In this document: in pieces, positions 1 to 64,000 of the stretch
Position numbering within the stretch: the stretch's first letter is position 1
Layout of the letters: every line of letters begins with the position of its first letter
DNA from: Demequina sp. NBRC 110055
GTDB taxonomy: Bacteria; Actinomycetota; Actinomycetes; Actinomycetales; Demequinaceae
Length of the DNA: 64,000 nucleotides
NCBI RefSeq assembly: GCF_002090135.1
Contig: NZ_BBRL01000004.1
Span: 992,001 to 1,056,000 of the forward strand
Reading direction: 5' to 3'
Notes under the pieces: model-generated
Databases searched by the model: none
Told to the model about the DNA's origin: nothing
The model's input: only the letters and a program-made list of their open reading frames with translations
Made by a program: the position numbers and the translations under genes

Positions 1-234
1 ACCGGGCACCGCGTCACCACCGTAGACGCCGAGGGTGTGGTGGTCGACGGGCCCGACGGTGAGAGCCGCGTGGACGCCGACACCGTCATCTCCGCGTTCG
101 GCGTACGTCCCGCCACGGGCCTGGCCGCGGCGCTCGAGAGCCGCGGCACCGTCATCGCCGTGGGCGACTGCGTGAAGCCCGCCAAGGTGGGCGACGCGAT
201 CAACGCCGGCTTCGAGGCGGCGTTCGCGCTGTAA
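1..234 (+). CDS. FAD/NAD(P)-dependent oxidoreductase, C-terminal fragment
   Basis: The open frame runs in from the left edge and ends with TAA at 232-234; only about 77 C-terminal residues are present. The end reads 'TVISAFGVRPATGL' followed by 'VIAVGDCVKPAKVGDAINAGF'-type sequence. This is the pattern that closes the FAD/NAD(P)-binding domain of pyridine nucleotide-disulfide oxidoreductases, with Gly-Asp-Cys contacting FAD. The 'GDC..P....DAI..GF.AA' ending most resembles the 2,4-dienoyl-CoA reductase / NADH:flavin oxidoreductase (Old Yellow Enzyme fusion) group. The catalytic half lies outside the window, so the substrate cannot be judged. Confidence 0.7.
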   Translation, partial: TGHRVTTVDAEGVVVDGPDGESRVDADTVISAFGVRPATGLAAALESRGTVIAVGDCVKPAKVGDAINAGFEAAFAL

Positions 235-239
235 GGCGT

Positions 240-271
240 GGCCGATGCGGCGGGTGACCGTCGCATCGGCC
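240..271. terminator. Bidirectional hairpin terminator built on the GGCCGATGC motif
   Basis: A 10-bp stem (GGCCGATGCG paired with CGCATCGGCC) encloses a 12-nt loop between two convergent genes that stop at 234 and 285. No T-tract is obvious on the plus strand. The stem is made of the recurrent 9-mer described in the findings. Confidence 0.7.
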
Positions 272-284
272 CCCGTCCACGGCG

Positions 285-1019
285 TTAGCGGTGCGTGACG
301 CGCGCGAGGAATTCCTGCGTCTCGGGGCGCTGGGGTGCGTCGAAGATCTGCGCCGGAGGCCCGGACTCGATGATCCGGCCGCCGTGCATGAACACCACGC
401 GGTCCGCGACGTCGCGCGCGAAGGCCATCTCGTGGGTGGCCATGAGGATCGTGGAGCCCGCGTCCTTGAGGCCGCGCACCAGGTCCAGCACCTCGCCCAC
501 GAGCATGGGGTCGAGGGCGGAGGTGATCTCGTCGAGCAGGAGCAGCTCGGGGTCGGTGAGGATGGCGCGCACGATGGCGACGCGCTGCTGCTGGCCGCCC
601 GAGAGGCGGTCGGGGTAGGCGTCGACCTTGTCGCCCAGGCCGAACCGGGTCAGCAGCTCGACACCGCGCGCGCGAGCGGCCGCGCCGTCCTGCCCGTGCA
701 CCTGGCGTGCGGCGAGGGTGACGTTGTCGATGACCTTCATGTGCGGGAACAGGTTGAACTGCTGGAAGACCACGCCGATGCGCGAGCGCACCCTGTCGGC
801 GTCCACACGCGGGTCGGAGATGTCGTCGCCGGACAGCACGATGCGGCCGTCATCGATGCGCTCGATGAGGTTGATGGTGCGCAGCAGCGTGGACTTGCCC
901 GAGCCGGAGGCGCCGATGAGGACCACGACCTCGTGCTGGGCCAGCGTAAGGTCCACGCCCGACAGGACCGTGTTGTCCCCGAAGGACTTCCACAGGTCCG
1001 AGATCTCGAGGACGTTCAT
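285..1019 (-). CDS. Polar amino acid ABC transporter, ATP-binding protein
   Basis: This is the ATPase of a GlnQ/HisP-type importer that energises amino acid uptake at the cytoplasmic membrane. Of its 244 residues, Walker A GASGSGKST lies at 36-44, the Q-loop in 'VVFQQFNLFPH' near 84-93, the ABC signature LSGGQQQR at 139-146 and Walker B 'LLLLDE' at 159-164. All catalytic motifs are intact and the length is typical. It is the last gene of a three-gene operon; its ATG overlaps the end of the permease gene by 4 bp (ATGA). The substrate cannot be read from the ATPase; family members carry glutamine, arginine, cystine and similar polar amino acids. Confidence 0.93.
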   Translation of the reverse strand: MNVLEISDLWKSFGDNTVLSGVDLTLAQHEVVVLIGASGSGKSTLLRTINLIERIDDGRIVLSGDDISDPRVDADRVRSRIGVVFQQFNLFPHMKVIDNVTLAARQVHGQDGAAARARGVELLTRFGLGDKVDAYPDRLSGGQQQRVAIVRAILTDPELLLLDEITSALDPMLVGEVLDLVRGLKDAGSTILMATHEMAFARDVADRVVFMHGGRIIESGPPAQIFDAPQRPETQEFLARVTHR

Positions 1020-1894
1020 ACGGTGCCTCCGATCTGCTCACGCATATTCATGCGCCCGGCCACATAATCCGTCAGGCGGGTCAGCGGCACGGAGATCGCC
1101 ACGAACAGCAGCGCCGCGACCACGTAGGGCGTGAAGTTGTAGGTCGAGGCCACGTCGATCTGTGCGGCGCGGATCGCGTCCACTGCGCCCAGCACGGAGA
1201 TGAGGCCCACGTCCTTCTGCATCGACACGAAGTCGTTCATGAGGGCGGGGATGACCTTGCGCACACCCTGGGGGATCACCACGAGGCGCAGCGTCTTGCC
1301 GTGGGAGAGCCCCAGCGAGCGTGCGGCGATGCGCTGGGAGGGGTGGACGGCCTCCATGCCCGCGCGCAGCACCTCGGCGACGTACGCCGAGTAGCACAGG
1401 CCGATGGCGATGGTGCCCCACACGGCGGCGTCCATGCGCGGGAAGATATCCAGCGCCGGGATGCCGAAGCCCACGAGGTACAGCACGATCAGCACGGGCA
1501 TGCCGCGGAACAGGTCCACGTAGATGGTGGCGACGGCGCGCAGCGGGAAGAACACGGGCCCGCGCAGCGAGCGCAGCACGGCCAAGAGCGTGCCGAAAAT
1601 GGCGACGCCGATCGCGGCGAAGAACAGCGCGCGGATGTTGAGCCAGAGGCCCTTGAGAATGCCCGCGAAGCTGTCGCGGCCGATCTCCCAGTTGAAGAAG
1701 GACTCCTTGACGGCCTCCCACCCGGGGGTGTTGACCACGATCAGGGAGGCGATGACGGTGAAGGCCACCGTCGAGCCCACGGCGATGAGCACGGAGCGCC
1801 GCGAGGCGCGTTGACGGTATTGCCGTCGCTCGATCTCGAGGGCGCTGACCTCGTGGGTCACGTCACTCGCGGACTGCGACGCTCCGTTGCTCAT
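1016..1894 (-). CDS. Polar amino acid ABC transporter, permease
   Basis: This is the membrane subunit of the importer (HisM/GlnP family, 292 aa). A charged N-terminal tail of about 34 residues precedes the first membrane helix (about 35-55); several further helices follow. The EAA cytoplasmic loop that docks the ATPase is visible around 170-210 ('EVLRAGMEAVHPSQRIAARSL'). The gene lies 13 bp after the binding-protein gene and overlaps the ATPase gene by 4 bp, so all three are co-transcribed. A single permease gene implies a homodimeric channel. Confidence 0.92.
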   Translation of the reverse strand: MSNGASQSASDVTHEVSALEIERRQYRQRASRRSVLIAVGSTVAFTVIASLIVVNTPGWEAVKESFFNWEIGRDSFAGILKGLWLNIRALFFAAIGVAIFGTLLAVLRSLRGPVFFPLRAVATIYVDLFRGMPVLIVLYLVGFGIPALDIFPRMDAAVWGTIAIGLCYSAYVAEVLRAGMEAVHPSQRIAARSLGLSHGKTLRLVVIPQGVRKVIPALMNDFVSMQKDVGLISVLGAVDAIRAAQIDVASTYNFTPYVVAALLFVAISVPLTRLTDYVAGRMNMREQIGGTV

Positions 1895-1907
1895 GCCGAG
1901 GATTGTC

Positions 1908-2807
1908 CTAGTTCAGGACGGGAACGTCGACCGCGTCCGAGAGCCACTCGGTCTCGAGCGCGGCGAGCGTGCCATCGGCGGCGAGCGCGTCGACCGCCTC
2001 GGTCACGGTCTCGGTGTTGGGCGAGTCCTTGGGCAGGACGAAGGCGAACTCGTCGCCGCCCTCGGAGCCCGCGAACTGGCCCACGATGACGCCACCCTCG
2101 ACCTCGACGGCCGCGGAGTAGAAGGCGCCGGGCAGGTCGGTGACAAACGCGTCGATCTGGCCCGCGTTGATCGCGGCAACCACGTCGGCGACGGAGTTGA
2201 AGACCTGGACGTTGTCCTCGCCGAGCGCCTCGACGGCGACGTCATACGAGGTGGTGCCCACGGCGACGCCCACGGCGGCACCGGCGAGGTCGGCGATCGA
2301 GGCCGCGTCGGCGGCCACGCCACCCTCGACGGCGACGACGGCCTGCGAGGTCGTGTAGTACGGCGAGGAGAAGTCGACGGCGCTCTTGCGCTCCTCGGTC
2401 ACGGAGAACTGCTGGATGTTGAGGTCCCAGTCCTTGGCGCCGGGGGCGATGGCGGCGTCGAACGTGGTGCGGACCCACTCGACGTCCTCGGGGGCGTAGC
2501 CCAGCTCGGCGGCGACGGCGTAGGCCACGGCGGACTCAAACCCCTCACCCGAGGTCGGGTCGTCGTCGATCATCCAGGGCTCGTAGGCCGGCTCGCCGGT
2601 CGCGATGGTGAGGACACCGTCGGTGACGGTCTCGAGCGCGGCGCCGGCCTCGGCGGAGGCGGTCGCGGTGGCCGTGGCCTCCGTGGTCGCGGCGCCGGTG
2701 GGCGTGGCCGAGGACTCGCCCTCGGACGACGACGAGCAGCCGGCCAGCGCGAAGGCGGACACGGCGACGGCCGCGGTCGCGAAGCGGCTCAGGGTGCGTG
2801 CAGACAT
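1908..2807 (-). CDS. Amino acid ABC transporter, substrate-binding lipoprotein
   Basis: This is a periplasmic-type binding protein of solute-binding family 3, tethered outside the membrane as a lipoprotein. The signal peptide 'MSARTLSRFATAAVAVSAF' ends in the lipobox ALAGC with Cys24 as the lipidation site; a Ser/Glu/Thr/Ala-rich linker follows. The SBP_bac_3 body includes 'SVTEERKSAVDFSSPYYTTS' and 'GTTSYDVAVEALG'. The start chosen is ATG at 2807, with GGAGAG just upstream; an open frame continues further upstream but lacks a signal peptide there. It is the first gene of the importer operon. The mature protein is about 275 aa, normal for the family. Confidence 0.9.
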   Translation of the reverse strand: MSARTLSRFATAAVAVSAFALAGCSSSSEGESSATPTGAATTEATATATASAEAGAALETVTDGVLTIATGEPAYEPWMIDDDPTSGEGFESAVAYAVAAELGYAPEDVEWVRTTFDAAIAPGAKDWDLNIQQFSVTEERKSAVDFSSPYYTTSQAVVAVEGGVAADAASIADLAGAAVGVAVGTTSYDVAVEALGEDNVQVFNSVADVVAAINAGQIDAFVTDLPGAFYSAAVEVEGGVIVGQFAGSEGGDEFAFVLPKDSPNTETVTEAVDALAADGTLAALETEWLSDAVDVPVLN

Positions 2808-2872
2808 ACAGCTCTCCAAAACAAAAGGTGGTGGAGCGGGGTCGACGCTGACGGCTCCCGTACGGGGGGAGT

Positions 2873-3322
2873 TTACTCGGCGGTCGCGAGCGCCCAATCC
2901 GCGAAGTCGAACCCGGGCGAGACCACGCAGGACACCAGGCATTCTTCGTCGCCCGCGAGCTCGGCGGCCTGCCACGTTCCCGCAGGTACCAGCACGTGCG
3001 GGACCTGACCCGCCGCCAGGTCGCGGCCCAACGTGTGGGTCGCGGCGGCATCGGCCGGCTGGTCGCCGTCTCCGCCGAGCGACAGCGTGAGGGTGCCGGG
3101 GCCGTGCCACAGCCACAGCTCGTCGCTCGTCACCACATGCCAGGCGGACTGCTCGCCGGGCGTCAGCAGGTAGTGGATGGTGGTGGCCGCGGGGCGCACG
3201 CCGCCGGGGGTATCGACGGGCACGGTGCCGGTCCAGATACGCCGGAACCAGCCGCCCTCGGGGTGGGCTTCTAGGTCGAGGGCCGATGCCGTGGCGGGCC
3301 GGGCGAGATCGCCGTGAGTCAT
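2873..3322 (-). CDS. Cupin protein, DUF985 family
   Basis: A 149-aa single-domain protein of the DUF985 (YML079-like) cupin family. The family opening 'LEAHPEGGWFRR' is at residues 17-28, and 'HYLLTPGEQSAWHVVTSDELWLWHGPG' supplies the beta-barrel core. Structures of this family are cupin barrels, but no enzymatic activity is established. Its start overlaps the stop of the upstream amidohydrolase gene by 4 bp, making it the last gene of a three-gene operon with an amidohydrolase and an SAH-hydrolase-like protein. A role in the same adenosyl-compound or sugar salvage is inference from context only. Confidence 0.85.
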   Translation of the reverse strand: MTHGDLARPATASALDLEAHPEGGWFRRIWTGTVPVDTPGGVRPAATTIHYLLTPGEQSAWHVVTSDELWLWHGPGTLTLSLGGDGDQPADAAATHTLGRDLAAGQVPHVLVPAGTWQAAELAGDEECLVSCVVSPGFDFADWALATAE

Positions 3323-4629
3323 GCGTGGGCTCCGGTCTGCTCGGTGAAGCGGGTCGACGCGTGGCGCACGCGCCCGCCCATGATGGTCGCGGCGGCGTGG
3401 CCGTCGCCGGCCTCGGCGAGTGTGGTGAGGGTGTCGGTGATGGAGGTGACGGGCACGTCGAAGAATGCCAGATCGGCGCGGGCGCCCACGGCCAAGTACC
3501 CCGTGCGGTGCGGGCCCTCGTCGATGCCCATGGCGTGCGCGCCGCCCAGGGTCGCGGCGGTCAGCAGCCTTTCGGCGAGGTCGTCGCTCGAGTATCCCTG
3601 GGCGCGCGCGATCCGCATGAGTTCCTTGACCTCGCCCATGAGGTCAAGCGACGGCGAGGACGACAGCGAGTCGGTGCCGACCGCGATGGGGGAGCCCTCG
3701 CGGAGGTACGCGGCGACGGGCGGGTTGTCGAGCCCGATGATGTGGTTGGAGCGCGGGCACAGCGCGACGGTGGTGCCGCGCGCGCGCAGGATCGCCCGGT
3801 CGCGCTCGGACATGTATACGCCGTGGGCGACGTGGCAGTCGGGGCCCAGCACACCCAGGTGGTCGACGTAGTCGGTCGCGGACGTGCCGAAGCCCGCCTG
3901 ACGCAGCTCCACGAAGCCTCCCAGGCCCTGGGTCTGCCAGGGCTCGCGCGCCTCGTGCGCGAACTCGCGTTCGATGCCCGATTCGCCCAGGTGGATGTGG
4001 ATGCGGCGGCCGCGCTCGCGGACGATGTCCGGGATCTCGAGCAGGGGCTGAATCTCGAGCGAGTACGGGGCATGCGGGGACAGGCCGGTGCCGGGGCGGT
4101 CGGGAAGCGAGTCGAGGGCCGCCTCGACCTCGGCGCGGCCGTGGGCGGACCAGTCGGCGTTGGTCCAGTCCATGACCTCCCAGTACGCGATGCCCCTCAG
4201 CCCCGCGTCGTGCAGCGCGTGGGCGGCCTCGGGGTCCGTGACGATGTCCGCGGCGGCCGTGGTGCCGGTGGCGACCAGCATCGCTGCCCCCGCAGCGGCA
4301 TCGGCCCCCCAGTCGTGTCCTCGCTGGTAGACCGGGTTGAAGCCCGTGATCCAGTCCTCGAAGCCCTGGTAGGTGCGCTGGGCGACCTCGGCCATGCCGG
4401 TGTATTGGAGGTGGGTGTGGGCGTTGACGAGCCCGGGCGTGAGCACACCGTCCCAGTGCACGTGGTTGACGGGCACGCCGCGCTCCGCGAGCGAGCGCTC
4501 CACCCAGGCGCGCTCGCCCACGTGGAGGATCTTCTCGCCGCGCACGGCGATGGCGCCGTCCAGGATCGGGGGCGCCGTCACCGGCAGCACGAGTGCCGCC
4601 GAGTACAGGGTCACGGGGAAGGACGTCAT
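3319..4629 (-). CDS. Amidohydrolase, SAH/MTA/5'-deoxyadenosine deaminase-like
   Basis: A 436-aa metal-dependent hydrolase of the ATZ/TRZ-MtaD branch. Metal-binding H71-x-H73 sits in 'VNAHTHLQ'. Further family residues are H186 ('SPHAPYS'), H213 and E216 ('HIHLGES'), H269 ('CHVAHG') and D320 ('GTDSLSSSPSLDL'), so the active site is complete. Characterised relatives deaminate the adenine of S-adenosylhomocysteine, methylthioadenosine or 5'-deoxyadenosine; guanine-deaminase or chlorohydrolase-like specificity cannot be excluded. It overlaps both neighbours by 4 bp. The SAH-hydrolase-like partner favours an adenosyl-thioether or adenosyl-nucleoside substrate, which is inference. Confidence 0.85.
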   Translation of the reverse strand: MTSFPVTLYSAALVLPVTAPPILDGAIAVRGEKILHVGERAWVERSLAERGVPVNHVHWDGVLTPGLVNAHTHLQYTGMAEVAQRTYQGFEDWITGFNPVYQRGHDWGADAAAGAAMLVATGTTAAADIVTDPEAAHALHDAGLRGIAYWEVMDWTNADWSAHGRAEVEAALDSLPDRPGTGLSPHAPYSLEIQPLLEIPDIVRERGRRIHIHLGESGIEREFAHEAREPWQTQGLGGFVELRQAGFGTSATDYVDHLGVLGPDCHVAHGVYMSERDRAILRARGTTVALCPRSNHIIGLDNPPVAAYLREGSPIAVGTDSLSSSPSLDLMGEVKELMRIARAQGYSSDDLAERLLTAATLGGAHAMGIDEGPHRTGYLAVGARADLAFFDVPVTSITDTLTTLAEAGDGHAAATIMGGRVRHASTRFTEQTGAHA

Positions 4630-6077
4630 GCGATCTCCTCGCGGTAGCGGGGGCTGTGCCAGTCGGTGTCGATGGCCGATGCCGTGGCGGGGCTCCGCTC
4701 GAGCGGCACCCTCCGCACGCGCGCCGCTGTCGCGGCCACGCGGTCGACGGCGGTGGGGGACAGGGCGTGGACTCCCACGGCGGGGTGCGTGGTGACGACC
4801 TCGGCAACCGCAGCGAGTTGGGTCGCGAACGACAGGTCCATGATCTCGATGGGGTTGCCCTCGGCGGCGGTGACGTTGATGCAGCCGCCGCGGTCCAAGA
4901 TCAGCGCCCCGGTGGAGGTGCGCTCGACGTGGGGTGCGACGGGCGTGAGGTCGCCGGCCCAGGCGATCTCGTGCGGGACGCCGCCGGCCACGGCGACGGC
5001 CGCCGCGACGTCGGAAACGTTCGCGGGCACGGTGCCGGGCCAGCCCGTGGCGGAAACCACGAGGGCGCCCGATGCGGCCGCCTCGAGCGTCGTGACCTCG
5101 TAGCCGTCGTGGGCGGCCAGCAGCGCGCGGGCGGGGTGGACCTCGCTCACGGTCACGGTGGCGCCGAGCGCTCGCAGGTGCGCGGCGACGCCTTCGCCCA
5201 CGGGCCCGTATCCCACCACGTGAGCGGGCTGGTCGCGCACGCTCACGCCGGCGGCGTCGAGGAGGTCAGCGACCGCGAGGACACAGCTCTGGCCGGTGCC
5301 GTAGCGGTTGTCGAAGCCGGTCTTGGTGATCGCGTCGTTGACGGCGATCACACCCGTGGCGAGCACGCCCGCGGTTTGCATGCGGCGCAGCGGCGTGAGG
5401 CCGCTGGTGGTCTCCTCGGTGGCGCCGATCCATCGCTTGACGAGGTCCGGGCGAGCCTCGTGGGCCAGCCGGGTGACGTGGGAGCCGTCGTCGACCAACA
5501 CGTCGAAGCCGCGGTCGAGGAAGCTCAGGGCTGCCTGGCGCTCGGCCGCGGGCGTGGCGAGGGTCGCGTCGGCGTCGACGGGCACGCCGCGTTGCCTGAG
5601 CGCCTCGGCGACGGCCTCGTCGGTCTCGTCGGGGTGGGCGTACACGGCGACCGTGGCTCCGGCCCGCGCGAGCAGGAGCGCCAGGTTCGCGGTCTTGGGC
5701 TCGAGCGTCATGGAGACGCCGATGCTGAGCCCCGCGAGCGTGCCGGCCTCAGCGAGGTCGGCGGCGACCGCCGCCGACACGGGCATGTGTGCGGCGGCGA
5801 AGTCCAGCCGGCCGGCCGCGTCGCCGCGTCCGCCCACCGGCGCTCCGCCCAGGGTGAGGTCCCCGGTGGTGACATCGATGATGACCTCTGCCGTCGCATC
5901 GGCCGCGTGAGAGCCGGAAGTGAGGATCCGAGCGCCCATATCGGCGAGCATGGCGGTGAGGGCCGCGGCCACCGGGCCGTCCCCGGTGATGTGGAACTCT
6001 CGGCCGGCGATCAGCAGGTTGGTGTCGCGGGCGAAGCGGCGCAGCAGCCGCTCCGCCTCGCCGCGCGCATCGGTCAT
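4626..6077 (-). CDS. Divergent S-adenosylhomocysteine hydrolase-like protein
   Basis: This 483-aa protein shows the AdoHcyase fold. 'EETTSGLTPLRRM' lies near 221-233, the substrate/NAD residues 'NDAITKTGFDN' at 247-257 (K252 and D256 match the catalytic Lys and Asp of canonical enzymes), and the NAD-binding GYGPVGEG at 289-296. It differs from true SahH. The first ~100 residues do not resemble the usual N-terminus, 'DNRYGTGQSC' replaces 'DNLYGCRES', and the conserved C-terminal Lys/Tyr tail that completes the neighbour's NAD site is missing. It leads an operon with a deaminase-like amidohydrolase and a cupin. Start: ATG 6077, seven nt after a TAGACT -10 box. Confidence 0.75.
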   Translation of the reverse strand: MTDARGEAERLLRRFARDTNLLIAGREFHITGDGPVAAALTAMLADMGARILTSGSHAADATAEVIIDVTTGDLTLGGAPVGGRGDAAGRLDFAAAHMPVSAAVAADLAEAGTLAGLSIGVSMTLEPKTANLALLLARAGATVAVYAHPDETDEAVAEALRQRGVPVDADATLATPAAERQAALSFLDRGFDVLVDDGSHVTRLAHEARPDLVKRWIGATEETTSGLTPLRRMQTAGVLATGVIAVNDAITKTGFDNRYGTGQSCVLAVADLLDAAGVSVRDQPAHVVGYGPVGEGVAAHLRALGATVTVSEVHPARALLAAHDGYEVTTLEAAASGALVVSATGWPGTVPANVSDVAAAVAVAGGVPHEIAWAGDLTPVAPHVERTSTGALILDRGGCINVTAAEGNPIEIMDLSFATQLAAVAEVVTTHPAVGVHALSPTAVDRVAATAARVRRVPLERSPATASAIDTDWHSPRYREEIA

Positions 6078-6084
6078 GGTGCCA

Positions 6085-6090
6085 AGTCTA
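6085..6090 (-). promoter_or_regulatory. -10 box for a leaderless start of the SahH-like operon
   Basis: TAGACT on the minus strand ends 7 nt before the ATG at 6077, so transcription should begin at or next to the start codon; no Shine-Dalgarno sequence is present. Confidence 0.6.
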
Positions 6091-6117
6091 GGTTTGGCGG
6101 CCGGTCGTCGAATCCCG

Positions 6118-6741
6118 CTACACCCTGATCGTCACATCCATGCCCTCTGGCGTCACCGCCACGGCGATCACCTGGGCGTCCGGGAAGTCTGCTAGCAGGG
6201 TGTCCTCGCCGCCGCCCGCGCGCGCGGGCAGCCCGCCAAGGGCGTCAGGCGGGACCTCCAGGCCAGCGACGGTGAGCGACTCGAGCGTCGGCGTGAGCGC
6301 GCCGTCGGCGACGGTCAGGGCGACCTCGGCCCTCATGGTCAACGCCATCCCGCGCACATCCACGTCTCCCGTCGCCGCAATGACGCCGTCGCCCAGGGTC
6401 AGCGTCGCTCCCTCGAGCGGGGTGCCGGTGAGGGCCTCGTCGAGCCGCTCCGTGACGGCCTGCGCACCCACGTGGACATCGACGCGCGTCCCGCCCGTCA
6501 AGGACTGCACCGCCAGGGGCAGGGATGACAAGACCACATCGACCCCCTCGTCGGTGGGTGGCACCAGGTGGCTCTCTGCGATGGCCCGGGGCAGCAGGTC
6601 AGCGGCGACCACCAGGACGATTCCGGCGATGCCCCCCGCGACCGCGAGGCCGCGTCGCCCACCGCGTGAGCGCGCCGCGCCGACGACGCTCGCCGCGGTG
6701 ACAGCCACGCCGGCGACGGTGGCCACGAGGACGGCGATCAT
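6118..6741 (-). CDS. LmeA-like lipid-binding protein, DUF2993 family
   Basis: A 207-aa membrane-anchored protein. Two hydrophobic stretches near the N-terminus (about 1-20 and 28-48) precede a DUF2993 domain rich in short beta-strands ('LTGGTRVDVHVGAQAVTERL', 'VDVRGMALTMRAEVALTV'). In Mycobacterium the DUF2993 protein LmeA binds phosphoinositides and is needed for lipomannan elongation; a periplasmic lipid-handling role here is inferred from that. The ATG at 6741 overlaps the stop of the MMPL gene by 4 bp, so the lipid exporter and lipid-binding protein are made together. Confidence 0.75.
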   Translation of the reverse strand: MIAVLVATVAGVAVTAASVVGAARSRGGRRGLAVAGGIAGIVLVVAADLLPRAIAESHLVPPTDEGVDVVLSSLPLAVQSLTGGTRVDVHVGAQAVTERLDEALTGTPLEGATLTLGDGVIAATGDVDVRGMALTMRAEVALTVADGALTPTLESLTVAGLEVPPDALGGLPARAGGGEDTLLADFPDAQVIAVAVTPEGMDVTIRV

Positions 6742-8903
6742 CGGTGCGCGTCCGCCGGCGAGTGCGCGTCGATGACGGTGAGCGAGCCGGGCTCGGGTTC
6801 GTCGTCGATGTGTACGTGCGGCAGGATCCGGTCGAGCCACGCGGGCAGCCACCACGCGCGCTCCCCGAGCAGGGCGAGCACGGCGGGAACGAGGGTAAGC
6901 CTCACGACGAACGCATCGAGCGCGACGCCGACGAGGAGGGCGAACGCGAGCGGGCGCGTCATCGCGTCTCCCGACACGACGAACGCGGCAAACACGGCGA
7001 TCATGACCGCCGCGGCGGTGGCCACGACGCGGCCCACGGACGTGAGGCCAGCGCGCACCGACTCGACGGGACCGAGACCCTTGCGATGAGCCTCCGCGAT
7101 CCGCGACACGAGGAAGACCTGGTAGTCCATGGACAGGCCGAACAGGACCGCCATGACGAGGATCGGCAGGAACGCGACGAGCGGTCCCGTCGCACCCTCG
7201 GTGATGGTGTCTCCCGCCCACCCCCACTGGAACACCGCGACGGTGGCGCCGAGCGCCGCACCGAGCGAGAGCAGGAAGCCGAGCGCCGCCGTGACGGGCA
7301 CGAGGATCGACCGGAACACCACCATGAGGAGCACGAGGGTAAGGCCGCAGATGACGACCGCGAACGGCACCAGCGCGGCGGCGAGCTTGTCGGCCACGTC
7401 CACCGCGAGGGCCGTCTGGCCGGTGACGGCGATCGTCGCGCCTGTGGTCGCCGTCACCTCGGACTCGAGGTCGCGGATGTCGTCGACGAGGGCGGCGGTC
7501 TCCTTTGAGGATGGGTCGGTCTCGGACGTGACGGCAATCAGCATCGATGACCCGTCCTCGCTCGGTCGGGGCGGCTGGACCGCGGCGACACCGTCGAGCT
7601 CGGCGAGCGTCGCGGCGGTCGCCTGGCCGGCCGCGACGGGATCGGCCGAGTCGGACACGTCCGCGAGCACCAGGAGCGGGCCGTTCGCGCCGGGTCCAAA
7701 CGCCTCCGAGATCGCGTCGTACGCCAACCTCTCGTCGGAGCCCGCCGGCTCCGAGCCGCCATCGGGCAGGGCGAGGGACATGGCGCCGACGGGCATCGCG
7801 ACCACGCCGAGCGCGAGAACGCCGGCGACGAGCACCGTGGCGGGCCGGCGCAGCAGGCGGTCGCCCCAGCCGCCATTGCCGCGTGCACGTGTGACGGCGG
7901 TGCCGCGCGGTCGCAGCCGCTCGCCCAGCAGCCCCATCAGCGCGGGCAGGGCGGTGAGAGACGCGGCCACCGCAACGGCGACCGCAAGTGCGGTCACGGC
8001 TCCCATTGCCGCGAGGAACGGCACCCCCGTGAGCGCGAGGCCGACCACTGCGAGGATGACGGTGACGCCGGCGAACACGACGGCGCTGCCCGCGGTGCGA
8101 GCTGCAGCGGCGATGGCCTCAACGAGGGGCACGCCCGCGGCGAGTTCGGCGCGCAGGCGCACGATGATGAAGAGGGCGTAGTCGATGCCGACGGCGAGGC
8201 CCAGCATCGAGGCCAGCGCGGTCGAGGCGGCGGGAACGGCGACCACGTGCGACAGCAGGCCGATGCCCGCCAGCGAGATCCCGAGCGCGATGCCCGCGGA
8301 GGCCAGCGGCAAGCCTGCGGCGACGAGTGAGCCCAACGTCAGCGCCATGAGGATGTACGCAATGGCCGCACCCACCACCTCGGCCATGTGGGAGCCCTCG
8401 GGGATCTCCGGTAGGCCCGACGCGACGACGGTGAGCCCCTCGGCCTCGGCGGCGGTGACGACCGCGTCGAGAGCGTCGAGCGTGGCGTCGTCAACCTCGC
8501 CGCCGCGGTCGTCGAGACCCACGGTGATCAGCGCGGTGGTCGCGTCGGGCGACACCGTGCCGGTCGCGAACGGATCAGGAGCGGAGGCGACGCCGTCGAC
8601 TGCGGCGAGCTCGCCCGCGAGGTGAGTGACGGCTGCGGCAGTGTCGGCGCCCGTGACGGCCCCGCCATCCGCGTCCGCCACCACGTACTTCAGAGAGGCT
8701 CCCGCCGCGGACGGGAAGTCCTCCTCGAGGGTGTCGTAGGCCTCTTGGGATTCCGTGCCGGGAATGGAGAAGTCGTCCTCGAGGGCACTGCCGAAGGTCA
8801 GCACACCCAGGCCCGCACCGACCGCCACGACCATCCAGGCGGCGAGGACGCGCCACGGGTGAAGTGCCGACCAGCGGCCGATGCGGGCAAGAAGCGAGGA
8901 CAT
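6738..8903 (-). CDS. MMPL/RND family membrane transporter
   Basis: A 721-aa protein with two repeated halves. Each has one membrane helix, a large extracytoplasmic domain and a bundle of helices; 'GLAVGIDYALFIIVRLRAEL' and 'FGLSMDYQVFLVSRIAEAH' are the matching GxxxDY motifs in the proton-relay helices. MMPL proteins move lipids or hydrophobic compounds across the inner membrane. The start is ATG 8903, preceded by GGAAGGAA; an upstream in-frame GTG at 8921 would overlap that ribosome-binding site and is rejected. It is followed by the LmeA-like gene and preceded by a two-component system on the same strand. Confidence 0.9.
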   Translation of the reverse strand: MSSLLARIGRWSALHPWRVLAAWMVVAVGAGLGVLTFGSALEDDFSIPGTESQEAYDTLEEDFPSAAGASLKYVVADADGGAVTGADTAAAVTHLAGELAAVDGVASAPDPFATGTVSPDATTALITVGLDDRGGEVDDATLDALDAVVTAAEAEGLTVVASGLPEIPEGSHMAEVVGAAIAYILMALTLGSLVAAGLPLASAGIALGISLAGIGLLSHVVAVPAASTALASMLGLAVGIDYALFIIVRLRAELAAGVPLVEAIAAAARTAGSAVVFAGVTVILAVVGLALTGVPFLAAMGAVTALAVAVAVAASLTALPALMGLLGERLRPRGTAVTRARGNGGWGDRLLRRPATVLVAGVLALGVVAMPVGAMSLALPDGGSEPAGSDERLAYDAISEAFGPGANGPLLVLADVSDSADPVAAGQATAATLAELDGVAAVQPPRPSEDGSSMLIAVTSETDPSSKETAALVDDIRDLESEVTATTGATIAVTGQTALAVDVADKLAAALVPFAVVICGLTLVLLMVVFRSILVPVTAALGFLLSLGAALGATVAVFQWGWAGDTITEGATGPLVAFLPILVMAVLFGLSMDYQVFLVSRIAEAHRKGLGPVESVRAGLTSVGRVVATAAAVMIAVFAAFVVSGDAMTRPLAFALLVGVALDAFVVRLTLVPAVLALLGERAWWLPAWLDRILPHVHIDDEPEPGSLTVIDAHSPADAHR

Positions 8904-8914
8904 GGGGTTCCTTC

Positions 8915-8942
8915 CGGTCACGCCACCCCCGGCGGGTGACCG
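8915..8942 (-). terminator. Hairpin between the sensor kinase and MMPL genes
   Basis: CGGTCAC at 8915-8921 pairs with GTGACCG at 8936-8942, with an inner GCC/GGC stem and a GG bulge. It lies downstream of the kinase gene and just upstream of the MMPL ribosome-binding site, so it may be a terminator or part of the MMPL leader. Confidence 0.45.
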
Positions 8943-8984
8943 CGCCAGTGAAACTCGGCGGCCTGAGCGTGGGCCTGCGCGCGG

Positions 8985-9004
8985 CCTGACGGTTTCCTGA
9001 CGGT
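8985..9004. promoter_or_regulatory. 11-nt-phased direct repeat, candidate response-regulator site
   Basis: CCTGACGGT occurs at 8985-8993 and again at 8996-9004, a period of 11 nt. Tandem direct half-sites about one helical turn apart are the usual targets of OmpR/PhoB-type regulators. The site lies between the adjacent sensor kinase and the MMPL gene, so autoregulated control of MMPL by this system is a plausible inference. Confidence 0.5.
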
Positions 9005-9024
9005 CGCGGCGCGTGGGTTCCCCG

Positions 9025-10428
9025 CTACCCCGCGAGCGGCAGCCTGACCGTCACGGTGGCTCCCTCGCCCACGTGGGAATCGACCGTGACGGTTCCGCCG
9101 TGTGCATCGACGATCGACTTGACGATCGACAGCCCCAAACCCGAGCCCTCACCCGCTCGCGACGGGTCGGCCCGGTAGAAGCGGTCGAAGAGTCGCCCCA
9201 CGTGTTCGGGCGCGATGCCGGGCCCGTGGTCCACCACGGTGACCACAGCATCGGCCGCCTCGACGTGCACGCCCACCTCGATGGGCGTACCGGCGGGGGT
9301 GTGCTGCATCGCGTTGCCCACGAGGTTGCGCAGCACCTGCGCCAACCTCGCGTCGTCGCCGACGACGGGGGCGGGGCGGGGTGCCGTGAACGCGAGCGGG
9401 CGCGACTGATCGACCACCCGTGCGTCGTCGACCACCTCTCGCGCGAGGCCCACGAGATCGACCGGCGCCATCGTCAGCGGCAGGCCGCGGTCCAGGCGCG
9501 CAAGGAGGCCCAGCTCGTCGACGAGGAGGCGCATGCGGCCCGTCTCGCGTTCCATCGAGGCGATCGCACGGTCGAGGTCGGGGCCGGGCTCGACCGCTCC
9601 CTGAAGATAGAGGTCGAGCCATCCATTGAGCGTGGTGAGGGGGCCGCGAAGCTCGTGGGACGCATCGGCCACAAACGCTCGCACGGTCGCCTCGGCGCGA
9701 TGGCGCGCCTCGAAGGCGTCCTCGAGGGCGACGGCCAGGTCGTGAAGTTCGCGCGGGCCATCGCCGGCAGAAAACGTCGCCTCCCGGTCCGCCGCCGCCG
9801 CATGCGCATCGGCCGCCATCGCGTCGAGCGGCGCGAGCCCGCGGCGGATGGTGAAGGCGGTGGCGGCGGCGAGCACGACCAGCGCCGCGGCGCCCACCAC
9901 GGCTGACACCAGGCGAAGGCGGCGCACGATCGTCGCGTCGCGGCTCGTGTCGACCGCAAGCACTAGAGAGTCCATCGCGATGGTCTCGCCGGCTTGTGTC
10001 ACGAGCGACAAGCCAGGTGTGCGGGCGCGCGTGGCGGTCACGGGGAACCCCGACGTGTCGGCCTCGACGGTCTCTCCCGCGCGGAGGCCCTCGGTTGCCG
10101 TGACCAGCGTGTCAGCGTCCGCCTGCGACAGGGTGCTGGCCTCGCCCGCGGGCGCCCGGACCTCTCCGTCCTCGGCCACTCCGACGATGACGAACGAGGC
10201 TCCGACGACTCCACGGATCGACCCCACGTCGAGCGTGACGTCTTCTTGCCCTGACAGCGCCTGGCCCACGCTTGCCGTCACGCCGGTCAGTTGGTCCTCC
10301 ACCTGAGCGTCCAGCTGACGTTCGACGATCCCGGACACCGCGAGCGGGACGCCCACCGCCGCGACGGCCAGCAGGGCGACCGTCTGCACCACCAGGGTGC
10401 GCCGTAGCGACCAGGGCCGGCTGCTCAC
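9025..10428 (-). CDS. Sensor histidine kinase
   Basis: A 467-aa membrane kinase. Transmembrane helix 1 is at about 11-33, an extracytoplasmic sensor region at 34-170, helix 2 at about 172-193 and a HAMP-like linker at 194-245. HisKA follows with the phospho-accepting H258 in 'FVADASHELRGPL', then HATPase_c with the N-box 'NAMQHTP', the G1 box 'DHGPGIA' and the G2 region 'GEGSGLGLSIVK'. All kinase motifs are intact. The start is a GTG whose GTGA overlaps the stop of the response-regulator gene, so the pair is co-translated. The layout resembles MprB/CseC-type envelope-stress kinases; the signal is unknown. Confidence 0.92.
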   Translation of the reverse strand: MSSRPWSLRRTLVVQTVALLAVAAVGVPLAVSGIVERQLDAQVEDQLTGVTASVGQALSGQEDVTLDVGSIRGVVGASFVIVGVAEDGEVRAPAGEASTLSQADADTLVTATEGLRAGETVEADTSGFPVTATRARTPGLSLVTQAGETIAMDSLVLAVDTSRDATIVRRLRLVSAVVGAAALVVLAAATAFTIRRGLAPLDAMAADAHAAAADREATFSAGDGPRELHDLAVALEDAFEARHRAEATVRAFVADASHELRGPLTTLNGWLDLYLQGAVEPGPDLDRAIASMERETGRMRLLVDELGLLARLDRGLPLTMAPVDLVGLAREVVDDARVVDQSRPLAFTAPRPAPVVGDDARLAQVLRNLVGNAMQHTPAGTPIEVGVHVEAADAVVTVVDHGPGIAPEHVGRLFDRFYRADPSRAGEGSGLGLSIVKSIVDAHGGTVTVDSHVGEGATVTVRLPLAG

Positions 10429-11102
10429 GGCGTTCCGGCCCGCAGCGAGTACCCGAACCCGCGCACGGTGTGCAGCAGCGGATCGCGGTCGTCGTCGATC
10501 TTGCGGCGCAGGTTGGAGACGAATCGCTCGACGACGTTGCCGTCGCCTCCGAAGTCGTAGCCCCACACGTGGTCGAGCAGCTGGCTCTTCGACAGCACCC
10601 GTCCCGCGTTGACCGCGAGGTGCTCAAGCAGCCGGTACTCGGTGGGGGACAGTGAGATCTCGACCCCGGCGCGCGTGACGCGCTTGGCCTCCTGGTCGAT
10701 GTCCAGGTCGGCGACCCGCAGCACAGACACCGGACTCCCGGCGGCGCGCCGCGCGAGCGCCTCGACGCGGGCGACCACCTCGGCGACGGCGAACGGTTTG
10801 ACGACGTAGTCGTCGGCGCCCGTCTTGAGTCCAGCCACGCGCTCATCGATGCTGTCGCGCGAGGTGAGCACGAGGACCGGTACGGCGTTTCCCTGGCCGC
10901 GCAGCAGGCGCAGGACCTCCATGCCGTCGATGCCTGGCAGCCCCAGGTCGAGCACCGCGACATCGGCGTCGCCCACGCGGTCGAGTGCCTGGACGCCCGA
11001 GGTGGCTACTGCGACCTCGCAGCCCGCGAACTCCAGCGCGGCACGCAGCACCTCGACGATGCCTGGGTCGTCGTCCACGACGAGGACGCGAATCGCTGCC
11101 AT
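10425..11102 (-). CDS. Response regulator, OmpR/PhoB family
   Basis: A 225-aa regulator: receiver domain with the acidic pocket D10-D12 and phosphorylated D52 in 'VLDLGLPG', then a winged-helix DNA-binding domain ('ISLSPTEYRLLEHLAVNAGRVLSKSQLLDHVW', 'VSNLRRKIDDD'). It precedes and overlaps its kinase gene by 4 bp. The ATG lies 7 nt after a TAGACT box, so the mRNA is probably leaderless. The nearest unclaimed target is the MMPL/LmeA operon, whose upstream region carries an 11-nt-phased direct repeat. Confidence 0.93.
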   Translation of the reverse strand: MAAIRVLVVDDDPGIVEVLRAALEFAGCEVAVATSGVQALDRVGDADVAVLDLGLPGIDGMEVLRLLRGQGNAVPVLVLTSRDSIDERVAGLKTGADDYVVKPFAVAEVVARVEALARRAAGSPVSVLRVADLDIDQEAKRVTRAGVEISLSPTEYRLLEHLAVNAGRVLSKSQLLDHVWGYDFGGDGNVVERFVSNLRRKIDDDRDPLLHTVRGFGYSLRAGTP

Positions 11103-11109
11103 GCGCGCC

Positions 11110-11115
11110 AGTCTA
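11110..11115 (-). promoter_or_regulatory. -10 box for a leaderless start of the two-component operon
   Basis: Minus-strand TAGACT ends 7 nt before the ATG at 11102; no ribosome-binding site is seen. Confidence 0.6.
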
Positions 11116-11151
11116 AGGAGGGGCGGGGAATCGCTTGTCGGTGCGCGTCCT

Positions 11152-11157
11152 TAAGAT
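11152..11157 (+). promoter_or_regulatory. -10 box for mfd
   Basis: TAAGAT at this position predicts a transcript start near 11164 and a leader of about 37 nt that carries the GGAGA ribosome-binding site of mfd. Confidence 0.45.
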
Positions 11158-11200
11158 GGGTGAGCCGGAAAATCCGGTCCTTATCCATGCCTGGAGACTC

Positions 11201-14200
11201 GTGAACCAGCCGCTCAGCGCCCTGCTCAGTTCCCTCGCACCCCGCGAGCTCGCCGATGGTGCGCACCTCACCGCGGCTGCTGCCGCCGCGCCGGCGCTCG
11301 TCGCGCGTGCCGATCTCGACGGTCCTCTCGTGGTCGTCACGGCCACCGGTGGCGACGCCGACACGTTCGCGGCGGCACTCGGCGGATACCGCGACCCCGC
11401 CCGCATCGCCGTCCTGCCCGCGTGGGAGACGCTGCCGCATGAGCGCCTCAGCCCCCGCTCCGACACCGTCGCTCGCCGCCTCGCGACCCTGCGCCGGATC
11501 GTGCACCCGGAGCTCGTGGAGCAGGAAGCCGGCATCCCGCCGCTCGAGGTGGTCGTCGCACCCATTCGCGCGCTGTTGCAGCCCATCGTCGCGGGGCTTC
11601 CCGATCTTGAGCCGGTCCACCTCAAGGTCGGCGACGAGCGCGACCTCACTGAGTTGGCCGAGTCGCTCGCCGCGGCCGCCTACACGCGGGTGGACATGGT
11701 CGAAAAGCGCGGCGAGTACGCCGTGCGCGGCGGCATCGTCGACGTGTTCGCGCCCACCGACCCGCACCCCGTGCGCATCGAGTTCTTCGGCGACGAGGTC
11801 GACTCGATCCGCTCGTTCTCCGTCGCCGATCAGCGCTCCCTGGCCGACGTCGAGCGCCTGTGGGCCCCGCCGTGCCGCGAGCTGCTGCTCACCGACGACG
11901 TGCGCGCCCGTGCGGCTCAGCTGATCGACCAGATCCCGGCGGCCTCCGAGATGCTCGCCAAGATCGCCGACGGCCACGCGGTCGAGGGCATGGAGTCCCT
12001 CATCCCGCTGCTGGTCACCCGCCTCACCTCCGTGCCCGCGATCCTGCCGCGCGACACCCGCATGCTGCTCATCGAGCCCGAGCGCCTCGCGCGCCGGGCC
12101 GAGGACCTCACCCGCACCGCTGACGAGTTCCTCGCCGCCGCATGGGTGTCCGCCGCCGCCGGCGCGGACAGCCCCCTCGAACCCTCCGAGGGCTCCTTCC
12201 TCTCCCTCGAGCAACTCCGCGAGGCCGCGGACTCCCGCGGCGTGCACTGGGCAAGCCTGGGTCCCTTTGGTGCGGCCGATGCCGTGGTCACCGGCATCAC
12301 CGACCTCGAGGACCACCGTGGTCGCCTCCGCGAAGCGGTGGGCCTGCTGCGCTCGCGGATGGCCGACGGCTGGACCGTGGTCGTGACGGCCGCGTCGACG
12401 GGCAGCGCGCACCGGCTCGCCGAGCAGCTCACCGAGGAGGGCGTGCCCGCACGGGTGCAGGCCGAGTACGAGCGTGTCGACGGCATCGTGTCCGTGGTCC
12501 CCCAGATCACGGGTGCCGGCTTTACCAGCGCGGACGACCGCGTGCTCGTCATGCACGAGTCCGACCTCACCGGCCGCGCCGCGGTTGCCGCCGGGCCCAA
12601 GGTGAAGGTGCCCAGCCGGAGGCGCAACGCCGTCGACCCTCTCCAGCTGCGAGCGGGAGACTTCGTGGTGCACGAGGCGCACGGCGTGGGCCGCTTCGTC
12701 GAGCTGACTAAGCGCACCGTGCGCGGCATCGAGCGCGAGTATCTGGTCATCGAATACGCGCCGTCCAAGCGCGGTGGCCCCGCCGACCGCCTGTCGGTGC
12801 CCACCGATCAGTTGGACCAGGTCACGAAGTACGTGGGCGGCGAGGCGCCCAGCGTCAACAAGATGGGCGGCTCGGACTGGGCCAAGACCAAGTCGCGCGC
12901 CAAGAAGGCGGTCAAGGAGATCGCCGGGGAGCTCATTCGGCTCTACAGCGCCCGCATGGCCACGACCGGCCGCGAGTTCGGCCCCGACACCCCCTGGCAG
13001 CGCGAGCTCGAGGAGTCCTTCCCCTTCGTCGAAACCCCCGACCAGCTCACCACGATCGATGAGGTCAAGAGCGACATGGAGCGCACCGTTCCCATGGACC
13101 GACTCGTGTGCGGCGACGTGGGCTTCGGCAAGACCGAGGTGGCCGTGCGCGCGGCGTTCAAGGCGATCCAGGACGGCACCCAGGTGGCTGTGCTGTGCCC
13201 CACGACGCTGCTGGTGAAGCAGCACGTGGACACGTTCTCCGAGCGGTTCGCGCAGTTCCCCGTCAAGGTCGCGGCCCTGTCGCGCTTCCAGACGGACAAG
13301 GAGGCCAAGGAGGTCATCGAGGGGCTCTCCGACGGGTCCATCGATGTGGTCATCGGCACGCACAGGCTCATTACGGGCTCGGTGCGTTTCAAGCAGCTGG
13401 GTCTGGTCATCATCGACGAGGAGCAGCGCTTCGGCGTGGAGCACAAGGAGACGCTCAAGGCGATGCGCACCGACGTGGACGTGCTCGCCATGTCGGCGAC
13501 CCCGATCCCGCGCACGCTCGAGATGGCCGTCACCGGCATCCGCGAGATGTCGACGCTCGCGACGCCGCCCGAGGAGCGTCACCCGATCCTCACCTACGTG
13601 GGCCCGCACGAGAACCCGCAGGTCGCCGCGGCGATCAGGCGCGAGCTCATGCGCGACGGCCAGGTCTTCTACATCCACAACTCCGTGAAGACCATCACGA
13701 GCGCCGCGCGGCGCCTCAGCGAGCTGGTGCCCGAGGCCCGCATCGCGGTCGCGCACGGCCAGATGAGCGAGAAGCAGCTCGAGCAGGTCATCGTCGACTA
13801 CTACGAGAAGCGCTACGACGTGCTCGTGTGCACCACGATCGTCGAGACGGGTCTCGACATCTCGAACGCCAACACCCTGATCGTCGAGAAGGCCAACACC
13901 TTCGGCCTGTCGCAACTGCACCAGCTGCGCGGGCGCGTGGGCCGCGGACGGGAGCGCGCGTACGCCTACTTCCTGTATCCCGCGGACCGGACGCTGACGG
14001 AGACGGCCCACGATCGCCTGCAGACCATCGCGGCCAACACCGACCTGGGCGCGGGCATGGCGGTCGCCATGAAGGACCTCGAGATTCGCGGCGCCGGCAA
14101 CCTGCTGGGCGGGGAACAGTCGGGCCACATCGAGGGCGTGGGCTTCGACCTCTACATCCGCATGGTGGGCGAGGCCGTCGCGGACTTCCGCGGCGAGGGC

Positions 14201-14677
14201 GACCAGGAGCGTCCCGCGATGACCATCGACCTGCCCATCGACGCGCACATCCCCGAGCAGTACATCGAGCACGAGCGCCTGCGCCTCGAGGCGTACCGCA
14301 AGATGGCCGATGCCGCCGATGGCGAGGCGCTCGACGCGGTCGCCGAAGAGCTCGCCGACCGCTACGGCAACGTGCCCGAGCCGGTCGAGAACCTGCTCGC
14401 CGTGGCGCGTCTGCGCTGTGAGCTGCGCGGCACCGGCATCACCGACGTGGTCGCTCAGGGCAAGTACGTGCGCTTCAGCCCCGTGGAGCTACCCGACTCG
14501 GCGGCGCTGCGCGTGAACCGGCTCTACCCGGGCACCCTGATCAAGCCGGCCGTGCGCCAGATCCTGGTCCCCGCGCCGCTCACCCAGCGCATCGGCGGCA
14601 AGCCCGTCGAGGGCCTACCCGTGCTCGACTGGGTGCGTGAGGTCGTCAAGGCGACCGCGGTCGCGCCAGTAGGATGA
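11201..14677 (+). CDS. mfd: Transcription-repair coupling factor Mfd
   Basis: A 1158-aa ATP-dependent translocase that removes stalled RNA polymerase from DNA lesions and recruits UvrA. Domains in order: UvrB-like N-terminus (about 1-340), RNA-polymerase-interacting CarD-like domain near 480-530 ('GDFVVHEAHGVGRFVELTKR'), and an SF2 helicase with Walker A 'GDVGFGKTE' near 638 and the DEEQ box near 739. A translocation module with 'QLRGRVGRGRERAYAYF' and the C-terminal TRCF domain follow. The GTG at 11201 is chosen because GGAGA lies 5-6 nt upstream; an open frame extends 66 nt further but has no site. The length is normal. Confidence 0.97.
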   Translation: MNQPLSALLSSLAPRELADGAHLTAAAAAAPALVARADLDGPLVVVTATGGDADTFAAALGGYRDPARIAVLPAWETLPHERLSPRSDTVARRLATLRRIVHPELVEQEAGIPPLEVVVAPIRALLQPIVAGLPDLEPVHLKVGDERDLTELAESLAAAAYTRVDMVEKRGEYAVRGGIVDVFAPTDPHPVRIEFFGDEVDSIRSFSVADQRSLADVERLWAPPCRELLLTDDVRARAAQLIDQIPAASEMLAKIADGHAVEGMESLIPLLVTRLTSVPAILPRDTRMLLIEPERLARRAEDLTRTADEFLAAAWVSAAAGADSPLEPSEGSFLSLEQLREAADSRGVHWASLGPFGAADAVVTGITDLEDHRGRLREAVGLLRSRMADGWTVVVTAASTGSAHRLAEQLTEEGVPARVQAEYERVDGIVSVVPQITGAGFTSADDRVLVMHESDLTGRAAVAAGPKVKVPSRRRNAVDPLQLRAGDFVVHEAHGVGRFVELTKRTVRGIEREYLVIEYAPSKRGGPADRLSVPTDQLDQVTKYVGGEAPSVNKMGGSDWAKTKSRAKKAVKEIAGELIRLYSARMATTGREFGPDTPWQRELEESFPFVETPDQLTTIDEVKSDMERTVPMDRLVCGDVGFGKTEVAVRAAFKAIQDGTQVAVLCPTTLLVKQHVDTFSERFAQFPVKVAALSRFQTDKEAKEVIEGLSDGSIDVVIGTHRLITGSVRFKQLGLVIIDEEQRFGVEHKETLKAMRTDVDVLAMSATPIPRTLEMAVTGIREMSTLATPPEERHPILTYVGPHENPQVAAAIRRELMRDGQVFYIHNSVKTITSAARRLSELVPEARIAVAHGQMSEKQLEQVIVDYYEKRYDVLVCTTIVETGLDISNANTLIVEKANTFGLSQLHQLRGRVGRGRERAYAYFLYPADRTLTETAHDRLQTIAANTDLGAGMAVAMKDLEIRGAGNLLGGEQSGHIEGVGFDLYIRMVGEAVADFRGEGDQERPAMTIDLPIDAHIPEQYIEHERLRLEAYRKMADAADGEALDAVAEELADRYGNVPEPVENLLAVARLRCELRGTGITDVVAQGKYVRFSPVELPDSAALRVNRLYPGTLIKPAVRQILVPAPLTQRIGGKPVEGLPVLDWVREVVKATAVAPVG
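14670..14675 (+). promoter_or_regulatory. -10 box inside the 3' end of mfd
   Basis: TAGGAT ends 7 nt before the ATG at 14683, giving the SurA-like gene its own leaderless transcript in addition to read-through from mfd. Confidence 0.5.
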
Positions 14678-14682
14678 CGAGC

Positions 14683-15298
14683 ATGACTGAGTCCCGTCGT
14701 CGTCGCGCCCTGGGCGCAGCGGTCCTCGGATCGGCGCTGGTGTTGGCCGGGTGCGCGGTACCCGGGCAGCCTCAGGCGCCGGCCGTGGCCGCCGCAGCCG
14801 CCCAGACCACCCTGACCAACGCGGAGGTCACCGACCTCTACGACGCGTGGGCCTACGAGGCTCACCAGCCGGTGACCCGCCAGCAGGCCGTCACCCTCGA
14901 ACTGCTGCGCCAGCCCATGCTGGACCGCATCGACGAGCTGGGTCTGCAGTACTCGCGCTTCTCGATGGAGCAGGCCGCGGCGCAGGTGAAGTCCACCGAG
15001 GAGGTCGCGGGCGAGCCCAGCGACGCGCTCGTGGATGGCTTCGAGGCCACCTACCTGATTGCCGCGTTCACGATGATCCCCGAGGACGACTCGCTCATGC
15101 GCGAGATCGCCGAGGAGGTCGCCGCGAGCACCACCGTGTCGCCGCGCGAGGGTGACTTCGACGTCGACCAGCTGCTCGCCTCGATCGCCGAGGTCAGCGA
15201 GACGGCCGCGAGCATGGCCACCGCGGGCCAGCCCGCGTGGTTCACCGAGTTCAACGCGGCGAACATGTTCGTCGCGGGCGGCCAGGAGTGGCTCGCCA

Positions 15299-15306
<8 letters not shown>
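14683..15306 (+). CDS. SurA N-terminal-domain-like lipoprotein
   Basis: A 207-aa lipoprotein: an Arg-rich n-region, a hydrophobic core and the lipobox VLAGC with Cys24. The mature part is helical and matches the SurA N-terminal chaperone-like fold ('LTNAEVTDLYDAWAYE', 'VTRQQAVTLELLRQPMLDRI'). No peptidyl-prolyl isomerase domain follows, so any role is as a chaperone-like helper outside the membrane (inference). Actinobacteria often carry such a gene between mfd and mazG. ATG 14683 is favoured over ATG 14674, which sits on the mfd stop, because AGGA and a -10 box are both well placed for it. The stop overlaps the mazG start by 8 nt. Confidence 0.7.
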
Positions 15307-17343
<2,037 letters not shown>

Positions 17344-17375
17344 GGCTTCGCCCTTACCGCGCCAGCCGCACCGCC

Positions 17376-17409
17376 AAGGCCGCGGATCCCTCACGGGGTC
17401 CGCGGCCTT
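17376..17409 (+). terminator. Intrinsic terminator after eno
   Basis: AAGGCCGCGGA at 17376-17386 pairs with TCCGCGGCCTT at 17399-17409; inner C/G pairs extend the stem and leave a short loop around TCAC. It lies 33 nt after the eno stop. Confidence 0.8.
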
Positions 17410-17528
17410 CGCGTATGTCGGCCCGCCCACGCTGGCAATCCGCGAAATGACCGCGCCGGGCGGGGGTTCCCGGTCCGGCGCGCCCGCAATCACACGACTC
17501 GCGGCGGCGCGGTGTCACCGGGGCCCGC

Positions 17529-17534
17529 TAGCGT
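17529..17534 (+). promoter_or_regulatory. -10 box for the FtsB-like gene
   Basis: TAGCGT predicts a start near 17541, giving a leader of about 10 nt that holds GGAG just before the GTG. Confidence 0.4.
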
Positions 17535-17550
17535 CGGTGAGAATGGAGCC

Positions 17551-18279
17551 GTGAGCTCACCCCGACGTCCCGGCGCGCCTACGAGCGCCCGGCCGACGCC
17601 GCGCGCGAGTGCCAAACCCACCACCGCTCGCACCGCGGCGACCACGGGAGCCTCGCGCGAGACCCGCGCCGGGTCCCGGCGTTCGCCCGCGACGGGCGCG
17701 ATCCGGACCGCCTCGTCGCGCCCCGGCACCGGCCCGGGGAGGACGTCGCGCACAAAGGCGACGACGGCATCGGCCCCCAGCACCCCGTCGATGACGGCCG
17801 GGCGACCCTCGGGCTCGTGGGCCGGCATGCTCACATGGCGCACCGCGATCATTGTCTTCGTCGCGATCCTCGCCTTCGCGGTCGTGTGGCCCACAGCGCG
17901 CGCGTATCTGGAGCAGCAGAACATGCTCGACGGGCTCAGGGCAGATGCTGCGGCCGCACAGGCCGAGGTCGATGACCTGACCGCCGATGTCGCGCGGTGG
18001 GACGACGACGCGTACATCGAGGCGCAGGCGCGCGAGCGGCTGACCTACGTGTACCCCGGCGAGACGGCCTACCGTGTGCTCGACCCGGAGACCCTCGAGG
18101 CCGTAGGAGCCGAGGATGAGGCGAGCGCCGAGGAGGCGGTGGCCCAGGGTGATACCTGGTACGACGCGCTGTGGAACTCGGTCGAGGTCGCCGGCGAGGT
18201 CGACCGTAAGGCTCCCGCCGTATCGGAGAAGTCCGACGCCACCCACGCCCCCGACGACGCCCCCGCCGACGACAACTAG
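17551..18279 (+). CDS. Septum formation initiator, FtsB/DivIC family
   Basis: A 242-aa bitopic divisome protein. Residues 1-95 are a cytoplasmic low-complexity tail rich in Ser, Thr, Arg, Pro and Ala. One membrane helix (about 98-114) is followed by a coiled coil (about 118-150) and the DivIC/FtsB box 'ARERLTYVYPGETAYRVL' (160-177); the acidic C-terminus is disordered. FtsB partners with FtsL and FtsQ to activate septal peptidoglycan synthesis. The GTG at 17551 has GGAG upstream. The order eno-ftsB-DUF501-ppx is conserved in Actinobacteria. A start at an internal ATG (17828) would drop the tail; I consider it less likely. Confidence 0.85.
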   Translation: MSSPRRPGAPTSARPTPRASAKPTTARTAATTGASRETRAGSRRSPATGAIRTASSRPGTGPGRTSRTKATTASAPSTPSMTAGRPSGSWAGMLTWRTAIIVFVAILAFAVVWPTARAYLEQQNMLDGLRADAAAAQAEVDDLTADVARWDDDAYIEAQARERLTYVYPGETAYRVLDPETLEAVGAEDEASAEEAVAQGDTWYDALWNSVEVAGEVDRKAPAVSEKSDATHAPDDAPADDN

Positions 18280-18289
18280 ACTCCTCAGG

Positions 18290-18838
18290 GTGACTGACTC
18301 CACCGTCCAGCCCGCCGATATCGACGCCCTGCGTGAGCAGTTGGGACGTCCACCGCGCGGTGTGGTCGCGATCGCCGCCCGGTGCGCATGCGGCCGCCCC
18401 ACCGTGGTGCACACGGCCCCACGCCTTTCCGACGGCACCCCGTTTCCGACGCAGTACTACCTCACGCACCCCGACGCGGTCGCCGCGGTCTCGACCCTCG
18501 AGGCCAACGGCGTGATGAAGGAGATGTCCGAGCGCCTGCGCGACGACGAGGCTCTTGCCGCGGCCTACCGCGCCGCCCACGAGCGCTACCTCGAGGAGCG
18601 CTACGCGATGGAGGACGTCCCCGAGATCCACGGCATTTCGGCCGGCGGCATGCCCGACCGCGTGAAGTGCCTTCACGTGCTGGTGGGCCACGCGCTCGCC
18701 GCGGGGCCGGGCGTCAACCCGCTGGGAGACGAGGCGCTCACGATGATCGCGCCGTCCTGGAGCCCTGAGCGCTGCACGTGCGCTGCCGACGCCGCCGACC
18801 CCGACGTTGCCAACCCGACCGAAGAGGAGACCGCATGA
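18290..18838 (+). CDS. DUF501 family protein
   Basis: A 182-aa soluble protein of the DUF501 family, always found beside ftsB and ppx in Actinobacteria; its function is unknown. Features are 'RCACGRPTVVHTAPRL' (C32 and C34), 'PFPTQYYLTHP' and 'RVKCLHVLVGHALAAGPGVNPLGDEAL'. The Cys and His residues could bind a metal, which is untested inference. The GTG start lies 10 nt after the previous stop; the site before it is weak, suggesting coupling. The end overlaps ppx by 4 bp. Confidence 0.85.
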   Translation: MTDSTVQPADIDALREQLGRPPRGVVAIAARCACGRPTVVHTAPRLSDGTPFPTQYYLTHPDAVAAVSTLEANGVMKEMSERLRDDEALAAAYRAAHERYLEERYAMEDVPEIHGISAGGMPDRVKCLHVLVGHALAAGPGVNPLGDEALTMIAPSWSPERCTCAADAADPDVANPTEEETA

Positions 18839-19791
18839 CCCGCGTCGCCGCCATCGACTGTGGCACCAACTCGATCCGCCTGCTCATCGCCGATGTCGCG
18901 GCCGACGGCCAGTCGCTGACCGATGTGGTGCGCCTCATGCGCGTGGTGCGCCTGGGTCAGGGCGTCGACCGGACGGGGCAGTTTGCGCCGGAGGCGCTCG
19001 AGCGCACGCTCGCCGCGACCGACGAGTACGCCGCGCTGTGCCGTGAGCATCAGGTCGAGGCGATCCGGTTCGTGGCGACGTCCGCCACGCGCGACGCGTC
19101 GAACCGTGACGAGTTCATCTCCGGGGTGCGCGAGCGCCTGGGGGTGGAGCCCGAGGTGGTCTCGGGCAACGAAGAGGCCGAGCTCAGCTTCCGAGGTGCG
19201 GTCTCCGTCGTCGATCCCGCCCTGGTGCCGCCGTACCTCGTCGTGGACCTTGGCGGCGGCTCGACCGAGATGGTGCTGGGGGAGCGCGCGCCCAAGGCGG
19301 CACACTCGATGGATGTGGGCTGCGTACGGATGACGGAGCGCCACCTGCTGAGTGATCCGCCGTCGGCCACCGAGGTCTCGGGCGCTGTCGCCGATGTCCA
19401 CGCGGCGCTCGACGCGGCGCTCGCGGACGTGCCGTTGGCACAGACTCGCACGCTCGTGGGGCTTGCGGGCACCATCACGACCGTCACCGCGCAGGCGCTG
19501 GGCCTGGACGAGTACGACCGCGACAAGATCAATGGCGCGCGCCTGCCCGTGGCCGAGGTGCTCGCGGCCTGTGACGTTCTGCTCGCCGCCTCCCGCGAGG
19601 AGCGGGCGGCGATGCCGTTCATGCACCCCGGTCGCGTCGACGTCATCGGCGCCGGCGCGCTCGTGTGGCGCGAGGTCGTGGCGCGGGTGCGCGACGAGGT
19701 CGCGGCCGCAGGCGGCGCACTGGAGGAGGTCGTGACGAGCGAGCACGACATCCTCGACGGGATCGCGTTCTCGGCGGTCGTGCGCGCCTAA
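18835..19791 (+). CDS. ppx: Ppx/GppA family phosphatase
   Basis: A 318-aa ASKHA-fold enzyme that hydrolyses polyphosphate and/or pppGpp. The N-terminal phosphate loop 'AAIDCGTNSIRLLIADV', 'FVATSATRDASNRDEF' and 'VVDLGGGSTEMVLGE' are the family motifs. This is the short, single-module form without the C-terminal HD-like extension of E. coli Ppx. Similar short Ppx proteins act on short-chain polyphosphate, so the split between polyphosphate and alarmone activity is uncertain. The ATG overlaps the DUF501 stop (ATGA). Confidence 0.9.
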   Translation: MTRVAAIDCGTNSIRLLIADVAADGQSLTDVVRLMRVVRLGQGVDRTGQFAPEALERTLAATDEYAALCREHQVEAIRFVATSATRDASNRDEFISGVRERLGVEPEVVSGNEEAELSFRGAVSVVDPALVPPYLVVDLGGGSTEMVLGERAPKAAHSMDVGCVRMTERHLLSDPPSATEVSGAVADVHAALDAALADVPLAQTRTLVGLAGTITTVTAQALGLDEYDRDKINGARLPVAEVLAACDVLLAASREERAAMPFMHPGRVDVIGAGALVWREVVARVRDEVAAAGGALEEVVTSEHDILDGIAFSAVVRA

Positions 19792-19930
19792 CCCCCGCTG
19801 TCGGTATGGCCCACAGATGTGGCGCAGGGGGCCCGTGGGTCTGCAGGTGGCGTCTCAGGCGTCACCCCTGTCACATGGGTCCCAGGTGTGGGCCAAACCG
19901 ATCCGGCGCGTGGGGCACAATCGTGGTCAC

Positions 19931-20004
19931 GCCCTCGTAGCCCAATTGGCAGAGGCAGCCGACTTAAAATCGGCGCAGTGCGGGTTCGAGTCCCGCCGGG
20001 GGCA
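19931..20004 (+). tRNA. tRNA with anticodon UAA (Leu by codon), short variable loop
   Basis: The acceptor stem GCCCTCG/CGGGGGC closes 7 pairs (one T-G). A D-arm with GG, an anticodon stem GCCGA/TCGGC with loop CTTAAAA (anticodon TAA), a 5-nt variable loop GCAGT and a T-arm GCGGGTTCGAGTCCCGC follow; the discriminator base is A. The 3' CCA is not encoded. The anticodon reads UUA (Leu), yet bacterial tRNA-Leu normally has a long class II variable arm. CACAAT at 19916-19921 may be its -10 box. Confidence 0.85.
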
Positions 20005-20054
20005 CGGGGCGCGCCCAGGGAATGGGAGCGCGCCGGGGGTGGTTGCATAGGTTC

Positions 20055-21497
20055 GTGCCCCCGACGTCTGCCTCCGTGGGCCTGCGCTCGGAGCGCGGCC
20101 CCATCCTGCTGTCCCTGATGCTCGCGACCGCGCTCGTGGCTCTCGACGCGACGATCATCGCGACCGCCTCGTCCACCATCGCGACCGAATTGGGTTCATT
20201 TGCGCAGGTGCCGTGGCTGTTCTCCGCGTACCTCCTTGCACAGGCCGTCAGCACGCCACTCGCGGGCAGACTGTCCGACATCTTCGGACGCAAGAGCCTC
20301 ATCCTCGCCGGCGTCGCCGTGTTCCTTGCCGGCTCTGTCCTCTGCGGTGCCGCGTGGTCGATGGGCGCGCTGATCGCGGGCCGCGTTCTGCAGGGCCTGG
20401 GCGCGGGCGCGATCATGCCGGTGTCGCAGACTATCGCTGCGGATATCTACACACTCGAGGAGCGCGCCAAGGTCCAGGGGTACCTCGCCTCCGTGTGGGC
20501 GGCGTCATCGGTGCTAGGACCCACGCTGGGTGGAGTCTTCTCGGAGTTTCTCAGCTGGCGCTGGATCTTCTTCATCAACATCCCGCTGTGCGCCGTCGCC
20601 GTCTGGATGATCGTCCGCCGCTACCGCGAGACGCCGCTGCAGGGGGCGCGTGAGCCCATCGACTACACGGGCGCCGTGCTCCTCAGCGTGGGCTCCCCGC
20701 TGCTCTTGGTGGGCCTGCTCGAGGGCGGCACCACGTGGGCGTGGTCCTCGTGGCCGTCCGTGACGGTCCTCGGTGCTGGTGCCCTCTTGCTCGCGCTGTT
20801 CGTCCGCCACGCGCTCCGTGCCGCTCACCCGATCGTCGACCTACGGCTGCTGCGCCGGCGCGTGATTGGGGTCGCGACGGCGATCTCGCTCGTGGTGGGC
20901 ATGGTGGTGTTGGGGCTGTCGACCTACATCCCCATCTACGCTCAAGGCGTCCTCGGCTACGGGCCGTTGATCGCAGGCTTCGCGCTGGCGGCCATGACGG
21001 TGGGATGGCCGCTCACCGCCTCGAACTCGGGCCGCCTGTACCTGCGACTGGGCTTTCGACTCACCGCCATGATCGGCTCGGCTTTCGTCGTGGTGGGCGC
21101 CGCCGCCACGCTGACGCTGGGCGCAGAGACCCCGCTGATTGCGACCGCCGGCGCGACGTTCTTGGTGGGCGCGGGCATGGGGCTCACGGCGGTGCCGACT
21201 CTCGTCGCCGCGCAGTCGTCGGTCACTCACGGCATCCGCGGAGCGGTGACGGGCGTCAACGTGTTCGCGCGATCCCTGGGCTCGGCGCTCGGTGTGGCGA
21301 TCTGCGGCGCCATGGTCAACGCCACGGCCGAGGTGGGGGCCGATGGCGCCCCGCAGGGCGACGGCCTCATGGATGCCCTGCACCTGGTCTTCATCTTCAC
21401 CACGGTGTGCGCCGTGGTGCTCGCCGTGTTCACCACCGTGATGCCGCGCGACCGCGAGGCGGCTCGGCAGCGGCGCGCGGAGCAGGCTGCCGCCTAA
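20055..21497 (+). CDS. MFS drug-exporter-like transporter (DHA2/EmrB-QacA type)
   Basis: A roughly 480-aa protein with about 14 membrane helices. The first helix contains 'LVALDATIIATASSTIATEL', the DHA2 motif D1. The loop 'GRLSDIFGRKSLILAG' is MFS motif A, and 'LGPTLGGVFSEFLSWRWIFFINIP' is motif C with the family's RWIF signature. Relatives export drugs or toxic metabolites by proton antiport; the substrate is unknown. The start is uncertain: GTG 20055 gives a short cytoplasmic N-terminus, while an in-frame ATG at 20022 sits too close to an AGGG. The gene begins about 50 nt after the tRNA, with no partner regulator visible. Confidence 0.88.
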   Translation: MPPTSASVGLRSERGPILLSLMLATALVALDATIIATASSTIATELGSFAQVPWLFSAYLLAQAVSTPLAGRLSDIFGRKSLILAGVAVFLAGSVLCGAAWSMGALIAGRVLQGLGAGAIMPVSQTIAADIYTLEERAKVQGYLASVWAASSVLGPTLGGVFSEFLSWRWIFFINIPLCAVAVWMIVRRYRETPLQGAREPIDYTGAVLLSVGSPLLLVGLLEGGTTWAWSSWPSVTVLGAGALLLALFVRHALRAAHPIVDLRLLRRRVIGVATAISLVVGMVVLGLSTYIPIYAQGVLGYGPLIAGFALAAMTVGWPLTASNSGRLYLRLGFRLTAMIGSAFVVVGAAATLTLGAETPLIATAGATFLVGAGMGLTAVPTLVAAQSSVTHGIRGAVTGVNVFARSLGSALGVAICGAMVNATAEVGADGAPQGDGLMDALHLVFIFTTVCAVVLAVFTTVMPRDREAARQRRAEQAAA

Positions 21498-21925
21498 GCG
21501 CGGAGCTCGTTCACCAGGGCCTCGATGCGGCGCGCCCGGGTGGGTGCCTGCTTGGCCTGGTCGATCACGCGCAGGAGGTGGCGGCGCTGGCTCACGGTGC
21601 GCGCGTCGAACGTGTGGCGCAGTCCCGCACTCGCGAGCGCTCCGCCCACGTCGGCGGGCACCTGCACCGTGTCGGCGTCCGGGTCGAGCTCGACGGAGAC
21701 CGTGACGGACTCGCCCACCACGAGACCGGCCGCCTCCCGATGAGCCTTCGCGACGCCGATGAGGCTGCGCCCCTGCATCCGCGCGAGCGCGGTCGACCAC
21801 GTGTGGCCACCGACCGTGACCAACACGCGCGCCCGGGCGCCCCCGCCCAAGGAGGCCACGACAGCATCGGGCACCTCGAGGCCCCTCATCTTCTCGTGCG
21901 GCTCGACGACCGCGGTGAAGTCCAT
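21494..21925 (-). CDS. YdeI/DUF1905 family protein
   Basis: A 143-aa protein combining a DUF1905 beta-barrel domain (about 1-80: 'FTAVVEPHEK', 'VLVTVGGHTWSTALARMQGRSLIGV') with a C-terminal YdeI/OmpD-associated helical hairpin ('RHTFDARTVSQRRHLLRVIDQAKQAPTRARRIEALV'). No biochemical role is established; YdeI homologues were linked to bacteriocin resistance in enterobacteria. The ATG 21925 is chosen because minus-strand TAGCGT stands 7 nt upstream. The gene converges with the MFS gene (overlap 4 bp at their 3' ends) and diverges from yaeQ. Confidence 0.8.
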   Translation of the reverse strand: MDFTAVVEPHEKMRGLEVPDAVVASLGGGARARVLVTVGGHTWSTALARMQGRSLIGVAKAHREAAGLVVGESVTVSVELDPDADTVQVPADVGGALASAGLRHTFDARTVSQRRHLLRVIDQAKQAPTRARRIEALVNELRA

Positions 21926-21932
21926 GGCAATC

Positions 21933-21956
21933 ACGCTAGCGCCGCGCCCGTAGCCT
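21933..21956. promoter_or_regulatory. Back-to-back leaderless promoters
   Basis: Minus-strand TAGCGT (21933-21938) is 7 nt before the ATG at 21925, and plus-strand TAGCCT (21951-21956) is 6 nt before the ATG at 21963. The whole divergent intergenic region is only 37 bp. Confidence 0.6.
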
Positions 21957-21962
21957 TGCCCC

Positions 21963-22502
21963 ATGGCAGCCGGAGCGACCATCCACACCTTCGAGGTCCA
22001 ACTGGCGGACATGGACCGCGGCGTCTACGAGGATCTCGACCTACGCGTCGCTCGCCACCCGTCCGAGACCCCGGCCTTCCTCGTGACGCGCGTATTGGCG
22101 TACTGCCTCGAGTACGGCGAGGGCATCGCGTTCGGCGACGGCATCGCCACCACCGACGAGCCCGCCGTGATCGCCCGTGACCTCACCGGCGCGATCACCG
22201 CGTGGATCGAGGTTGGCGCGCCCGAGGCCGACCGCCTCCACCACGGCAGCCGGCTCGCCGAGCACACGACGGTGTACACGCATCGCGACCCGGCGAAGGT
22301 GCTCGCGCGCTGGGACGGCAAGCGCATCCACCGGCGCGAGGACATCGTGCTGCATGCGGTCGATGGCGCGTTTGTCGATGAGGTGGCGCGACGCCTCGAG
22401 CGGCGCAACCGCCTCACGGTGACGATGACGGAGCGCCACCTGTACGTCGAGATCAACGGCGACGCACTCGACACCCAGGTGACCGACCACCCGCTGGGCT
22501 GA
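21963..22502 (+). CDS. YaeQ family protein
   Basis: A 179-aa protein of the YaeQ family, which has a PD-(D/E)XK nuclease-like fold but no proven activity. Visible family features are 'HTFEVQLADMDRGVYEDLDLRVARHPSET', 'RVLAYCLEYGEGIAFGDGI', 'WIEVGAPEADRLHHGSR' and the end 'LYVEINGD'. The length agrees with the family (about 180). The gene stands alone under its own leaderless promoter, divergent from the YdeI-like gene. Confidence 0.88.
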   Translation: MAAGATIHTFEVQLADMDRGVYEDLDLRVARHPSETPAFLVTRVLAYCLEYGEGIAFGDGIATTDEPAVIARDLTGAITAWIEVGAPEADRLHHGSRLAEHTTVYTHRDPAKVLARWDGKRIHRREDIVLHAVDGAFVDEVARRLERRNRLTVTMTERHLYVEINGDALDTQVTDHPLG

Positions 22503-22653
22503 CGGCCCTCGGCGCCTGTGGAGCGTCCGTGCCGGCACGACGCGGGGTTTCGGTCCCCGATCACGCCCACAGCGAATCCCCCTTACGGCCGATGCCGAAG
22601 TGCAGGTCCCGTTCGTTACCCTGACAACGACCGCACCCTACGAGGAGGACCAC

Positions 22654-23451
22654 GTGGCCAGCCCCGTCTTCAGCAGCTCCAATAGCGCGTTCAAGCCCGG
22701 CGCGACCATCAACCAGGATGGCTCGACCGTGACGGCCGAGGACCTCCAGTCGCAGTTCGACGCCCCGAGCGCCACCGCGACCGACATGGGTCGCATGACC
22801 TACGAGGGTGTGACGACGAAGGCCGCCGGCATGATCGTGCTGGCCTTCATTGCCGCGATCCCCGGCTACCTGTTCCCGTCGACCGCAGGCCTGATGATCT
22901 CGGGCCTCGCCGGCTTCGTGCTTGCGATGGTGCTCGTGTTCCAGCGCACCACGAACCCCGTGCTCGCGATGATCTACGCCGGGGTCGAGGGCTACTTCCT
23001 CGGTGCGCTGTCGATCTACATCGAGACCGGCTTCGACGTGCCCGGCGCGGCCATGCAGGCGCTGCTCGCGACTGCCGTGACCTCGGGCGTGTGCCTGTAC
23101 CTCTATCGCACCGGCAAGGTGCGCTACACGTCGAAGATGCGCAAGATCCTGATCATCGGCGGCATCTCGTACCTGCTGTTCTCCCTGGTCAACCTGGGTG
23201 TGATGATCTTCGGCGGAACCGACTCCGCGTGGGGCCTGCGCTCCGGCTGGTTGGGTGTCGCGATCGGCCTGGTCGCCGTCGGCCTCGCCTGCATCTCGCT
23301 CATCGCGGACTTCGACTTCATCGAGAACGGCGTGAAGCGCGGCATCCCGCAGAAGTACGAGTGGACCGCGGCGTTCGGCCTGGTCGTCACGCTCGTGTGG
23401 ATGTACACCGAGTTCCTGCGCCTCATCGCAATCCTGCAGGGCCGCGACTAG
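22654..23451 (+). CDS. Bax inhibitor-1/YccA family membrane protein
   Basis: A 265-aa membrane protein with seven hydrophobic segments after a soluble N-terminus of about 65 residues. Family features are 'FQRTTNPVLAMIYAGVEGYFLGALSIY' and the C-terminal 'DFDFIENGVKRGIPQKYEWTAAFGL' with the paired acidic residues that gate Ca2+/H+ leak in bacterial BsYetJ. The actinobacterial 'MASPVFSSSNSAF...' start is matched by GTG 22654 with GAGGAGG upstream. TACCCT near 22617-22622 is a plausible -10 box. Its physiological role in bacteria is not settled. Confidence 0.9.
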   Translation: MASPVFSSSNSAFKPGATINQDGSTVTAEDLQSQFDAPSATATDMGRMTYEGVTTKAAGMIVLAFIAAIPGYLFPSTAGLMISGLAGFVLAMVLVFQRTTNPVLAMIYAGVEGYFLGALSIYIETGFDVPGAAMQALLATAVTSGVCLYLYRTGKVRYTSKMRKILIIGGISYLLFSLVNLGVMIFGGTDSAWGLRSGWLGVAIGLVAVGLACISLIADFDFIENGVKRGIPQKYEWTAAFGLVVTLVWMYTEFLRLIAILQGRD

Positions 23452-23469
23452 GCTCTCCGCTTCTCACCG

Positions 23470-23513
23470 CGACCGCCCCGGCACGGCCTCACTGGCCACG
23501 CCGCGGGCGGTCG
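23470..23513. terminator. Weak hairpin after the Bax-inhibitor-like gene
   Basis: CGACCGCCC at 23470-23478 pairs with GGGCGGTCG at 23505-23513; the loop holds a small GGCC/GGCC stem. It lies 18 nt after the stop. Confidence 0.4.
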
Positions 23514-23528
23514 TCGTGTCGGTGGCGC

Positions 23529-23534
23529 TAGTCT
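23529..23534 (+). promoter_or_regulatory. -10 box for a leaderless start of the CE7 esterase gene
   Basis: TAGTCT followed by CGCCGC and then the ATG at 23541; there is no ribosome-binding site. Confidence 0.6.
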
Positions 23535-23540
23535 CGCCGC

Positions 23541-24533
23541 ATGCCTCAGTTCGATCTGCCGCTGCCGGAGCTCGAAACCTACCGACCCCAGGTGCGTGAA
23601 CCCGCCGACTTCGACGAGTTCTGGTCCGCGACGCTCGCCGAGGCTCGGTCATTCCCCCTCGACCTCCGGATGGCCGATGCCGGGGCCTCCTTGGCGCTCG
23701 TCGACGTCCAGGACGTGACATTCGCGGGCTTCGGTGGGCAGCCCATCAAGGCGTGGCTGGCCCGTCCGCGCGGGGCCGATGCCCCACTCCCGTGTGTGGT
23801 CGAGGTCGCCGGATACGGGGGCGGCAGGGGGCTACCTATCGAGCACACCCTGTGGCCCGCGGCCGGGGTCGCGACCCTGTGGATCGACTCGCGCGGGCAG
23901 GGGTCGAACTGGGGCTCCGGAGGGCACACTCCCGATGTGGGGGCGAGTGGGCCGGCCTCGGATGGAGTGATGACCCGCGGCATCGAGAGCCCTCACGACC
24001 ACTACTACCGGCGCCTCTTCACCGATGCGGTGCGCGGCGTCGAGGCGGCGCGGTCCATCGACGGCATCGACCCGTCTCAGATCTTCTTCGCGGGCACCTC
24101 GCAGGGCGGGGGAGTGGCGCTCGCTGTCGCGGGGCTCGCCGACGGGCTTGCCGGCGTCATGGCCGATGTGCCATTCCTGTGCCATATCGAACGAGCCATC
24201 GCGATCACGGATGAGAGGCCCTACGCCGAGGTGGTGCGCTACCTGTCGGTGCACCGTGGCACCCGCGACCGCGTGCTCGACACGCTGTCCTACCTCGACG
24301 GCGCCAATCACGCGAAGCGAGCGACCGCGCCGCTGCTCAGCTCCGTCGCCCTGCGCGACGCGACCTGTCCGCCGTCGACCGTGTATGCCGCGTTCAACGC
24401 CTACGGCTCGCTCGCCAGTGAGGCGCCGACCACCGAGATGGTCGTGTACGAGGACAACGAACACGAGGGAGGCGCCGGCCACCAGGTGGCGCGACGCCTC
24501 GCCTTCGTGCGCGCGTTGACGCGGGAGTCCTAA
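23541..24533 (+). CDS. Acetylxylan esterase / cephalosporin-C deacetylase (CE7)
   Basis: A 330-aa alpha/beta hydrolase of carbohydrate esterase family 7, which removes acetyl groups from xylo-oligosaccharides and related esters in the cytosol. The CE7 start 'FDLPLPELETYRP', 'SRGQG' near 117-121 and 'HDHYYRRLFTDAVRGVEAA' are typical. The catalytic triad is S187 ('GTSQGGG'), D273 ('LRDATCPPS') and H308 ('NEHEGG'). There is no signal peptide, so it acts on imported oligosaccharides. It has no xylan-utilisation neighbours; the gene is monocistronic and converges with msrA. Confidence 0.92.
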   Translation: MPQFDLPLPELETYRPQVREPADFDEFWSATLAEARSFPLDLRMADAGASLALVDVQDVTFAGFGGQPIKAWLARPRGADAPLPCVVEVAGYGGGRGLPIEHTLWPAAGVATLWIDSRGQGSNWGSGGHTPDVGASGPASDGVMTRGIESPHDHYYRRLFTDAVRGVEAARSIDGIDPSQIFFAGTSQGGGVALAVAGLADGLAGVMADVPFLCHIERAIAITDERPYAEVVRYLSVHRGTRDRVLDTLSYLDGANHAKRATAPLLSSVALRDATCPPSTVYAAFNAYGSLASEAPTTEMVVYEDNEHEGGAGHQVARRLAFVRALTRES

Positions 24534-24554
24534 GGTCTTGGCGGGCCCGCGGGG

Positions 24555-25202
24555 CTACGCGTACGACGCCTGGCAGAAGCCGTGGTTGCAGTAGCCGCCG
24601 GGGTTCTTGTGCAGATAGCCCTGGTGGTAGTCCTCGGCGTAGTAGAAGACGCCGTCACCGGCCTCCTCGGCGGGCACGATCTGCGTGGTGATCTTCCCGA
24701 AGCCCTTGTCGGCAAGCGCGGCCTGATACTTCTCGCGTGAGTGCTCGGCGGCGATCTGCTGTTCGGGCGTGGTGGTGAAGATTGCCGAGCGGTATTGGGT
24801 GCCGATGTCGCCGCCCTGGCGGTGCAGCGTGGTGGGGTCGTGGTTCTCCCAGAAGCGCGCGAACAGCGTCTCGAGCGAGACCTTGGCGGGGTCGTAGACC
24901 ACCTGGACCGTTTCGGCGTGACCCGTCCTGGCGGTGCAGGTCTCCTGATAGGTGGGGTTGGTGGTCCAGCCGCCCATGTATCCCACGGCGGTCGAGTACA
25001 CGCCGTCGGTCTGCCAGTAGATGCGCTCGGCCCCCCAGAAGCAGCCCATCCCCACGTAGAGCACCTCGTGACCCTCGGGCCACGGCTCGGTCAGGGGGGT
25101 GCCGAGGACGACGTGGCGGTCGGCGATCTCGAAGCCCACGTCGCGTCCCGGGAGGGCCTCGTCGGCAGTGATCATGCGGGTCTTGTCGGTTCCGAAAAGC
25201 AT
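24555..25202 (-). CDS. msrA: Peptide methionine sulfoxide reductase MsrA
   Basis: A 215-aa enzyme that reduces methionine-S-sulfoxide in proteins and free methionine. The catalytic motif GCFWGAER is at 53-60 with Cys54 as the nucleophile. '[18 protein letters not shown]', 'VQVVYDP' and '[13 protein letters not shown]' follow. C-terminal 'GYCNHG' holds a possible resolving Cys. The N-terminal '[20 protein letters not shown]' is typical of actinobacterial MsrA and supports ATG 25202, preceded by GGAAGGGAG. No MsrB is in the window. Confidence 0.95.
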
Positions 25203-25289
25203 GGGTGGTGCTCCCTTCCGTGCAGGTCTAACGCAGTAACCGGTGTTGCTGTTCCGCGCGTGCGCGCGGTGTCTGTCACAGGGCCGCGT

Positions 25290-25295
25290 TAGGCT
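25290..25295 (+). promoter_or_regulatory. -10 box for a leaderless start of the AI-2E exporter gene
   Basis: TAGGCT followed by CGGCGC and the ATG at 25302; no ribosome-binding site is present. Confidence 0.6.
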
Positions 25296-25301
25296 CGGCG
25301 C

Positions 25302-26711
25302 ATGGTTGACACCGAGCATTCTTCCAGCGTGCCAAGGGACGACGTGCTACGCCGCGTCCCCCTGGGTCTGCGCGTGGGCGCCGCGTGGTCGTGGCGCCTC
25401 ATCGTGCTCGGCATCGTGCTGGTCGCGTTCTTCTACATCTTCACCACGCTGTCGACCCTCTTCGTGCCGCTCATCATCGCGCTGCTGATCGCCGCTCCCC
25501 TCGAGCGGGTGGTGCACCACATGGAGCGGTGGCACATTCCGCGCGGACTCGGTGCGTTGTTGTCGATCCTTGCGCTGCTGGGCATCGTCTCGTTCCTGCT
25601 CGGAGCCGCCTCCACGTCCATCGTCTCCGGCTTCGGAGATTTGCGTGACGCGGCGATCGAGGGCTTCCAGACCTTCACCGACTGGCTCGCGACTGGCCCG
25701 CTTCACATGAGCCAGGAGCAGCTCGACGGGTACGTCGAGCAGGTGCAGGGCTTCGCGACCGACAACGTCAGCGGACTTGCGAGCGGTGCCTTGGGAGCGG
25801 CCTCCACCATCGGCGGGGTGGTGGCCGGCATGGTCATCGCCCTGTTCGCCCTGTTCTTCTTCCTGCGCGACGGCCGTAAGTTGTGGCTGTGGACCGCGCG
25901 GATCGCGCCGGGTAACGCCACCGACCGGGTGGACAACGCGGGAATTCACGCATGGAACACGCTGCGCCGCTACACCCAAACGACGGTCTTCGTCGCCTTC
26001 GTGGACGCGGTCGGCATCGGCCTTGCGGCGTGGCTCCTGGGCGTGCCGCTCGCGCTTCCCATCGCGATCCTGGTGTTCCTGTTCTCCTTCATCCCGATGT
26101 TCGGTGCGACCCTGTCGGGCGCGATCGCGTCGCTCGTTGCGCTCGTCGACGGCGGCTGGACCACAGCGCTGCTGATGCTGGGCGCCGTGCTTCTGGTGCA
26201 GCAGCTCGAAGGTAACGTGCTGTACCCCTGGCTTTTCGGCAAGGCACTTAGCCTGCACCCTCTCGTGGTGCTGCTGACCATCTCGGCCGGAACCCTGACA
26301 CTGGGCCTCGTGGGTGCGGTGATCGCCGTGCCGATCGTGTCCTTCTTCTACGCCTTCTCTCGGGCATTGCGTGATGAGTACAAGCCCGACGAAGAAGAGG
26401 TGCCCCCCATCACGTCCCAGGTGCCCGTGTTCGCCCAACGTTCACGCCAGATCGTCCAGCGTGCCCGCGGCCGCATGGGCCGCACCAGCGACATCGCTGT
26501 CTCCGGGCAGCAGCCCGTGGCCTCGAGCGACCTTCCCGACAGCTCCGCGACGGACACCGCCACCGGAAGCGCGTCGACGGTGGACGAGGAAGAGCTGCCC
26601 CCCTCGACGGGACAGATCCGCGTGCGACGGTCCGAGGGCCGCGACGATGACAATCATGTCGGCGACGACTCGGATAGCGACGAGCGGGGCGAGACAGACC
26701 CCGGACGCTGA
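25302..26711 (+). CDS. AI-2E family transporter (PerM/TqsA type)
   Basis: A 469-aa membrane protein of the AI-2E/PerM exporter family with about eight helices. A helical pair ('[34 protein letters not shown]') is followed by a long extracytoplasmic section, then '[11 protein letters not shown]' and the conserved '[29 protein letters not shown]'. '[30 protein letters not shown]' is the family's C-terminal signature. Residues from about 360 on form an acidic disordered tail. Some relatives export autoinducer-2, others act as Na+/H+ antiporters; which applies is unknown. It is followed by the RNA methyltransferase gene after 1 nt. Confidence 0.88.
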
Positions 26712-26712
26712 G

Positions 26713-27858
26713 ATGCAGTGCGACTACTGGGACGCGGGCGTCTGCCGCTCGTGCACCCTCATCGAGACGCCGTATGCGCGTCAACTCGCCGACAAGCAGA
26801 CTCACGTCGAGACGCTGCTCGCACCCCTCGCGCCCGACCTCGCGTGGCTGAGCCCCGTCGGATCTGCCGAGTCGGGCTTCCGTACGAAGGCGAAGATGGT
26901 CGTGGCGGGCACCACCGACGCGCCCACGCTCGGCATCCTCGACGCGGCCGGTCACGGCACCGACCTGCAACACTGCGGGCTCTATCCCGAGCCGCTCGCC
27001 GCGGCGTTCCCGGTCCTCGCCGACTTCGTCACGCGCGCCAGGCTCGAGCCCTACTCGGTGCCCCACCGCCGCGGCGAACTGAAGCACATCCTCGTCACCC
27101 TCGCGCCCGATGACCGCCTCATGGTGCGGTTCGTCATGCGCTCCACCGAGGCCCACACCCGCCTGGTAAAGCATCTGCCCTGGCTGCGCGAGGCGCTGCC
27201 GTCGCTCCACGTGGCGACGCTCAACGTGCTCCCCGAACACAAGGCGGTGACCGAGGGCGAGCGCGAGATCGTCCTGACCGACGCCGACACGCTCCCCATC
27301 ACCCTCGGTGCCGTGCCGCTCCACCTCGGCCCTCGCAGCTTCTTTCAGACCAACACGGAGGTCGCGATGCGGCTGTACGCGCAGGTCGCGGACTGGGTCA
27401 ACGAGGTCGCCCCCGCGACATTGTGGGACCTGTATTGCGGGGTGGGCGGGCTCGCGCTCCACAGCCTCGCGCGCGGCCGCACCGTGACCGGTGTAGAGAT
27501 CTCCGACGCCGCGATCGACGCGGCGCGCCTGAGCGCGGCGCAGATGGCTCAGGCGGGCGTCGTCGGAGCGGATCGCGTCACCTTTGTGGCGGCCGATGCC
27601 GTGGCGTGGGCGGGCGAGCAGGCGTCGCGCCCCGAGGCCGTCGTGGTCAATCCACCGCGTCGAGGCCTGGGAAGTGAGCTCACCGCGTGGCTCGAGAGCT
27701 CGGGCACCGACGCGATTATCTACTCCAGCTGCAACCCCGCCACACTCGCGCGGGACATGGCGGACATGCCGTCCTACGTAGCCCGCACGGCCCGACTCTT
27801 CGACATGTTCCCGCACACGGGGCACGGCGAGGTCGCCGTCCTGATGACCCGCCGGTAG
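26713..27858 (+). CDS. rlmC: 23S rRNA (uracil-C5) methyltransferase, RlmC/RumB type
   Basis: A 381-aa SAM-dependent RNA m5U methyltransferase. Four cysteines of the [4Fe-4S] site are C3, C11, C14 ('MQCDYWDAGVCRSC') and C88 ('LQHCGLYPE'). The SAM-binding part reads 'FFQTNTEVAMRLY', 'LWDLYCGVGGLALH' and 'VTGVEISDAAI'. 'VVNPPRRGLG' and 'YSSCNPATLARD' provide the catalytic loop and nucleophilic Cys. The N-terminal cluster without a TRAM domain favours RlmC (U747) over RlmD, but the target uridine is inferred. The ATG lies 1 nt after the exporter stop, suggesting coupled translation. Confidence 0.9.
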   Translation: MQCDYWDAGVCRSCTLIETPYARQLADKQTHVETLLAPLAPDLAWLSPVGSAESGFRTKAKMVVAGTTDAPTLGILDAAGHGTDLQHCGLYPEPLAAAFPVLADFVTRARLEPYSVPHRRGELKHILVTLAPDDRLMVRFVMRSTEAHTRLVKHLPWLREALPSLHVATLNVLPEHKAVTEGEREIVLTDADTLPITLGAVPLHLGPRSFFQTNTEVAMRLYAQVADWVNEVAPATLWDLYCGVGGLALHSLARGRTVTGVEISDAAIDAARLSAAQMAQAGVVGADRVTFVAADAVAWAGEQASRPEAVVVNPPRRGLGSELTAWLESSGTDAIIYSSCNPATLARDMADMPSYVARTARLFDMFPHTGHGEVAVLMTRR

Positions 27859-27899
27859 CGCTGCGGCCCGCCGGCCACGAGGGCAGGCGGGCCGCAGCG
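27859..27899. terminator. Bidirectional terminator between rlmC and greA
   Basis: CGCTGCGGCCCGCC at 27859-27872 pairs with GGCGGGCCGCAGCG at 27886-27899 (14 bp, 13-nt loop), immediately after the rlmC stop and before the convergent greA stop. Confidence 0.8.
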
Positions 27900-27914
27900 A
27901 CCGGTATGCGGCGC

Positions 27915-28400
27915 TTACCCGGTGAAGGGCTCCACCGCGATCACCTTGACGGGGATCTGGTTGCCATTGGGGGCCTCGTACGACGTCTCGTCGCCGACCT
28001 TCTTGCCCACGAGCGCGGCGCCGAGGGGCGACTGCGCGGAAAACACGTCGATGTCGGTGCCGCCGGCCACCTCGCGGGAGCCCACGAGGAAGCGCATCTC
28101 ACGGCCCATGACCTCGGCGGTGACGACGGTGCCGGAGGCGACCTCGTCGGCCGCAGCGGCCTCGCCCACGGTGGCGGTCTCCAGCAGGTGACGCAGCTGC
28201 TGAATACGCGCCTCCTGCTTCGCCTGCTCCTCGCGCGCGGCGTGGTAGCCGCCGTTTTCCTTGAGGTCACCCTCTTGGCGGCGCTCGTCGATCTCCTTGG
28301 CGATCGCGGCGCGACCCTCACCGGTGAGGTGGTCGTACTCCGCCTGCAGGCGGTCGTAGGCCTCCTGGGTCAGCCAGGTGCCGGTGGTGTCTTCAGACAC
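27915..28400 (-). CDS. greA: Transcription elongation factor GreA
   Basis: A 161-aa factor that inserts into the RNA polymerase secondary channel and stimulates cleavage of backtracked RNA. An N-terminal coiled coil (about 8-75: 'LTQEAYDRLQAEYDHLTGEGRAAIAKEIDERRQEGDLKENGGY' region) carries the tip acidic residues. The C-terminal FKBP-like domain ends 'SPLGAALVGKKVGDETSYEAPNG'. The GTG start is supported by AGGGAGGAA seven nt upstream. The Actinobacteria order greA-DUF4307 is kept. Confidence 0.97.
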   Translation of the reverse strand: MSEDTTGTWLTQEAYDRLQAEYDHLTGEGRAAIAKEIDERRQEGDLKENGGYHAAREEQAKQEARIQQLRHLLETATVGEAAAADEVASGTVVTAEVMGREMRFLVGSREVAGGTDIDVFSAQSPLGAALVGKKVGDETSYEAPNGNQIPVKVIAVEPFTG

Positions 28401-28488
28401 GGGTTCCTCCCTTGCGACGTGCGCGTGTTGCGAGCGTGACTGGACAGGTTAGCAACAGGTGACGCAGAACGGAAAGAAGCGTCGCGCG

Positions 28489-28899
28489 TCAGCGCTCAAT
28501 GTCGCAGTAGTTCACCTGGGCACTCGTCGCCTCTTCTACCGTGGCGATGTCGAGCGTGATGCGCTGGCTCGTGCCCTCCGCCGGGTCGACCGTGGTCTGC
28601 GCCACCCCTACCTCGGCGTAACTCACCGACAGCGCACGCACATGGCATACCGCCGGCTCGTCGCTGTACAGGTGCACGTCGAACGTGACCTCCGCCTGGG
28701 TGGGTGAATCGATTGCGAAGCCCACGTCCTGCCAGCGCACCGGTGAGTTCGCCTGCGACAGGCCAAACCATGCGGCGACGGCCGTGAGCGCGACGACGCC
28801 CGCGATGGACAGGATCCACCCGCGCCGGCTCAGCCGCGGGCGCGCGGAGGCGGCCTCCTCCTCGGAGGCGGGTGGGGTGTGCTGCGACTCGGTCATCAT
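28489..28899 (-). CDS. DUF4307 membrane protein
   Basis: A 136-aa bitopic protein: a short charged cytoplasmic tail, one membrane helix (about 28-46) and an extracytoplasmic DUF4307 domain ('WQDVGFAIDSPTQAEVTFDVHLY', 'AVCHVRALSVSYAEVGVAQ', 'QVNYC') with two Cys that could pair. The function is unknown; the gene sits next to greA in most Actinobacteria. Two adjacent ATGs (28899 and 28896) are possible starts. TATCCT lies 5 or 8 nt before them and no Shine-Dalgarno site is visible, so initiation is probably leaderless. Confidence 0.8.
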   Translation of the reverse strand: MMTESQHTPPASEEEAASARPRLSRRGWILSIAGVVALTAVAAWFGLSQANSPVRWQDVGFAIDSPTQAEVTFDVHLYSDEPAVCHVRALSVSYAEVGVAQTTVDPAEGTSQRITLDIATVEEATSAQVNYCDIER

Positions 28900-28935
28900 G
28901 AGGCAGGATAGTTCACGGAAATGAGGTGAAAGACG

Positions 28936-29163
28936 GTGGCGAATTTTTCTGGAGGCCCGGGCTTCGCGGCTTTTGTCGCGACATTCCTGATGGTCGCCGC
29001 GGCGGTGGTGCTGATGCTGTCGCTGTCGAAGCACCTACGCAAGGTTCGCACCCGCCCGCCGGAGGGCGAAGCGGAAGGCGCCGCGGCATCGGCCGACGAT
29101 GCTGCCTCCTCGGGTGAGATCGCCGCGAGCGAGGGCGACGAGCCCGACGAGCCGCGCGCTTAA
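28936..29163 (+). CDS. Small single-helix membrane protein
   Basis: A 75-aa protein: a short N-terminus, one helix ('FAAFVATFLMVAAAVVLMLSL', about 10-30), a basic stop-transfer 'SKHLRKVRTRPP' and an acidic Ala/Glu/Asp-rich tail. GAGGTGA lies 6 nt before the GTG. It occupies the place of the small gene that follows mca at the greA locus of Mycobacterium (Rv1083-like). It diverges from the DUF4307 gene across 36 bp. The function is unknown. Confidence 0.7.
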   Translation: MANFSGGPGFAAFVATFLMVAAAVVLMLSLSKHLRKVRTRPPEGEAEGAAASADDAASSGEIAASEGDEPDEPRA

Positions 29164-29183
29164 TCCGCCGCCAAGGGGTGCCG

Positions 29184-29840
29184 TCAGGTGACGGTGAACA
29201 CCACGAGGGCGATCGCCACGTAGTGGCACAGGAAGCCCGCGATGGTGAGGGCGTGGAAGATCTCGTGGAAGCCGAAGTACTTCACTGAGCCGCGCGGCCA
29301 CTTGGTGCCGTAGATCACCGCGCCCACCGTGTAGCACAGGCCGCCGATGACGATCAGCGTCACGACCGCCGCGCCGCCGGCCTCGTAGAACGGGCCCATG
29401 AAGCCCACGGCGACCCAGCCGAGCGCAACGTACAGGGGCACGTACAGCCAGCGCGGGGCACCCAGCCAGAAGATGCGCAGGAGCAGCCCGACGAGGGCCC
29501 CGGCCCACACCGTGATCAGCACGGCAGTACGGGTCGTGCCCTCGAGCAACATCACCGTGAGCGGCGTGTACGTGCCCGCGATGATGAGGAAGATGTTCGC
29601 GTGATCCATGCGCCGCAGCACGGCCTTGGCGGTGGGGCCCCAGTTGCCGCGGTGGTACACCGCGGAGGTGCCGAACAGCATGACGGCCGTCAGCGTGAAG
29701 ACGGCCGTCGAGACGCGGCCGGCGAGCGTGGGAGCGAACACCACGAGGATCATGCCGGCGATCAGCGCAAAGGGCGCGGCCCCGAGGTGGAGCCAGCCGC
29801 GCATCAGCGGCTTCGCGGGATCAGGCAGGTTCTCGGCCAT
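29184..29840 (-). CDS. Hemolysin III family (PAQR/TrhA) membrane protein
   Basis: A 218-aa seven-helix protein of the progestin/adipoQ receptor - hemolysin III superfamily. Family residues are 'PLMRGWLHLGAAPFALI', 'FGTSAVYHRGNW', 'RRMDHANIFLIIAGTYTPL' and the C-terminal 'FHEIFHALTIAGFLCHYVAI', whose Ser/His/Asp/His set binds a metal and gives hydrolase-like chemistry in eukaryotic relatives. TrhA of E. coli is tied to membrane energy homeostasis. The start ATG 29840 follows TAACGT by 6 nt. Divergent to the isoprenyl transferase, as in Mycobacterium Rv1085c/Rv1086. Confidence 0.9.
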   Translation of the reverse strand: MAENLPDPAKPLMRGWLHLGAAPFALIAGMILVVFAPTLAGRVSTAVFTLTAVMLFGTSAVYHRGNWGPTAKAVLRRMDHANIFLIIAGTYTPLTVMLLEGTTRTAVLITVWAGALVGLLLRIFWLGAPRWLYVPLYVALGWVAVGFMGPFYEAGGAAVVTLIVIGGLCYTVGAVIYGTKWPRGSVKYFGFHEIFHALTIAGFLCHYVAIALVVFTVT

Positions 29841-29846
29841 GAACCT

Positions 29847-29852
29847 ACGTTA
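29847..29852 (-). promoter_or_regulatory. -10 box for a leaderless start of the hemolysin III gene
   Basis: Minus-strand TAACGT ends 6 nt before the ATG at 29840. Confidence 0.5.
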
Positions 29853-29917
29853 CCGTAGGTTGTTCCCGCGGAGTACCGTAGGGCGCGGCATACGGCGGCG
29901 ACGCGAAAGGCGGGCAC

Positions 29918-30682
29918 ATGGGACTGCGCAGGCTCCTGTACGGGCCCTACGAGCGCCAGCTCGAGCGCCTACTGCGCACCTCCGGACAGACCCCCCGCCA
30001 CATCGGCGTCATCCTCGACGGCAACCGTCGCTGGGCTAGACAGTCGGGCGCGTCCACGGCCGACGGTCACCGTCGCGGCGCCGACAAGATCTCCGAGGTT
30101 CTCGAGTGGTCCGAGGAGGCCGGCGTCGAGGTCGTCACCTTGTGGATGCTGTCCACGGACAACCTCGAGCGCGATCCCGGCGAACTCGATGCGCTGCTCG
30201 ACATCATCTGCGCGGCCGTCGAGACGCTCGCCGCCGATGGCCGCTGGCGCCTGCAGCACGTGGGCTCGGCCGACCTGCTGCCCGGCCCTGCCGCTGACCG
30301 CATCGCGGCTGCGGTCGCGACGACGGCATCGGCCACCGGACTGCACGTGAATGTCGCGGTCGGCTACGGCGGCCGCCACGAGATTGCGGATGCCGTGCGC
30401 GCGTACCTGCGCGGCGCCATCGACTCGGGGATGTCGATGGAGGCGGCCGCGGAGTCCTTCTCCGTCGAGCACATCGCCGAGCACCTCTACACCAAGGGCC
30501 AGCCCGATCCCGACCTGGTGATCCGCACCTCGGGCGAGCAGCGGCTGTCGGGCTTCCTCATGTGGCAGTCGGCGCACTCCGAGTTCTACTTCTGTGACGC
30601 TTACTGGCCCGACTTTCGCCACGTGGACTTCCTGCGCGCGCTGCGTGCCTTCTCGCAGCGGGAGCGGCGCCACGGTCGCTGA
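29918..30682 (+). CDS. cis-Prenyltransferase (Z-isoprenyl diphosphate synthase)
   Basis: A 254-aa enzyme of the undecaprenyl diphosphate synthase family that adds isopentenyl units in cis. The catalytic 'VILDGNRRWAR' (D34) binds the pyrophosphate; 'GHRRGADKISEVLEWSEEAGVEVVTLWMLSTDN' and the C-terminal 'PDLVIRTSGEQRLSGFLMWQSAHSEFYF' and 'WPDF' are complete. Close actinobacterial relatives beside hemolysin III (Rv1086) make short Z,E-farnesyl diphosphate rather than C55, so chain length is uncertain. The ATG has GGCGGG upstream; TACCGT near 29874 may be the -10. Confidence 0.9.
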   Translation: MGLRRLLYGPYERQLERLLRTSGQTPRHIGVILDGNRRWARQSGASTADGHRRGADKISEVLEWSEEAGVEVVTLWMLSTDNLERDPGELDALLDIICAAVETLAADGRWRLQHVGSADLLPGPAADRIAAAVATTASATGLHVNVAVGYGGRHEIADAVRAYLRGAIDSGMSMEAAAESFSVEHIAEHLYTKGQPDPDLVIRTSGEQRLSGFLMWQSAHSEFYFCDAYWPDFRHVDFLRALRAFSQRERRHGR

Positions 30683-30893
30683 AGCCCGACCCGCCGCCAT
30701 CGCTGACCCCCGCGCGCTGCGCGCTTCGCCCCCGCAGCACTCCCGCCCGTCGTGTCGCCAGATGACGGGCCCGAGCGCAGAATCCTGCACCCCGACCCGT
30801 CATTCCCGCGTGTGACGGGCGGCAGTGACGCCGTCCGTGACGCCCGCGCCATCGCTGGCCCGCCCCGAGCACGAGGGCATGTGACGAACATGT

Positions 30894-30908
30894 GACACGC
30901 GGCGTGTC
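30894..30908. promoter_or_regulatory. Palindromic operator candidate upstream of phoH2
   Basis: GACACG-CGG-CGTGTC forms a perfect 6-bp inverted repeat ending 5 nt before the TTGACA -35 element, a position suited to an activator or repressor. The cognate regulator is not identifiable. Confidence 0.4.
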
Positions 30909-30995
30909 GCTGCTTGACAAGAAAACGGCGGCGTAGCGTCAGGATCGTGGTTAACGCACTAAGCCGTATCCACCGGATGCGGGACTAAGAGACAC

Positions 30996-31023
30996 GCCGG
31001 AGGGCGTGCGAGCGCCCTGCGGC
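30996..31023 (+). promoter_or_regulatory. Stem-loop in the phoH2 5' leader
   Basis: GCCGgAGGGCG (30996-31006) pairs with CGCCCTgCGGC (31013-31023) around a 6-nt loop with a single G-G mismatch. It ends about 10 nt before the GGGGAG ribosome-binding site, close enough to affect access to it. Confidence 0.45.
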
Positions 31024-31043
31024 TCAAGCGCGGGGAGCTCTAC

Positions 31044-32408
31044 GTGACCATCACCCAGTTCGACACCACCCCCTCCATCAACGCCGCCAATGCGACGGAA
31101 CTCAGGACGTTCGTGCTGGACACGTCCGTGCTGCTGTCGGACCCGCGAGCGCTGAAGAGATTCGCCGAGCACGCCGTCGTGCTGCCGGTGGTGGTGATCA
31201 CGGAGCTCGAGGCCAAGCGCCACCACCCCGAGCTCGGCTACTTCGCGCGCTCGGCGCTGCGCACCCTCGACGAGTTGCGCATCGCGCACGGCACCCTGGA
31301 TCAGGCGATCGAGGCCAATGAGCACGGCGGCACGGTGCGGGTGGAGCTCAACCACACCGACCAGAACGTCCTGCCCAGCGGTTTCCGCCTGGGCGACAAC
31401 GACACCCGCATCCTCGCCGTGGCGGCCAACCTGAAGGCGGAGGGCCACTCGGTCACGGTGGTCTCGAAGGACTTGCCCATGCGTGTGAAGGCCTCCGCGC
31501 TCGGCATCGAGGCCGAGGAGTACCGCGCGGAGCTCGCCGTGGACTCGGGCTGGACGGGCATGCGTGAGATCTCGCTGACCGACGAGCACATGTCCGAGCT
31601 GTACGAGGCCGAGCGCCTCACCGCACCCCCTGCTGCCGACACGGGCGAGGACCTCGCGACCCTACCCGTGCACACCGGCTTGGTCATCCACTCGCCGCGC
31701 GGCTCCGCGCTAGGGCGCGTGGATAACGACGGCGCGATCCAGCTGGTGCGTGGCGACCAGGAGGTGTTCGGCGTGCACGGCCGCTCCGCGGAGCAGCGCA
31801 TCGCGATCGACCTGCTGCTCGACGAGGCGATCGGCATCGTCTCCATGGGTGGCCGCGCGGGTACCGGCAAGAGCGCTCTCGCGCTGTGCGCCGGGCTCGA
31901 GGCGGTCATGGAGCGCCGCCAACACAAGAAGATCATGGTGTTCCGCCCGCTGTACGCCGTGGGCGGCCAGGACCTCGGGTATTTGCCCGGCAACGAGTCC
32001 GAGAAGATGAACCCGTGGGCCCAGGCGGTCTTCGACACCCTGGGCGCGATGGTCTCCTCGGAGGTCGTCGAGGAGGTCATGGCGCGCGGCATGCTCGAGG
32101 TGCTGCCGCTGACCCACATTCGCGGCCGCTCGCTGCACGACGCATTCGTGATCGTCGACGAGGCGCAGTCGCTCGAGCGCAACGTGCTGCTGACCATGCT
32201 CAGCCGCATCGGCCAAGACTCGCGCGTGATCCTGACCCACGACGTCGCCCAGCGCGACAATCTGCGCGTGGGCCGCCACGACGGCATCGCCGCAGTGATC
32301 GAGGCGCTCAAGGGCCACCCGCTGTTCGCGCACGTCACCCTCGAGCGCTCCGAGCGCTCCGCGGTCGCGGCCCTCGTGACCGACATGCTCGAGCGGCTCG
32401 ACCTCTAG
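31044..32408 (+). CDS. PhoH2: PIN-domain/PhoH ATPase fusion
   Basis: A 454-aa two-domain protein. The N-terminal PIN ribonuclease domain (about 20-150) shows '[12 protein letters not shown]' and '[12 protein letters not shown]', plus later acidic residues in '[14 protein letters not shown]'. The C-terminal PhoH ATPase has Walker A '[13 protein letters not shown]' near 270-282 and Walker B '[13 protein letters not shown]'. Mycobacterial PhoH2 proteins unwind and cut RNA and can act as toxins with a small upstream partner, PhoAT; I see no convincing upstream antitoxin ORF here. The GTG has GGGGAG 6 nt upstream. It is transcribed alone. Confidence 0.9.
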
Positions 32409-32419
32409 ACCCCGCACAG

Positions 32420-32465
32420 ACGGACGGGCCGATGCGATGGTTACCCATCGCATCGGCCCGTCCGT
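32420..32465. terminator. 21-bp perfect hairpin terminator (contains GGCCGATGC)
   Basis: Positions 32420-32440 pair without mismatch with 32445-32465 around a TTAC loop. It sits between the convergent phoH2 gene and the siderophore operon and can serve both. Both stem arms contain the recurrent 9-mer. Confidence 0.85.
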
Positions 32466-32480
32466 CGTTCTGGAGGTGAG

Positions 32481-33320
32481 TTACAGCCCCAACTCCTGCA
32501 GATAGGGCTCGAGCTCTTCCCAGTTGACCTCGTCGGGGCGGTTCTCGTCCCAGATCTCCATGTAGCGCTCGCGCTGGGCCTCGGTGAGCGCCTCCCACTT
32601 ACGCAGCTGCTCCTCGGCGTCCACGTGCCAGTAGCCGACGATCCGGTACAGCGTGTAGTGACGCGGCCACGTCTCCTTGATGAACTTCCGGGCTCGGCGG
32701 GACTGTGCGGACTCGCACGCGACCCACACGTAAACGTCGCCCTCGGGCTCATCCATGCGCTCCATGCAGGACACCAGCGCGGACGGGCCGCGGCCGTTGC
32801 CGGACACGCGCCACTCGACGTTGACGGTGGCGGGCGAGGGCAGCGCGATGGCGTCGTCCATGGAGATCAGCTCGACGAGCACGTCGAACGTCTCGTCGGG
32901 CGTGGCCTCCTCGAGGATGCGCGCGAGCGCGGGCAGGCCCGTGGCGTCTGCGACCATCAGGCGGCGCGTGGAGCCCTCGGGCGGCGAGTAATACCCATGC
33001 GCGTCGGAGATCGCGACGGTGTCGCCCACGACGGCCTCGCGCGCCCAGGAGGCTCCGCGGCCGTGGCCGTGCGTGACGATGTCGATGTCGACGCTCGGCA
33101 CCTGCGGGTTCCAGCGGCGGATTGTGTAGTGGCGCGCGATGTCGTGGTCGTCCTCCCACCCGTCGGCAGGATCGGCGTCGGGGATGTGGACGTGGACAAA
33201 CTCATCGGCCTGGCCGGTGGACTCCCACGCGGTGAGCGATTCACCGGTGAGGGTGACGCGCCGCAGGTTCGGGCTGATCTGCTCGGCACCGGCGACGGTG
33301 ACGACGAACGAGTCGGTCAT
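32481..33320 (-). CDS. Siderophore-interacting protein (ferric-siderophore reductase, SIP family)
   Basis: A 279-aa NAD(P)H-dependent flavin reductase-like enzyme that releases iron from imported ferric siderophores. The FAD-binding barrel contains 'PNLRRVTLTG', 'HVHIPD' and 'RHYTIRRWN'; the SIP domain follows with 'GDTVAISDAHGYY', 'MVADATGLPALARILEE' and 'VWVACESAQSRRARKFIKETW'. The C-terminal 'LYRIVGYW' is characteristic. It is the last gene of the iron operon, after a 14-bp hairpin that separates it from the binding-protein gene. ATG 33320 has GGAG upstream. Confidence 0.93.
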   Translation of the reverse strand: MTDSFVVTVAGAEQISPNLRRVTLTGESLTAWESTGQADEFVHVHIPDADPADGWEDDHDIARHYTIRRWNPQVPSVDIDIVTHGHGRGASWAREAVVGDTVAISDAHGYYSPPEGSTRRLMVADATGLPALARILEEATPDETFDVLVELISMDDAIALPSPATVNVEWRVSGNGRGPSALVSCMERMDEPEGDVYVWVACESAQSRRARKFIKETWPRHYTLYRIVGYWHVDAEEQLRKWEALTEAQRERYMEIWDENRPDEVNWEELEPYLQELGL

Positions 33321-33354
33321 GCTGGCTCCAGACAAGGGGGGTGGGGACACGGTG

Positions 33355-33395
33355 GTGAGGGCCGATGCGCGGGGCGCCCGGGCATCGGCCCTCAC
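33355..33395 (-). terminator. Hairpin between binding-protein and SIP genes (contains GGCCGATGC)
   Basis: GTGAGGGCCGATGC (33355-33368) pairs with GCATCGGCCCTCAC (33382-33395), 14 bp with a 13-nt loop. It may terminate partly or protect the upstream mRNA, lowering SIP expression relative to the importer. Confidence 0.7.
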
Positions 33396-33404
33396 CGGGA
33401 GGGG

Positions 33405-34517
33405 TTAGCCCTCCGAGGAGAAGGGGACGACCTCGGTCGCGGGGTCGCCGTCGAGAGCGGCCTCGAGCATCGGCACGAACGCGTCGAGCGAGTACTCGAT
33501 CGACGACGGCGAGTTCGCGAAGAACGCGCCCTCGAGGACCGGGTCGGTCAGCCAAAGGTTGCCGCCGGTCTCGGTGGTGTTGAGGGACTCGAACAGGGGC
33601 AGGGCCTCAAGCTCGCCGCGCGAGTCGGGGGTCGTGGCAACCTGCCACACGACGGAGTCGAGCTCGCCGAGGACGTCGAGCTGCTCGGCGCTGATCTGCT
33701 TCCACGCCTCGTCGGTGCCTTCGATCGAGGCGACGTCGAGGCCCAGGTTCGCGAGGAACTGGTTGCGGGTGTCGGCGGCGGCATAGACGAAGGCCTGACC
33801 CTCGTAGAAGCCGCCCACCTGCGAGGTGAGGCCCTCCCACTCGGGGTGCGCGTCGCGGACCTCGGCATACGCCGCGTCGATGTCGGAGATGATCTGGTCG
33901 GCCTCGGCCGTGGTGCCGGTGGCCTCGGCCAAGATCGTGAGCTCGTCGGCGAGGGTGACGCCCCACTCGGCGGTCTCGTTGCCCTCGGAGTCGGTGGCCG
34001 GGCGGGTCACCACGGGAGCGATGCCGGACAGCAGCGTGTACTCCTCCTCGGTCATCGTGTGGTTGGGGTAGGTCGCGACAATGAGGTCGGGCTCGAACGC
34101 CGCGATGGCCTCGGCGTCGTACGTGGTGGTGCCGGGCTCGAACAGCTCGGGCGTGGCGCCCGCGGCCTCACGGTCTGCGTCGGCCCACGGGCCGGTGCCG
34201 TTGTCGTAGCCCTGCCAAGACACGGGTACGGCGACCGGGGCGACTCCCAGGGCGTAGAGGTACTCGTGCTCGTGCGAGCCGAGGGTGACGACGCGCTGCG
34301 GCTCGGACTCCACGGTGACCTCGCCCATGACGGTGTCGAGGGTGACGGGGAAGGCGGCGGCCTCGGCGTCGGCCGTCGCGGTCGCGGACTCGCTCGTCTC
34401 GGCGGCGGGGGAGGTCGTCTCCTCCGTCTCGGCGTCCGACGAGCAGGCGGCAAGCAGAAGCGCCGAGGCGGCGACCATCGAGACGGCGGCGGCGCCGCGC
34501 GAAATGCGCTGGTGCAT
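33405..34517 (-). CDS. Ferric-siderophore ABC transporter, substrate-binding lipoprotein
   Basis: A 370-aa lipoprotein of the FepB/FhuD-like periplasmic_binding_2 family. The signal peptide ends in the lipobox LLAAC, followed by an acidic Thr/Ser/Ala linker. The body shows 'VVTLGSHEHEYLYALGVAPVAVP', 'IAAFEPDLIVAT' and 'ISAEQLDVLGELD'. ATG 34517 has AGGAAAGGAA upstream. It lies downstream of two permeases, an ATPase and an unrecognised gene in the DtxR-box operon. The exact siderophore cannot be told. Confidence 0.92.
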   Translation of the reverse strand: MHQRISRGAAAVSMVAASALLLAACSSDAETEETTSPAAETSESATATADAEAAAFPVTLDTVMGEVTVESEPQRVVTLGSHEHEYLYALGVAPVAVPVSWQGYDNGTGPWADADREAAGATPELFEPGTTTYDAEAIAAFEPDLIVATYPNHTMTEEEYTLLSGIAPVVTRPATDSEGNETAEWGVTLADELTILAEATGTTAEADQIISDIDAAYAEVRDAHPEWEGLTSQVGGFYEGQAFVYAAADTRNQFLANLGLDVASIEGTDEAWKQISAEQLDVLGELDSVVWQVATTPDSRGELEALPLFESLNTTETGGNLWLTDPVLEGAFFANSPSSIEYSLDAFVPMLEAALDGDPATEVVPFSSEG

Positions 34518-34530
34518 GGGGATTCCTTTC

Positions 34531-35070
34531 CTAGGGGTGGGTCGTGCGGGTGGGGTGGGCCATGAGGCCAGACGTGGTGAGGAGATGGGCGACGAGGCAG
34601 GCGGCCGATGCCGCTGTCGCCGCAGCGTCGAGCGCGTCGTCCGTCGCGGCGCGGCTTTGGTCACGTACCGCGACGACGGAGACGCCGAGCGCGTCGTCGC
34701 CGCGCACCACCGACTGCAGCGGGGCGCGGGTGTGGCCGGCCTCGCGCAGGGTCGTGACGGTCAGTTTCGCGGGCAGCGGTGAGACGAACCAGCGCACGCC
34801 GCCGCGGCGGATGAGGCCCGTGGCGGGGTCGGCGTGGTCGAGGAGCAGGTGAGCGTCCTCGAGCCCCTCGCCCTCAAGATGGCGCTCGAGCACGAGCGCC
34901 CGGAAGGTGTGCCCGCACATCGTGGCGTCCGGGCTGTCTCCTGCGACGAGGGTGACCGGACTTCTGGACCCAGCGACGGCATCGGCCGGAAGCGTGAGAC
35001 GGGCCGCGAGGCCCGGCACCGCGCCCATCAGCGCGGCGGCGGAGCGGATCTGGACGGCGCTGACGGTCAT
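34531..35070 (-). CDS. Uncharacterised iron-operon protein with MCxHxFR motif
   Basis: A 179-aa soluble protein that I do not recognise. It has no signal peptide or membrane helix. Features: 'GDSPDATMCGHTFRALV' (C52, H54), 'GGVRWFVSPLPAKLTVTTLR' (91-110), 'LGVSVVAV' and an Ala-rich C-terminal helix with one more Cys. A paralog at 46651-47136 shares the MC-x-H-x-FR, RWFVS-x-L and V(L/G)AVSVV blocks. The ATG overlaps the ABC ATPase stop by 4 bp and the binding-protein gene follows after 13 bp, so it belongs to the siderophore-uptake operon. A role in iron release, sensing or siderophore handling is inference. Confidence 0.7.
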   Translation of the reverse strand: MTVSAVQIRSAAALMGAVPGLAARLTLPADAVAGSRSPVTLVAGDSPDATMCGHTFRALVLERHLEGEGLEDAHLLLDHADPATGLIRRGGVRWFVSPLPAKLTVTTLREAGHTRAPLQSVVRGDDALGVSVVAVRDQSRAATDDALDAAATAASAACLVAHLLTTSGLMAHPTRTTHP

Positions 35071-35861
35071 CGGGCGCCTCCCGGGCCGTGCGCGGGGACG
35101 ATGATCGGGGTGCCCGTGACCGGGTCGGGGACAATCCGGGCGTCGATGTCGAACACGCGGGACACGAGCTCCTCCGTGAAGACGTCCTCGGGCGCGCCGG
35201 CGGCGGCGACCTCGCCCTCGCACATCGCGATGACGTGGTGCGCGTAACGGGCCGCCTGGTGCAGGTCGTGGACGACCATGACGATGGTGCGGCCCTGGCG
35301 CTCGTTGAGACGGTGCAGCAGCTCGAGGACCTCGTATTGGTGCGAGATATCCAGATACGTGGTGGGCTCGTCGAGCAGCATGAGCGGCGTGTCCTGCGCG
35401 AGCGTCATGGCGATCCAGGCGCGCTGGCGCTGGCCGCCCGAGAGCTCGTCGACGACCTTGTCCTGGATGGTGGTCAGGTTGGTCGAGTGCAGCGCGCTCA
35501 TGACGGCGGTCTCGTCGGTGCTGGACCAGGGGCGCAGCACCTTCTGGTGGGGCGTGCGGCCGCGGGCGACGAGTTCCTTGACGGTGATGCCCGCGGGGGC
35601 GAGGGGCGACTGAGGCAGGAGCCCGACGCGCCGCGCGACCTCGCGGGTGGGGATCGAGTGGATGTCCTGGCCGTCGAGTGCGATGGCGCCGTCGATGGGG
35701 GCCAGCAGGCGGATGAGCGCGCGTAGCAGGGTGGACTTGCCGCAGCCGTTGGGGCCCACGATGGCGGTGATCTTGCCGTCCGGGATCTGCACGTCCACGC
35801 CGTGCACGATGGGCGTGCCGCCGTAGCCGATGACGGCCTTGCGAGTCTCGAGCCTGCTCAT
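35067..35861 (-). CDS. Ferric-siderophore ABC transporter, ATP-binding protein
   Basis: A 264-aa ATPase of the FepC/FecE/BtuD group. Walker A 'GPNGCGKSTLLRAL' lies near 37-50, the signature 'LSGGQRQRAWIAM' near 138-150 and Walker B 'LMLLDEPTTYLDISHQ' follows; all are intact. 'GLLPQSPLAPAGITVKELVARGR' is typical of iron-siderophore ATPases. ATG 35861 is chosen because GAGGAGGT stands 5 nt upstream; an upstream in-frame start lacks a site. It overlaps both neighbours by 4 bp. Confidence 0.95.
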   Translation of the reverse strand: MSRLETRKAVIGYGGTPIVHGVDVQIPDGKITAIVGPNGCGKSTLLRALIRLLAPIDGAIALDGQDIHSIPTREVARRVGLLPQSPLAPAGITVKELVARGRTPHQKVLRPWSSTDETAVMSALHSTNLTTIQDKVVDELSGGQRQRAWIAMTLAQDTPLMLLDEPTTYLDISHQYEVLELLHRLNERQGRTIVMVVHDLHQAARYAHHVIAMCEGEVAAAGAPEDVFTEELVSRVFDIDARIVPDPVTGTPIIVPAHGPGGAR

Positions 35862-36889
35862 GAGGGACCTCCTCGGGATGCGCGCCACACCAGCCACAGC
35901 AGGTAGGGGGCGCCGATGGCGGCGGTGAAGATGCCGACGGGGAACTGCAGCGTCGCGGGCATGAGCTGCGACAGCTGGTCGGCGGCCAGGAGCAGCACAG
36001 CCCCCATGAGCGCCGACGGAATCAGGGTGACGCCGGCGTTGCGCGTGAGGCGCAGGGCCAGCGCGGGCGCGACGAGGGCGATGAAGCCGATAGGGCCCGT
36101 GATGGCGGTGGCGGCCGCCGCGAGCAGGACCGCGGCGACGGACAACACCACGCGCGAGCGGCCCACGGAGATGCCGAGCGCCTTGGCGGTGTCGTCACCC
36201 ATCTCCATGGTGCGCAGCGCGCGGGCGTGCCACAGGACGACGGGGACGAGGACGGCCAGGATGAGCGCGGCCACCGTGACGTGGGTCCAGGTGCGGCCCG
36301 TGACGGAGCCCACGAGCCAGCCGAGCGCTGTCCCGGCATCGTGGACGTCCATGCGCGTCAGCAGGTACTGGGTGAAGGCTTGGGCGACGAAGCCGAGGCC
36401 GATGCCCGCGAGGATCAGCCGCAGTGGCACGATGCCTCGCCGCCACGACAGCGCGAGGATCGCGGCGGAGGTGACGAGCGCGCCGATGGCGGCTCCGGCA
36501 GCGGTGATCCACAGTGAGGCGCCGATGCCCATCCACATCGTGACGACGGCGCCGGTGCTGGCGCCCGCGGTGATGCCGATGAAGTCGGGCGAGGCCAGGG
36601 GGTTGCGCGTGAGGGACTGCAGGATCGCGCCGGCGAGGCCCAGGGTGGCGCCCACCAGCACGGCGGTGAGGGCGCGGGGCGCGCGCACCTGCCCCACCAC
36701 GAAGTCGCCCGGCGCACCGACGGGGATGCCGACGGCGGCCTTCAGGGAGTCGAGCACCGTGATGTCCGCCTTGCCCCACGACAGCGCAAACACCAGCAGC
36801 CCGGCCAGCACCGCGAACATGAGGAGGCCCACGGCGAAGGTGCGCTGGTGGGTGGTGATGCCGAGGGGGCCGATGCGCAGGATCTTCAC
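35858..36889 (-). CDS. Ferric-siderophore ABC transporter, permease (FecCD family)
   Basis: A 343-aa permease with about ten helices. FecCD signatures are 'VRAPRALTAVLVGATLGLAGAILQSLTRNPLASPDFIGITAGASTGAV', 'MEMGDDTAKALGISVGRSRVVL' (ATPase-docking loop) and 'GPIGFIALVAPALALRL'. The GTG start overlaps the preceding permease gene by 4 bp (GTGA). The frame stays open upstream, but only antisense-like low-complexity sequence lies there. It forms a heterodimeric channel with the product of 36886-37878. Confidence 0.94.
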   Translation of the reverse strand: MKILRIGPLGITTHQRTFAVGLLMFAVLAGLLVFALSWGKADITVLDSLKAAVGIPVGAPGDFVVGQVRAPRALTAVLVGATLGLAGAILQSLTRNPLASPDFIGITAGASTGAVVTMWMGIGASLWITAAGAAIGALVTSAAILALSWRRGIVPLRLILAGIGLGFVAQAFTQYLLTRMDVHDAGTALGWLVGSVTGRTWTHVTVAALILAVLVPVVLWHARALRTMEMGDDTAKALGISVGRSRVVLSVAAVLLAAAATAITGPIGFIALVAPALALRLTRNAGVTLIPSALMGAVLLLAADQLSQLMPATLQFPVGIFTAAIGAPYLLWLVWRASRGGPS

Positions 36890-37878
36890 AGCTCCACCAC
36901 CTTCATGCGGCGAGCCATGAGGGCGAAGATGAGACCACCGATGAGGGCGGTGGTGATGCCGACGCCGATCTCGCCCGGGGGTGCGATGACGCGGCCGATG
37001 ACGTCGCACACGAGAACGAGTGCCGCGCCGCCGAGCGCGCTGACGATGAGCAGCCACGGCAGCGAGGCGCCCACGAGGGCGCGGGCGAGGTGAGGCACCG
37101 CGAGTCCCACGAACACGATGGGGCCGGCCGCCGCGGTGGCACACGCGGCGAGCAGGGTAACCACCACGATGACGACGGCGCGGGTGGCGGTGATGTTGAT
37201 GCCCAGGGCGCGGGCGGTGTCCTCGCCGAGTGCCACCGCCTGCAGCGGGCGCGACACGATGAGCGCCGCGATCACCGCGACGATGACGATGGGCAGCAGC
37301 GACGTGACGTCGTCCGACTGGCGGCCCGTGAGGGAGCCGGCGACCCACAGGCGGTACTGGTCGAGCGTGGAGTCGCTGACGAGCAGCACCGCGTTGATCA
37401 GCGATGTGATGAGGGCGGTGAGGGCGACGCCGGCGAGGGCGAGGCGCACGGGGGCGCCCGCCGCGGCGCCGCGAGCGCCGATCGCATAGACGATCACGGC
37501 CGCGATCCCCGCGCCCGCGAACGCAAAGGGCACCTGCGCGGCGAAGCCGCCGATGCCGAGCGTGAGGGCGATGACAACGGCGAGCGACGCTCCGGCGTTG
37601 ATGCCCAGCAGGCCGGGGTCGGCGAAGGGGTTGCGGGTGAGCGACTGCATCAGTGCGCCGGCGATGCCGAGCGAGGCGCCCGCGATGATGCCGATGACGG
37701 TGCGGGACACGCGCAGGTCCGTGACGATGAGCTGCTCCGGGTCCTCGGGGTTGAGGTCGGTGAGGGCCTCCCACACGGTCGCAAGGTCGATGGCCCGCGC
37801 GCCGATGGCCAGCGACAACGCCACGGCGATCAGCAATGCTGCGGCGGCAGCGATCGCGATCAGGGCGCGCCGAGGCAT
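36886..37878 (-). CDS. Ferric-siderophore ABC transporter, permease (FecCD family)
   Basis: A 330-aa permease and first gene of the iron operon. The same family blocks appear: 'VSRTVIGIIAGASLGIAGALMQSLTRNPFADPGLLGINAGASLAVV', 'LGEDTARALGINITATRAVVIV' and 'GPIVFVGLAVPHLARAL'. ATG 37878 follows GGAGC. A promoter with a DtxR/IdeR-like box lies 49-90 nt upstream, so the whole operon should be switched on by iron starvation. Confidence 0.94.
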   Translation of the reverse strand: MPRRALIAIAAAAALLIAVALSLAIGARAIDLATVWEALTDLNPEDPEQLIVTDLRVSRTVIGIIAGASLGIAGALMQSLTRNPFADPGLLGINAGASLAVVIALTLGIGGFAAQVPFAFAGAGIAAVIVYAIGARGAAAGAPVRLALAGVALTALITSLINAVLLVSDSTLDQYRLWVAGSLTGRQSDDVTSLLPIVIVAVIAALIVSRPLQAVALGEDTARALGINITATRAVVIVVVTLLAACATAAAGPIVFVGLAVPHLARALVGASLPWLLIVSALGGAALVLVCDVIGRVIAPPGEIGVGITTALIGGLIFALMARRMKVVEL

Positions 37879-37926
37879 GGTGCTCCTTGTGTCAGGGGGG
37901 ACCGGCGCACGTCGCGGTGCGCCTGG

Positions 37927-37945
37927 TGAGGCTTGCCTAACTTAC
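37927..37945 (-). promoter_or_regulatory. DtxR/IdeR-like iron box
   Basis: On the minus strand, GTAAGTTAGGCAAGCCTCA matches 14 of 19 positions of the DtxR/IdeR consensus (TTAGGTTAGGCTAACCTAA). It overlaps the -10 hexamer of the siderophore operon, as expected for Fe2+-dependent repression. Confidence 0.7.
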
Positions 37946-37968
37946 GCCATCTCGCGGCATTAAAGCAA
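37939..37968 (-). promoter_or_regulatory. Promoter of the siderophore-uptake operon
   Basis: Minus strand: -35 TTGCTT (37963-37968), 18-bp spacer, -10 TAAGTT (37939-37944). The predicted start near 37932 leaves a leader of about 54 nt before the ATG at 37878. Confidence 0.6.
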
Positions 37969-38213
37969 CGCGCCCGTCGGGTAAATGGCGACGCCATGCT
38001 GGGCGATCGCGCCGCCGCGGGGCCCATCTACCTGGGCTGATGCCGTGATCGGCCCGCTGTGGCTCGGCGCCCCACGGTGTGGAGGCGTGGTGGACCGTTG
38101 CCAAACTGTTGCGAAGGATTGTCTCGGGGGAGCCATTCAGTGCGCGAAAATCGCCCGCACCGGGCACTGCGTGACTCGCAGGGCGCAGAGGACCCCGAGG
38201 ACGTCGTGGGGGC
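37969..38213. other. Intergenic region upstream of the iron operon
   Basis: Between the operon promoter and the hemA stop I see no supported gene. It holds an AT-richer patch (38096-38120) with TTGCCA and GTTGCGAAG, and a 25-codon GTG frame (38140-38217) behind GGGGGAG that overlaps the hemA end; coding evidence for it is too weak to annotate. Confidence 0.5.
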
Positions 38214-39533
38214 CTAGTGGTGCTGGTGACCCAGGTCGGAATCGACCGGGTGCGACGCGTCGATCTCGTCGGCGGGGCACGCATCGGCGGGGAGGTCCAC
38301 GTCGATGCCGTACAGCGCGCGAATCGCGCCGAGGTAGCGATCCGCCTGACCGGCCTGCGCGTGCTCACGCGCCCGGACGGTGGGGGTGTGCAGCAGGGTC
38401 TTGGCAAAGCGGCGCAGGGCCTGTTCGGTGGCATCGGCCTGCGCGATCGCCTCGGCGGAGGCGCCGGCGGCGGGACGCACGCGGGCGAGCTCGCGCTCGA
38501 GCAGTCCGAAGACGTGCTCGCGCAACGCGACAACGGCAGGGTCGAGCGCTCGGGCGGTCTCGCCGTCTCCGAAGCGGGCCACGGCGTGAGCGACGATGGC
38601 GCGGGCAGCCTCGATGGCGTTGACTGACTCGCCGGGCGCGGTGGCGCCCACAGAGTCGAGATCAACCACGTGGACCCCGCGCATCTGGGCGACGCCCGGC
38701 GCGACGTCACGGTGAAGTGCGAGGTCGACGATCGTGAGATCCTTCGACGCCTCCGCGCGCGCGGCCGCGACCATGGCGGGCGTCAGCACGATCGACTCGC
38801 CGCCCGAGCAGGCGAGCACTATGTCGACGCCGGCGAGCGACGCGCGCAGCTGCTCGAGGCTCAGCGACGCGATGCCGTGGCGGCGGCCGAACTCCTCGCC
38901 GCGCCCCGACGGGGAGTACACGCCCGCGATGTCGACACCGCGGGCGAGCAGGGAGCCCACGCCCGTCTCGGCGAGCGCGCCGGTGCCGATGAGCACGGCG
39001 CGGGCACCCTGCCACTCGACGGTGGCGGACGCGAGGTCGAAGGCGACGGAGACCACGGAGCGGCCAGACGTGCCCAGGCCCGTCGACGACGCCACCACGC
39101 GCGAGGTGCGCAGCGCGGACTGGAAGAGGCGGTCGAGCGTGGGGGAGAGGTGGTCGGCAGCTTGCGCGTCGTTGTGCGCGCGGCGCACCTGGCCGGAGAT
39201 CTCGCGCTCGCCCACGACCATCGATTCAAGCCCCGAGGCGACCGACAGCAGGTGCTGGACCGCGTCGTCGCCCTCATAGGTGGCGAGGGCGGTGTCGATG
39301 GCACCACGGTCGAGGGCGCTGGAGCGCTCGATCGCGTCCACGACGGCGGCGCGGCCGGCCTCGACGTCCTCGACCTCGAGGTAGACCTCGAAGCGGTTGC
39401 ACGTCGGGAGCACGACGGCACCGCGGATGGGGGAATCGCTCTTCACCACGGTCGACCCCAGGGTGTCCGAGCCAATGCTGAGCTGCTCAAGCACGGTGAG
39501 ATCGCGATTGTGGTGGCTGGCGACGAGAGACAT
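38214..39533 (-). CDS. hemA: Glutamyl-tRNA reductase
   Basis: A 439-aa NADPH-dependent enzyme that reduces glutamyl-tRNA to glutamate-1-semialdehyde, the first committed step of C5 heme synthesis. The catalytic Cys45 lies in 'VLPTCNRFEVYLE'; 'GLESMVVGEREISGQVRRA' is the tRNA-recognition region, 'VLIGTGALAETGV' the NADPH site and a helical dimerisation domain forms the C-terminus. ATG 39533 ('MSLVASHHNRDL') is the start that matches the family; an ATG 18 nt upstream is possible. It diverges from hemE. Confidence 0.96.
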   Translation of the reverse strand: MSLVASHHNRDLTVLEQLSIGSDTLGSTVVKSDSPIRGAVVLPTCNRFEVYLEVEDVEAGRAAVVDAIERSSALDRGAIDTALATYEGDDAVQHLLSVASGLESMVVGEREISGQVRRAHNDAQAADHLSPTLDRLFQSALRTSRVVASSTGLGTSGRSVVSVAFDLASATVEWQGARAVLIGTGALAETGVGSLLARGVDIAGVYSPSGRGEEFGRRHGIASLSLEQLRASLAGVDIVLACSGGESIVLTPAMVAAARAEASKDLTIVDLALHRDVAPGVAQMRGVHVVDLDSVGATAPGESVNAIEAARAIVAHAVARFGDGETARALDPAVVALREHVFGLLERELARVRPAAGASAEAIAQADATEQALRRFAKTLLHTPTVRAREHAQAGQADRYLGAIRALYGIDVDLPADACPADEIDASHPVDSDLGHQHH

Positions 39534-39549
39534 CAATACCACGTCCCCC

Positions 39550-39580
39550 ATTCTGACACGTCCGCCAAACAAGGCAGAAT
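39550..39580. promoter_or_regulatory. Divergent hemA/hemE promoters
   Basis: CAGAAT occurs on both strands: minus 39550-39555 (16 nt before the hemA ATG) and plus 39575-39580 (8 nt before the hemE ATG at 39589, nearly leaderless). The two identical hexamers are separated by 19 nt, so the promoters may be co-regulated. Confidence 0.5.
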
Positions 39581-39588
39581 CGTGGGTC

Positions 39589-40680
39589 ATGAGCTTCGAC
39601 CTGCTTCCTTCCGACCATCCCCTTGCCGCCGGCGTGACGACGGATGCTCCGCTGATCGCGGCGCTCGAGGGGAGGGCGCCCACGCATCGGCCGGTGTGGT
39701 TCATGCGCCAGGCGGGACGGTCGCTGCCCGAATACCTCAAGGTGCGCGAGGGCACGACGATGCTCGAGTCGTGTCTGGAGCCCGCGCTCGCGGCCGAGAT
39801 CACCCTGCAGCCCGTGCGGCGCTACGGAGTGGACGCCGGCATCTTCTTCTCCGACATCGTCGTGCCGCTCAAGGTGGCCGGCGTGGGCGTGGACATCGCC
39901 CCCGGCGTCGGACCGGTTTTTGAGCGGCCGATGCGCACGATGGCCGACATTGAGGCGCTGCCCGAGCTTGGGGAGCCCGGCGACGGCGGCGACTTCGACG
40001 CCGCGCTCGAACCCATTCGCGAGGCCGTGCGCCTCTCGGTCGCGCAGTTGGAGTCGACGCCGCTGATCGGCTTCGCCGGTGCGCCGTTCACCCTCGCCGC
40101 CTACATGGTCGAGGGCCGCCCGTCGCGCGACCACATGGCCGCGCGCGAACTGATGTGGGCCGCTCCCGACGTGTGGGAGGCGCTCGTGGCGTGGACGTCG
40201 CGTGCCGCAGGCCTGTTCCTGCGCGCGCAGGTGCTCGCCGGGGCCTCGGCGGTGCAGCTGTTCGACTCGTGGGCGGGGTCGCTGTCGGAGGCGACGTACG
40301 TCGAGAAGTGCGCGGGGGGCTCGCGTGGGGCCCTGATGGCGGTGGCCGACCTCGGCGTGCCGCGCATCCACTTCGCCGCCAACGCCGGCCACCTGTTGGA
40401 CCCCATGGGCGCGGCAGGTGCGACGGCGCTCGGCGTCGACTACCGCACGCCGCTCGATGAGGCCTCGCGGGCCGTCGGAGGCCGCTTCCCGCTCCAGGGC
40501 AACATCGACCCCGCGATGCTCGGCGCGCCCGTCGAGGCCCTCGAGCGTCACGTCCAGGACGTCCTCGACCGTGGCTCCGAGGCCCCCGGGCACGTGGTGA
40601 ACCTGGGTCACGGTATGCCCCCTCACGCCGACCCCGATGTCGTCAAGCGCATCGTGGATGAGGTGCATGAGCGTGGCTGA
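39589..40680 (+). CDS. hemE: Uroporphyrinogen decarboxylase
   Basis: A 363-aa enzyme converting uroporphyrinogen III to coproporphyrinogen III. 'RPVWFMRQAGRSLPEY' (34-49) supplies R40 and R44 at the substrate carboxylates. 'GIFFSDIVVPLKVAGVGVDI' and 'GFAGAPFTLAAYMVEGRPSRD' are family signatures, and the C-terminal 'GNIDPAMLGAP' and 'VNLGHGMPPHADPDVVKRIVDEVH' are intact. The ATG follows a CAGAAT box. The end overlaps the next heme gene by 14 nt. Confidence 0.97.
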   Translation: MSFDLLPSDHPLAAGVTTDAPLIAALEGRAPTHRPVWFMRQAGRSLPEYLKVREGTTMLESCLEPALAAEITLQPVRRYGVDAGIFFSDIVVPLKVAGVGVDIAPGVGPVFERPMRTMADIEALPELGEPGDGGDFDAALEPIREAVRLSVAQLESTPLIGFAGAPFTLAAYMVEGRPSRDHMAARELMWAAPDVWEALVAWTSRAAGLFLRAQVLAGASAVQLFDSWAGSLSEATYVEKCAGGSRGALMAVADLGVPRIHFAANAGHLLDPMGAAGATALGVDYRTPLDEASRAVGGRFPLQGNIDPAMLGAPVEALERHVQDVLDRGSEAPGHVVNLGHGMPPHADPDVVKRIVDEVHERG

Positions 40681-41959
40681 GCCGCGCTCCTGGACCGTCA
40701 TCGGTGCGGGCCCCGCGGGCCTGCTCTCGGCGCGTCGCCTCGCGGCCGCGGGTCACTCCGTCACGGTTCTCGAGGCCGAGGGCCACGTCGGCGGACGCGT
40801 CTCTCGAGTGCGCGTCGACGGCCTCGACATGGACGCCGGTGCCGAGTCGTTCGCGACGCGCGGCGGCTATGTGGAGCGCCTCGTTGAGGAACTGGGCCTG
40901 ACCGATCGCCTCGTGGCTCCCACGGGTGGGCCCGCGTGGATCGTGGGGCCGGACCGTGCCTATCCCATGCCTGCCGCCGGATGGCTAGGGATCCCCACGC
41001 GGTCCCTCGCGCCCGATGTCATTCGCGCCCTCGGCCTCGGCGGCGCACTGCGAGCCGCGGTCGAGCCGTGGCTGCCGCGCGAACTGGTCGCCCCCGACGC
41101 GATGCTGGGCGAGGTCGCGCGCCGGCGCCTGGGCGACCGCGCCGTCGAGCGGCTGATGGCGCCCGTTGCTCGCGGCATCTTCTCTCGCCCGGTCGACGAA
41201 CTGCGCGTGGATGCGGCGGCGGGCGGACTCGCCGCCGAGATCACCGAGCGGGGCCTCATCAGGGCCGCGGGGCACCGGCGGGCCAACGCGCCCGCGGGCT
41301 CGGCCGTGCTGGGCCTCGACGGCGGCGTCGCGACGCTCACCGACGCGCTCGCAGCCGATGCCCGCGCGAAGGGCGTGAGCATCGTGACCGGGGCCGCGGT
41401 GTCGTCCCTGATGCGCGTCGATCAGGGCTGGAGGCTCTGGACCGAGGCCGGGCGCTACGACGCCGATGCGGTCGTGGTCGCCTCCTCCCGCCCCGCCGCG
41501 GCCGCGTTGGTGCCGCAGGTCGAGCGCGCCCCCGACAAGCAGGTCGCGCTCGTCACGTTGTCGCTGGACGCCCCCGAGCTCGATAGCCATCCGCGCGGCT
41601 CAGGCGTGCTGGCGATCGACGGGGTGACGCGCGCCAAGGCCCTCACTCACGCGACCGCGAAGTGGCGGTGGGTGGCACGCGAGGCGCCGCGGCGTCATCT
41701 GGTGCGCCTGTCGTACTCGCTCGAGACCGCCGAGGACCTCGCGCCGTTCGCGCTCGCGGACGCGTCTCGCCTGCTGGGCGTGCCACTCAAGGACAGCCAG
41801 GTGCGCGACCTGGTGCAGGTGGTGTGGCACGACGCGTCGCCCACACGTGCCGGCGACCGCGAGCCCGTGCCCGGCATCCACCTCGTTGGCGCAGCCGCCG
41901 GGTTCTCGGGGCTGGCGGCCATCGTGGACGACGACCAGCGCTCCACGCTCGGCGCCTAG
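40667..41959 (+). CDS. hemY: Coproporphyrinogen III oxidase (HemY/CgoX type)
   Basis: A 430-aa FAD flavoprotein of the HemG/HemY oxidase family. The dinucleotide site 'VIGAGPAGLLSARRLAAAGHSVTVLEAEGHVGGRVS' begins at residue 11, and 'DMDAGAESFATRGGYVERLVEELGL' follows. C-terminal 'VPGIHLVGAAAGFSGLAAIVDD' is the second FAD motif. With HemQ and HemH next to it in an actinobacterium, the expected reaction is coproporphyrinogen III to coproporphyrin III rather than classical protoporphyrinogen oxidation. The start could also be GTG 40673, which has better-spaced GAGG. Confidence 0.9.
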   Translation: MSVAEPRSWTVIGAGPAGLLSARRLAAAGHSVTVLEAEGHVGGRVSRVRVDGLDMDAGAESFATRGGYVERLVEELGLTDRLVAPTGGPAWIVGPDRAYPMPAAGWLGIPTRSLAPDVIRALGLGGALRAAVEPWLPRELVAPDAMLGEVARRRLGDRAVERLMAPVARGIFSRPVDELRVDAAAGGLAAEITERGLIRAAGHRRANAPAGSAVLGLDGGVATLTDALAADARAKGVSIVTGAAVSSLMRVDQGWRLWTEAGRYDADAVVVASSRPAAAALVPQVERAPDKQVALVTLSLDAPELDSHPRGSGVLAIDGVTRAKALTHATAKWRWVAREAPRRHLVRLSYSLETAEDLAPFALADASRLLGVPLKDSQVRDLVQVVWHDASPTRAGDREPVPGIHLVGAAAGFSGLAAIVDDDQRSTLGA

Positions 41960-42206
41960 CCCGCCCCGCATGTAGCTCGCCCCGTACGCAGCCCGTCCCG
42001 TACGAACGTGACGGTGATGCGGACGCCACGCCGCGCATCGGCCCCCGACACGCCGCCGGCGGTTGGAATCACCGTCACCTCGAAACGGCCGCGGCCAGGG
42101 ACCAACGTCCCGCTCGGAACCAGCGCGCGGATGTTCCTCGGACCGCCATGTGCCCGTGTGCAGCGAGCCCGTGCCTGCGCGATTTCCCCTGACCGCCGCG
42201 AACGGT

Positions 42207-42212
42207 GAGAAT
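42207..42212 (+). promoter_or_regulatory. -10 box for a leaderless start of hemQ
   Basis: GAGAAT (preceded by TG, extended -10 type) followed by GGGCGC and the ATG at 42219. The 259 nt between hemY and this gene carry no other supported feature. Confidence 0.5.
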
Positions 42213-42218
42213 GGGCGC

Positions 42219-42893
42219 ATGACCGATCAGCCTCACGGTTTCACCCTGTTCTCCGTCCTCGACGGTTTCCTCGACGCTCCCGATGAGGAGCTTCAGGAGG
42301 TCGTCGAGCACTTCGATGCGGCCGTCGAGGAGCTCGCCGAGCATGACGTGGTCCTGCGCGGCATCTACGACGTGTCGGGCCTGCGCGCCGACGGCACCGT
42401 CATGCTGTGGCTCCACGGCCCCGACCTCGCCGACCTGCAGCTCGCGCTGCGCGAACTGCGCGCCACCGAGTTGCTCGCCGAGACCAAGCTCACATGGTCC
42501 GCGGCCGGCGTCCACCGCGCCGCCGAGTTCAACCGCGCCCACGTGCCCGGGTTCCTGCGCGGTGAGCGCGCGCGTGACTGGCTGACCGTGTACCCGTTCG
42601 TCCGCAGCTACGAGTGGTACCTCCTGAGCGACGAGGAGCGCGGCCAGATGCTGCGCGAGCACGGCATCAAGGGCGCCGCGTTCAAGGGCGTCGTCGCCAA
42701 CACCGTCGCCGCCTTCGCGCTGGGCGACTACGAGTGGCTGCTGCCCATGGAGGCCGACGAGGTGACCGACCTCGTCGACATGATGCGCGACCTGCGCTAC
42801 ACGGAGGCCCGTCGCCACGTGCGCGAGGAGGTGCCGTTCTACACGGGCCGACGCATCGAGACCGCCGAGGCCGTGGAGGTGCTGGCGTCGTGA
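42219..42893 (+). CDS. hemQ: Coproheme decarboxylase HemQ (ChdC)
   Basis: A 224-aa member of the chlorite-dismutase fold family, which decarboxylates coproheme III to heme b with H2O2 in Gram-positive bacteria. Seen: 'TLFSVLDGFLDAPDEELQEVVEHFDAAVEEL', 'DVSGLRADGTVMLWLHGPDLADLQ' and the active-site strand 'VYPFVRSYEWYLLSDEERGQMLREHG', with the Tyr and His residues expected near the heme propionate and iron. The C-terminal 'YEWLLPMEADEVTDLVDMMRDLRYTEARRHVREEVPFYTG' is the actinobacterial HemQ end. It overlaps hemH by 4 bp. Confidence 0.95.
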   Translation: MTDQPHGFTLFSVLDGFLDAPDEELQEVVEHFDAAVEELAEHDVVLRGIYDVSGLRADGTVMLWLHGPDLADLQLALRELRATELLAETKLTWSAAGVHRAAEFNRAHVPGFLRGERARDWLTVYPFVRSYEWYLLSDEERGQMLREHGIKGAAFKGVVANTVAAFALGDYEWLLPMEADEVTDLVDMMRDLRYTEARRHVREEVPFYTGRRIETAEAVEVLAS

Positions 42894-44089
42894 CCGACAT
42901 GCCGACGCTCGCCGCCGCTGAGCGCACGCTCGACCCCGCCACCTACGACTGCATCCTGCTGGCCGGCTTCGGCGGGCCCGAGGGCCAGGACGACGTCATC
43001 CCCTACCTGCGTAATGTGACGCGCGGACGCGGGGTGCCGGACGAGCGCCTCGAGGAGGTCTCGCACCACTACCGCCACTTTGGCGGCATCAGCCCCATCA
43101 ACCAGCAGAACCGCGACCTCAAGGTCGCGCTGGAGGCGGAGATCGCCAAGCGCGGCCTCGACCTCCCTGTCTACTGGGGCAACCGGTTTTGGGCGCCGTA
43201 CTTCACGGATGCGCTCAAGGAGCTCCACGCCGACGGCCACCGCAAGGTGCTGGTGCTCGTCACCACGGCCTTCTCGAGCTACTCCGGTTGCCGCGCCTAC
43301 CGCGAGGACCTCGCCGAGGCGCTCGCACAGACAGGTCTGACCGGCGAGCTCACCCTGGACAAGGTGCGCCAGTACTTCGACCACCCCGGGTTCGTGCAGC
43401 CCAACATCGACGCGGTCCTCGGCGGCCTGCGCGAGCTGGCCCTGGCGGGCAAGGCCGAGGGTGCGCACGTGATGTTCGCGACCCACTCGATCCCGTCCGC
43501 CGCAGCGAACGTGTCCGGCCCGCGCGAGACGCTTCCGAGCGGCGAACCCGTGCCGACGAGTGATGGCGAGGACTGGTACGAGGGCGGCGGCTGGTACGTC
43601 GCGCAGCAGCGTGCCGTCTCGGCCCTCGTGATGGACGCGGTCGAGAAGGAGTTCCCCGGCGTGCCGTGGTCGCTGGTCTTCCAGTCGCGCTCGGGTGACC
43701 CGTCGATCCCGTGGCTCGAGCCCGACATCAACCTCGCGATCGAGGCGCTGCCGGAGTCGACCACCGGCCTCGTGATCTCTCCCATCGGCTTCGTCTCCGA
43801 CCACATGGAGGTCGCCTGGGACCTCGACAACGAGGCTCTCGAGACCTGCGAGGAGCGCGACCTGCCCATGGTGCGCGTTCCGACGGTGGGCGTGGACCCC
43901 GCCTTTGTGTCGGGGCTCATCGACCTCGTCGAGGAGCGGCACGTGAGCGAGGGCGGCACGCCGCGCGAGCGCGTCGCGCTGACGGATCTGGGGCCGTGGC
44001 AGGACGTGTGCCCCGCGGACTGCTGCCTGGGACGCGCGAAGAAGCCCACCATTGCCTCGGCCGCTGCCGACGGAGGCGTGGGCGCCTAA
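42890..44089 (+). CDS. hemH: Coproporphyrin ferrochelatase (HemH/CpfC)
   Basis: A 399-aa enzyme that inserts Fe2+ into coproporphyrin III in the Gram-positive heme pathway. 'LLAGFGGPEGQDDVIPYLRNVTRGRGVP', 'HYRHFGGISPINQQN', 'YWGNRFWAPYFTDAL' and 'LVLVTTAFSSYSGCRAYRED' are conserved; 'FATHSIP' carries the catalytic His. Near the C-terminus C374, C378 and C379 ('CPADCCLG') match the cluster-binding cysteines of actinobacterial [2Fe-2S] ferrochelatases. The GTG start overlaps hemQ (GTGA). An extended hairpin region follows. Confidence 0.95.
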   Translation: MTDMPTLAAAERTLDPATYDCILLAGFGGPEGQDDVIPYLRNVTRGRGVPDERLEEVSHHYRHFGGISPINQQNRDLKVALEAEIAKRGLDLPVYWGNRFWAPYFTDALKELHADGHRKVLVLVTTAFSSYSGCRAYREDLAEALAQTGLTGELTLDKVRQYFDHPGFVQPNIDAVLGGLRELALAGKAEGAHVMFATHSIPSAAANVSGPRETLPSGEPVPTSDGEDWYEGGGWYVAQQRAVSALVMDAVEKEFPGVPWSLVFQSRSGDPSIPWLEPDINLAIEALPESTTGLVISPIGFVSDHMEVAWDLDNEALETCEERDLPMVRVPTVGVDPAFVSGLIDLVEERHVSEGGTPRERVALTDLGPWQDVCPADCCLGRAKKPTIASAAADGGVGA

Positions 44090-44106
44090 CCCTTCCCGCG
44101 CTGTGT

Positions 44107-44210
44107 GTACCGCTCAACACACGGCAGTGACGCACGTGACTGAGGGGGCTGATGTGAATGCGCATCAGCCCCCTCAGTCACATCATCACCAGGTGTGTGT
44201 TGAGCGGTAC
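44107..44210. repeat. Nested long inverted repeat after hemH
   Basis: Outer arms GTACCGCTCAACACAC (44107-44122) and its complement (44195-44210) pair over 16 bp. Inner arms 44136-44154 and 44163-44181 pair perfectly over 19 bp with an 8-nt loop; the two stems are separated by unpaired 13-nt strands on each side. It may be a strong bidirectional terminator between convergent genes or a MITE-like insertion; no transposase is nearby. Confidence 0.75.
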
Positions 44211-44233
44211 GCGGGCGGCTGGGAGCCCTGGGA

Positions 44234-45910
44234 TCAGACGGCCGATGCCATGGCCGGCTGGGCGGCCGTCGCCGCCTGGCCGTCGCGCCAGGTGAGGTAG
44301 CCGCCGTCGAGGTTGACCGCGTCGTATCCCAGTTGGCGCAGCAGGCGGGCGGCGGTGTGGCCGCGCTGGCCCACCTGGCAGTGCACGACGATCGTCTTGC
44401 CCTGCGGCAGCTCGCCGTGACGGGCACGCAGCTCGTCGACGGGGATCGACAGGGGCTCCTGCCAGTCGACGGTGACGGTGCCGCAGGCGTGCTCGGCATC
44501 GGTGCGCACGTCGAGTACCACCGGGGCCTCGTCGGCCGTCAGGTCGTGCCACTGCACCGACGGGGTCTCGCCGGTCGCAAGATTCTCGGCGACGTAGCCG
44601 AGCATATTGATGGGGTCCTTTGCCGAGCCGTAGGCGGGGGCATAGGCCAGCTCGAGGTCGGCCAGCGAGCTCGCGGTGAGGCCTCCGGCGATGGCGGTCG
44701 CGATGACGTCGATGCGCTTGTCTACGCCAGCCTCGCCCACGCCCTGGGCGCCCAGGATGAGGTCGGTGTCGGGGTCGACGAGGAGCTTCAGGGTCATCTG
44801 CGCCGCGCCGGGGTAGTAGCCCGCGTGGTGCATGGGGTGGGTGTGGATGACCCGGTGGGGGCGGCCCTCGGCCAGCAGGCGCCGCTCGGAGCGGCCCGTC
44901 GCGGCGGCGGTAAGTCCGAACACACCCACCACGGCGGTGCCGATGCTCGGCACGGCGTGGTGCGCGCGACCCGCGATCACGTCTGCCACGCGGCGGCCAT
45001 GACGATTGGCGAGGTTCGCCAGCGGAATCAGCGTCGGGCCGTCGCCGAACGCGTCGGCCTTAGTAGCCGCGTCGCCCACCGCGAAGATGGCGGGGTCAGA
45101 GGTGCGCATGTCGTCGTCCACGAGGATCGAGCCGCGCGGGCCCAGGTCGAGTCCGGCGTCGGCCGCCAGCGAACCCTCGGGCTGGACGCCGATCGCGGCC
45201 ACGACGAGGTCGGCGGGGACCGTCTCGGTCGAGCCATCCGCGAGGGTGACCGCGGCATCGGCCGTATCAATCTGGCTGACCGAGGCGCCGGTGAGGACGC
45301 GCACGCCGTTGGCGGTCAGGCGCTGCTCCACGCGAATCGCCATTTCGGCGTCCAGCGGGGTGAGGACCTGGGGCGCGAGCTCCACGACGGTGACGTCGAG
45401 TCCGCGGTGGCGGAGGTTTTCGGCGACCTCGAGGCCAACAAATCCGGCGCCGATGACGACGGCGGAGCGGGACTCACCCGTGGCGGCCGCAAGGCGGTCC
45501 ACGTCGGCGATGTCGCGCAGGGTGAGGGCACGCTCGGCGCCGGGGATCGGCGGGACGATCGGCCTGGCTCCAGGGCTGAGGATCAGGGCATCGTAGGACT
45601 CGGTGGACGAGGTGCCGTCGGGGCCGGTCACACTGACGGTCTTCGCGGACCGGTCGATGGCGGTGACGCGTGAACGCACGCGTACGTCGATGTTGAAGCG
45701 GGCGGCGAGCGAGGCGGGGCTCTGCAGGAGCAGGGCGTCGCGCTCGGCGATGACGCCGCCCACGTAGTAGGGCAGTCCGCAGTTCGCGAACGAGGGGTGA
45801 TCGCCGGCCTCGAGGACGGTGATCCTTGCGTCCTCGTCGAGGCGGCGCAGGCGGGTGGCGGCGGACATTCCGGCCGCGACCGCGCCGACGATGATGACAT
45901 GCTGAGCCAT
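44234..45910 (-). CDS. CoA-disulfide reductase-rhodanese fusion (CoADR-RHD)
   Basis: A 558-aa flavoprotein. The pyridine-nucleotide disulfide reductase part begins 'IIVGAVAAGMSAATRLRRLDEDARITVLE'; active-site C44 lies in 'SFANCGLPYYVGG', the CoADR hallmark. 'VIGAGFVGLEVAENL' binds NAD(P)H and 'IFAVGDAATKADAF' FAD. From about residue 460 a rhodanese domain follows with C511 in 'VVHCQVGQRGH'. CoADR-RHD enzymes reduce CoA persulfide/polysulfide and disulfide. ATG 45910 has GGAAGGAA upstream. It diverges from a Cys-rich small protein and a CsoR-family regulator across a shared palindrome. Confidence 0.93.
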   Translation of the reverse strand: MAQHVIIVGAVAAGMSAATRLRRLDEDARITVLEAGDHPSFANCGLPYYVGGVIAERDALLLQSPASLAARFNIDVRVRSRVTAIDRSAKTVSVTGPDGTSSTESYDALILSPGARPIVPPIPGAERALTLRDIADVDRLAAATGESRSAVVIGAGFVGLEVAENLRHRGLDVTVVELAPQVLTPLDAEMAIRVEQRLTANGVRVLTGASVSQIDTADAAVTLADGSTETVPADLVVAAIGVQPEGSLAADAGLDLGPRGSILVDDDMRTSDPAIFAVGDAATKADAFGDGPTLIPLANLANRHGRRVADVIAGRAHHAVPSIGTAVVGVFGLTAAATGRSERRLLAEGRPHRVIHTHPMHHAGYYPGAAQMTLKLLVDPDTDLILGAQGVGEAGVDKRIDVIATAIAGGLTASSLADLELAYAPAYGSAKDPINMLGYVAENLATGETPSVQWHDLTADEAPVVLDVRTDAEHACGTVTVDWQEPLSIPVDELRARHGELPQGKTIVVHCQVGQRGHTAARLLRQLGYDAVNLDGGYLTWRDGQAATAAQPAMASAV

Positions 45911-45937
45911 GAAGATTCCTTCCGTGGGATTGCATCC

Positions 45938-45959
45938 AGAATACCCCCGGGGGTATAGT
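45938..45959. promoter_or_regulatory. CsoR/CstR-type operator between divergent promoters
   Basis: The perfect palindrome ATACCCCCGGGGGTAT (45941-45956) overlaps minus-strand -10 TATTCT (45938-45943) for CoADR-RHD and plus-strand -10 TATAGT (45954-45959) for the small protein-regulator pair. G-tract palindromes of this form are established CsoR-family operators. Confidence 0.8.
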
Positions 45960-46017
45960 GGTCGCAACCCCGCCGGTGCAGGATGCCGGCAACGTCTCAA
46001 CCTCAAGGAGTTCCCTG

Positions 46018-46179
46018 ATGTGTTCACCCACCACCTGCCGCCAGTGCGGAAAGACCACCTGGACCGGCTGCGGCCAGCACGTCGACTCGGTCAAGCGCAC
46101 CGTGCCCGCCTCGCAGTGGTGCGGCGGCCACGAGAAGCCTGCCGGCCGCTCGTTCTTCCCCTGGCTGCGCGGCAACTGA
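46018..46179 (+). CDS. Small Cys-rich zinc-ribbon-like protein
   Basis: A 53-aa protein with Cys at 2, 7, 10, 18 and 35 ('MCSPTTCRQCGKTTWTGCGQ', 'SQWCGGH'), suggesting a Zn or Fe-S binding knuckle; its C-terminus ends 'FFPWLRGN'. AAGGAG is 8 nt before the ATG. Similar short proteins occur beside CsoR-type regulators and sulfur or metal genes, but I know of no established function. It is the first gene after TATAGT at the shared operator, with a leader of about 52 nt, and is followed 1 nt later by the regulator gene. Confidence 0.75.
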   Translation: MCSPTTCRQCGKTTWTGCGQHVDSVKRTVPASQWCGGHEKPAGRSFFPWLRGN

Positions 46180-46180
46180 C

Positions 46181-46450
46181 ATGAGCACCGATGACGTTGT
46201 CGTCCAGCGCGCGGCGCTGAACCGCCTCAAGCGCGCTCGCGGCCAGCTCGACGCGGTGATCCGTATGGTCGAGGAGGGCCAGGCGTGCGAGCCGACCGTC
46301 ACTCAGCTCGCTGCCGTCTCGAAGGCGCTCGACCGTGCCGGCTTCATGATGATCTCGACCGGCGTGAAGGACTGCTTGACCTCGGACAACGAGGAGGGCC
46401 GGGAGGAGGCGCTCGAGCGCCTCGAGAAGGTTTTCATGTCGCTCGCTTGA
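46181..46450 (+). CDS. CsoR/CstR-family repressor (DUF156)
   Basis: An 89-aa all-helical repressor. In CsoR numbering, C36 and C65 are present but the copper ligand His61 is Gly61 and the preceding Tyr35 is Ala35. Loss of the His with both Cys kept is the pattern of CstR, the persulfide sensor of Staphylococcus, rather than Cu(I)-binding CsoR. It probably represses its own operon and CoADR-RHD through the palindrome at 45941-45956. The ATG follows the small-protein stop by 1 nt with no clear site, indicating coupled translation. Confidence 0.88.
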   Translation: MSTDDVVVQRAALNRLKRARGQLDAVIRMVEEGQACEPTVTQLAAVSKALDRAGFMMISTGVKDCLTSDNEEGREEALERLEKVFMSLA

Positions 46451-46462
46451 CGCCGTCGACGA

Positions 46463-46502
46463 CAGGGCGGGGCGCCACGGATGGTGGTGGCGCCCCGCCC
46501 TG
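46463..46502 (+). terminator. Terminator after the CsoR/CstR gene
   Basis: CAGGGCGGGGCGCCAC (46463-46478) pairs perfectly with 46487-46502 (16 bp, 8-nt loop), 12 nt after the stop. Confidence 0.8.
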
Positions 46503-46650
46503 GCGCATGCCTGGGGTCTTGCGCCCGCCCGCGAGCCATTGCGGCGCATTCTCGACATTGCGAAACAAGACTGTTGCGTAAATCCTCGCTGGCCGTTACC
46601 GTTGCCGCATCGCCCCGCGAGCCGGGGCCGCGAGCGTCAAGGAGCACCGC

Positions 46651-47136
46651 ATGACCGTCCCCGTGTCGACCCTCGTGCACGTCTCGGCCCTCGCCGCCGC
46701 CGTGCCGCAGATCACCGTCTCGCTCGATACCGACGGAGGGTCCACCGTCGTCGTCGGCGACGTGCCTCACGCCTCGATGTGCCCCCACTCCTTCCGCCAC
46801 GTGGTCGCGACCTGGCCGGCGGACGGCGGCCACGAGCCCTGCGTGGACGCCATCCGCTTCGACGGCGCCGACTCACGTGGCGCCGTGCTCGCGCAGGGCC
46901 AGTCGCGCTGGTTCGTGAGTGAGCTGGCCGCCCAGCCCACCGTTGCGGCGCTGCGCGCCATCAAGCCGCGTTCGCGAGGGGCGGTGGTGCAGGTGCGCTT
47001 CGACGCGGTCCTCGCCGTCAGCGTGGTGCGCCTCGAGTCGGACACCCTTGCCGCCGAGGCTCTCGACGACCTCGCAACCGAGGCCTACGCGGCATGCGCC
47101 ACCGAGCATCTCTTGTGGGCGGCCACCGCGGCCTGA
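46651..47136 (+). CDS. Uncharacterised MCxHxFR protein, paralog of the iron-operon gene
   Basis: A 161-aa soluble protein of unknown function. It shares with the 34531-35070 product the blocks 'HASMCPHSFRHVV' (C44, H46), 'SRWFVSELAAQPTVAALR' (85-102), 'LAVSVVRL' and a C-terminal Ala-rich helix ending in AC..HLL. By eye the two are about 30% identical over most of their length. AAGGAG precedes the ATG by 7 nt. It is monocistronic, flanked by terminators at 46463-46502 and 47154-47194; no iron box is evident. A metal or heme-related role is only a guess from its paralog's context. Confidence 0.7.
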   Translation: MTVPVSTLVHVSALAAAVPQITVSLDTDGGSTVVVGDVPHASMCPHSFRHVVATWPADGGHEPCVDAIRFDGADSRGAVLAQGQSRWFVSELAAQPTVAALRAIKPRSRGAVVQVRFDAVLAVSVVRLESDTLAAEALDDLATEAYAACATEHLLWAATAA

Positions 47137-47153
47137 AACCCCTGGACCCGAGC

Positions 47154-47194
47154 GAGCCTCGGTCACGGCCCGCCATCGACCGTGACCGAGGCTC
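47154..47194. terminator. Bidirectional terminator before ndh
   Basis: GAGCCTCGGTCACGG (47154-47168) pairs with CCGTGACCGAGGCTC (47180-47194), a perfect 15-bp stem with an 11-nt loop between convergent genes. Confidence 0.8.
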
Positions 47195-47210
47195 ACCAGG
47201 GTCGAGGGCG

Positions 47211-48524
47211 TCAGCTGTCCGCCGCCTCCTTGAAGGCGCGACGCGGCTCGTGAATGCGTCCCATCGACACGAGGTCGCGCCGGAAGAACAGCGCCGTGGT
47301 CCAGTCCACGATGACCCGTGCCTTGCGGTTCACCGTAGGGATCTGACTCATGTGATATGTCCGGTGCATGAACCACGCGGGCCAGCCGCGTAGTTTCACC
47401 CCCATCACGTCGGCGACACCCTTGTTGAGGCCGAGCGACGCCACCAGCCCGAGGTGCTTGTGCTTATAGTCCGCGAGCGCGCGACCGGCCAGGTGGTCCG
47501 CGAGATTCTTGCCCAGGTGGCGGGCCTGACGCACGGCATGCTGGGCGCTAGGTGCGCAATAGGCGGGCTGCTCCTTGGTGAGGTCGGGAACCTGGGCGCA
47601 GTCGCCGGCCGCCCACGCGCCCTCGACGACGGTGCCCTCCTCGTCGGTGACCTGCAGGGTAGGGGAGCAGATGACATGTCCCTTGGGGCCGAGCGGCAGG
47701 TCGGAGGCCGCGAGCACGGGAGAGGGCTTCACGCCTGCCGTCCACACGAGCGTATCGGCCTCGAACTTCTCGCCGTTGGACAACTCGATGTGGCCGTCGA
47801 CGCAGGACTCGAGCTTGGTCTCGAGGAACACCTCCATGCCGCGCTCGCGCAGCTCCTTCAGGGTGTAGTCGCCCATCTCTTCGCCCATTTCGGGAAGGAT
47901 GCGGGGCATCATCTCGACCATGACGAAGCGCAGGTCCTCGGGCGTGAGCTCGGGGTAGTAGCGCAGTGCCGCGCGCGCCATGTCCTCGGTCTCGGCGAAC
48001 GCCTCGACACCGGCGAACCCGCCTCCCACAAACACGAAGGTGAGCAGCCGTCGTCGGAGCAACGGGTCTTGCGTCGATGCGGCCCGCGCCAGCCGTCCCA
48101 GCACGCGGTTGCGGAGGTTGATGGCCTCCTCGACATACTTGAAGCCGATGCCAAACTCCGCGAGCCCGGGGATCGGAAGGGTGCGTGCCACGGAGCCCAG
48201 GGCGATGACGATCTCGTCGTAGCCCAGCGTCCACTCGTCGCCAAAGTCGCTCGCGACGTCGACCTCGCGCGAGCCGTGACGGATGGACGTAACCTTGCCT
48301 TGCAGAACGCGCACACCGGACATCTCGCGTCGCAGGGGAACGACCGCGTGGCGTGGCTCGATCGACCCGGCCGCGGCCTCCGGCAGGAACGGCTGGTACG
48401 TCATGTAGGGGCGGCGGTCGACGATGGTGATGTCGACGTGATTGCCGGCCTTCTTCTTCAGCGTCAGGGCGGTGTACAGGCCGACGTAGCCGCCGCCGAC
48501 GATCAGGATCTTCGTTGCGCTCAT
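47211..48524 (-). CDS. ndh: Type II NADH dehydrogenase (NDH-2)
   Basis: A 437-aa membrane-associated flavoprotein that passes electrons from NADH to menaquinone without pumping protons. The FAD site is 'ILIVGGGYVGLYTALTLKK', the NADH site 'FVFVGGGFAGVEAFAE', and 'WAAGDCAQVPD' the second FAD motif. 'AYCAPSAQHAVRQARHLGKNL' lies at the quinone tunnel, and an amphipathic C-terminus ('GWPAWFMHRTYHMSQIPTVNRKARVIVDWTTALFFRRD') docks to the membrane. ATG 48524 has GGAGGT upstream. It is transcribed alone. Confidence 0.94.
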   Translation of the reverse strand: MSATKILIVGGGYVGLYTALTLKKKAGNHVDITIVDRRPYMTYQPFLPEAAAGSIEPRHAVVPLRREMSGVRVLQGKVTSIRHGSREVDVASDFGDEWTLGYDEIVIALGSVARTLPIPGLAEFGIGFKYVEEAINLRNRVLGRLARAASTQDPLLRRRLLTFVFVGGGFAGVEAFAETEDMARAALRYYPELTPEDLRFVMVEMMPRILPEMGEEMGDYTLKELRERGMEVFLETKLESCVDGHIELSNGEKFEADTLVWTAGVKPSPVLAASDLPLGPKGHVICSPTLQVTDEEGTVVEGAWAAGDCAQVPDLTKEQPAYCAPSAQHAVRQARHLGKNLADHLAGRALADYKHKHLGLVASLGLNKGVADVMGVKLRGWPAWFMHRTYHMSQIPTVNRKARVIVDWTTALFFRRDLVSMGRIHEPRRAFKEAADS

Positions 48525-48582
48525 GGTGACCTCCGAGAGGTGCAACCGACCGCGCCCCCGCTGTGTTCCACGCAGACGCCAA

Positions 48583-48633
48583 GGGCCGATGCCGTGGCGA
48601 GGCTTCGTACGAAACCCGCCACCGCATCGGCCC
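48583..48633 (-). terminator. Terminator after fumC (contains GGCCGATGC)
   Basis: GGGCCGATGC-c-GTGGCG (48583-48599) pairs with CGCCAC-c-GCATCGGCCC (48617-48633), 16 bp with one C-C mismatch, just after the fumC stop on the minus strand. Confidence 0.75.
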
Positions 48634-48640
48634 CGAGACG

Positions 48641-50044
48641 TTAGCGCTTGCCCACCATGGTGGTGACGTCGAGCAGCTCGTCGAGCTGGGCCTCGGTGAT
48701 CTCGCCGCGCTCGACGAAGCCGAGGTCGATGGTCGCCTCGCGCACCGTGAGCCCGGCCTTGACGGCGTGCTTGGCGATCTTCGCGGCGTTCTCGTAGCCG
48801 ATGACGCGGTTGAGCGGCGTGACGATCGAGGGCGAGGCCTCGGCGAGGAAGCGCGCGCGCTCGACGTTCGCGGTGATGCCGTCGATGGTGCGCTCGGCGA
48901 GCACCTGGGAGGCGTTGCCCAGCAGGCGCATCGACTCGAGGACGCCCAGCGCCATGACGGGGATCTGCACGTTGAGCTCGAAGGAGCCCGAGGCGCCCGC
49001 GACCGCCACAGTCGCGTCGTTGCCGATGACGCGCGCGCAGACCATGAGGGTGGCCTCGGGGATGACCGGGTTGACCTTGCCCGGCATGATGCTCGAACCC
49101 GGCTGCAGGTCGGGCAGCGCGATTTCGCCCAGGCCCGTGTTGGGGCCCGAGCCCATCCAGCGCAGGTCGTTGCAGATCTTCGTCAGCGACACCGCGATGG
49201 TCTTGAGGGCGCCCGAGACCTCGACCAGGCCGTCGCGCGCCGACTGCGCCTCGAAGTGGTCGCGCGCCTCGGTGATCGGCAGGCCGGTGTCTTCGGCGAG
49301 CAGGGCGATGACGCGCTGCGGGAAGCCGTCGGGGGTGTTGATGCCGGTGCCGACGGCGGTGCCGCCCAGCGGGACCTCGGCGACGCGGGGGAGGGCGGCG
49401 CTCAGGCGCTCGATGCCGTAGCGGATCGCCGCGGCGTAGCCGCCGAACTCCTGGCCCAGCGTCACGGGGGTGGCGTCCATCAGGTGCGTGCGGCCGGACT
49501 TGTAGACCTCGGCGAACTCGCTCGCCTTCGCCTCAAGCGACTGGGCGAGGCGCTCGAGCTGCGGGAGGAGGTCGTTGACCAGCTGGCTCGTGGCGGCGAC
49601 GTGTACTGAGGTGGGGAACACGTCGTTCGACGACTGCGAGCAGTTGACGTGGTCGTTGGGGTGGACGTCGCTACCCAGGGTCCGGGTCGCGAGGGTCGCG
49701 ATGACCTCGTTGGTGTTCATGTTGGAGCTGGTGCCCGAGCCGGTCTGGAAGACGTCGACGGGGAAGTGCGCGTCGTGCGCACCTGAGGCGACCTCATCGG
49801 CCGCCGCGACGATCGCCTCCGCGATGTCGTTGTCCAGCACGCCGAGCTCGGCGTTGGCGCGGGCGGCCGCCTTCTTCACGCGCGCGAGCGCCTCGATGTG
49901 GCGCCGCTCCAGGCGGATGCCGGAGATGGGGAAGTTCTCGACGGCGCGCTGGGTCTGCGCGCGGTAGAGCGCGTCCGCGGGGACGCGGACCTCACCCATG
50001 GTGTCGTGTTCAATGCGGTACTCGGGGTGTGCGTCGTTGCTCAT
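48641..50044 (-). CDS. fumC: Fumarate hydratase class II
   Basis: A 467-aa TCA-cycle enzyme (fumarate to L-malate), an iron-independent homotetramer. Family blocks are '[25 protein letters not shown]', '[15 protein letters not shown]', '[18 protein letters not shown]', '[16 protein letters not shown]' and the flexible catalytic loop '[15 protein letters not shown]'. The length is standard. ATG 50044 stands 7 nt after minus-strand CACAAT, without a ribosome-binding site. Confidence 0.97.
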
Positions 50045-50051
50045 GGCGCAC

Positions 50052-50057
50052 ATTGTG
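50052..50057 (-). promoter_or_regulatory. -10 box for a leaderless start of fumC
   Basis: Minus-strand CACAAT ends 7 nt before the ATG at 50044. Confidence 0.45.
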
Positions 50058-50073
50058 TCAGGACCGGAGCCCT

Positions 50074-51000
50074 TTACGGGAGCGCGTCCAGTTCGGCCGC
50101 GGTAGGCGGGTTGGCGCCCGCTCGGGACACCGTGATGGCGCCGATGCGCACGCACCGGTCGAGCACGGCGCTCACGGTAGCGGCGTCGACGGATCGCAGC
50201 GCCTCGCGGCGGTCCGCGCCGAGCAGGTTCGCGCCCCACAGCCCGTCGATAAGGCCGCTCATGAACGAGTCGCCTGCGCCGACGGTGTCGACGACCGCGA
50301 CACGCTGCGCCGGCACGTCCACGCGGACGCCACCGGTCACAAAGGCGCTCGCGCCGTCGCCGCCACGCGTGACGACCACGAGCGCGGGGCCGGACTCGAC
50401 CCAGGACGAGGCGACCTCGTCGACCGGTGCGCCCTCGGTCAGCCAGGCGATGTCCTCGTCGGAGACCTTGACGACGTCCGCCTGAGCGATCAGCGCCTCC
50501 ACGCGCTCGCGAGCCTCGCCCGGCGCGCCCATGAGCGACGGGCGCGCATTGGGGTCGTAGGTGACGGTTGCCGTGTCGCGTGCGGCGGTCACGGCCTGCA
50601 TCACGCGGTCCGCGCCCGGGTCAAGAACCGCCGCGATCGAGCCGGTGTGCACCGCGATCGGGTTGGCGCGCGGCGTGGCCGCAGCGGACAGGTCCCAGGT
50701 GAGATCGAAGTCGTAGGTCGCGGCACCTGTCGCGTCGAGCGTGGCCGCGGCCACCGACGTCGACGGGGCGGCGTCCGAGCCCGCGGCGAGGGTGACGCCG
50801 GCCCCCTCGAGATGAGCGCGCACGGCGGCGCCCCTCGCGTCATCGCCGAACCACGTCAGGAGCTCGGCGTCGCGGCCCAGCCGCGCCAGCCCGAACGCGA
50901 CGTTGGCGGGCGAGCCGCCCACGTGCTCCGACGTGGAGCCGTCGGCGCGCGTCACAGCATCGATGAGGGCCTCACCAATGACGAGGGCGTGGCCGCTCAC
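50074..51000 (-). CDS. PfkB family carbohydrate kinase (fructokinase-like)
   Basis: A 308-aa ribokinase-fold kinase. '[15 protein letters not shown]' is the N-terminal signature, '[12 protein letters not shown]' contributes to the substrate site, and '[16 protein letters not shown]' is the C-terminal PfkB signature with the catalytic Asp. The 'EAL(I)DAV...GGSPANVA' start resembles bacterial fructokinases, but the sugar is not certain. The GTG start overlaps the xseB stop (GTGA), so it is co-translated with an unrelated DNA-repair subunit. No sugar transporter is adjacent. Confidence 0.88.
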
Positions 51001-51284
51001 TCGTCGTCCTCGGCAGGGATAACGCCCACGACGCCGGCATCGGACGCGTCGTCGAGAGCCGCGTCGTCCTCGACTGCGTCCGTGCCGCGCGCCGACGTGA
51101 TGCGGTCGCGTGCGCCGTCGAGCAGCTCCTGGCAGCGTGCCGCGAGCGCCTCGCCGCGCTCCCACAGCCCCAGAGATTCCTCCAGGGTGGCCGCGCCGGC
51201 CTCAAGCTTCGCCACGATCGCGACCAGTTCGTCGCGCGCATCCTCGTAGCCCAGTGCCGCCACGTCGTCGTTGGTTCCTGCCAT
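50997..51284 (-). CDS. xseB: Exodeoxyribonuclease VII small subunit
   Basis: A 95-aa helical protein. '[51 protein letters not shown]' is the complete XseB domain; the rest is an acidic tail. Several copies coat XseA to make ExoVII, which degrades single-stranded DNA to oligonucleotides. ATG 51284 follows minus-strand TAGTTT by 7 nt; an in-frame TTG 9 nt upstream is rejected. The xseA gene lies about 0.55 kb away on the same strand, separated by an opposite-strand gene. Confidence 0.9.
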
Positions 51285-51291
51285 GCCCGCC

Positions 51292-51297
51292 AAACTA
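51292..51297 (-). promoter_or_regulatory. -10 box for a leaderless start of xseB
   Basis: Minus-strand TAGTTT ends 7 nt before the ATG at 51284. Confidence 0.5.
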
Positions 51298-51372
51298 CCG
51301 CGTCATAGTCGCTGGTGTGGGCCCTCTCATGGGGCACCCGTCCACACACGACATCACAACGGAGTGATCGCC

Positions 51373-51804
51373 ATGTTCAGCGCCCAGTACTCACGCCAGA
51401 CCGCGCTCGCGAGTCTGCAGGACCTCAACGCCCGATTGACCGACCACGAGCTCGCCACCCTCGCCCGCTCGGACGAGGCGATGGTGCGAGCGGCCGTCGC
51501 CGAGCGCCCTGGAACCCCGCTGACGACCCTCCTGAAACTCTGCCGCGACGAATCCGCGACCGTGCGCGCGGGCCTCGCCCGCAATCCGCGACCCGACATG
51601 CTCCCGCAGATCCATGAGGATCTCGCGGCCGACAAGGTCGTCGAGGTGGTGCTCGCTCTCATCTCTAACCCCGCCGTGCCCGATGCGCTCATCGCCAGGC
51701 TGGGTCGCCAGTTCCATAAGGAGTACTCGGCCGCGGCGCGCGAAAGACTTTCCTCGAAGGGTGGGGCGGCGGGTCTCCTCGGGCGCGTGGGTCTCGCGCG
51801 CTGA
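51373..51804 (+). CDS. HEAT/variant-leucine-repeat-like small protein
   Basis: A 143-aa helical protein of unknown function. Residues about 20-115 carry three repeats of a 'VRAAVAERPGTPLTTLLKLCRDES', 'VRAGLARNPRPDMLPQIHEDLAAD', 'VVLALISNPAVPDALIARL' type, typical of HEAT or leucine-rich-variant solenoids that bind proteins. CGGAG lies 8 nt before the ATG. It is transcribed opposite to xseB and xseA, between them. No catalytic motif is seen. Confidence 0.65.
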   Translation: MFSAQYSRQTALASLQDLNARLTDHELATLARSDEAMVRAAVAERPGTPLTTLLKLCRDESATVRAGLARNPRPDMLPQIHEDLAADKVVEVVLALISNPAVPDALIARLGRQFHKEYSAAARERLSSKGGAAGLLGRVGLAR

Positions 51805-51821
51805 TGGGCGGCCGATGCCGT

Positions 51822-51838
51822 GGCCGGGTCTCCCGGCC
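51822..51838 (+). terminator. Short GC hairpin between the HEAT-like gene and xseA
   Basis: GGCCGGG (51822-51828) pairs with CCCGGCC (51832-51838) around TCT. It is nested between a GGCCGATGC copy (51810-51818) and an inverted copy inside the xseA 3' end (51865-51873), which could form a larger alternative stem. Confidence 0.5.
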
Positions 51839-51839
51839 G

Positions 51840-53102
51840 TCACCCGTGAGTGGCGGTCACCTCCGCATCGGCCGTGCCGGCAGCGAACCTCAGGTGAAGC
51901 GCGTCGCCCGCGGCGAGGGCGCTGGCATCCCGGACGACCTCGCCTGACGCGGTGCGCGCGACCGCGTAGCCGCGGTCGAGCGTGCCTTGAGGTGACAACG
52001 CGGTGAGGCGAGCGGCAAGCTCACGCGCCGCGGCATCGGCCGCCGTCAGGATCCCCACGAGCGCGCGACCCGAGGCATCGTGGACGCGGGAGAGCTGGTC
52101 GCGGAACGGGTCGAGCATCCGTTCGGGGTACGTCAGGACCGGGCGCGAGCGGAACTGAGCGAGGCCGGCGTGCTCGCGGTCGATGCGCGCGGTCATTGCG
52201 TGGCGGGCGTCCGCGATGAGGCCGGCGATGGTGTCGCGTTCGATGGCGGCGTCGGGGACGATCCGCTTGCCCGCGTCGGTGGGCGTCGACGCGCGGTAGT
52301 CGGCGACCAGGTCGAGCAGCGGGGAGTCCTTCTCGTGGCCGATGGCGCTCACCAGCGGCGTGGCCGTGGCGCCCGCGACGCGGACCAGCTGCTCATCGCT
52401 GAAGGGAAGCAGGTCCTCGAACGAGCCGCCTCCACGCGCCACGACGATGACGTCCACCTCGGGGTGGGCGTCGAGCTCTCGGATGGCCGCGGTGGTCTCG
52501 GGGACGCAGCGTGCGCCCTGGACGGTGACGCGCCGGATCTCGAAGCGCACGGAGGGCCAGCGGCGCTGAGCATTCTCGACGACGTCGTGTTCGGCGTCGC
52601 CCTGGTTGGCGCACACCAGCCCCACCAGGGTGGGGACGAGGGGGAGCTCGCGCTTGCGGTCGGCATCGAACAGCCCTTCTGCGGCGAGCGCCTCCTTCAG
52701 CGCCTCGAGCCGAGCCAGCAGGTCGCCGAGCCCCACAGCGCGCATGGCGTCGCCCATCATCTGCAGGTCGCCGTTCTTCATCCACCACGTGGGCTTGGCG
52801 TGGATGACCACGCGGGCGCCGTCGTTGAGGGAGCCACCCAGGGCATCGAGTTCGGTGGCCGGGACCGTGACCTTGAGCGACATCTGCTCATCGGTATCGC
52901 GCAGGGTGAGGAACACCATGTGCTTCCAGCGCTTGACGTTGAGTACCTGGCCCTCGACCCACACCTCGGGTAGGCGCGCGATGAAGTCGCGAATCTTGGG
53001 CGAGAGGTGGCGCACGGGCCAGGGACGCTCGGGGCTGGTCTCCGCGGCGGTCGCTGGAAGCGTCACGGATCCTCGGTCGTTGGACAAGGGGGCGTCGGTC
53101 AC
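51840..53102 (-). CDS. xseA: Exodeoxyribonuclease VII large subunit
   Basis: A 420-aa catalytic subunit of ExoVII. The N-terminal OB-fold ('[23 protein letters not shown]', then '[11 protein letters not shown]') binds ssDNA. The catalytic region carries '[21 protein letters not shown]', '[26 protein letters not shown]' and '[31 protein letters not shown]'. A long helix and a C-terminal beta region ('[24 protein letters not shown]') follow. GTG 53102 is chosen because minus-strand CAGTCT lies 7 nt upstream; it diverges from ispH. Confidence 0.95.
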
Positions 53103-53109
53103 GCCCCTC

Positions 53110-53126
53110 AGACTGCCACGTAGGAT
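53110..53126. promoter_or_regulatory. Divergent leaderless promoters of xseA and ispH
   Basis: Minus-strand CAGTCT (53110-53115) is 7 nt from the xseA GTG; plus-strand TAGGAT (53121-53126) is 7 nt from the ispH ATG. The two hexamers are 5 nt apart, so polymerases must compete for the site. Confidence 0.55.
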
Positions 53127-53133
53127 GGACGAT

Positions 53134-54102
53134 ATGCCTGACACCAAGCCCACTCGCGTGCTGCTCGCCGCCCCGCGCGGCTATTGCGCCGGCGTCGACC
53201 GTGCGGTGATCGCCGTCGAGAAGGCGCTCGAGCTGCACGGCGCACCTATTTACGTGCGCAAGGAGATCGTCCACAACAAGTATGTGGTGGAGACCCTGTC
53301 CGAGCGCGGCGCGATCTTTGTGAACGAGACCGACGAGGTTCCCGAGGGCGCCCGCGTGGTGTTCTCCGCCCATGGCGTGTCGCCCGCGGTGCGTGAGGGC
53401 GCGGCAGCCCGCAACCTGCTGACCATCGATGCCACGTGCCCCCTCGTCACCAAGGTGCACAAGGAGGCCGTGCGCTTCGCGAAGTCGCAGCAGACCATCC
53501 TGCTCATTGGTCACGAGGGCCACGAGGAGGTCGAGGGCACGGCCGGAGAGGCGCCCGAGCACACCATCGTCGTGAACTCGCCCGAGGAGGCCGACACCAT
53601 CGAGGTGGCCGACCCCGACAACGTCGTGTGGCTGTCCCAGACCACCCTGTCCGTGGACGAGACGATGGAGACCGTGCGCCGCCTGCGCGAGCGCTTCCCC
53701 AATCTCCAAGACCCGCCCAGCGACGACATTTGCTACGCCACGCAGAACCGCCAGGTGGCCGTGAAGAAGCTCGCGCCCGAGTGCGAGCTGGTCATCGTGG
53801 TGGGCTCGGCGAACTCGTCGAACTCGGTGCGCCTGGTCGAGGTCGCGCTGCAGTCGGGCGCCGATGCGTCCTACCGGATCGACCGCGCCTCCGAGATGGA
53901 CGAGGCCTGGCTCGAGGGCGTGTCGACCGTGGGCGTCACCTCGGGCGCGTCCGTGCCCGAGATCCTGGTGCGCGACCTGCTCGATCGCCTGGCCGGACTC
54001 GGTTATGCGACCGTCGAGGAGGTCACGACCGCGACCGAGGACCTGATGTTCTCGCTGCCGCGTGAGATCCGCGCCGACATGAAGGCCCGCGCCGCGTCCT
54101 GA
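53134..54102 (+). CDS. ispH: 4-Hydroxy-3-methylbut-2-enyl diphosphate reductase
   Basis: A 322-aa [4Fe-4S] enzyme that makes IPP and DMAPP in the last step of the MEP isoprenoid pathway. Cluster ligands are C18 ('[11 protein letters not shown]'), C102 ('[11 protein letters not shown]') and C200 ('[11 protein letters not shown]'). Substrate-binding residues H47, H80 and H130 lie in 'IVHNKYVV', 'FSAHGVSP' and 'GHEGHEEV'. '[17 protein letters not shown]' is conserved. The ATG at 53134 fits the -10 box; an ATG 9 nt upstream would overlap that box. It feeds prenyl synthases such as the one at 29918-30682. Confidence 0.97.
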
Positions 54103-54114
54103 GGTCGCCGACGA

Positions 54115-54223
54115 GCGGTCGCCGTCCCGGAGGGTGCACGCATCTGCTCAGAGCGACGGTGGCTGTCCCATAGGGGGCACGGATCCGCGCACAGCGACGG
54201 TGGCTGTCCCCTAGGGCGCAGGA
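54115..54223. repeat. Tandem ~41-nt repeat, about 2.7 copies
   Basis: The block GCGACGGTGGCTGTCCC followed by TAGGG and GCAC/GCA occurs at about 54152-54180 and 54193-54220, a period of 41 nt. A degenerate first copy (GCGGTCGCCGTCCC..GGGTGCACGCATCTGCTCAGA) begins at 54115. It lies between the convergent ispH and rmuC genes. There are no spacers, so it is not a CRISPR. Confidence 0.6.
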
Positions 54224-54228
54224 CGGCG

Positions 54229-55536
54229 TTAGTCCGTCAGCTCGGGCGCCGCGAGCGCGCGAGGCTCGGTCTCGACCTGCGGCACGGCACCCAATTCGGA
54301 CTCGAGGTGTTGCATCTGGCCAAAGCGGCGAGCGCTGACCAGCACGCGCGACTCGAGCGAGGCGACGGTGGCGTTGTAGGCCTTGGTGGCGCCCTCGAGC
54401 GAGCGGCCCACCTTCGCGAGGTGCTCACCCATGGTCGACAACCGGTCGTGGAGGTCGCGGCCGGCGGCGAGCACCGCCTGAGCGTTCTTGGCCAGAGTGT
54501 CCTCGCGCCACGCGTGCGCGACGGTGCGCAGCATCGCGACCAAGGTGGTGGGGGAGGCGATGAACACGCGCTTGCCGTAGGCGTACTCCTGGAGGTCGGC
54601 ATCCTGTTCGAGCGCGGCCTGATAGAACGCCTCTGACGGCACAAACATGACGACGAACTCCGGTGCCGAGTCGAACTGGTCCCAGTAGCGCTTGGCCGCG
54701 AGGTCGTCGACGTGCTTCTTCACGTGCCGCGCGTGGGCCGCGAGCCGGGCCGCGCGCACCGTCTCGTCGTCGGTCTCGAAGGCCTCGAGCAGGGCCGACA
54801 GCGCCACCTTGGAGTCGACGACGATGGTGCGGCCGCCCGCCAGATGCACGGTCATGTCCGGCCGCAGCAGGTTGCCGTCCGCGTCGCGCACCGAATCCTG
54901 CTCGGTGAAGTCGACGTGGGGGAGCATCCCCGCGAGCTCAACCACTCGCCGCAACTGCACCTCGCCCCAGTTGCCACGCACATCCGAACGCCGGAGGGTA
55001 TTGATGAAGTCGCTGGTGCGCTTGTCGAGTTGGGCGGACGCCTCGAGCATCTGGCGCACCTGCTCGGTCAGTTGGGCCTGGCCCGCCGCGCGCGTGCGGT
55101 CGGCCTCGGCGGTCTGGCGTTGCACCTCGGCCAGCGCCTTCGCGACCGGCTCGACCATCTGCTTCACGGCCTGCTCGCGCTTGGCGAGCTCGGCGTCGGC
55201 CGCAACGCGTTCGCGGCTGAGTCGTTCCTGTGCGACCTGCAAGAGCGACTCCTGGCTGGCCCGTAACTGACGCGCGGAGAGCTCGGCAAACTGCGCGCGC
55301 AGCGTCTCCTGATCACCGCGCACCTCCTCCAGGCGCGCGGCGTGCGAACGCAGGAGCTCCGCCTCGCGCCGGCTCCACGCCTCGGCGTCGGACCGCAGCC
55401 GCTCCTCGAGGGCGTCAGCCCTCGCGGCGGCGCGTGCGCCCTCATGAGATGCCCGGGCACCTCGCGCGGTCGCCCACACAAATCCCCCCGCCACCCCCGC
55501 GAACAGGGCCAACACCACCATCACCGTCTCGATCAT
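54229..55536 (-). CDS. rmuC: DNA recombination protein RmuC
   Basis: A 435-aa protein: an N-terminal membrane helix ('VMVVLALFAGVAGGFVWATA'), a long coiled coil (about 30-170) and the RmuC nuclease-like domain with 'RSDVRGNWGEVQLRRVVELAGM', 'RPDMTVHLAGGRTIVVDSKVALSALLEA', 'FDSAPEFVVMFVPSEAFYQAAL' and 'ASPTTLVAMLRTVAHAWRED'. RmuC proteins limit inversions at short repeats and have a PD-(D/E)XK-like core; the activity is not firmly shown. ATG 55536 has GAGGG 8 nt upstream. The convergent partner is ispH. Confidence 0.93.
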   Translation of the reverse strand: MIETVMVVLALFAGVAGGFVWATARGARASHEGARAAARADALEERLRSDAEAWSRREAELLRSHAARLEEVRGDQETLRAQFAELSARQLRASQESLLQVAQERLSRERVAADAELAKREQAVKQMVEPVAKALAEVQRQTAEADRTRAAGQAQLTEQVRQMLEASAQLDKRTSDFINTLRRSDVRGNWGEVQLRRVVELAGMLPHVDFTEQDSVRDADGNLLRPDMTVHLAGGRTIVVDSKVALSALLEAFETDDETVRAARLAAHARHVKKHVDDLAAKRYWDQFDSAPEFVVMFVPSEAFYQAALEQDADLQEYAYGKRVFIASPTTLVAMLRTVAHAWREDTLAKNAQAVLAAGRDLHDRLSTMGEHLAKVGRSLEGATKAYNATVASLESRVLVSARRFGQMQHLESELGAVPQVETEPRALAAPELTD

Positions 55537-55722
55537 GGCCACACCCTCGCACGGGCCCCTGACATCGGGGGCGCTGTCCGTGCCTCGAGACATCTGCGTC
55601 GACACATGCGCGACACGCTCGAGGTGTGAGATCGGTCACATTAAGGCCACTCATTGTCACGATTCGGGAACAAAACCCGCCCATGCCCCCACCGTGAAAC
55701 ACACTGGCAAAAAAGCCCTGCA

Positions 55723-55817
55723 TATCCTGTCTGCACCCTGCGGGCACGTCCGTGGGAAAAATGTGAGTCGCTCCGAGACCCGGAGCGTCCCATCCCAGTC
55801 CGGCACCCTTGTGCCGG
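55723..55817 (+). promoter_or_regulatory. Promoter and structured leader of the oligopeptide ABC operon
   Basis: TATCCT (55723-55728) predicts a start near 55735. The ~98-nt leader contains two hairpins: CGCTCCG/CGGAGCG (55769-55787) and CCGGCAC/GTGCCGG (55800-55817). The second ends just before AAGGAGG, so it could modulate translation. The rest of 55537-55722 shows nothing further. Confidence 0.5.
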
Positions 55818-55832
55818 GCGCAAGGAGGAATA

Positions 55833-57500
55833 GTGAAGAACAACAAGGCCATCTTCGGTGGCGTTGCGGCCGCGCTCAGCGCGTCCCTCGTCCTCGCCGG
55901 ATGCTCGTCGGAGGACCCGGCAGAGGAGACCACCAGCGGTGCCACTGACGGCGCGACTCCCACCGAGGAGACGTCGGCTGCGGTCATCACCACCAACGGC
56001 TCGGAGCCCCAGAACCCGCTGATCCCGGTCGCGACCAACGAGACTGGTGGCGGCAAGATCATCGACTCGCTCTTCGCGGGCCTCGTGTACTACGACGGCG
56101 ACGGCGCCGCTCACAACGAGGTTGCGGAGTCCATCGAGACCGAGGACAACCTGACCTTCACCGTGAAGCTGAAGGACGGTTGGACGTTCACCGACGGTAC
56201 GCCCGTCCTGGCCCACAACTTCGTGGACGCCTGGAACTGGGGTGCGGACCCGGCCAACGCCGCGACCGCGCTGAACTCGTACTTCTTCGAGCAGATCGAG
56301 GGCTTCAACGGTTACGAGGAGGGTGGCTCCACCCCCGAGATGACCGGCCTCGAGGTCGTCGACGACATGACCTTCACCATCACGCTCGCCGCTCCGAACT
56401 CGGAGTTCCCCCTCGCGCTGGGCTACTCGGCGTTCTACCCGCTGCCCGACTCGTTCTTCGAGGACCCCGAGGCCTTCGGCAAGGCGCCCGTCGGTAACGG
56501 CATCTACACCCTCGCATCGGCCGACGACTGGCAGCACGACGTCCAGATCATGCTGTCGGTGAACGACTCGTACGCCGGTGAGCGTGTCGCCCAGAACGGT
56601 GGCCTCCAGATCACCTTCTACGCGACCCAGGACGCGGCCTACGCCGACCTCCTCGGTGGCAACGTCGACGTCATCGACGGCATCCCCCCGGCCGCCTTCG
56701 CCACCTACGAGGCCGACCTCGGCGACCGCGCTGTGAACCAGCCCGCCGCCATCTTCCAGTCGTTCACCATCCCCGCGAACGACGAGCGCTTCCAGGGCGA
56801 GGCCGGCCTGCTGCGCCGCCAGGCCCTGTCCATGGCGATCGACCGCGAGCAGGTCACCGACGTGATCTTCGAGGGCACGCGCACGCCTGCCTCGGACTTC
56901 ACCTCGCCGGTCATCGACGGCTGGTCGGACTCCATCCCCGGTTCCGAGGTCCTCGACTTCGACCCCGAGGGTGCCGTTGAGCTGTGGGCCGAGGCCGACG
57001 CCATCGAGCCGTGGGAGGGCACCTTCGAGCTCGCCTACAACGCTGACGGTGGCCACGACACCTGGGTCGACGCTGTCGCCAACCAGATCACCAACACCCT
57101 CGGCATCGACGCGGCGGGCCTGCCCTACGCGACCTTCGCCGAGTTCCGCACCGATGTCACGAACCGCGACATCGAGGCGTCGTTCCGCACCGGTTGGCAG
57201 GCGGACTACCCGTCGCTCGAGAACTTCCTCGGCCCGCTCTACTACACCGGTGCCGGCTCGAACGATGGTGACTACTCCTCCGAGGAGTTCGACACCCTGA
57301 TCGACGAGGGCAAGACCGCTGCGACCTCGGACGAGGCCATTGCCAAGTTCCAGGAGGCTCAGGAGGTTCTGTTCCAGGACCTGCCCGCCATCCCGCTGTG
57401 GTACTCCAACGTCAACGGTGGCTTCTCCGAGTCGGTCGACAACGTCGTGTTCGACTGGCACTCGGTCCCGCTGTACTACCAGATCACCAAGGCTGAGTAA
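55833..57500 (+). CDS. Oligopeptide ABC transporter, substrate-binding lipoprotein
   Basis: A 555-aa solute-binding family 5 (OppA/DppA) lipoprotein. The signal 'VKNNKAIFGGVAAALSASLV' leads into LAGC with Cys24, then an acidic Thr/Ser-rich linker. The body shows 'NPLIPVATNETGGGKIIDSLFAGLVYYDGDG', 'WTFTDGTPVLAHNFVDAWNW', 'PLPDSFF' and a C-terminal 'LWYSNVNGGFSESVDNVVFDW'. The large size fits peptide binding. GTG 55833 has AAGGAGGAA directly upstream, and codon use is strongly C-ending, consistent with high expression. Two hairpins separate it from the permease genes. Confidence 0.94.
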   Translation: MKNNKAIFGGVAAALSASLVLAGCSSEDPAEETTSGATDGATPTEETSAAVITTNGSEPQNPLIPVATNETGGGKIIDSLFAGLVYYDGDGAAHNEVAESIETEDNLTFTVKLKDGWTFTDGTPVLAHNFVDAWNWGADPANAATALNSYFFEQIEGFNGYEEGGSTPEMTGLEVVDDMTFTITLAAPNSEFPLALGYSAFYPLPDSFFEDPEAFGKAPVGNGIYTLASADDWQHDVQIMLSVNDSYAGERVAQNGGLQITFYATQDAAYADLLGGNVDVIDGIPPAAFATYEADLGDRAVNQPAAIFQSFTIPANDERFQGEAGLLRRQALSMAIDREQVTDVIFEGTRTPASDFTSPVIDGWSDSIPGSEVLDFDPEGAVELWAEADAIEPWEGTFELAYNADGGHDTWVDAVANQITNTLGIDAAGLPYATFAEFRTDVTNRDIEASFRTGWQADYPSLENFLGPLYYTGAGSNDGDYSSEEFDTLIDEGKTAATSDEAIAKFQEAQEVLFQDLPAIPLWYSNVNGGFSESVDNVVFDWHSVPLYYQITKAE

Positions 57501-57521
57501 GCCCCACCAGATCTGACGGAC

Positions 57522-57553
57522 GGGCCCGCTCCGCTTCCGGGCGGAGCGGGCCC
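57522..57553 (+). terminator. Hairpin after the peptide-binding protein gene
   Basis: GGGCCCGCTCCGC (57522-57534) pairs perfectly with 57541-57553 (13 bp, 6-nt loop), 21 nt after the stop. It likely limits read-through or protects the upstream message so that binding protein exceeds permease. Confidence 0.75.
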
Positions 57554-57581
57554 TGCTGTGTCTCCACATCGAGACGCATAC

Positions 57582-57613
57582 GGCCGATGCCAGGGATCAC
57601 CATGGCATCGGCC
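57582..57613 (+). terminator. Second hairpin, built on GGCCGATGC
   Basis: GGCCGATGCCA (57582-57592) pairs with TGGCATCGGCC (57603-57613), 11 bp with a 10-nt loop, about 30 nt after the preceding hairpin. Confidence 0.65.
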
Positions 57614-57762
57614 ATCTCCCGCCCACACCTGGGCATTCAGGCCGCCGCACCCCGGCGCCGGCCGGCTCGACAGCGGCGCACATGACGCGCGAAAATCGCG
57701 CAAACGAGGCGCCTGCGAGTACCCTCGCTGACAGCACGCGCTACCCGCGTGCCTGTTCACAC

Positions 57763-57768
57763 TAGAAT
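57763..57768 (+). promoter_or_regulatory. Internal -10 box upstream of the permease genes
   Basis: TAGAAT predicts a start near 57775, three nt before a 12-codon ORF that leads into the permease gene, giving the permease-ATPase part its own promoter. Confidence 0.5.
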
Positions 57769-57777
57769 CGGCACCCT

Positions 57778-57816
57778 ATGCATTCACCGACTGACGCCCG
57801 AGGAGTGCGCATATGA
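57778..57816 (+). CDS. 12-codon leader ORF coupled to the permease gene
   Basis: ATG at 57778 begins the short frame MHSPTDARGVRI, which ends with TGA at 57814-57816 overlapping the permease ATG (57813) by 4 bp. The permease ribosome-binding site GAGGAG lies inside it. Its nearly leaderless start after TAGAAT suggests it is translated and reinitiates or exposes the permease start. It has no run of one amino acid, so classical attenuation is not apparent. Confidence 0.45.
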   Translation: MHSPTDARGVRI

Positions 57817-58739
57817 CGCTGTATGTGGTCAAGCGCCTTCTCCAGGCCATTCCCGTGTTCTTCGGAACCACGTTCCTGATCTACTTCATGGTCTTCTCCA
57901 TGCCAGGAGATCCCGTCCTCGCCCTCTTCGGCGACCGGACCCCGAACCCCGCGGTCCTCGAGGCAGTACGCGAGCAGTACAACCTCGACCAGCCCTTCAT
58001 CGTCCAGTACTTCATGTACATCAAGGACTTCCTCACGGGGAACATGGGCGTGACCTTCTCCGGTCAGACCGTCAACGACGTCTTTGCGCGAGCCTTCCCG
58101 GTGACGCTGCAACTGGTGACGATCGCCGTGGTCGCGGAGTTCCTCCTCGCGGTGGGCTTCGGACTGCTCTCGGGTCTGCGCAAGGGCAAGTTCGCCGACC
58201 ACGCCTCGCTGCTGATGGCGCTCGTGCTGAACTCGATCCCCCCGTTCGTGGCGCTGTTCCTCGCCCAGTACTTCATCGGTATCAAGCTCGGGTGGGCGCC
58301 CGTGACGGTCGGCGCGAACGTGAGTTGGGGCTCGCTGCTGTTGCCCGGCCTCACCATCGCGCTCACGATCTACGTGGTGGGTATGCGCCTCATGCGCGGC
58401 TCGGTAATCGAGGCCCGTGAAGGCGACTACGTGCGCACCGCCTACGCGAAGGGCCTGACGTCCAAGCGCGTCACGCCCGTGCACGTGGCCCGCAACTCGC
58501 TGATCCCGGTGATTACGAACACCGCGGCCAGCTTCGGTGCTCTGATTGCCGGTACGACCGTGACCGAGGGCATCTTCAACATTCCCGGCATCGGCAAGGT
58601 GCTGTACGACGCGATCCTTCGTGGCGAGAACGCGACCGTCGTGTCGTTCGTGACGATCCTCACCGTGATGTACATCATCGTGAACATCCTGGTGGACCTG
58701 CTGTACGCCGTGCTCGACCCGAGGATCCGCTATGTCTGA
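57813..58739 (+). CDS. Peptide ABC transporter, permease (DppB/OppB type)
   Basis: A 308-aa permease with six helices. The family N-terminus 'LYVVKRLLQAIPVFFGTTFLIYFMVFSMPGDP' is present. The DppB/OppB loop with 'REGDYVRTAYAKGLTSKRV' and 'RNSLIPVITNTAASFGALIAGTTVTEGIFNIPGIGKVLYDAIL' forms the EAA-type docking region. GAGGAG is 7 nt before the ATG. It overlaps the next permease gene by 8 nt. Confidence 0.95.
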   Translation: MTLYVVKRLLQAIPVFFGTTFLIYFMVFSMPGDPVLALFGDRTPNPAVLEAVREQYNLDQPFIVQYFMYIKDFLTGNMGVTFSGQTVNDVFARAFPVTLQLVTIAVVAEFLLAVGFGLLSGLRKGKFADHASLLMALVLNSIPPFVALFLAQYFIGIKLGWAPVTVGANVSWGSLLLPGLTIALTIYVVGMRLMRGSVIEAREGDYVRTAYAKGLTSKRVTPVHVARNSLIPVITNTAASFGALIAGTTVTEGIFNIPGIGKVLYDAILRGENATVVSFVTILTVMYIIVNILVDLLYAVLDPRIRYV

Positions 58740-59667
58740 CCGCAACGCACACTACGTCGCCCCTGTCGACGAGACCCAGCCAGGCGCGGTCGACCAGGTC
58801 AATCTGTCGGCGCGCAAGTCGAACATGTGGATCGACGCATGGCGTGACCTGCGCAAGCGTCCGCTGTTCTACGTCGCCCTGGTGATCTCCGCGATCATCC
58901 TCATCATGGCGCTGTTCCCGTCCTGGTTCACCGACGCCGACCCCGGTCGCGGTGACCTGTCGCTGAGCAACGCCCCCGCCGAGCCCGGCCACCCCTTGGG
59001 CTACACGCTTCAGGGCTACGACATCTGGGCTCGCATCGTTTACGGCGCCGAGACGTCGCTGACCGTGGGTCTGCTGACGGTCCTCATCACCGGCGTGATC
59101 GGTGTGCCGATGGGCGCGATCGCCGGCTACTACGGCGGCTGGGTGGACTCGCTGCTGTCACGCATTGGCGACATCTTCTTCTCGATTCCGTACTTCCTCG
59201 CGGCCGTGGTCGTCATGTCGGTGCTGTCCGACTACCGCAACCCGCTGGTGATCTCCTTCGCGATCGGTGGCTTTGCCTGGGCGTCGCTGGCGCGCATCGT
59301 GCGCGCCGAGGTGCTGAGGAACAAGAACCTCGAGTACGTCATGGCATCCGAGGCGGTGGGACGCTCGCGCGGCTCCACGCTGCTCAAGCACGTGCTGCCC
59401 AACTCCATGGGCCCCGTCATCGTGGCGTTGACCCTGTCGCTCGGTGCGGCCATCACCGCGGAGGCGACCCTGTCGCTGCTCGGTATTGGCCTTAACGGCT
59501 ACTACTCGTGGGGCAACGACATCGCGCAGGCGCAGACCGTGCTGCGCACCAACCCCGGTGCGCTGTTCTGGCCGTCCCTCGCGCTGACCCTGACGGTGCT
59601 CGCCTTCACCTTCCTCGGTGAGCTCATCCGTGACGCGCTCGACCCGAAGGCGAGGGCCCGACGATGA
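58732..59667 (+). CDS. Peptide ABC transporter, permease (DppC/OppC type)
   Basis: A 311-aa permease with the OppC_N segment ('MWIDAWRDLRKRPLFYVALVISAIILIMALFPSWF') and six helices. The extracytoplasmic 'PGHPLGYTLQGYDIWARIVYGAETSLTVGL' and the docking loop 'RAEVLRNKNLEYVMASEAVGRSRGSTLLKHVLPNSMGPV' are typical. It pairs with the DppB-type subunit. Its end overlaps the ATPase gene by 4 bp (ATGA). Confidence 0.95.
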   Translation: MSDRNAHYVAPVDETQPGAVDQVNLSARKSNMWIDAWRDLRKRPLFYVALVISAIILIMALFPSWFTDADPGRGDLSLSNAPAEPGHPLGYTLQGYDIWARIVYGAETSLTVGLLTVLITGVIGVPMGAIAGYYGGWVDSLLSRIGDIFFSIPYFLAAVVVMSVLSDYRNPLVISFAIGGFAWASLARIVRAEVLRNKNLEYVMASEAVGRSRGSTLLKHVLPNSMGPVIVALTLSLGAAITAEATLSLLGIGLNGYYSWGNDIAQAQTVLRTNPGALFWPSLALTLTVLAFTFLGELIRDALDPKARARR

Positions 59668-61409
59668 CGGAGACCATCCCTGTGACCGACTCCCACGGCA
59701 CCGTCCCTGTGGCGGACCCGAGCCAGCCGCTCGTCCAGGTCCGCGACCTCGAGGTCGGCTTCCAGACGCAGAACGGCCTCGTGAAGGCCGTGCGTGGTGT
59801 CTCGTTCGAGATCTACCCCGGCGAGACCGTGGCGATCGTGGGCGAGTCCGGTTCCGGCAAGTCCACGACCGCGACCGCGCTGATGAAGCTGCTGCCCGGC
59901 AACGGTGACATCACCGGCGGCGAGGTGCTCGTTGAGGGCACCAACATCGTTGACCACAACGAGAAGCAGATGGCTGCCATCCGTGGCGGCGTCATCGGCT
60001 ACGTCCCGCAGGACCCGATGTCGAACCTCAACCCCGTGTGGTCGGTCGGCTTCCAGGTGCGCGAGGCGATCCGAGCCAACGGCGTCGCGACGTCCAAGAA
60101 GGACATCGAGGCTCGTGCCGTCGAGGTGCTGCAGCAGGCGGGTCTCGGCGACGCCGAGCGCCGTATGAAGCAGTTCCCGCACCAGTTCTCCGGCGGTATG
60201 CGTCAGCGCGTGCTCATCGGTATTGGCCTGGGCGCCGACCCCAAGCTGCTGATCGCGGACGAGCCGACCTCGGCGCTCGACGTGACGGTGCAGAAGGTCA
60301 TCCTCGATCACATCGAGTCCCTCACCCGCGACAAGGGCACCGCGGTGCTGCTCATCACCCACGACCTGGGCCTGGCCGCCGAGCGTGCCAGCAAGGTCAT
60401 CGTGATGAACCAGGGCCGCATCGTCGAGGCCGGTCCCAGCAAGGACCTGCTGTCGAACCCTCAGCACCCGTACACGCAGCGCCTCATCGCGGCGGCCCCG
60501 TCGCTTGCGTCGCGCCGTCTGGAGTCGTCGATTGCCGGCGAGAGCCAGGACGCGAAGACGTTCGACGTGGCGCAGATGGCCGAGCAGCGGGCGGAGGCCG
60601 TTGACGCCGACGCCCCCGCCGTGATCTCGGTGCGGGACCTCACGAAGGTGTTCTCGATCCGCAAGGGCGGGTTCCGTTCGGAGCCCTTCACCGCGGTGGA
60701 CAAGATCAGCTTTGACATCCCGAAGGGCACCACGCTTGCGCTCGTGGGCGAGTCCGGCTCGGGCAAGTCGACGGCCGCGAAGATGATCCTGGGCCTCGAG
60801 GAGCCGACCAGCGGCGAGATCACCGTCGGCGGCACCGCGATGACGGGAGTGTCCCGCAAGGACCTCTTCAACCTGCGCTCGCGCATGCAGCCGGTGTTCC
60901 AGGACCCGTACTCGTCGCTCGACCCGCAGCGGTCGATCGCCTCGAGCATCGCGGAGCCCATGCGCGTGCACAAGACGGGCGACAAGGAAGCCCGCCGTGC
61001 GCGCGTCCTCGAGTTGCTCGAGCAGGTCTCGCTTCCCGCAGAGCTGTTCAACCGCTACCCGAACGAGCTGTCCGGCGGCCAGCGTCAGCGCGTGGCCATC
61101 GCCCGCGCGCTCGCGCTCAAGCCCGACGTGGTGGTGCTCGACGAGGCGGTCTCCGCTCTCGACGTGCTGGTCCAGGCGCAGATCCTGCAGCTCCTCGCGG
61201 ACCTGCAGGCCGAGTTGGGCCTGACCTACCTGTTCATCACGCACGACCTCGCGGTGGTGCGCGTGATCGCGGACAACGTCGCGGTCATGGAGCGCGGCAA
61301 GATCGTCGAGTCCGGAACGACCGACCAGATCTTCGAGAACGCGCGCGAGCCCTACACGCAGCGCCTGCTCGACGCCATTCCCGGCGCGGGCCTGGAGTGG
61401 ACGGTCTAG
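59664..61409 (+). CDS. Peptide ABC transporter, fused dual ATPase (DppD-DppF type)
   Basis: A 581-aa protein with two complete ATPase halves. The first has Walker A GESGSGKST at 60-68 and 'QFSGGMRQRVLIGIGL', followed by 'LIADEPTSALDVTVQ'. The second has GESGSGKST at 362-370 and 'LSGGQRQRVAIARAL', followed by 'VVLDEAVSALDVLVQ'. Peptide-type 'NPQHPYTQRLI' and 'NAREPYTQRLLDAIPG' tails close each half. The usual two genes (DppD and DppF) are thus joined by a linker around 290-325. The second half has Asp-Glu-Ala in place of Asp-Glu-Pro, a tolerated change. A strong terminator follows. Confidence 0.95.
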   Translation: MTETIPVTDSHGTVPVADPSQPLVQVRDLEVGFQTQNGLVKAVRGVSFEIYPGETVAIVGESGSGKSTTATALMKLLPGNGDITGGEVLVEGTNIVDHNEKQMAAIRGGVIGYVPQDPMSNLNPVWSVGFQVREAIRANGVATSKKDIEARAVEVLQQAGLGDAERRMKQFPHQFSGGMRQRVLIGIGLGADPKLLIADEPTSALDVTVQKVILDHIESLTRDKGTAVLLITHDLGLAAERASKVIVMNQGRIVEAGPSKDLLSNPQHPYTQRLIAAAPSLASRRLESSIAGESQDAKTFDVAQMAEQRAEAVDADAPAVISVRDLTKVFSIRKGGFRSEPFTAVDKISFDIPKGTTLALVGESGSGKSTAAKMILGLEEPTSGEITVGGTAMTGVSRKDLFNLRSRMQPVFQDPYSSLDPQRSIASSIAEPMRVHKTGDKEARRARVLELLEQVSLPAELFNRYPNELSGGQRQRVAIARALALKPDVVVLDEAVSALDVLVQAQILQLLADLQAELGLTYLFITHDLAVVRVIADNVAVMERGKIVESGTTDQIFENAREPYTQRLLDAIPGAGLEWTV

Positions 61410-61428
61410 TCCTTCAGGACTGCTGCTG

Positions 61429-61464
61429 ACGGCCCGGCGCCCCCGCGAGGGGGTGCCGGGCCGT
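61429..61464 (+). terminator. Intrinsic terminator of the peptide ABC operon
   Basis: A 16-bp stem (61429-61444 with 61449-61464, one G-T pair) and a GCGA loop are followed by TTT, 19 nt after the operon's last stop. Confidence 0.9.
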
Positions 61465-61560
61465 TTGCTACGCCCTGCGAGGCATCCAGTGCCCGCTTTT
61501 CGCCGGAAGCGGGCACTGGGTGGCTCCTCGCAAGCGTGCGGCCGATGCCGTGGCCGGCCT

Positions 61561-61764
61561 TCAGTCCCGTCTCGCCACTCGCGGGGGTTCGGGGAGGATG
61601 GCCGCGTCGCCGACGCCGAAGGCGGGGATCACTACCTCGCACCCGTCGTCCGTGACGAGCGGGGGGCCGGGGATGGGCGCAGGTGCCGGCAGCACCTTCT
61701 CACTGGCCATCTCGTCGAGGGCCTCGTTGGCGCCGGGATTGAACACGGCGTTGAGTCCGTCCAT
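61561..61764 (-). CDS. Small hypothetical protein
   Basis: A 67-aa acidic, Pro-rich protein ('VLPAPAPIPGPPLVTDDG') without recognisable domain, signal or membrane helix. Support comes from a minus-strand TACGGT box ending exactly 6 nt before the ATG at 61764, the arrangement used by many genes here. It diverges from ychF. A GGCCGATGCCGTGG element lies just after its stop. It could still be a chance frame. Confidence 0.4.
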   Translation of the reverse strand: MDGLNAVFNPGANEALDEMASEKVLPAPAPIPGPPLVTDDGCEVVIPAFGVGDAAILPEPPRVARRD

Positions 61765-61770
61765 AGCCTT

Positions 61771-61833
61771 ACCGTATGCGGGATGGGCCAGCGCCGCCCG
61801 CCGAACCCGCGCATCGGCCGTCGCTACTAGAAT
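61771..61833. promoter_or_regulatory. Divergent promoters of the small ORF and ychF
   Basis: Minus-strand TACGGT (61771-61776) is 6 nt before the ATG at 61764. Plus-strand TAGAAT (61828-61833) is 8 nt before the ychF GTG at 61842. A GCATCGGCC copy lies between them at 61811-61819. Confidence 0.5.
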
Positions 61834-61841
61834 GAACGACC

Positions 61842-62927
61842 GTGGCTCTCACTATTGGAATCGTCGGTCTGCCCAACGTGGGCAAGTCCACCCTGTTCAA
61901 CGCTCTGACCCGCGCGGAGGTGCTCGCGGCGAACTACCCGTTCGCGACGATCGAGCCCAACGTCGGTGTGGTCCCGCTGCCCGACGCGCGTCTGGGCAAG
62001 CTGGCGGAGATCTTCGGCTCCGAGAAGCAGTTGCCCGCCACCGTGTCGTTCGTCGACATCGCCGGCATCGTGAAGGGTGCCTCCGAGGGTGAGGGCCTGG
62101 GCAACGCGTTCCTCGCGAACATCCGCGAGGCCGACGCGATCTGCCAGGTCACCCGCGCGTTCGAGGACACCGACGTCACGCGCGTCGAGGGGTCCACGGA
62201 CGAGGCCGGCGACCTCGAGACCATCTCGACGGAGCTGATCCTCGCCGATCTTCAGACCATCGACAAGGTCCTGCCGCGCCTGGAGAAGGAAGTGAAGATC
62301 AAGAAGGGCTCGCCCGAGCAGCTTGCCGCCGTGCAGCAGGCCAAGGAGGTCCTCGAGGCCGGCCAGACGCTTTTCGCCGGCGCCGCCGCGGCAGGCATCG
62401 ACACGGCGCTGCTGCGCGAGTTCAACCTGCTGACGACCAAGCCGTTCATCTACGTTTTCAACACCGACGACGCGGGCCTCATGGACGAGGAGCGCAAGGC
62501 GTCGCTGGCGGCGCTCGTCGCTCCCGCGAAGGCGATCTTCCTGGACGCGAAGTTCGAGTCCGAGCTGATCGAGCTCGATGGCGACGAGGCGCGCGAGATG
62601 CTCGAGTCCACCGGCCAGAGCGAGTCCGGACTGGACCAGCTCGCGCACGTGGGCTTCGACACCCTCGGCCTGCAGACCTACCTCACGGCCGGCCCCAAGG
62701 AGTCGCGCGCGTGGACCATCCCCAAGGGCGCGACGGCTCCGCAGGCCGCCGGTGTGATCCACACGGACTTCGAGCGCGGCTTCATCAAGGCCGAGGTGGT
62801 CTCGTTCGACGACCTCGTCGAGCACGGCTCCATGGCCGATGCGAAGGCCGCCGGCCGTGTGCGCATGGAGGGCAAGGACTACGTCATGGCCGATGGCGAC
62901 GTGGTGGAGTTCAGGTTTAACGTGTAG
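61842..62927 (+). CDS. ychF: Redox-regulated ATPase YchF
   Basis: A 361-aa P-loop protein of the Obg-related YchF/OLA1 group, which prefers ATP over GTP and binds ribosomes. G1 is 'GLPNVGKST' (9-17). 'FATIEPNVGVVPLPD' is switch I and 'FVDIAGIVKGASEGEGLGN' G3. The base-specificity motif reads 'FNTDD' instead of NKxD, as expected for ATP use. A coiled coil (about 130-190) and a C-terminal TGS domain ('RAWTIPKGATAPQAAGVIHTDFERGFIKAEV') are intact. GTG start next to a TAGAAT box; no ribosome-binding site. Confidence 0.97.
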   Translation: MALTIGIVGLPNVGKSTLFNALTRAEVLAANYPFATIEPNVGVVPLPDARLGKLAEIFGSEKQLPATVSFVDIAGIVKGASEGEGLGNAFLANIREADAICQVTRAFEDTDVTRVEGSTDEAGDLETISTELILADLQTIDKVLPRLEKEVKIKKGSPEQLAAVQQAKEVLEAGQTLFAGAAAAGIDTALLREFNLLTTKPFIYVFNTDDAGLMDEERKASLAALVAPAKAIFLDAKFESELIELDGDEAREMLESTGQSESGLDQLAHVGFDTLGLQTYLTAGPKESRAWTIPKGATAPQAAGVIHTDFERGFIKAEVVSFDDLVEHGSMADAKAAGRVRMEGKDYVMADGDVVEFRFNV

Positions 62928-63008
62928 TTCCCGTTCAACCTCTGACGGTGGCGCGTAGCCCGTCTCCGACCGCTCCAGTCACGAGTCTTGCTCTGACCAT
63001 TGGTCGCG

Positions 63009-64000
63009 TCACATCGTGAGCATTGCCTTGATGGCGCGGCGTTCGTCCATGGCTTGGTAGGCGGCGGCGGTGTCATCGAGGGGGAGGGTGAGGTCGAAGA
63101 CCTTGCCCGGGTTGATCTCGCGGCGCATGATTCGGCCGATGAGGTCGGGCAGGTAGTGGCGTACCGGGGCGGGGCCGCCGTGGAGGTGGACCCCGGAGAA
63201 GAACAGGCCGAGCCCGTCGAGCGTGACGTCGTGTGAGACACCGACGTATCCGACGTGGCCGCCAGCGCGGGTGGCCTTGATTGCCTGATCCATGGACTCT
63301 TGGGTGCCGACGGCCTCGATGGTGGAGTGCGCGCCGAGGCCGTCGGTGAGCTCCTTGATGCGGGCGACCCCGTCGTCGCCGCGTTCGGCGACGATGTCGG
63401 TGGCTCCGTATTCGCGTGCGAGGGCTTGGCGGTCGGCATGGCGGCTCATCGCGATGATGCGGGTCGCCCCGAGCTCGCGCGCCGCGAGGACGGCGAGGAG
63501 CCCGACCGCGCCGTCGCCGACGACGGCGACGGTCTTGCCCGGCCCCGCCTGGGCGGCGACCGCGCCGAACCATCCGGTGCCGAGCACGTCGGATGCGGCG
63601 AGCAGGGAAGGGATGAGGTCCGGCTCGGGCTGGGTGGGGGTGGCGACGAGGGTGCCGTCGGCGAGTGGGACGCGAAGGAGTTCGGACTGCGCGCCGCCTC
63701 GTGCTGCGGCCTCGCGGTGCGGGCAGTGGGTCTGATATCCGGAGCGGCAGATCTCGCAGGTGTTGTCGGAGGCGAAGAAGGACCCGACCACGAAGTCGCC
63801 GACCTTGACGTTGGTCACCTCTTCGCCGACGGCGATGACGGTGCCTGCGTATTCGTGGCCCATCGGGGTGGGGACGGCGGGGAGGGGTTCGAGGCCGCGG
63901 TAGGCCCATAGATCCGAACCGCAGACGCACGACGCGGCGAGTCGGACGATGGCGTCGGTGGGCTTCTCGACGACGGGGTCGTCGCGGTCCTCGACGCGGA
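63009..64000 (-). CDS. Zinc-dependent alcohol dehydrogenase family protein, 5' end missing
   Basis: A medium-chain dehydrogenase whose N-terminus runs off the right edge; about 330 residues are present, with probably 12-15 missing. The frame continues upstream of the internal ATG 63863 through 'AASCVCGSDLWAYRG', which holds the catalytic zinc Cys, then 'MGHEYAGTVIAVGEEV'. Structural-zinc cysteines lie in 'CEICRSGYQTHCPHR'. The NAD(P) site is 'AVVGDGAVGLLAVLAARELGAT'. It resembles IMP-type alcohol/threonine dehydrogenase-like proteins; the substrate is unknown. Convergent with ychF and not in an operon visible here. Confidence 0.88.
   Translation of the reverse strand, partial: RVEDRDDPVVEKPTDAIVRLAASCVCGSDLWAYRGLEPLPAVPTPMGHEYAGTVIAVGEEVTNVKVGDFVVGSFFASDNTCEICRSGYQTHCPHREAAARGGAQSELLRVPLADGTLVATPTQPEPDLIPSLLAASDVLGTGWFGAVAAQAGPGKTVAVVGDGAVGLLAVLAARELGATRIIAMSRHADRQALAREYGATDIVAERGDDGVARIKELTDGLGAHSTIEAVGTQESMDQAIKATRAGGHVGYVGVSHDVTLDGLGLFFSGVHLHGGPAPVRHYLPDLIGRIMRREINPGKVFDLTLPLDDTAAAYQAMDERRAIKAMLTM

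Follow-up and report, generated by a model that had tools for sequence, protein, structure and literature searches.

A Demequina locus with a probable ScCsoR-type persulfide sensor and an undescribed small cysteine protein as a recurring operator target

The window analysed here is a 64,000-nucleotide stretch (C4:992001–1056000) of the genome of Demequina sp. NBRC 110055, a member of a genus that is common in coastal and marine settings (PMC11233565). Within it, genes for a five-Cys protein, a CsoR-family regulator and a CoA-disulfide reductase-rhodanese are grouped around one perfect 16-bp palindrome (45941–45956). The initial annotation had placed these elements at 44234–46450, and all of its genes, as well as the palindrome, were confirmed. 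The features of the region are the following:

44136–44181: inverted repeat between the convergent ferrochelatase and reductase genes, with 19-nt arms (100% complementary) and an 8-nt loop; likely common terminator
44237–45910 (stop codon 44234–44236), minus strand: CoA-disulfide/CoA-persulfide reductase-rhodanese fusion of 558 aa, from Pfam and PDB matches
45930–45959, plus strand: candidate promoter of the small gene (TTGCAT, 18 bp, TATAGT), tentatively read from the sequence
45938–45967, minus strand: candidate promoter of the reductase gene (TTGCGA, 18 bp, TATTCT), likewise tentative
45941–45956, shared by both divergent units: operator ATACCCCCGGGGGTAT, a perfect palindrome that matches the ScCsoR site ATACCn6GGTAT
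46018–46176 (stop codon to 46179), plus strand: small five-Cys protein of 53 aa from an undescribed family, identified by its relatives and dN/dS
46181–46447 (stop codon to 46450), plus strand: CsoR-family repressor of the ScCsoR type, 89 aa, with C36, G61 and C65, assigned by PF02583, alignment and tree
46460–46505, plus strand: inverted repeat past the regulator gene, with 19-nt arms (95% complementary) and an 8-nt loop; likely terminator

The edges of the palindrome lie 30 bp from the ATG of the reductase gene and 61 bp from that of the small gene, whose stop codon is separated from the regulator start by a single base. The palindrome occupies the spacer of the candidate promoter of the small gene and overlaps its -10 element. 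This promoter reading is tentative, since the resemblance to a -10 element at Demequina operator sites was no better towards the gene than away from it. Downstream of the regulator, the window also encodes a 161-aa protein (46651–47133) without a Pfam or NCBIfam match, a counterpart of which is found near the regulator in another Demequina.

The regulator belongs to the CsoR/RcnR family (PF02583, 78.3 bits; cut-off 22.8). The genome encodes no other PF02583 protein, and the regulator is 98% identical to its counterpart in Demequina sp. NBRC 110051. Alignment with reference proteins bore out the earlier reading of its residues, with C36 and C65 kept and Gly61 at the position of the copper-ligand His. 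Actinobacterial relatives encoded near these operators have Gly, Ala, Ser or, once, Asn at this position and never His, which is the residue found there in copper and nickel sensors, while Firmicutes CstR has Asn. In a maximum-likelihood tree, from which TTHA1953 was left out, the 73 non-His actinobacterial rows are set apart by a branch whose support is 99/93; CstR (in its own clade, 97/89), Cu-CsoR and RcnR/FrmR are all placed outside, and the inner forks are weak because the alignment has only 89 columns. The regulator thus does not cluster with copper or nickel sensors, a grouping that the initial annotation had named as one that would refute its assignment. The description of the regulator as CstR-like fits the missing copper-ligand His, but not its phylogenetic position, which is apart from Firmicutes CstR in a separate actinobacterial clade. 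The same clade includes Streptomyces homologues with rhodanese, TauE and PDO genes as neighbours and with the operator ATACCCCTAGGGGTAT or a close form of it, and in one of these homologues the Cys residues stand, by count, at 37 and 66, as stated for ScCsoR. Judging by residues and tree, the regulator appears to be an ScCsoR-type actinobacterial sensor that would resemble CstR in its working.

We searched the 2.82-Mb genome with a strict operator motif, TACCCCNNGGGGTA, and with the looser form ATACCCN4GGGTAT, using the reversed pattern as a control. The strict motif occurs at two places and never in the reversed control, and is therefore far above chance. The looser form has exactly three sites genome-wide (control 0), all of them ahead of sulfur-handling genes. 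Besides the site in the window, one (C4:962461) lies ahead of the genes for a small-protein paralogue of 39 aa and for a rhodanese of 122 aa that carries a lipoprotein-type signal, and the other (C6:86513) ends 11 bp ahead of a thioredoxin gene. None of the three is at a Cu-type P-ATPase gene of the genome. Across Demequinaceae, the strict motif is present one to five times per genome in 43 of 47 genomes (control 0); a PF02583 protein is likewise encoded in 43 of the 47, and the motif is missing in three of the four genomes that lack this protein (Fisher p 0.001). Seven gene families account for 62 of the 68 distinct sites from Demequinaceae loci, each of these sites being no more than 300 bp upstream of a family member: the reductase at 31 sites, the small protein at 23, rhodanese at 13, the regulator at 10, a small membrane protein at 7, thioredoxin at 4 and an SQR-like protein at 2. 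Some sites were counted for two genes, and these proportions are not unbiased, since a regulator or an operator was in part the basis on which loci were selected. Demequina genomes that also encode a Cu-type C-H-C protein have no operator near it. Given that Cys pairs also answer general oxidation, and that copper CsoR and RicR share this operator class, the motif by itself is no proof of the signal. Some small genes have a second palindrome, ATGCTCGCCTGAGCAT, nearby; it was perfect at only a single locus and was dropped.

The reductase carries the Pfam domains Pyr_redox_2, Pyr_redox_dim and Rhodanese, and its Cys residues are at 44, 476 and 511, the last within the rhodanese loop CQVGQR. Its best PDB match is the CoA-persulfide reductase of Enterococcus faecalis (8a56, E 1e-158), which covers both domains. 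The initial annotation had assigned the handling of CoA persulfide and sulfane sulfur to C44 and C511, and these residues align with C42 and C508 of 8a56, both of which are needed for turnover of the E. faecalis enzyme (CoAPR), itself controlled by CstR (PMC9405070). Against the CoA-disulfide reductase model TIGR03385, the Demequina protein scored 409.6 bits, below the curated cut-off of 578.8, and it is better described as a member of the fused CoAPR/CoADR-RHD group. For PDO, the genome gave no relative other than rhodanese domains, and an SQR-like relative was likewise not found in a search that had no positive control; the local set therefore looks reductive, converting persulfide to thiol and H2S.

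The five-Cys protein, treated as a bystander in the initial annotation, turned out to be the most informative part of the locus, as a conserved family and a recurring target of the operator. Its Cys residues are at 2, 7, 10, 18 and 35. The protein is 100% identical to its counterpart in Demequina sp. NBRC 110051, and a dN/dS of about 0.12–0.26 against three Demequina relatives indicates purifying selection. We collected 131 distinct relatives, in which C2, C7, C10, G17, C18, G19, H21 and C35 are 100% conserved and W15 99%; the full conservation of Cys is partly by construction, because the collecting pattern required most of these residues, with C35 outside that pattern and with the profile and tblastn searches imposing no Cys pattern. 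In a 74-row alignment, the invariant residues are M1, C2, C7, C10, W15, G17, C18, G19, H21 and C35. The pattern common to the relatives is C2-C7xxC10-C18xxH21-C35, followed by further His or Cys: past C35, 101 of the 131 relatives have His without Cys, 30 have Cys and none has neither, the ligand-like residue being Cys at +2 or His within +2 to +4. This alternation looks like that of an exchangeable metal ligand. A hydrophobic-basic tail, defined by a loose pattern, ends 112 of 117 long forms.

No Pfam or NCBIfam model describes the small protein, with matches across 74 members at chance level only, and a profile search of PDB sequences also returned chance matches. An AlphaFold model was of middling quality (pLDDT 75, pTM 0.45) and gave no fold match. 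We found no paper on the protein in the open-access literature. In these searches it was found only in actinobacteria. Its gene is also present on many plasmids of actinobacteria (Rhodococcus, Clavibacter, Arthrobacter and Nocardia; nine records and others), in whose incomplete gene tables it is unannotated or 'hypothetical', most often without any entry.

In 38 of 79 named loci, the small gene has a perfect operator no more than 250 bp upstream, compared with 0 of 1580 shuffles. The operator distance at these 79 loci is two-peaked, many of the remaining genes being inside operons. A CsoR-like gene is found within 4 kb of the small gene in 52 of 80 loci and a reductase gene in 46 of 80. The small gene is also found single behind its own operator, or beside a rhodanese or thioredoxin gene without a regulator gene nearby. 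Among 396 actinobacterial genomes, the operator is present in 28 of 48 with the small protein and in 76 of 348 without it (p 6e-7, uncorrected for kinship); 20 of the 48 thus lack a perfect operator, and many operator-containing genomes have no detected small protein. In the genome studied here, a third paralogue (C9:36897–37016; L136:4998–5114) has no operator. It is situated directly 3' of the gene for a TM2-like small membrane protein, YILWFLFGLFGIQHFYLGKIGRG, and in two other Demequina loci the operator, the small gene and a gene for a membrane protein of similar type are arranged consecutively.

The initial annotation presented a sulfide/polysulfide switch of this kind as little described in Actinobacteria, yet ScCsoR of Streptomyces coelicolor was already shown in 2020 to be a repressor that answers sulfane sulfur (PMC7533328). 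ScCsoR binds ATACCn6GGTAT and is released from DNA by polysulfide, when Cys37 is persulfidated, and it forms no di- to tetrasulfide links between its two Cys, a mark of Firmicutes CstR (PMC7533328). The S. coelicolor circuit, with its CsoR-like regulator, PDO, rhodanese and TauE, has the clade, the C-G-C signature and the operator class ATACCn6GGTAT in common with the Demequina locus, Cys 37 and 66 corresponding to 36 and 65 here. Its targets, in contrast, are oxidative (PDO) and include TauE, whereas those of Demequina are the reductase, thioredoxin, exported rhodanese and small Cys protein. The control of PDO that marks the S. coelicolor circuit was not found here, which separates the target set but not the type of sensor. 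The small protein was not found in any of the 11 genomes listed for the Streptomyces group. The sensor type and the operator are therefore known; what differs is that the target set is reductive and that an undescribed small protein is repeatedly among the targets.

CstR of Staphylococcus aureus and E. faecalis is likewise a CsoR-family repressor with two Cys and without the copper-ligand His, and its E. faecalis target CoAPR (C42/C508; PMC9405070) is a close match of the Demequina reductase; however, the His position of CstR is occupied by Asn, and the CstR proteins of S. aureus, Streptococcus pneumoniae and Enterococcus make up a separate clade (97/89), with the Demequina regulator outside. 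Copper CsoR of Mycobacterium tuberculosis and Streptomyces lividans shares the fold, the length and a related G-tract operator, but it uses C-H-C ligands instead of C-G-C and belongs to another clade, and no copper genes are under the Demequina operator. TTHA1953 of Thermus thermophilus is also a two-Cys CsoR-family repressor over sulfur genes, but it has another binding sequence and controls Sox genes at distant loci (PMC10318464).

Read from the genomes themselves, the arrangement of genes and operators, the regulon predicted from it, the placement of the regulator on the tree, its residue signature and the conservation of the small-protein family argue that the locus probably encodes a persulfide- or polysulfide-sensing repressor of the ScCsoR type, with three operators and sulfur-clearing targets that include the small protein. 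The switch proposed in the initial annotation is accordingly retained as the best reading, given the residues, the tree and the three operators at sulfur genes, with the ScCsoR precedent that it had missed now added. In the Demequina genome, the regulator would hold the three operators closed, and on the palindrome in the window it would directly block both promoters. A build-up of persulfide or polysulfide would modify Cys36, with Cys65, and take the regulator off the DNA, a step that homologues support. We infer that persulfide is the signal and that release would open the divergent reductase-rhodanese and small protein-regulator units in the window, together with the second small Cys protein, its exported rhodanese and the thioredoxin. 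In the reductase, Cys511 of the rhodanese domain would accept sulfane sulfur and hand it to CoA, and Cys44 and FAD would then reduce CoA-SSH to CoA and H2S, as the homologous enzyme suggests; thioredoxin may reduce other persulfides. The small protein, a putative zinc-ribbon-like sulfur-handling protein, would most likely combine a zinc-ribbon-like site (C7, C10, C35 and H38 or C37) with the free thiols C2 and C18 to hold, buffer or relay sulfane sulfur. A fuller reading is more tentative, with the odds leaning slightly against it: that it represents a new family with a zinc-ribbon-like body, reactive thiols and an FFxxLFGR-like C-terminal tail that might dock to the membrane or to an enzyme, acting as an actinobacterial persulfide carrier or sink. 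Such a family might have been overlooked because its members are short and often not annotated.

The CsoR fold, an operator resembling those of Cu-CsoR and RicR, the standing of the regulator as the sole PF02583 protein of the genome and the metal-binding look of the Cys/His set in the small protein would also suit a copper (or nickel or zinc) sensor of the CsoR/RcnR type, with the five-Cys protein storing or chaperoning metal. This is very improbable, given that the copper-ligand His is replaced by Gly here and by Gly, Ala, Ser or Asn in all relatives of the clade, and that the tree sets the regulator apart from copper and nickel sensors. Moreover, the targets are rhodanese, persulfide reductase and thioredoxin, the Cu-type P-ATPases are distant from all three operators, and the Cu-type C-H-C proteins of other Demequina genomes have no operator nearby. 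A general thiol-redox sensor, answering disulfides or electrophiles and governing a broad thiol-stress response, is unlikely too: the remaining targets here (rhodanese and CoA-persulfide reductase) and those of relatives (SQR-like, PDO and TSUP) are sulfide or sulfane-sulfur genes, and the ScCsoR homologue answers polysulfide, even though a two-Cys protein that lacks a metal site and has thioredoxin among its targets could behave in this way, and TTHA1953 loses DNA affinity when Cu(II) or H2O2 drives disulfide formation (PMC10318464).

A different role for the small Cys protein, compatible with the persulfide switch, would be that of a regulatory partner, for instance an anti-repressor acting through binding to the CsoR-like protein. 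The frequent proximity of the two genes (52 of 80 loci, at up to 4 kb), separated here by one base, speaks for such a partnership. Nevertheless, small genes also occur singly behind their own operator, beside rhodanese or thioredoxin genes without a nearby regulator, and as paralogous copies, so an effector fits better and a partner role seems doubtful. Under the preferred reading of a persulfide-sensing repressor, the Demequina locus is most likely used to sense and clear reactive sulfur, and the small protein, conserved across many actinobacteria, seems to be a component dedicated to the sulfur response.

With these results, probable ScCsoR-type sensing of sulfane sulfur is no longer confined to Streptomyces but reaches many families of actinobacteria. 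One operator, together with Gly, Ala or Ser at the His position, provides a means to tell such sensors from copper CsoR, with which annotations often lump them as 'metal-sensitive transcriptional regulator'. The locus also supplies a small set of testable components from a marine genus that can be cultured, and it points to an undescribed family of small proteins with already predictable regulation.

Some further occurrences of the operator were observed. In six Demequina loci, it precedes the gene for a small membrane protein (WPARRW...DLIxNPVFGRExPP) that has no Pfam match and is possibly part of the sulfur response. Five genomes of one actinobacterial family (f23) contain 15–33 copies of ATACCCN4GGGTAT (control 0), which could mean that the regulon is much larger there or that the copies belong to a repeat element. 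In Micropruina glycogenica, two non-His CsoR-like genes (L193:5515 and 5864) are found in one cluster, along with the small protein, a rhodanese, a thioredoxin, an SQR-like gene and three operators.
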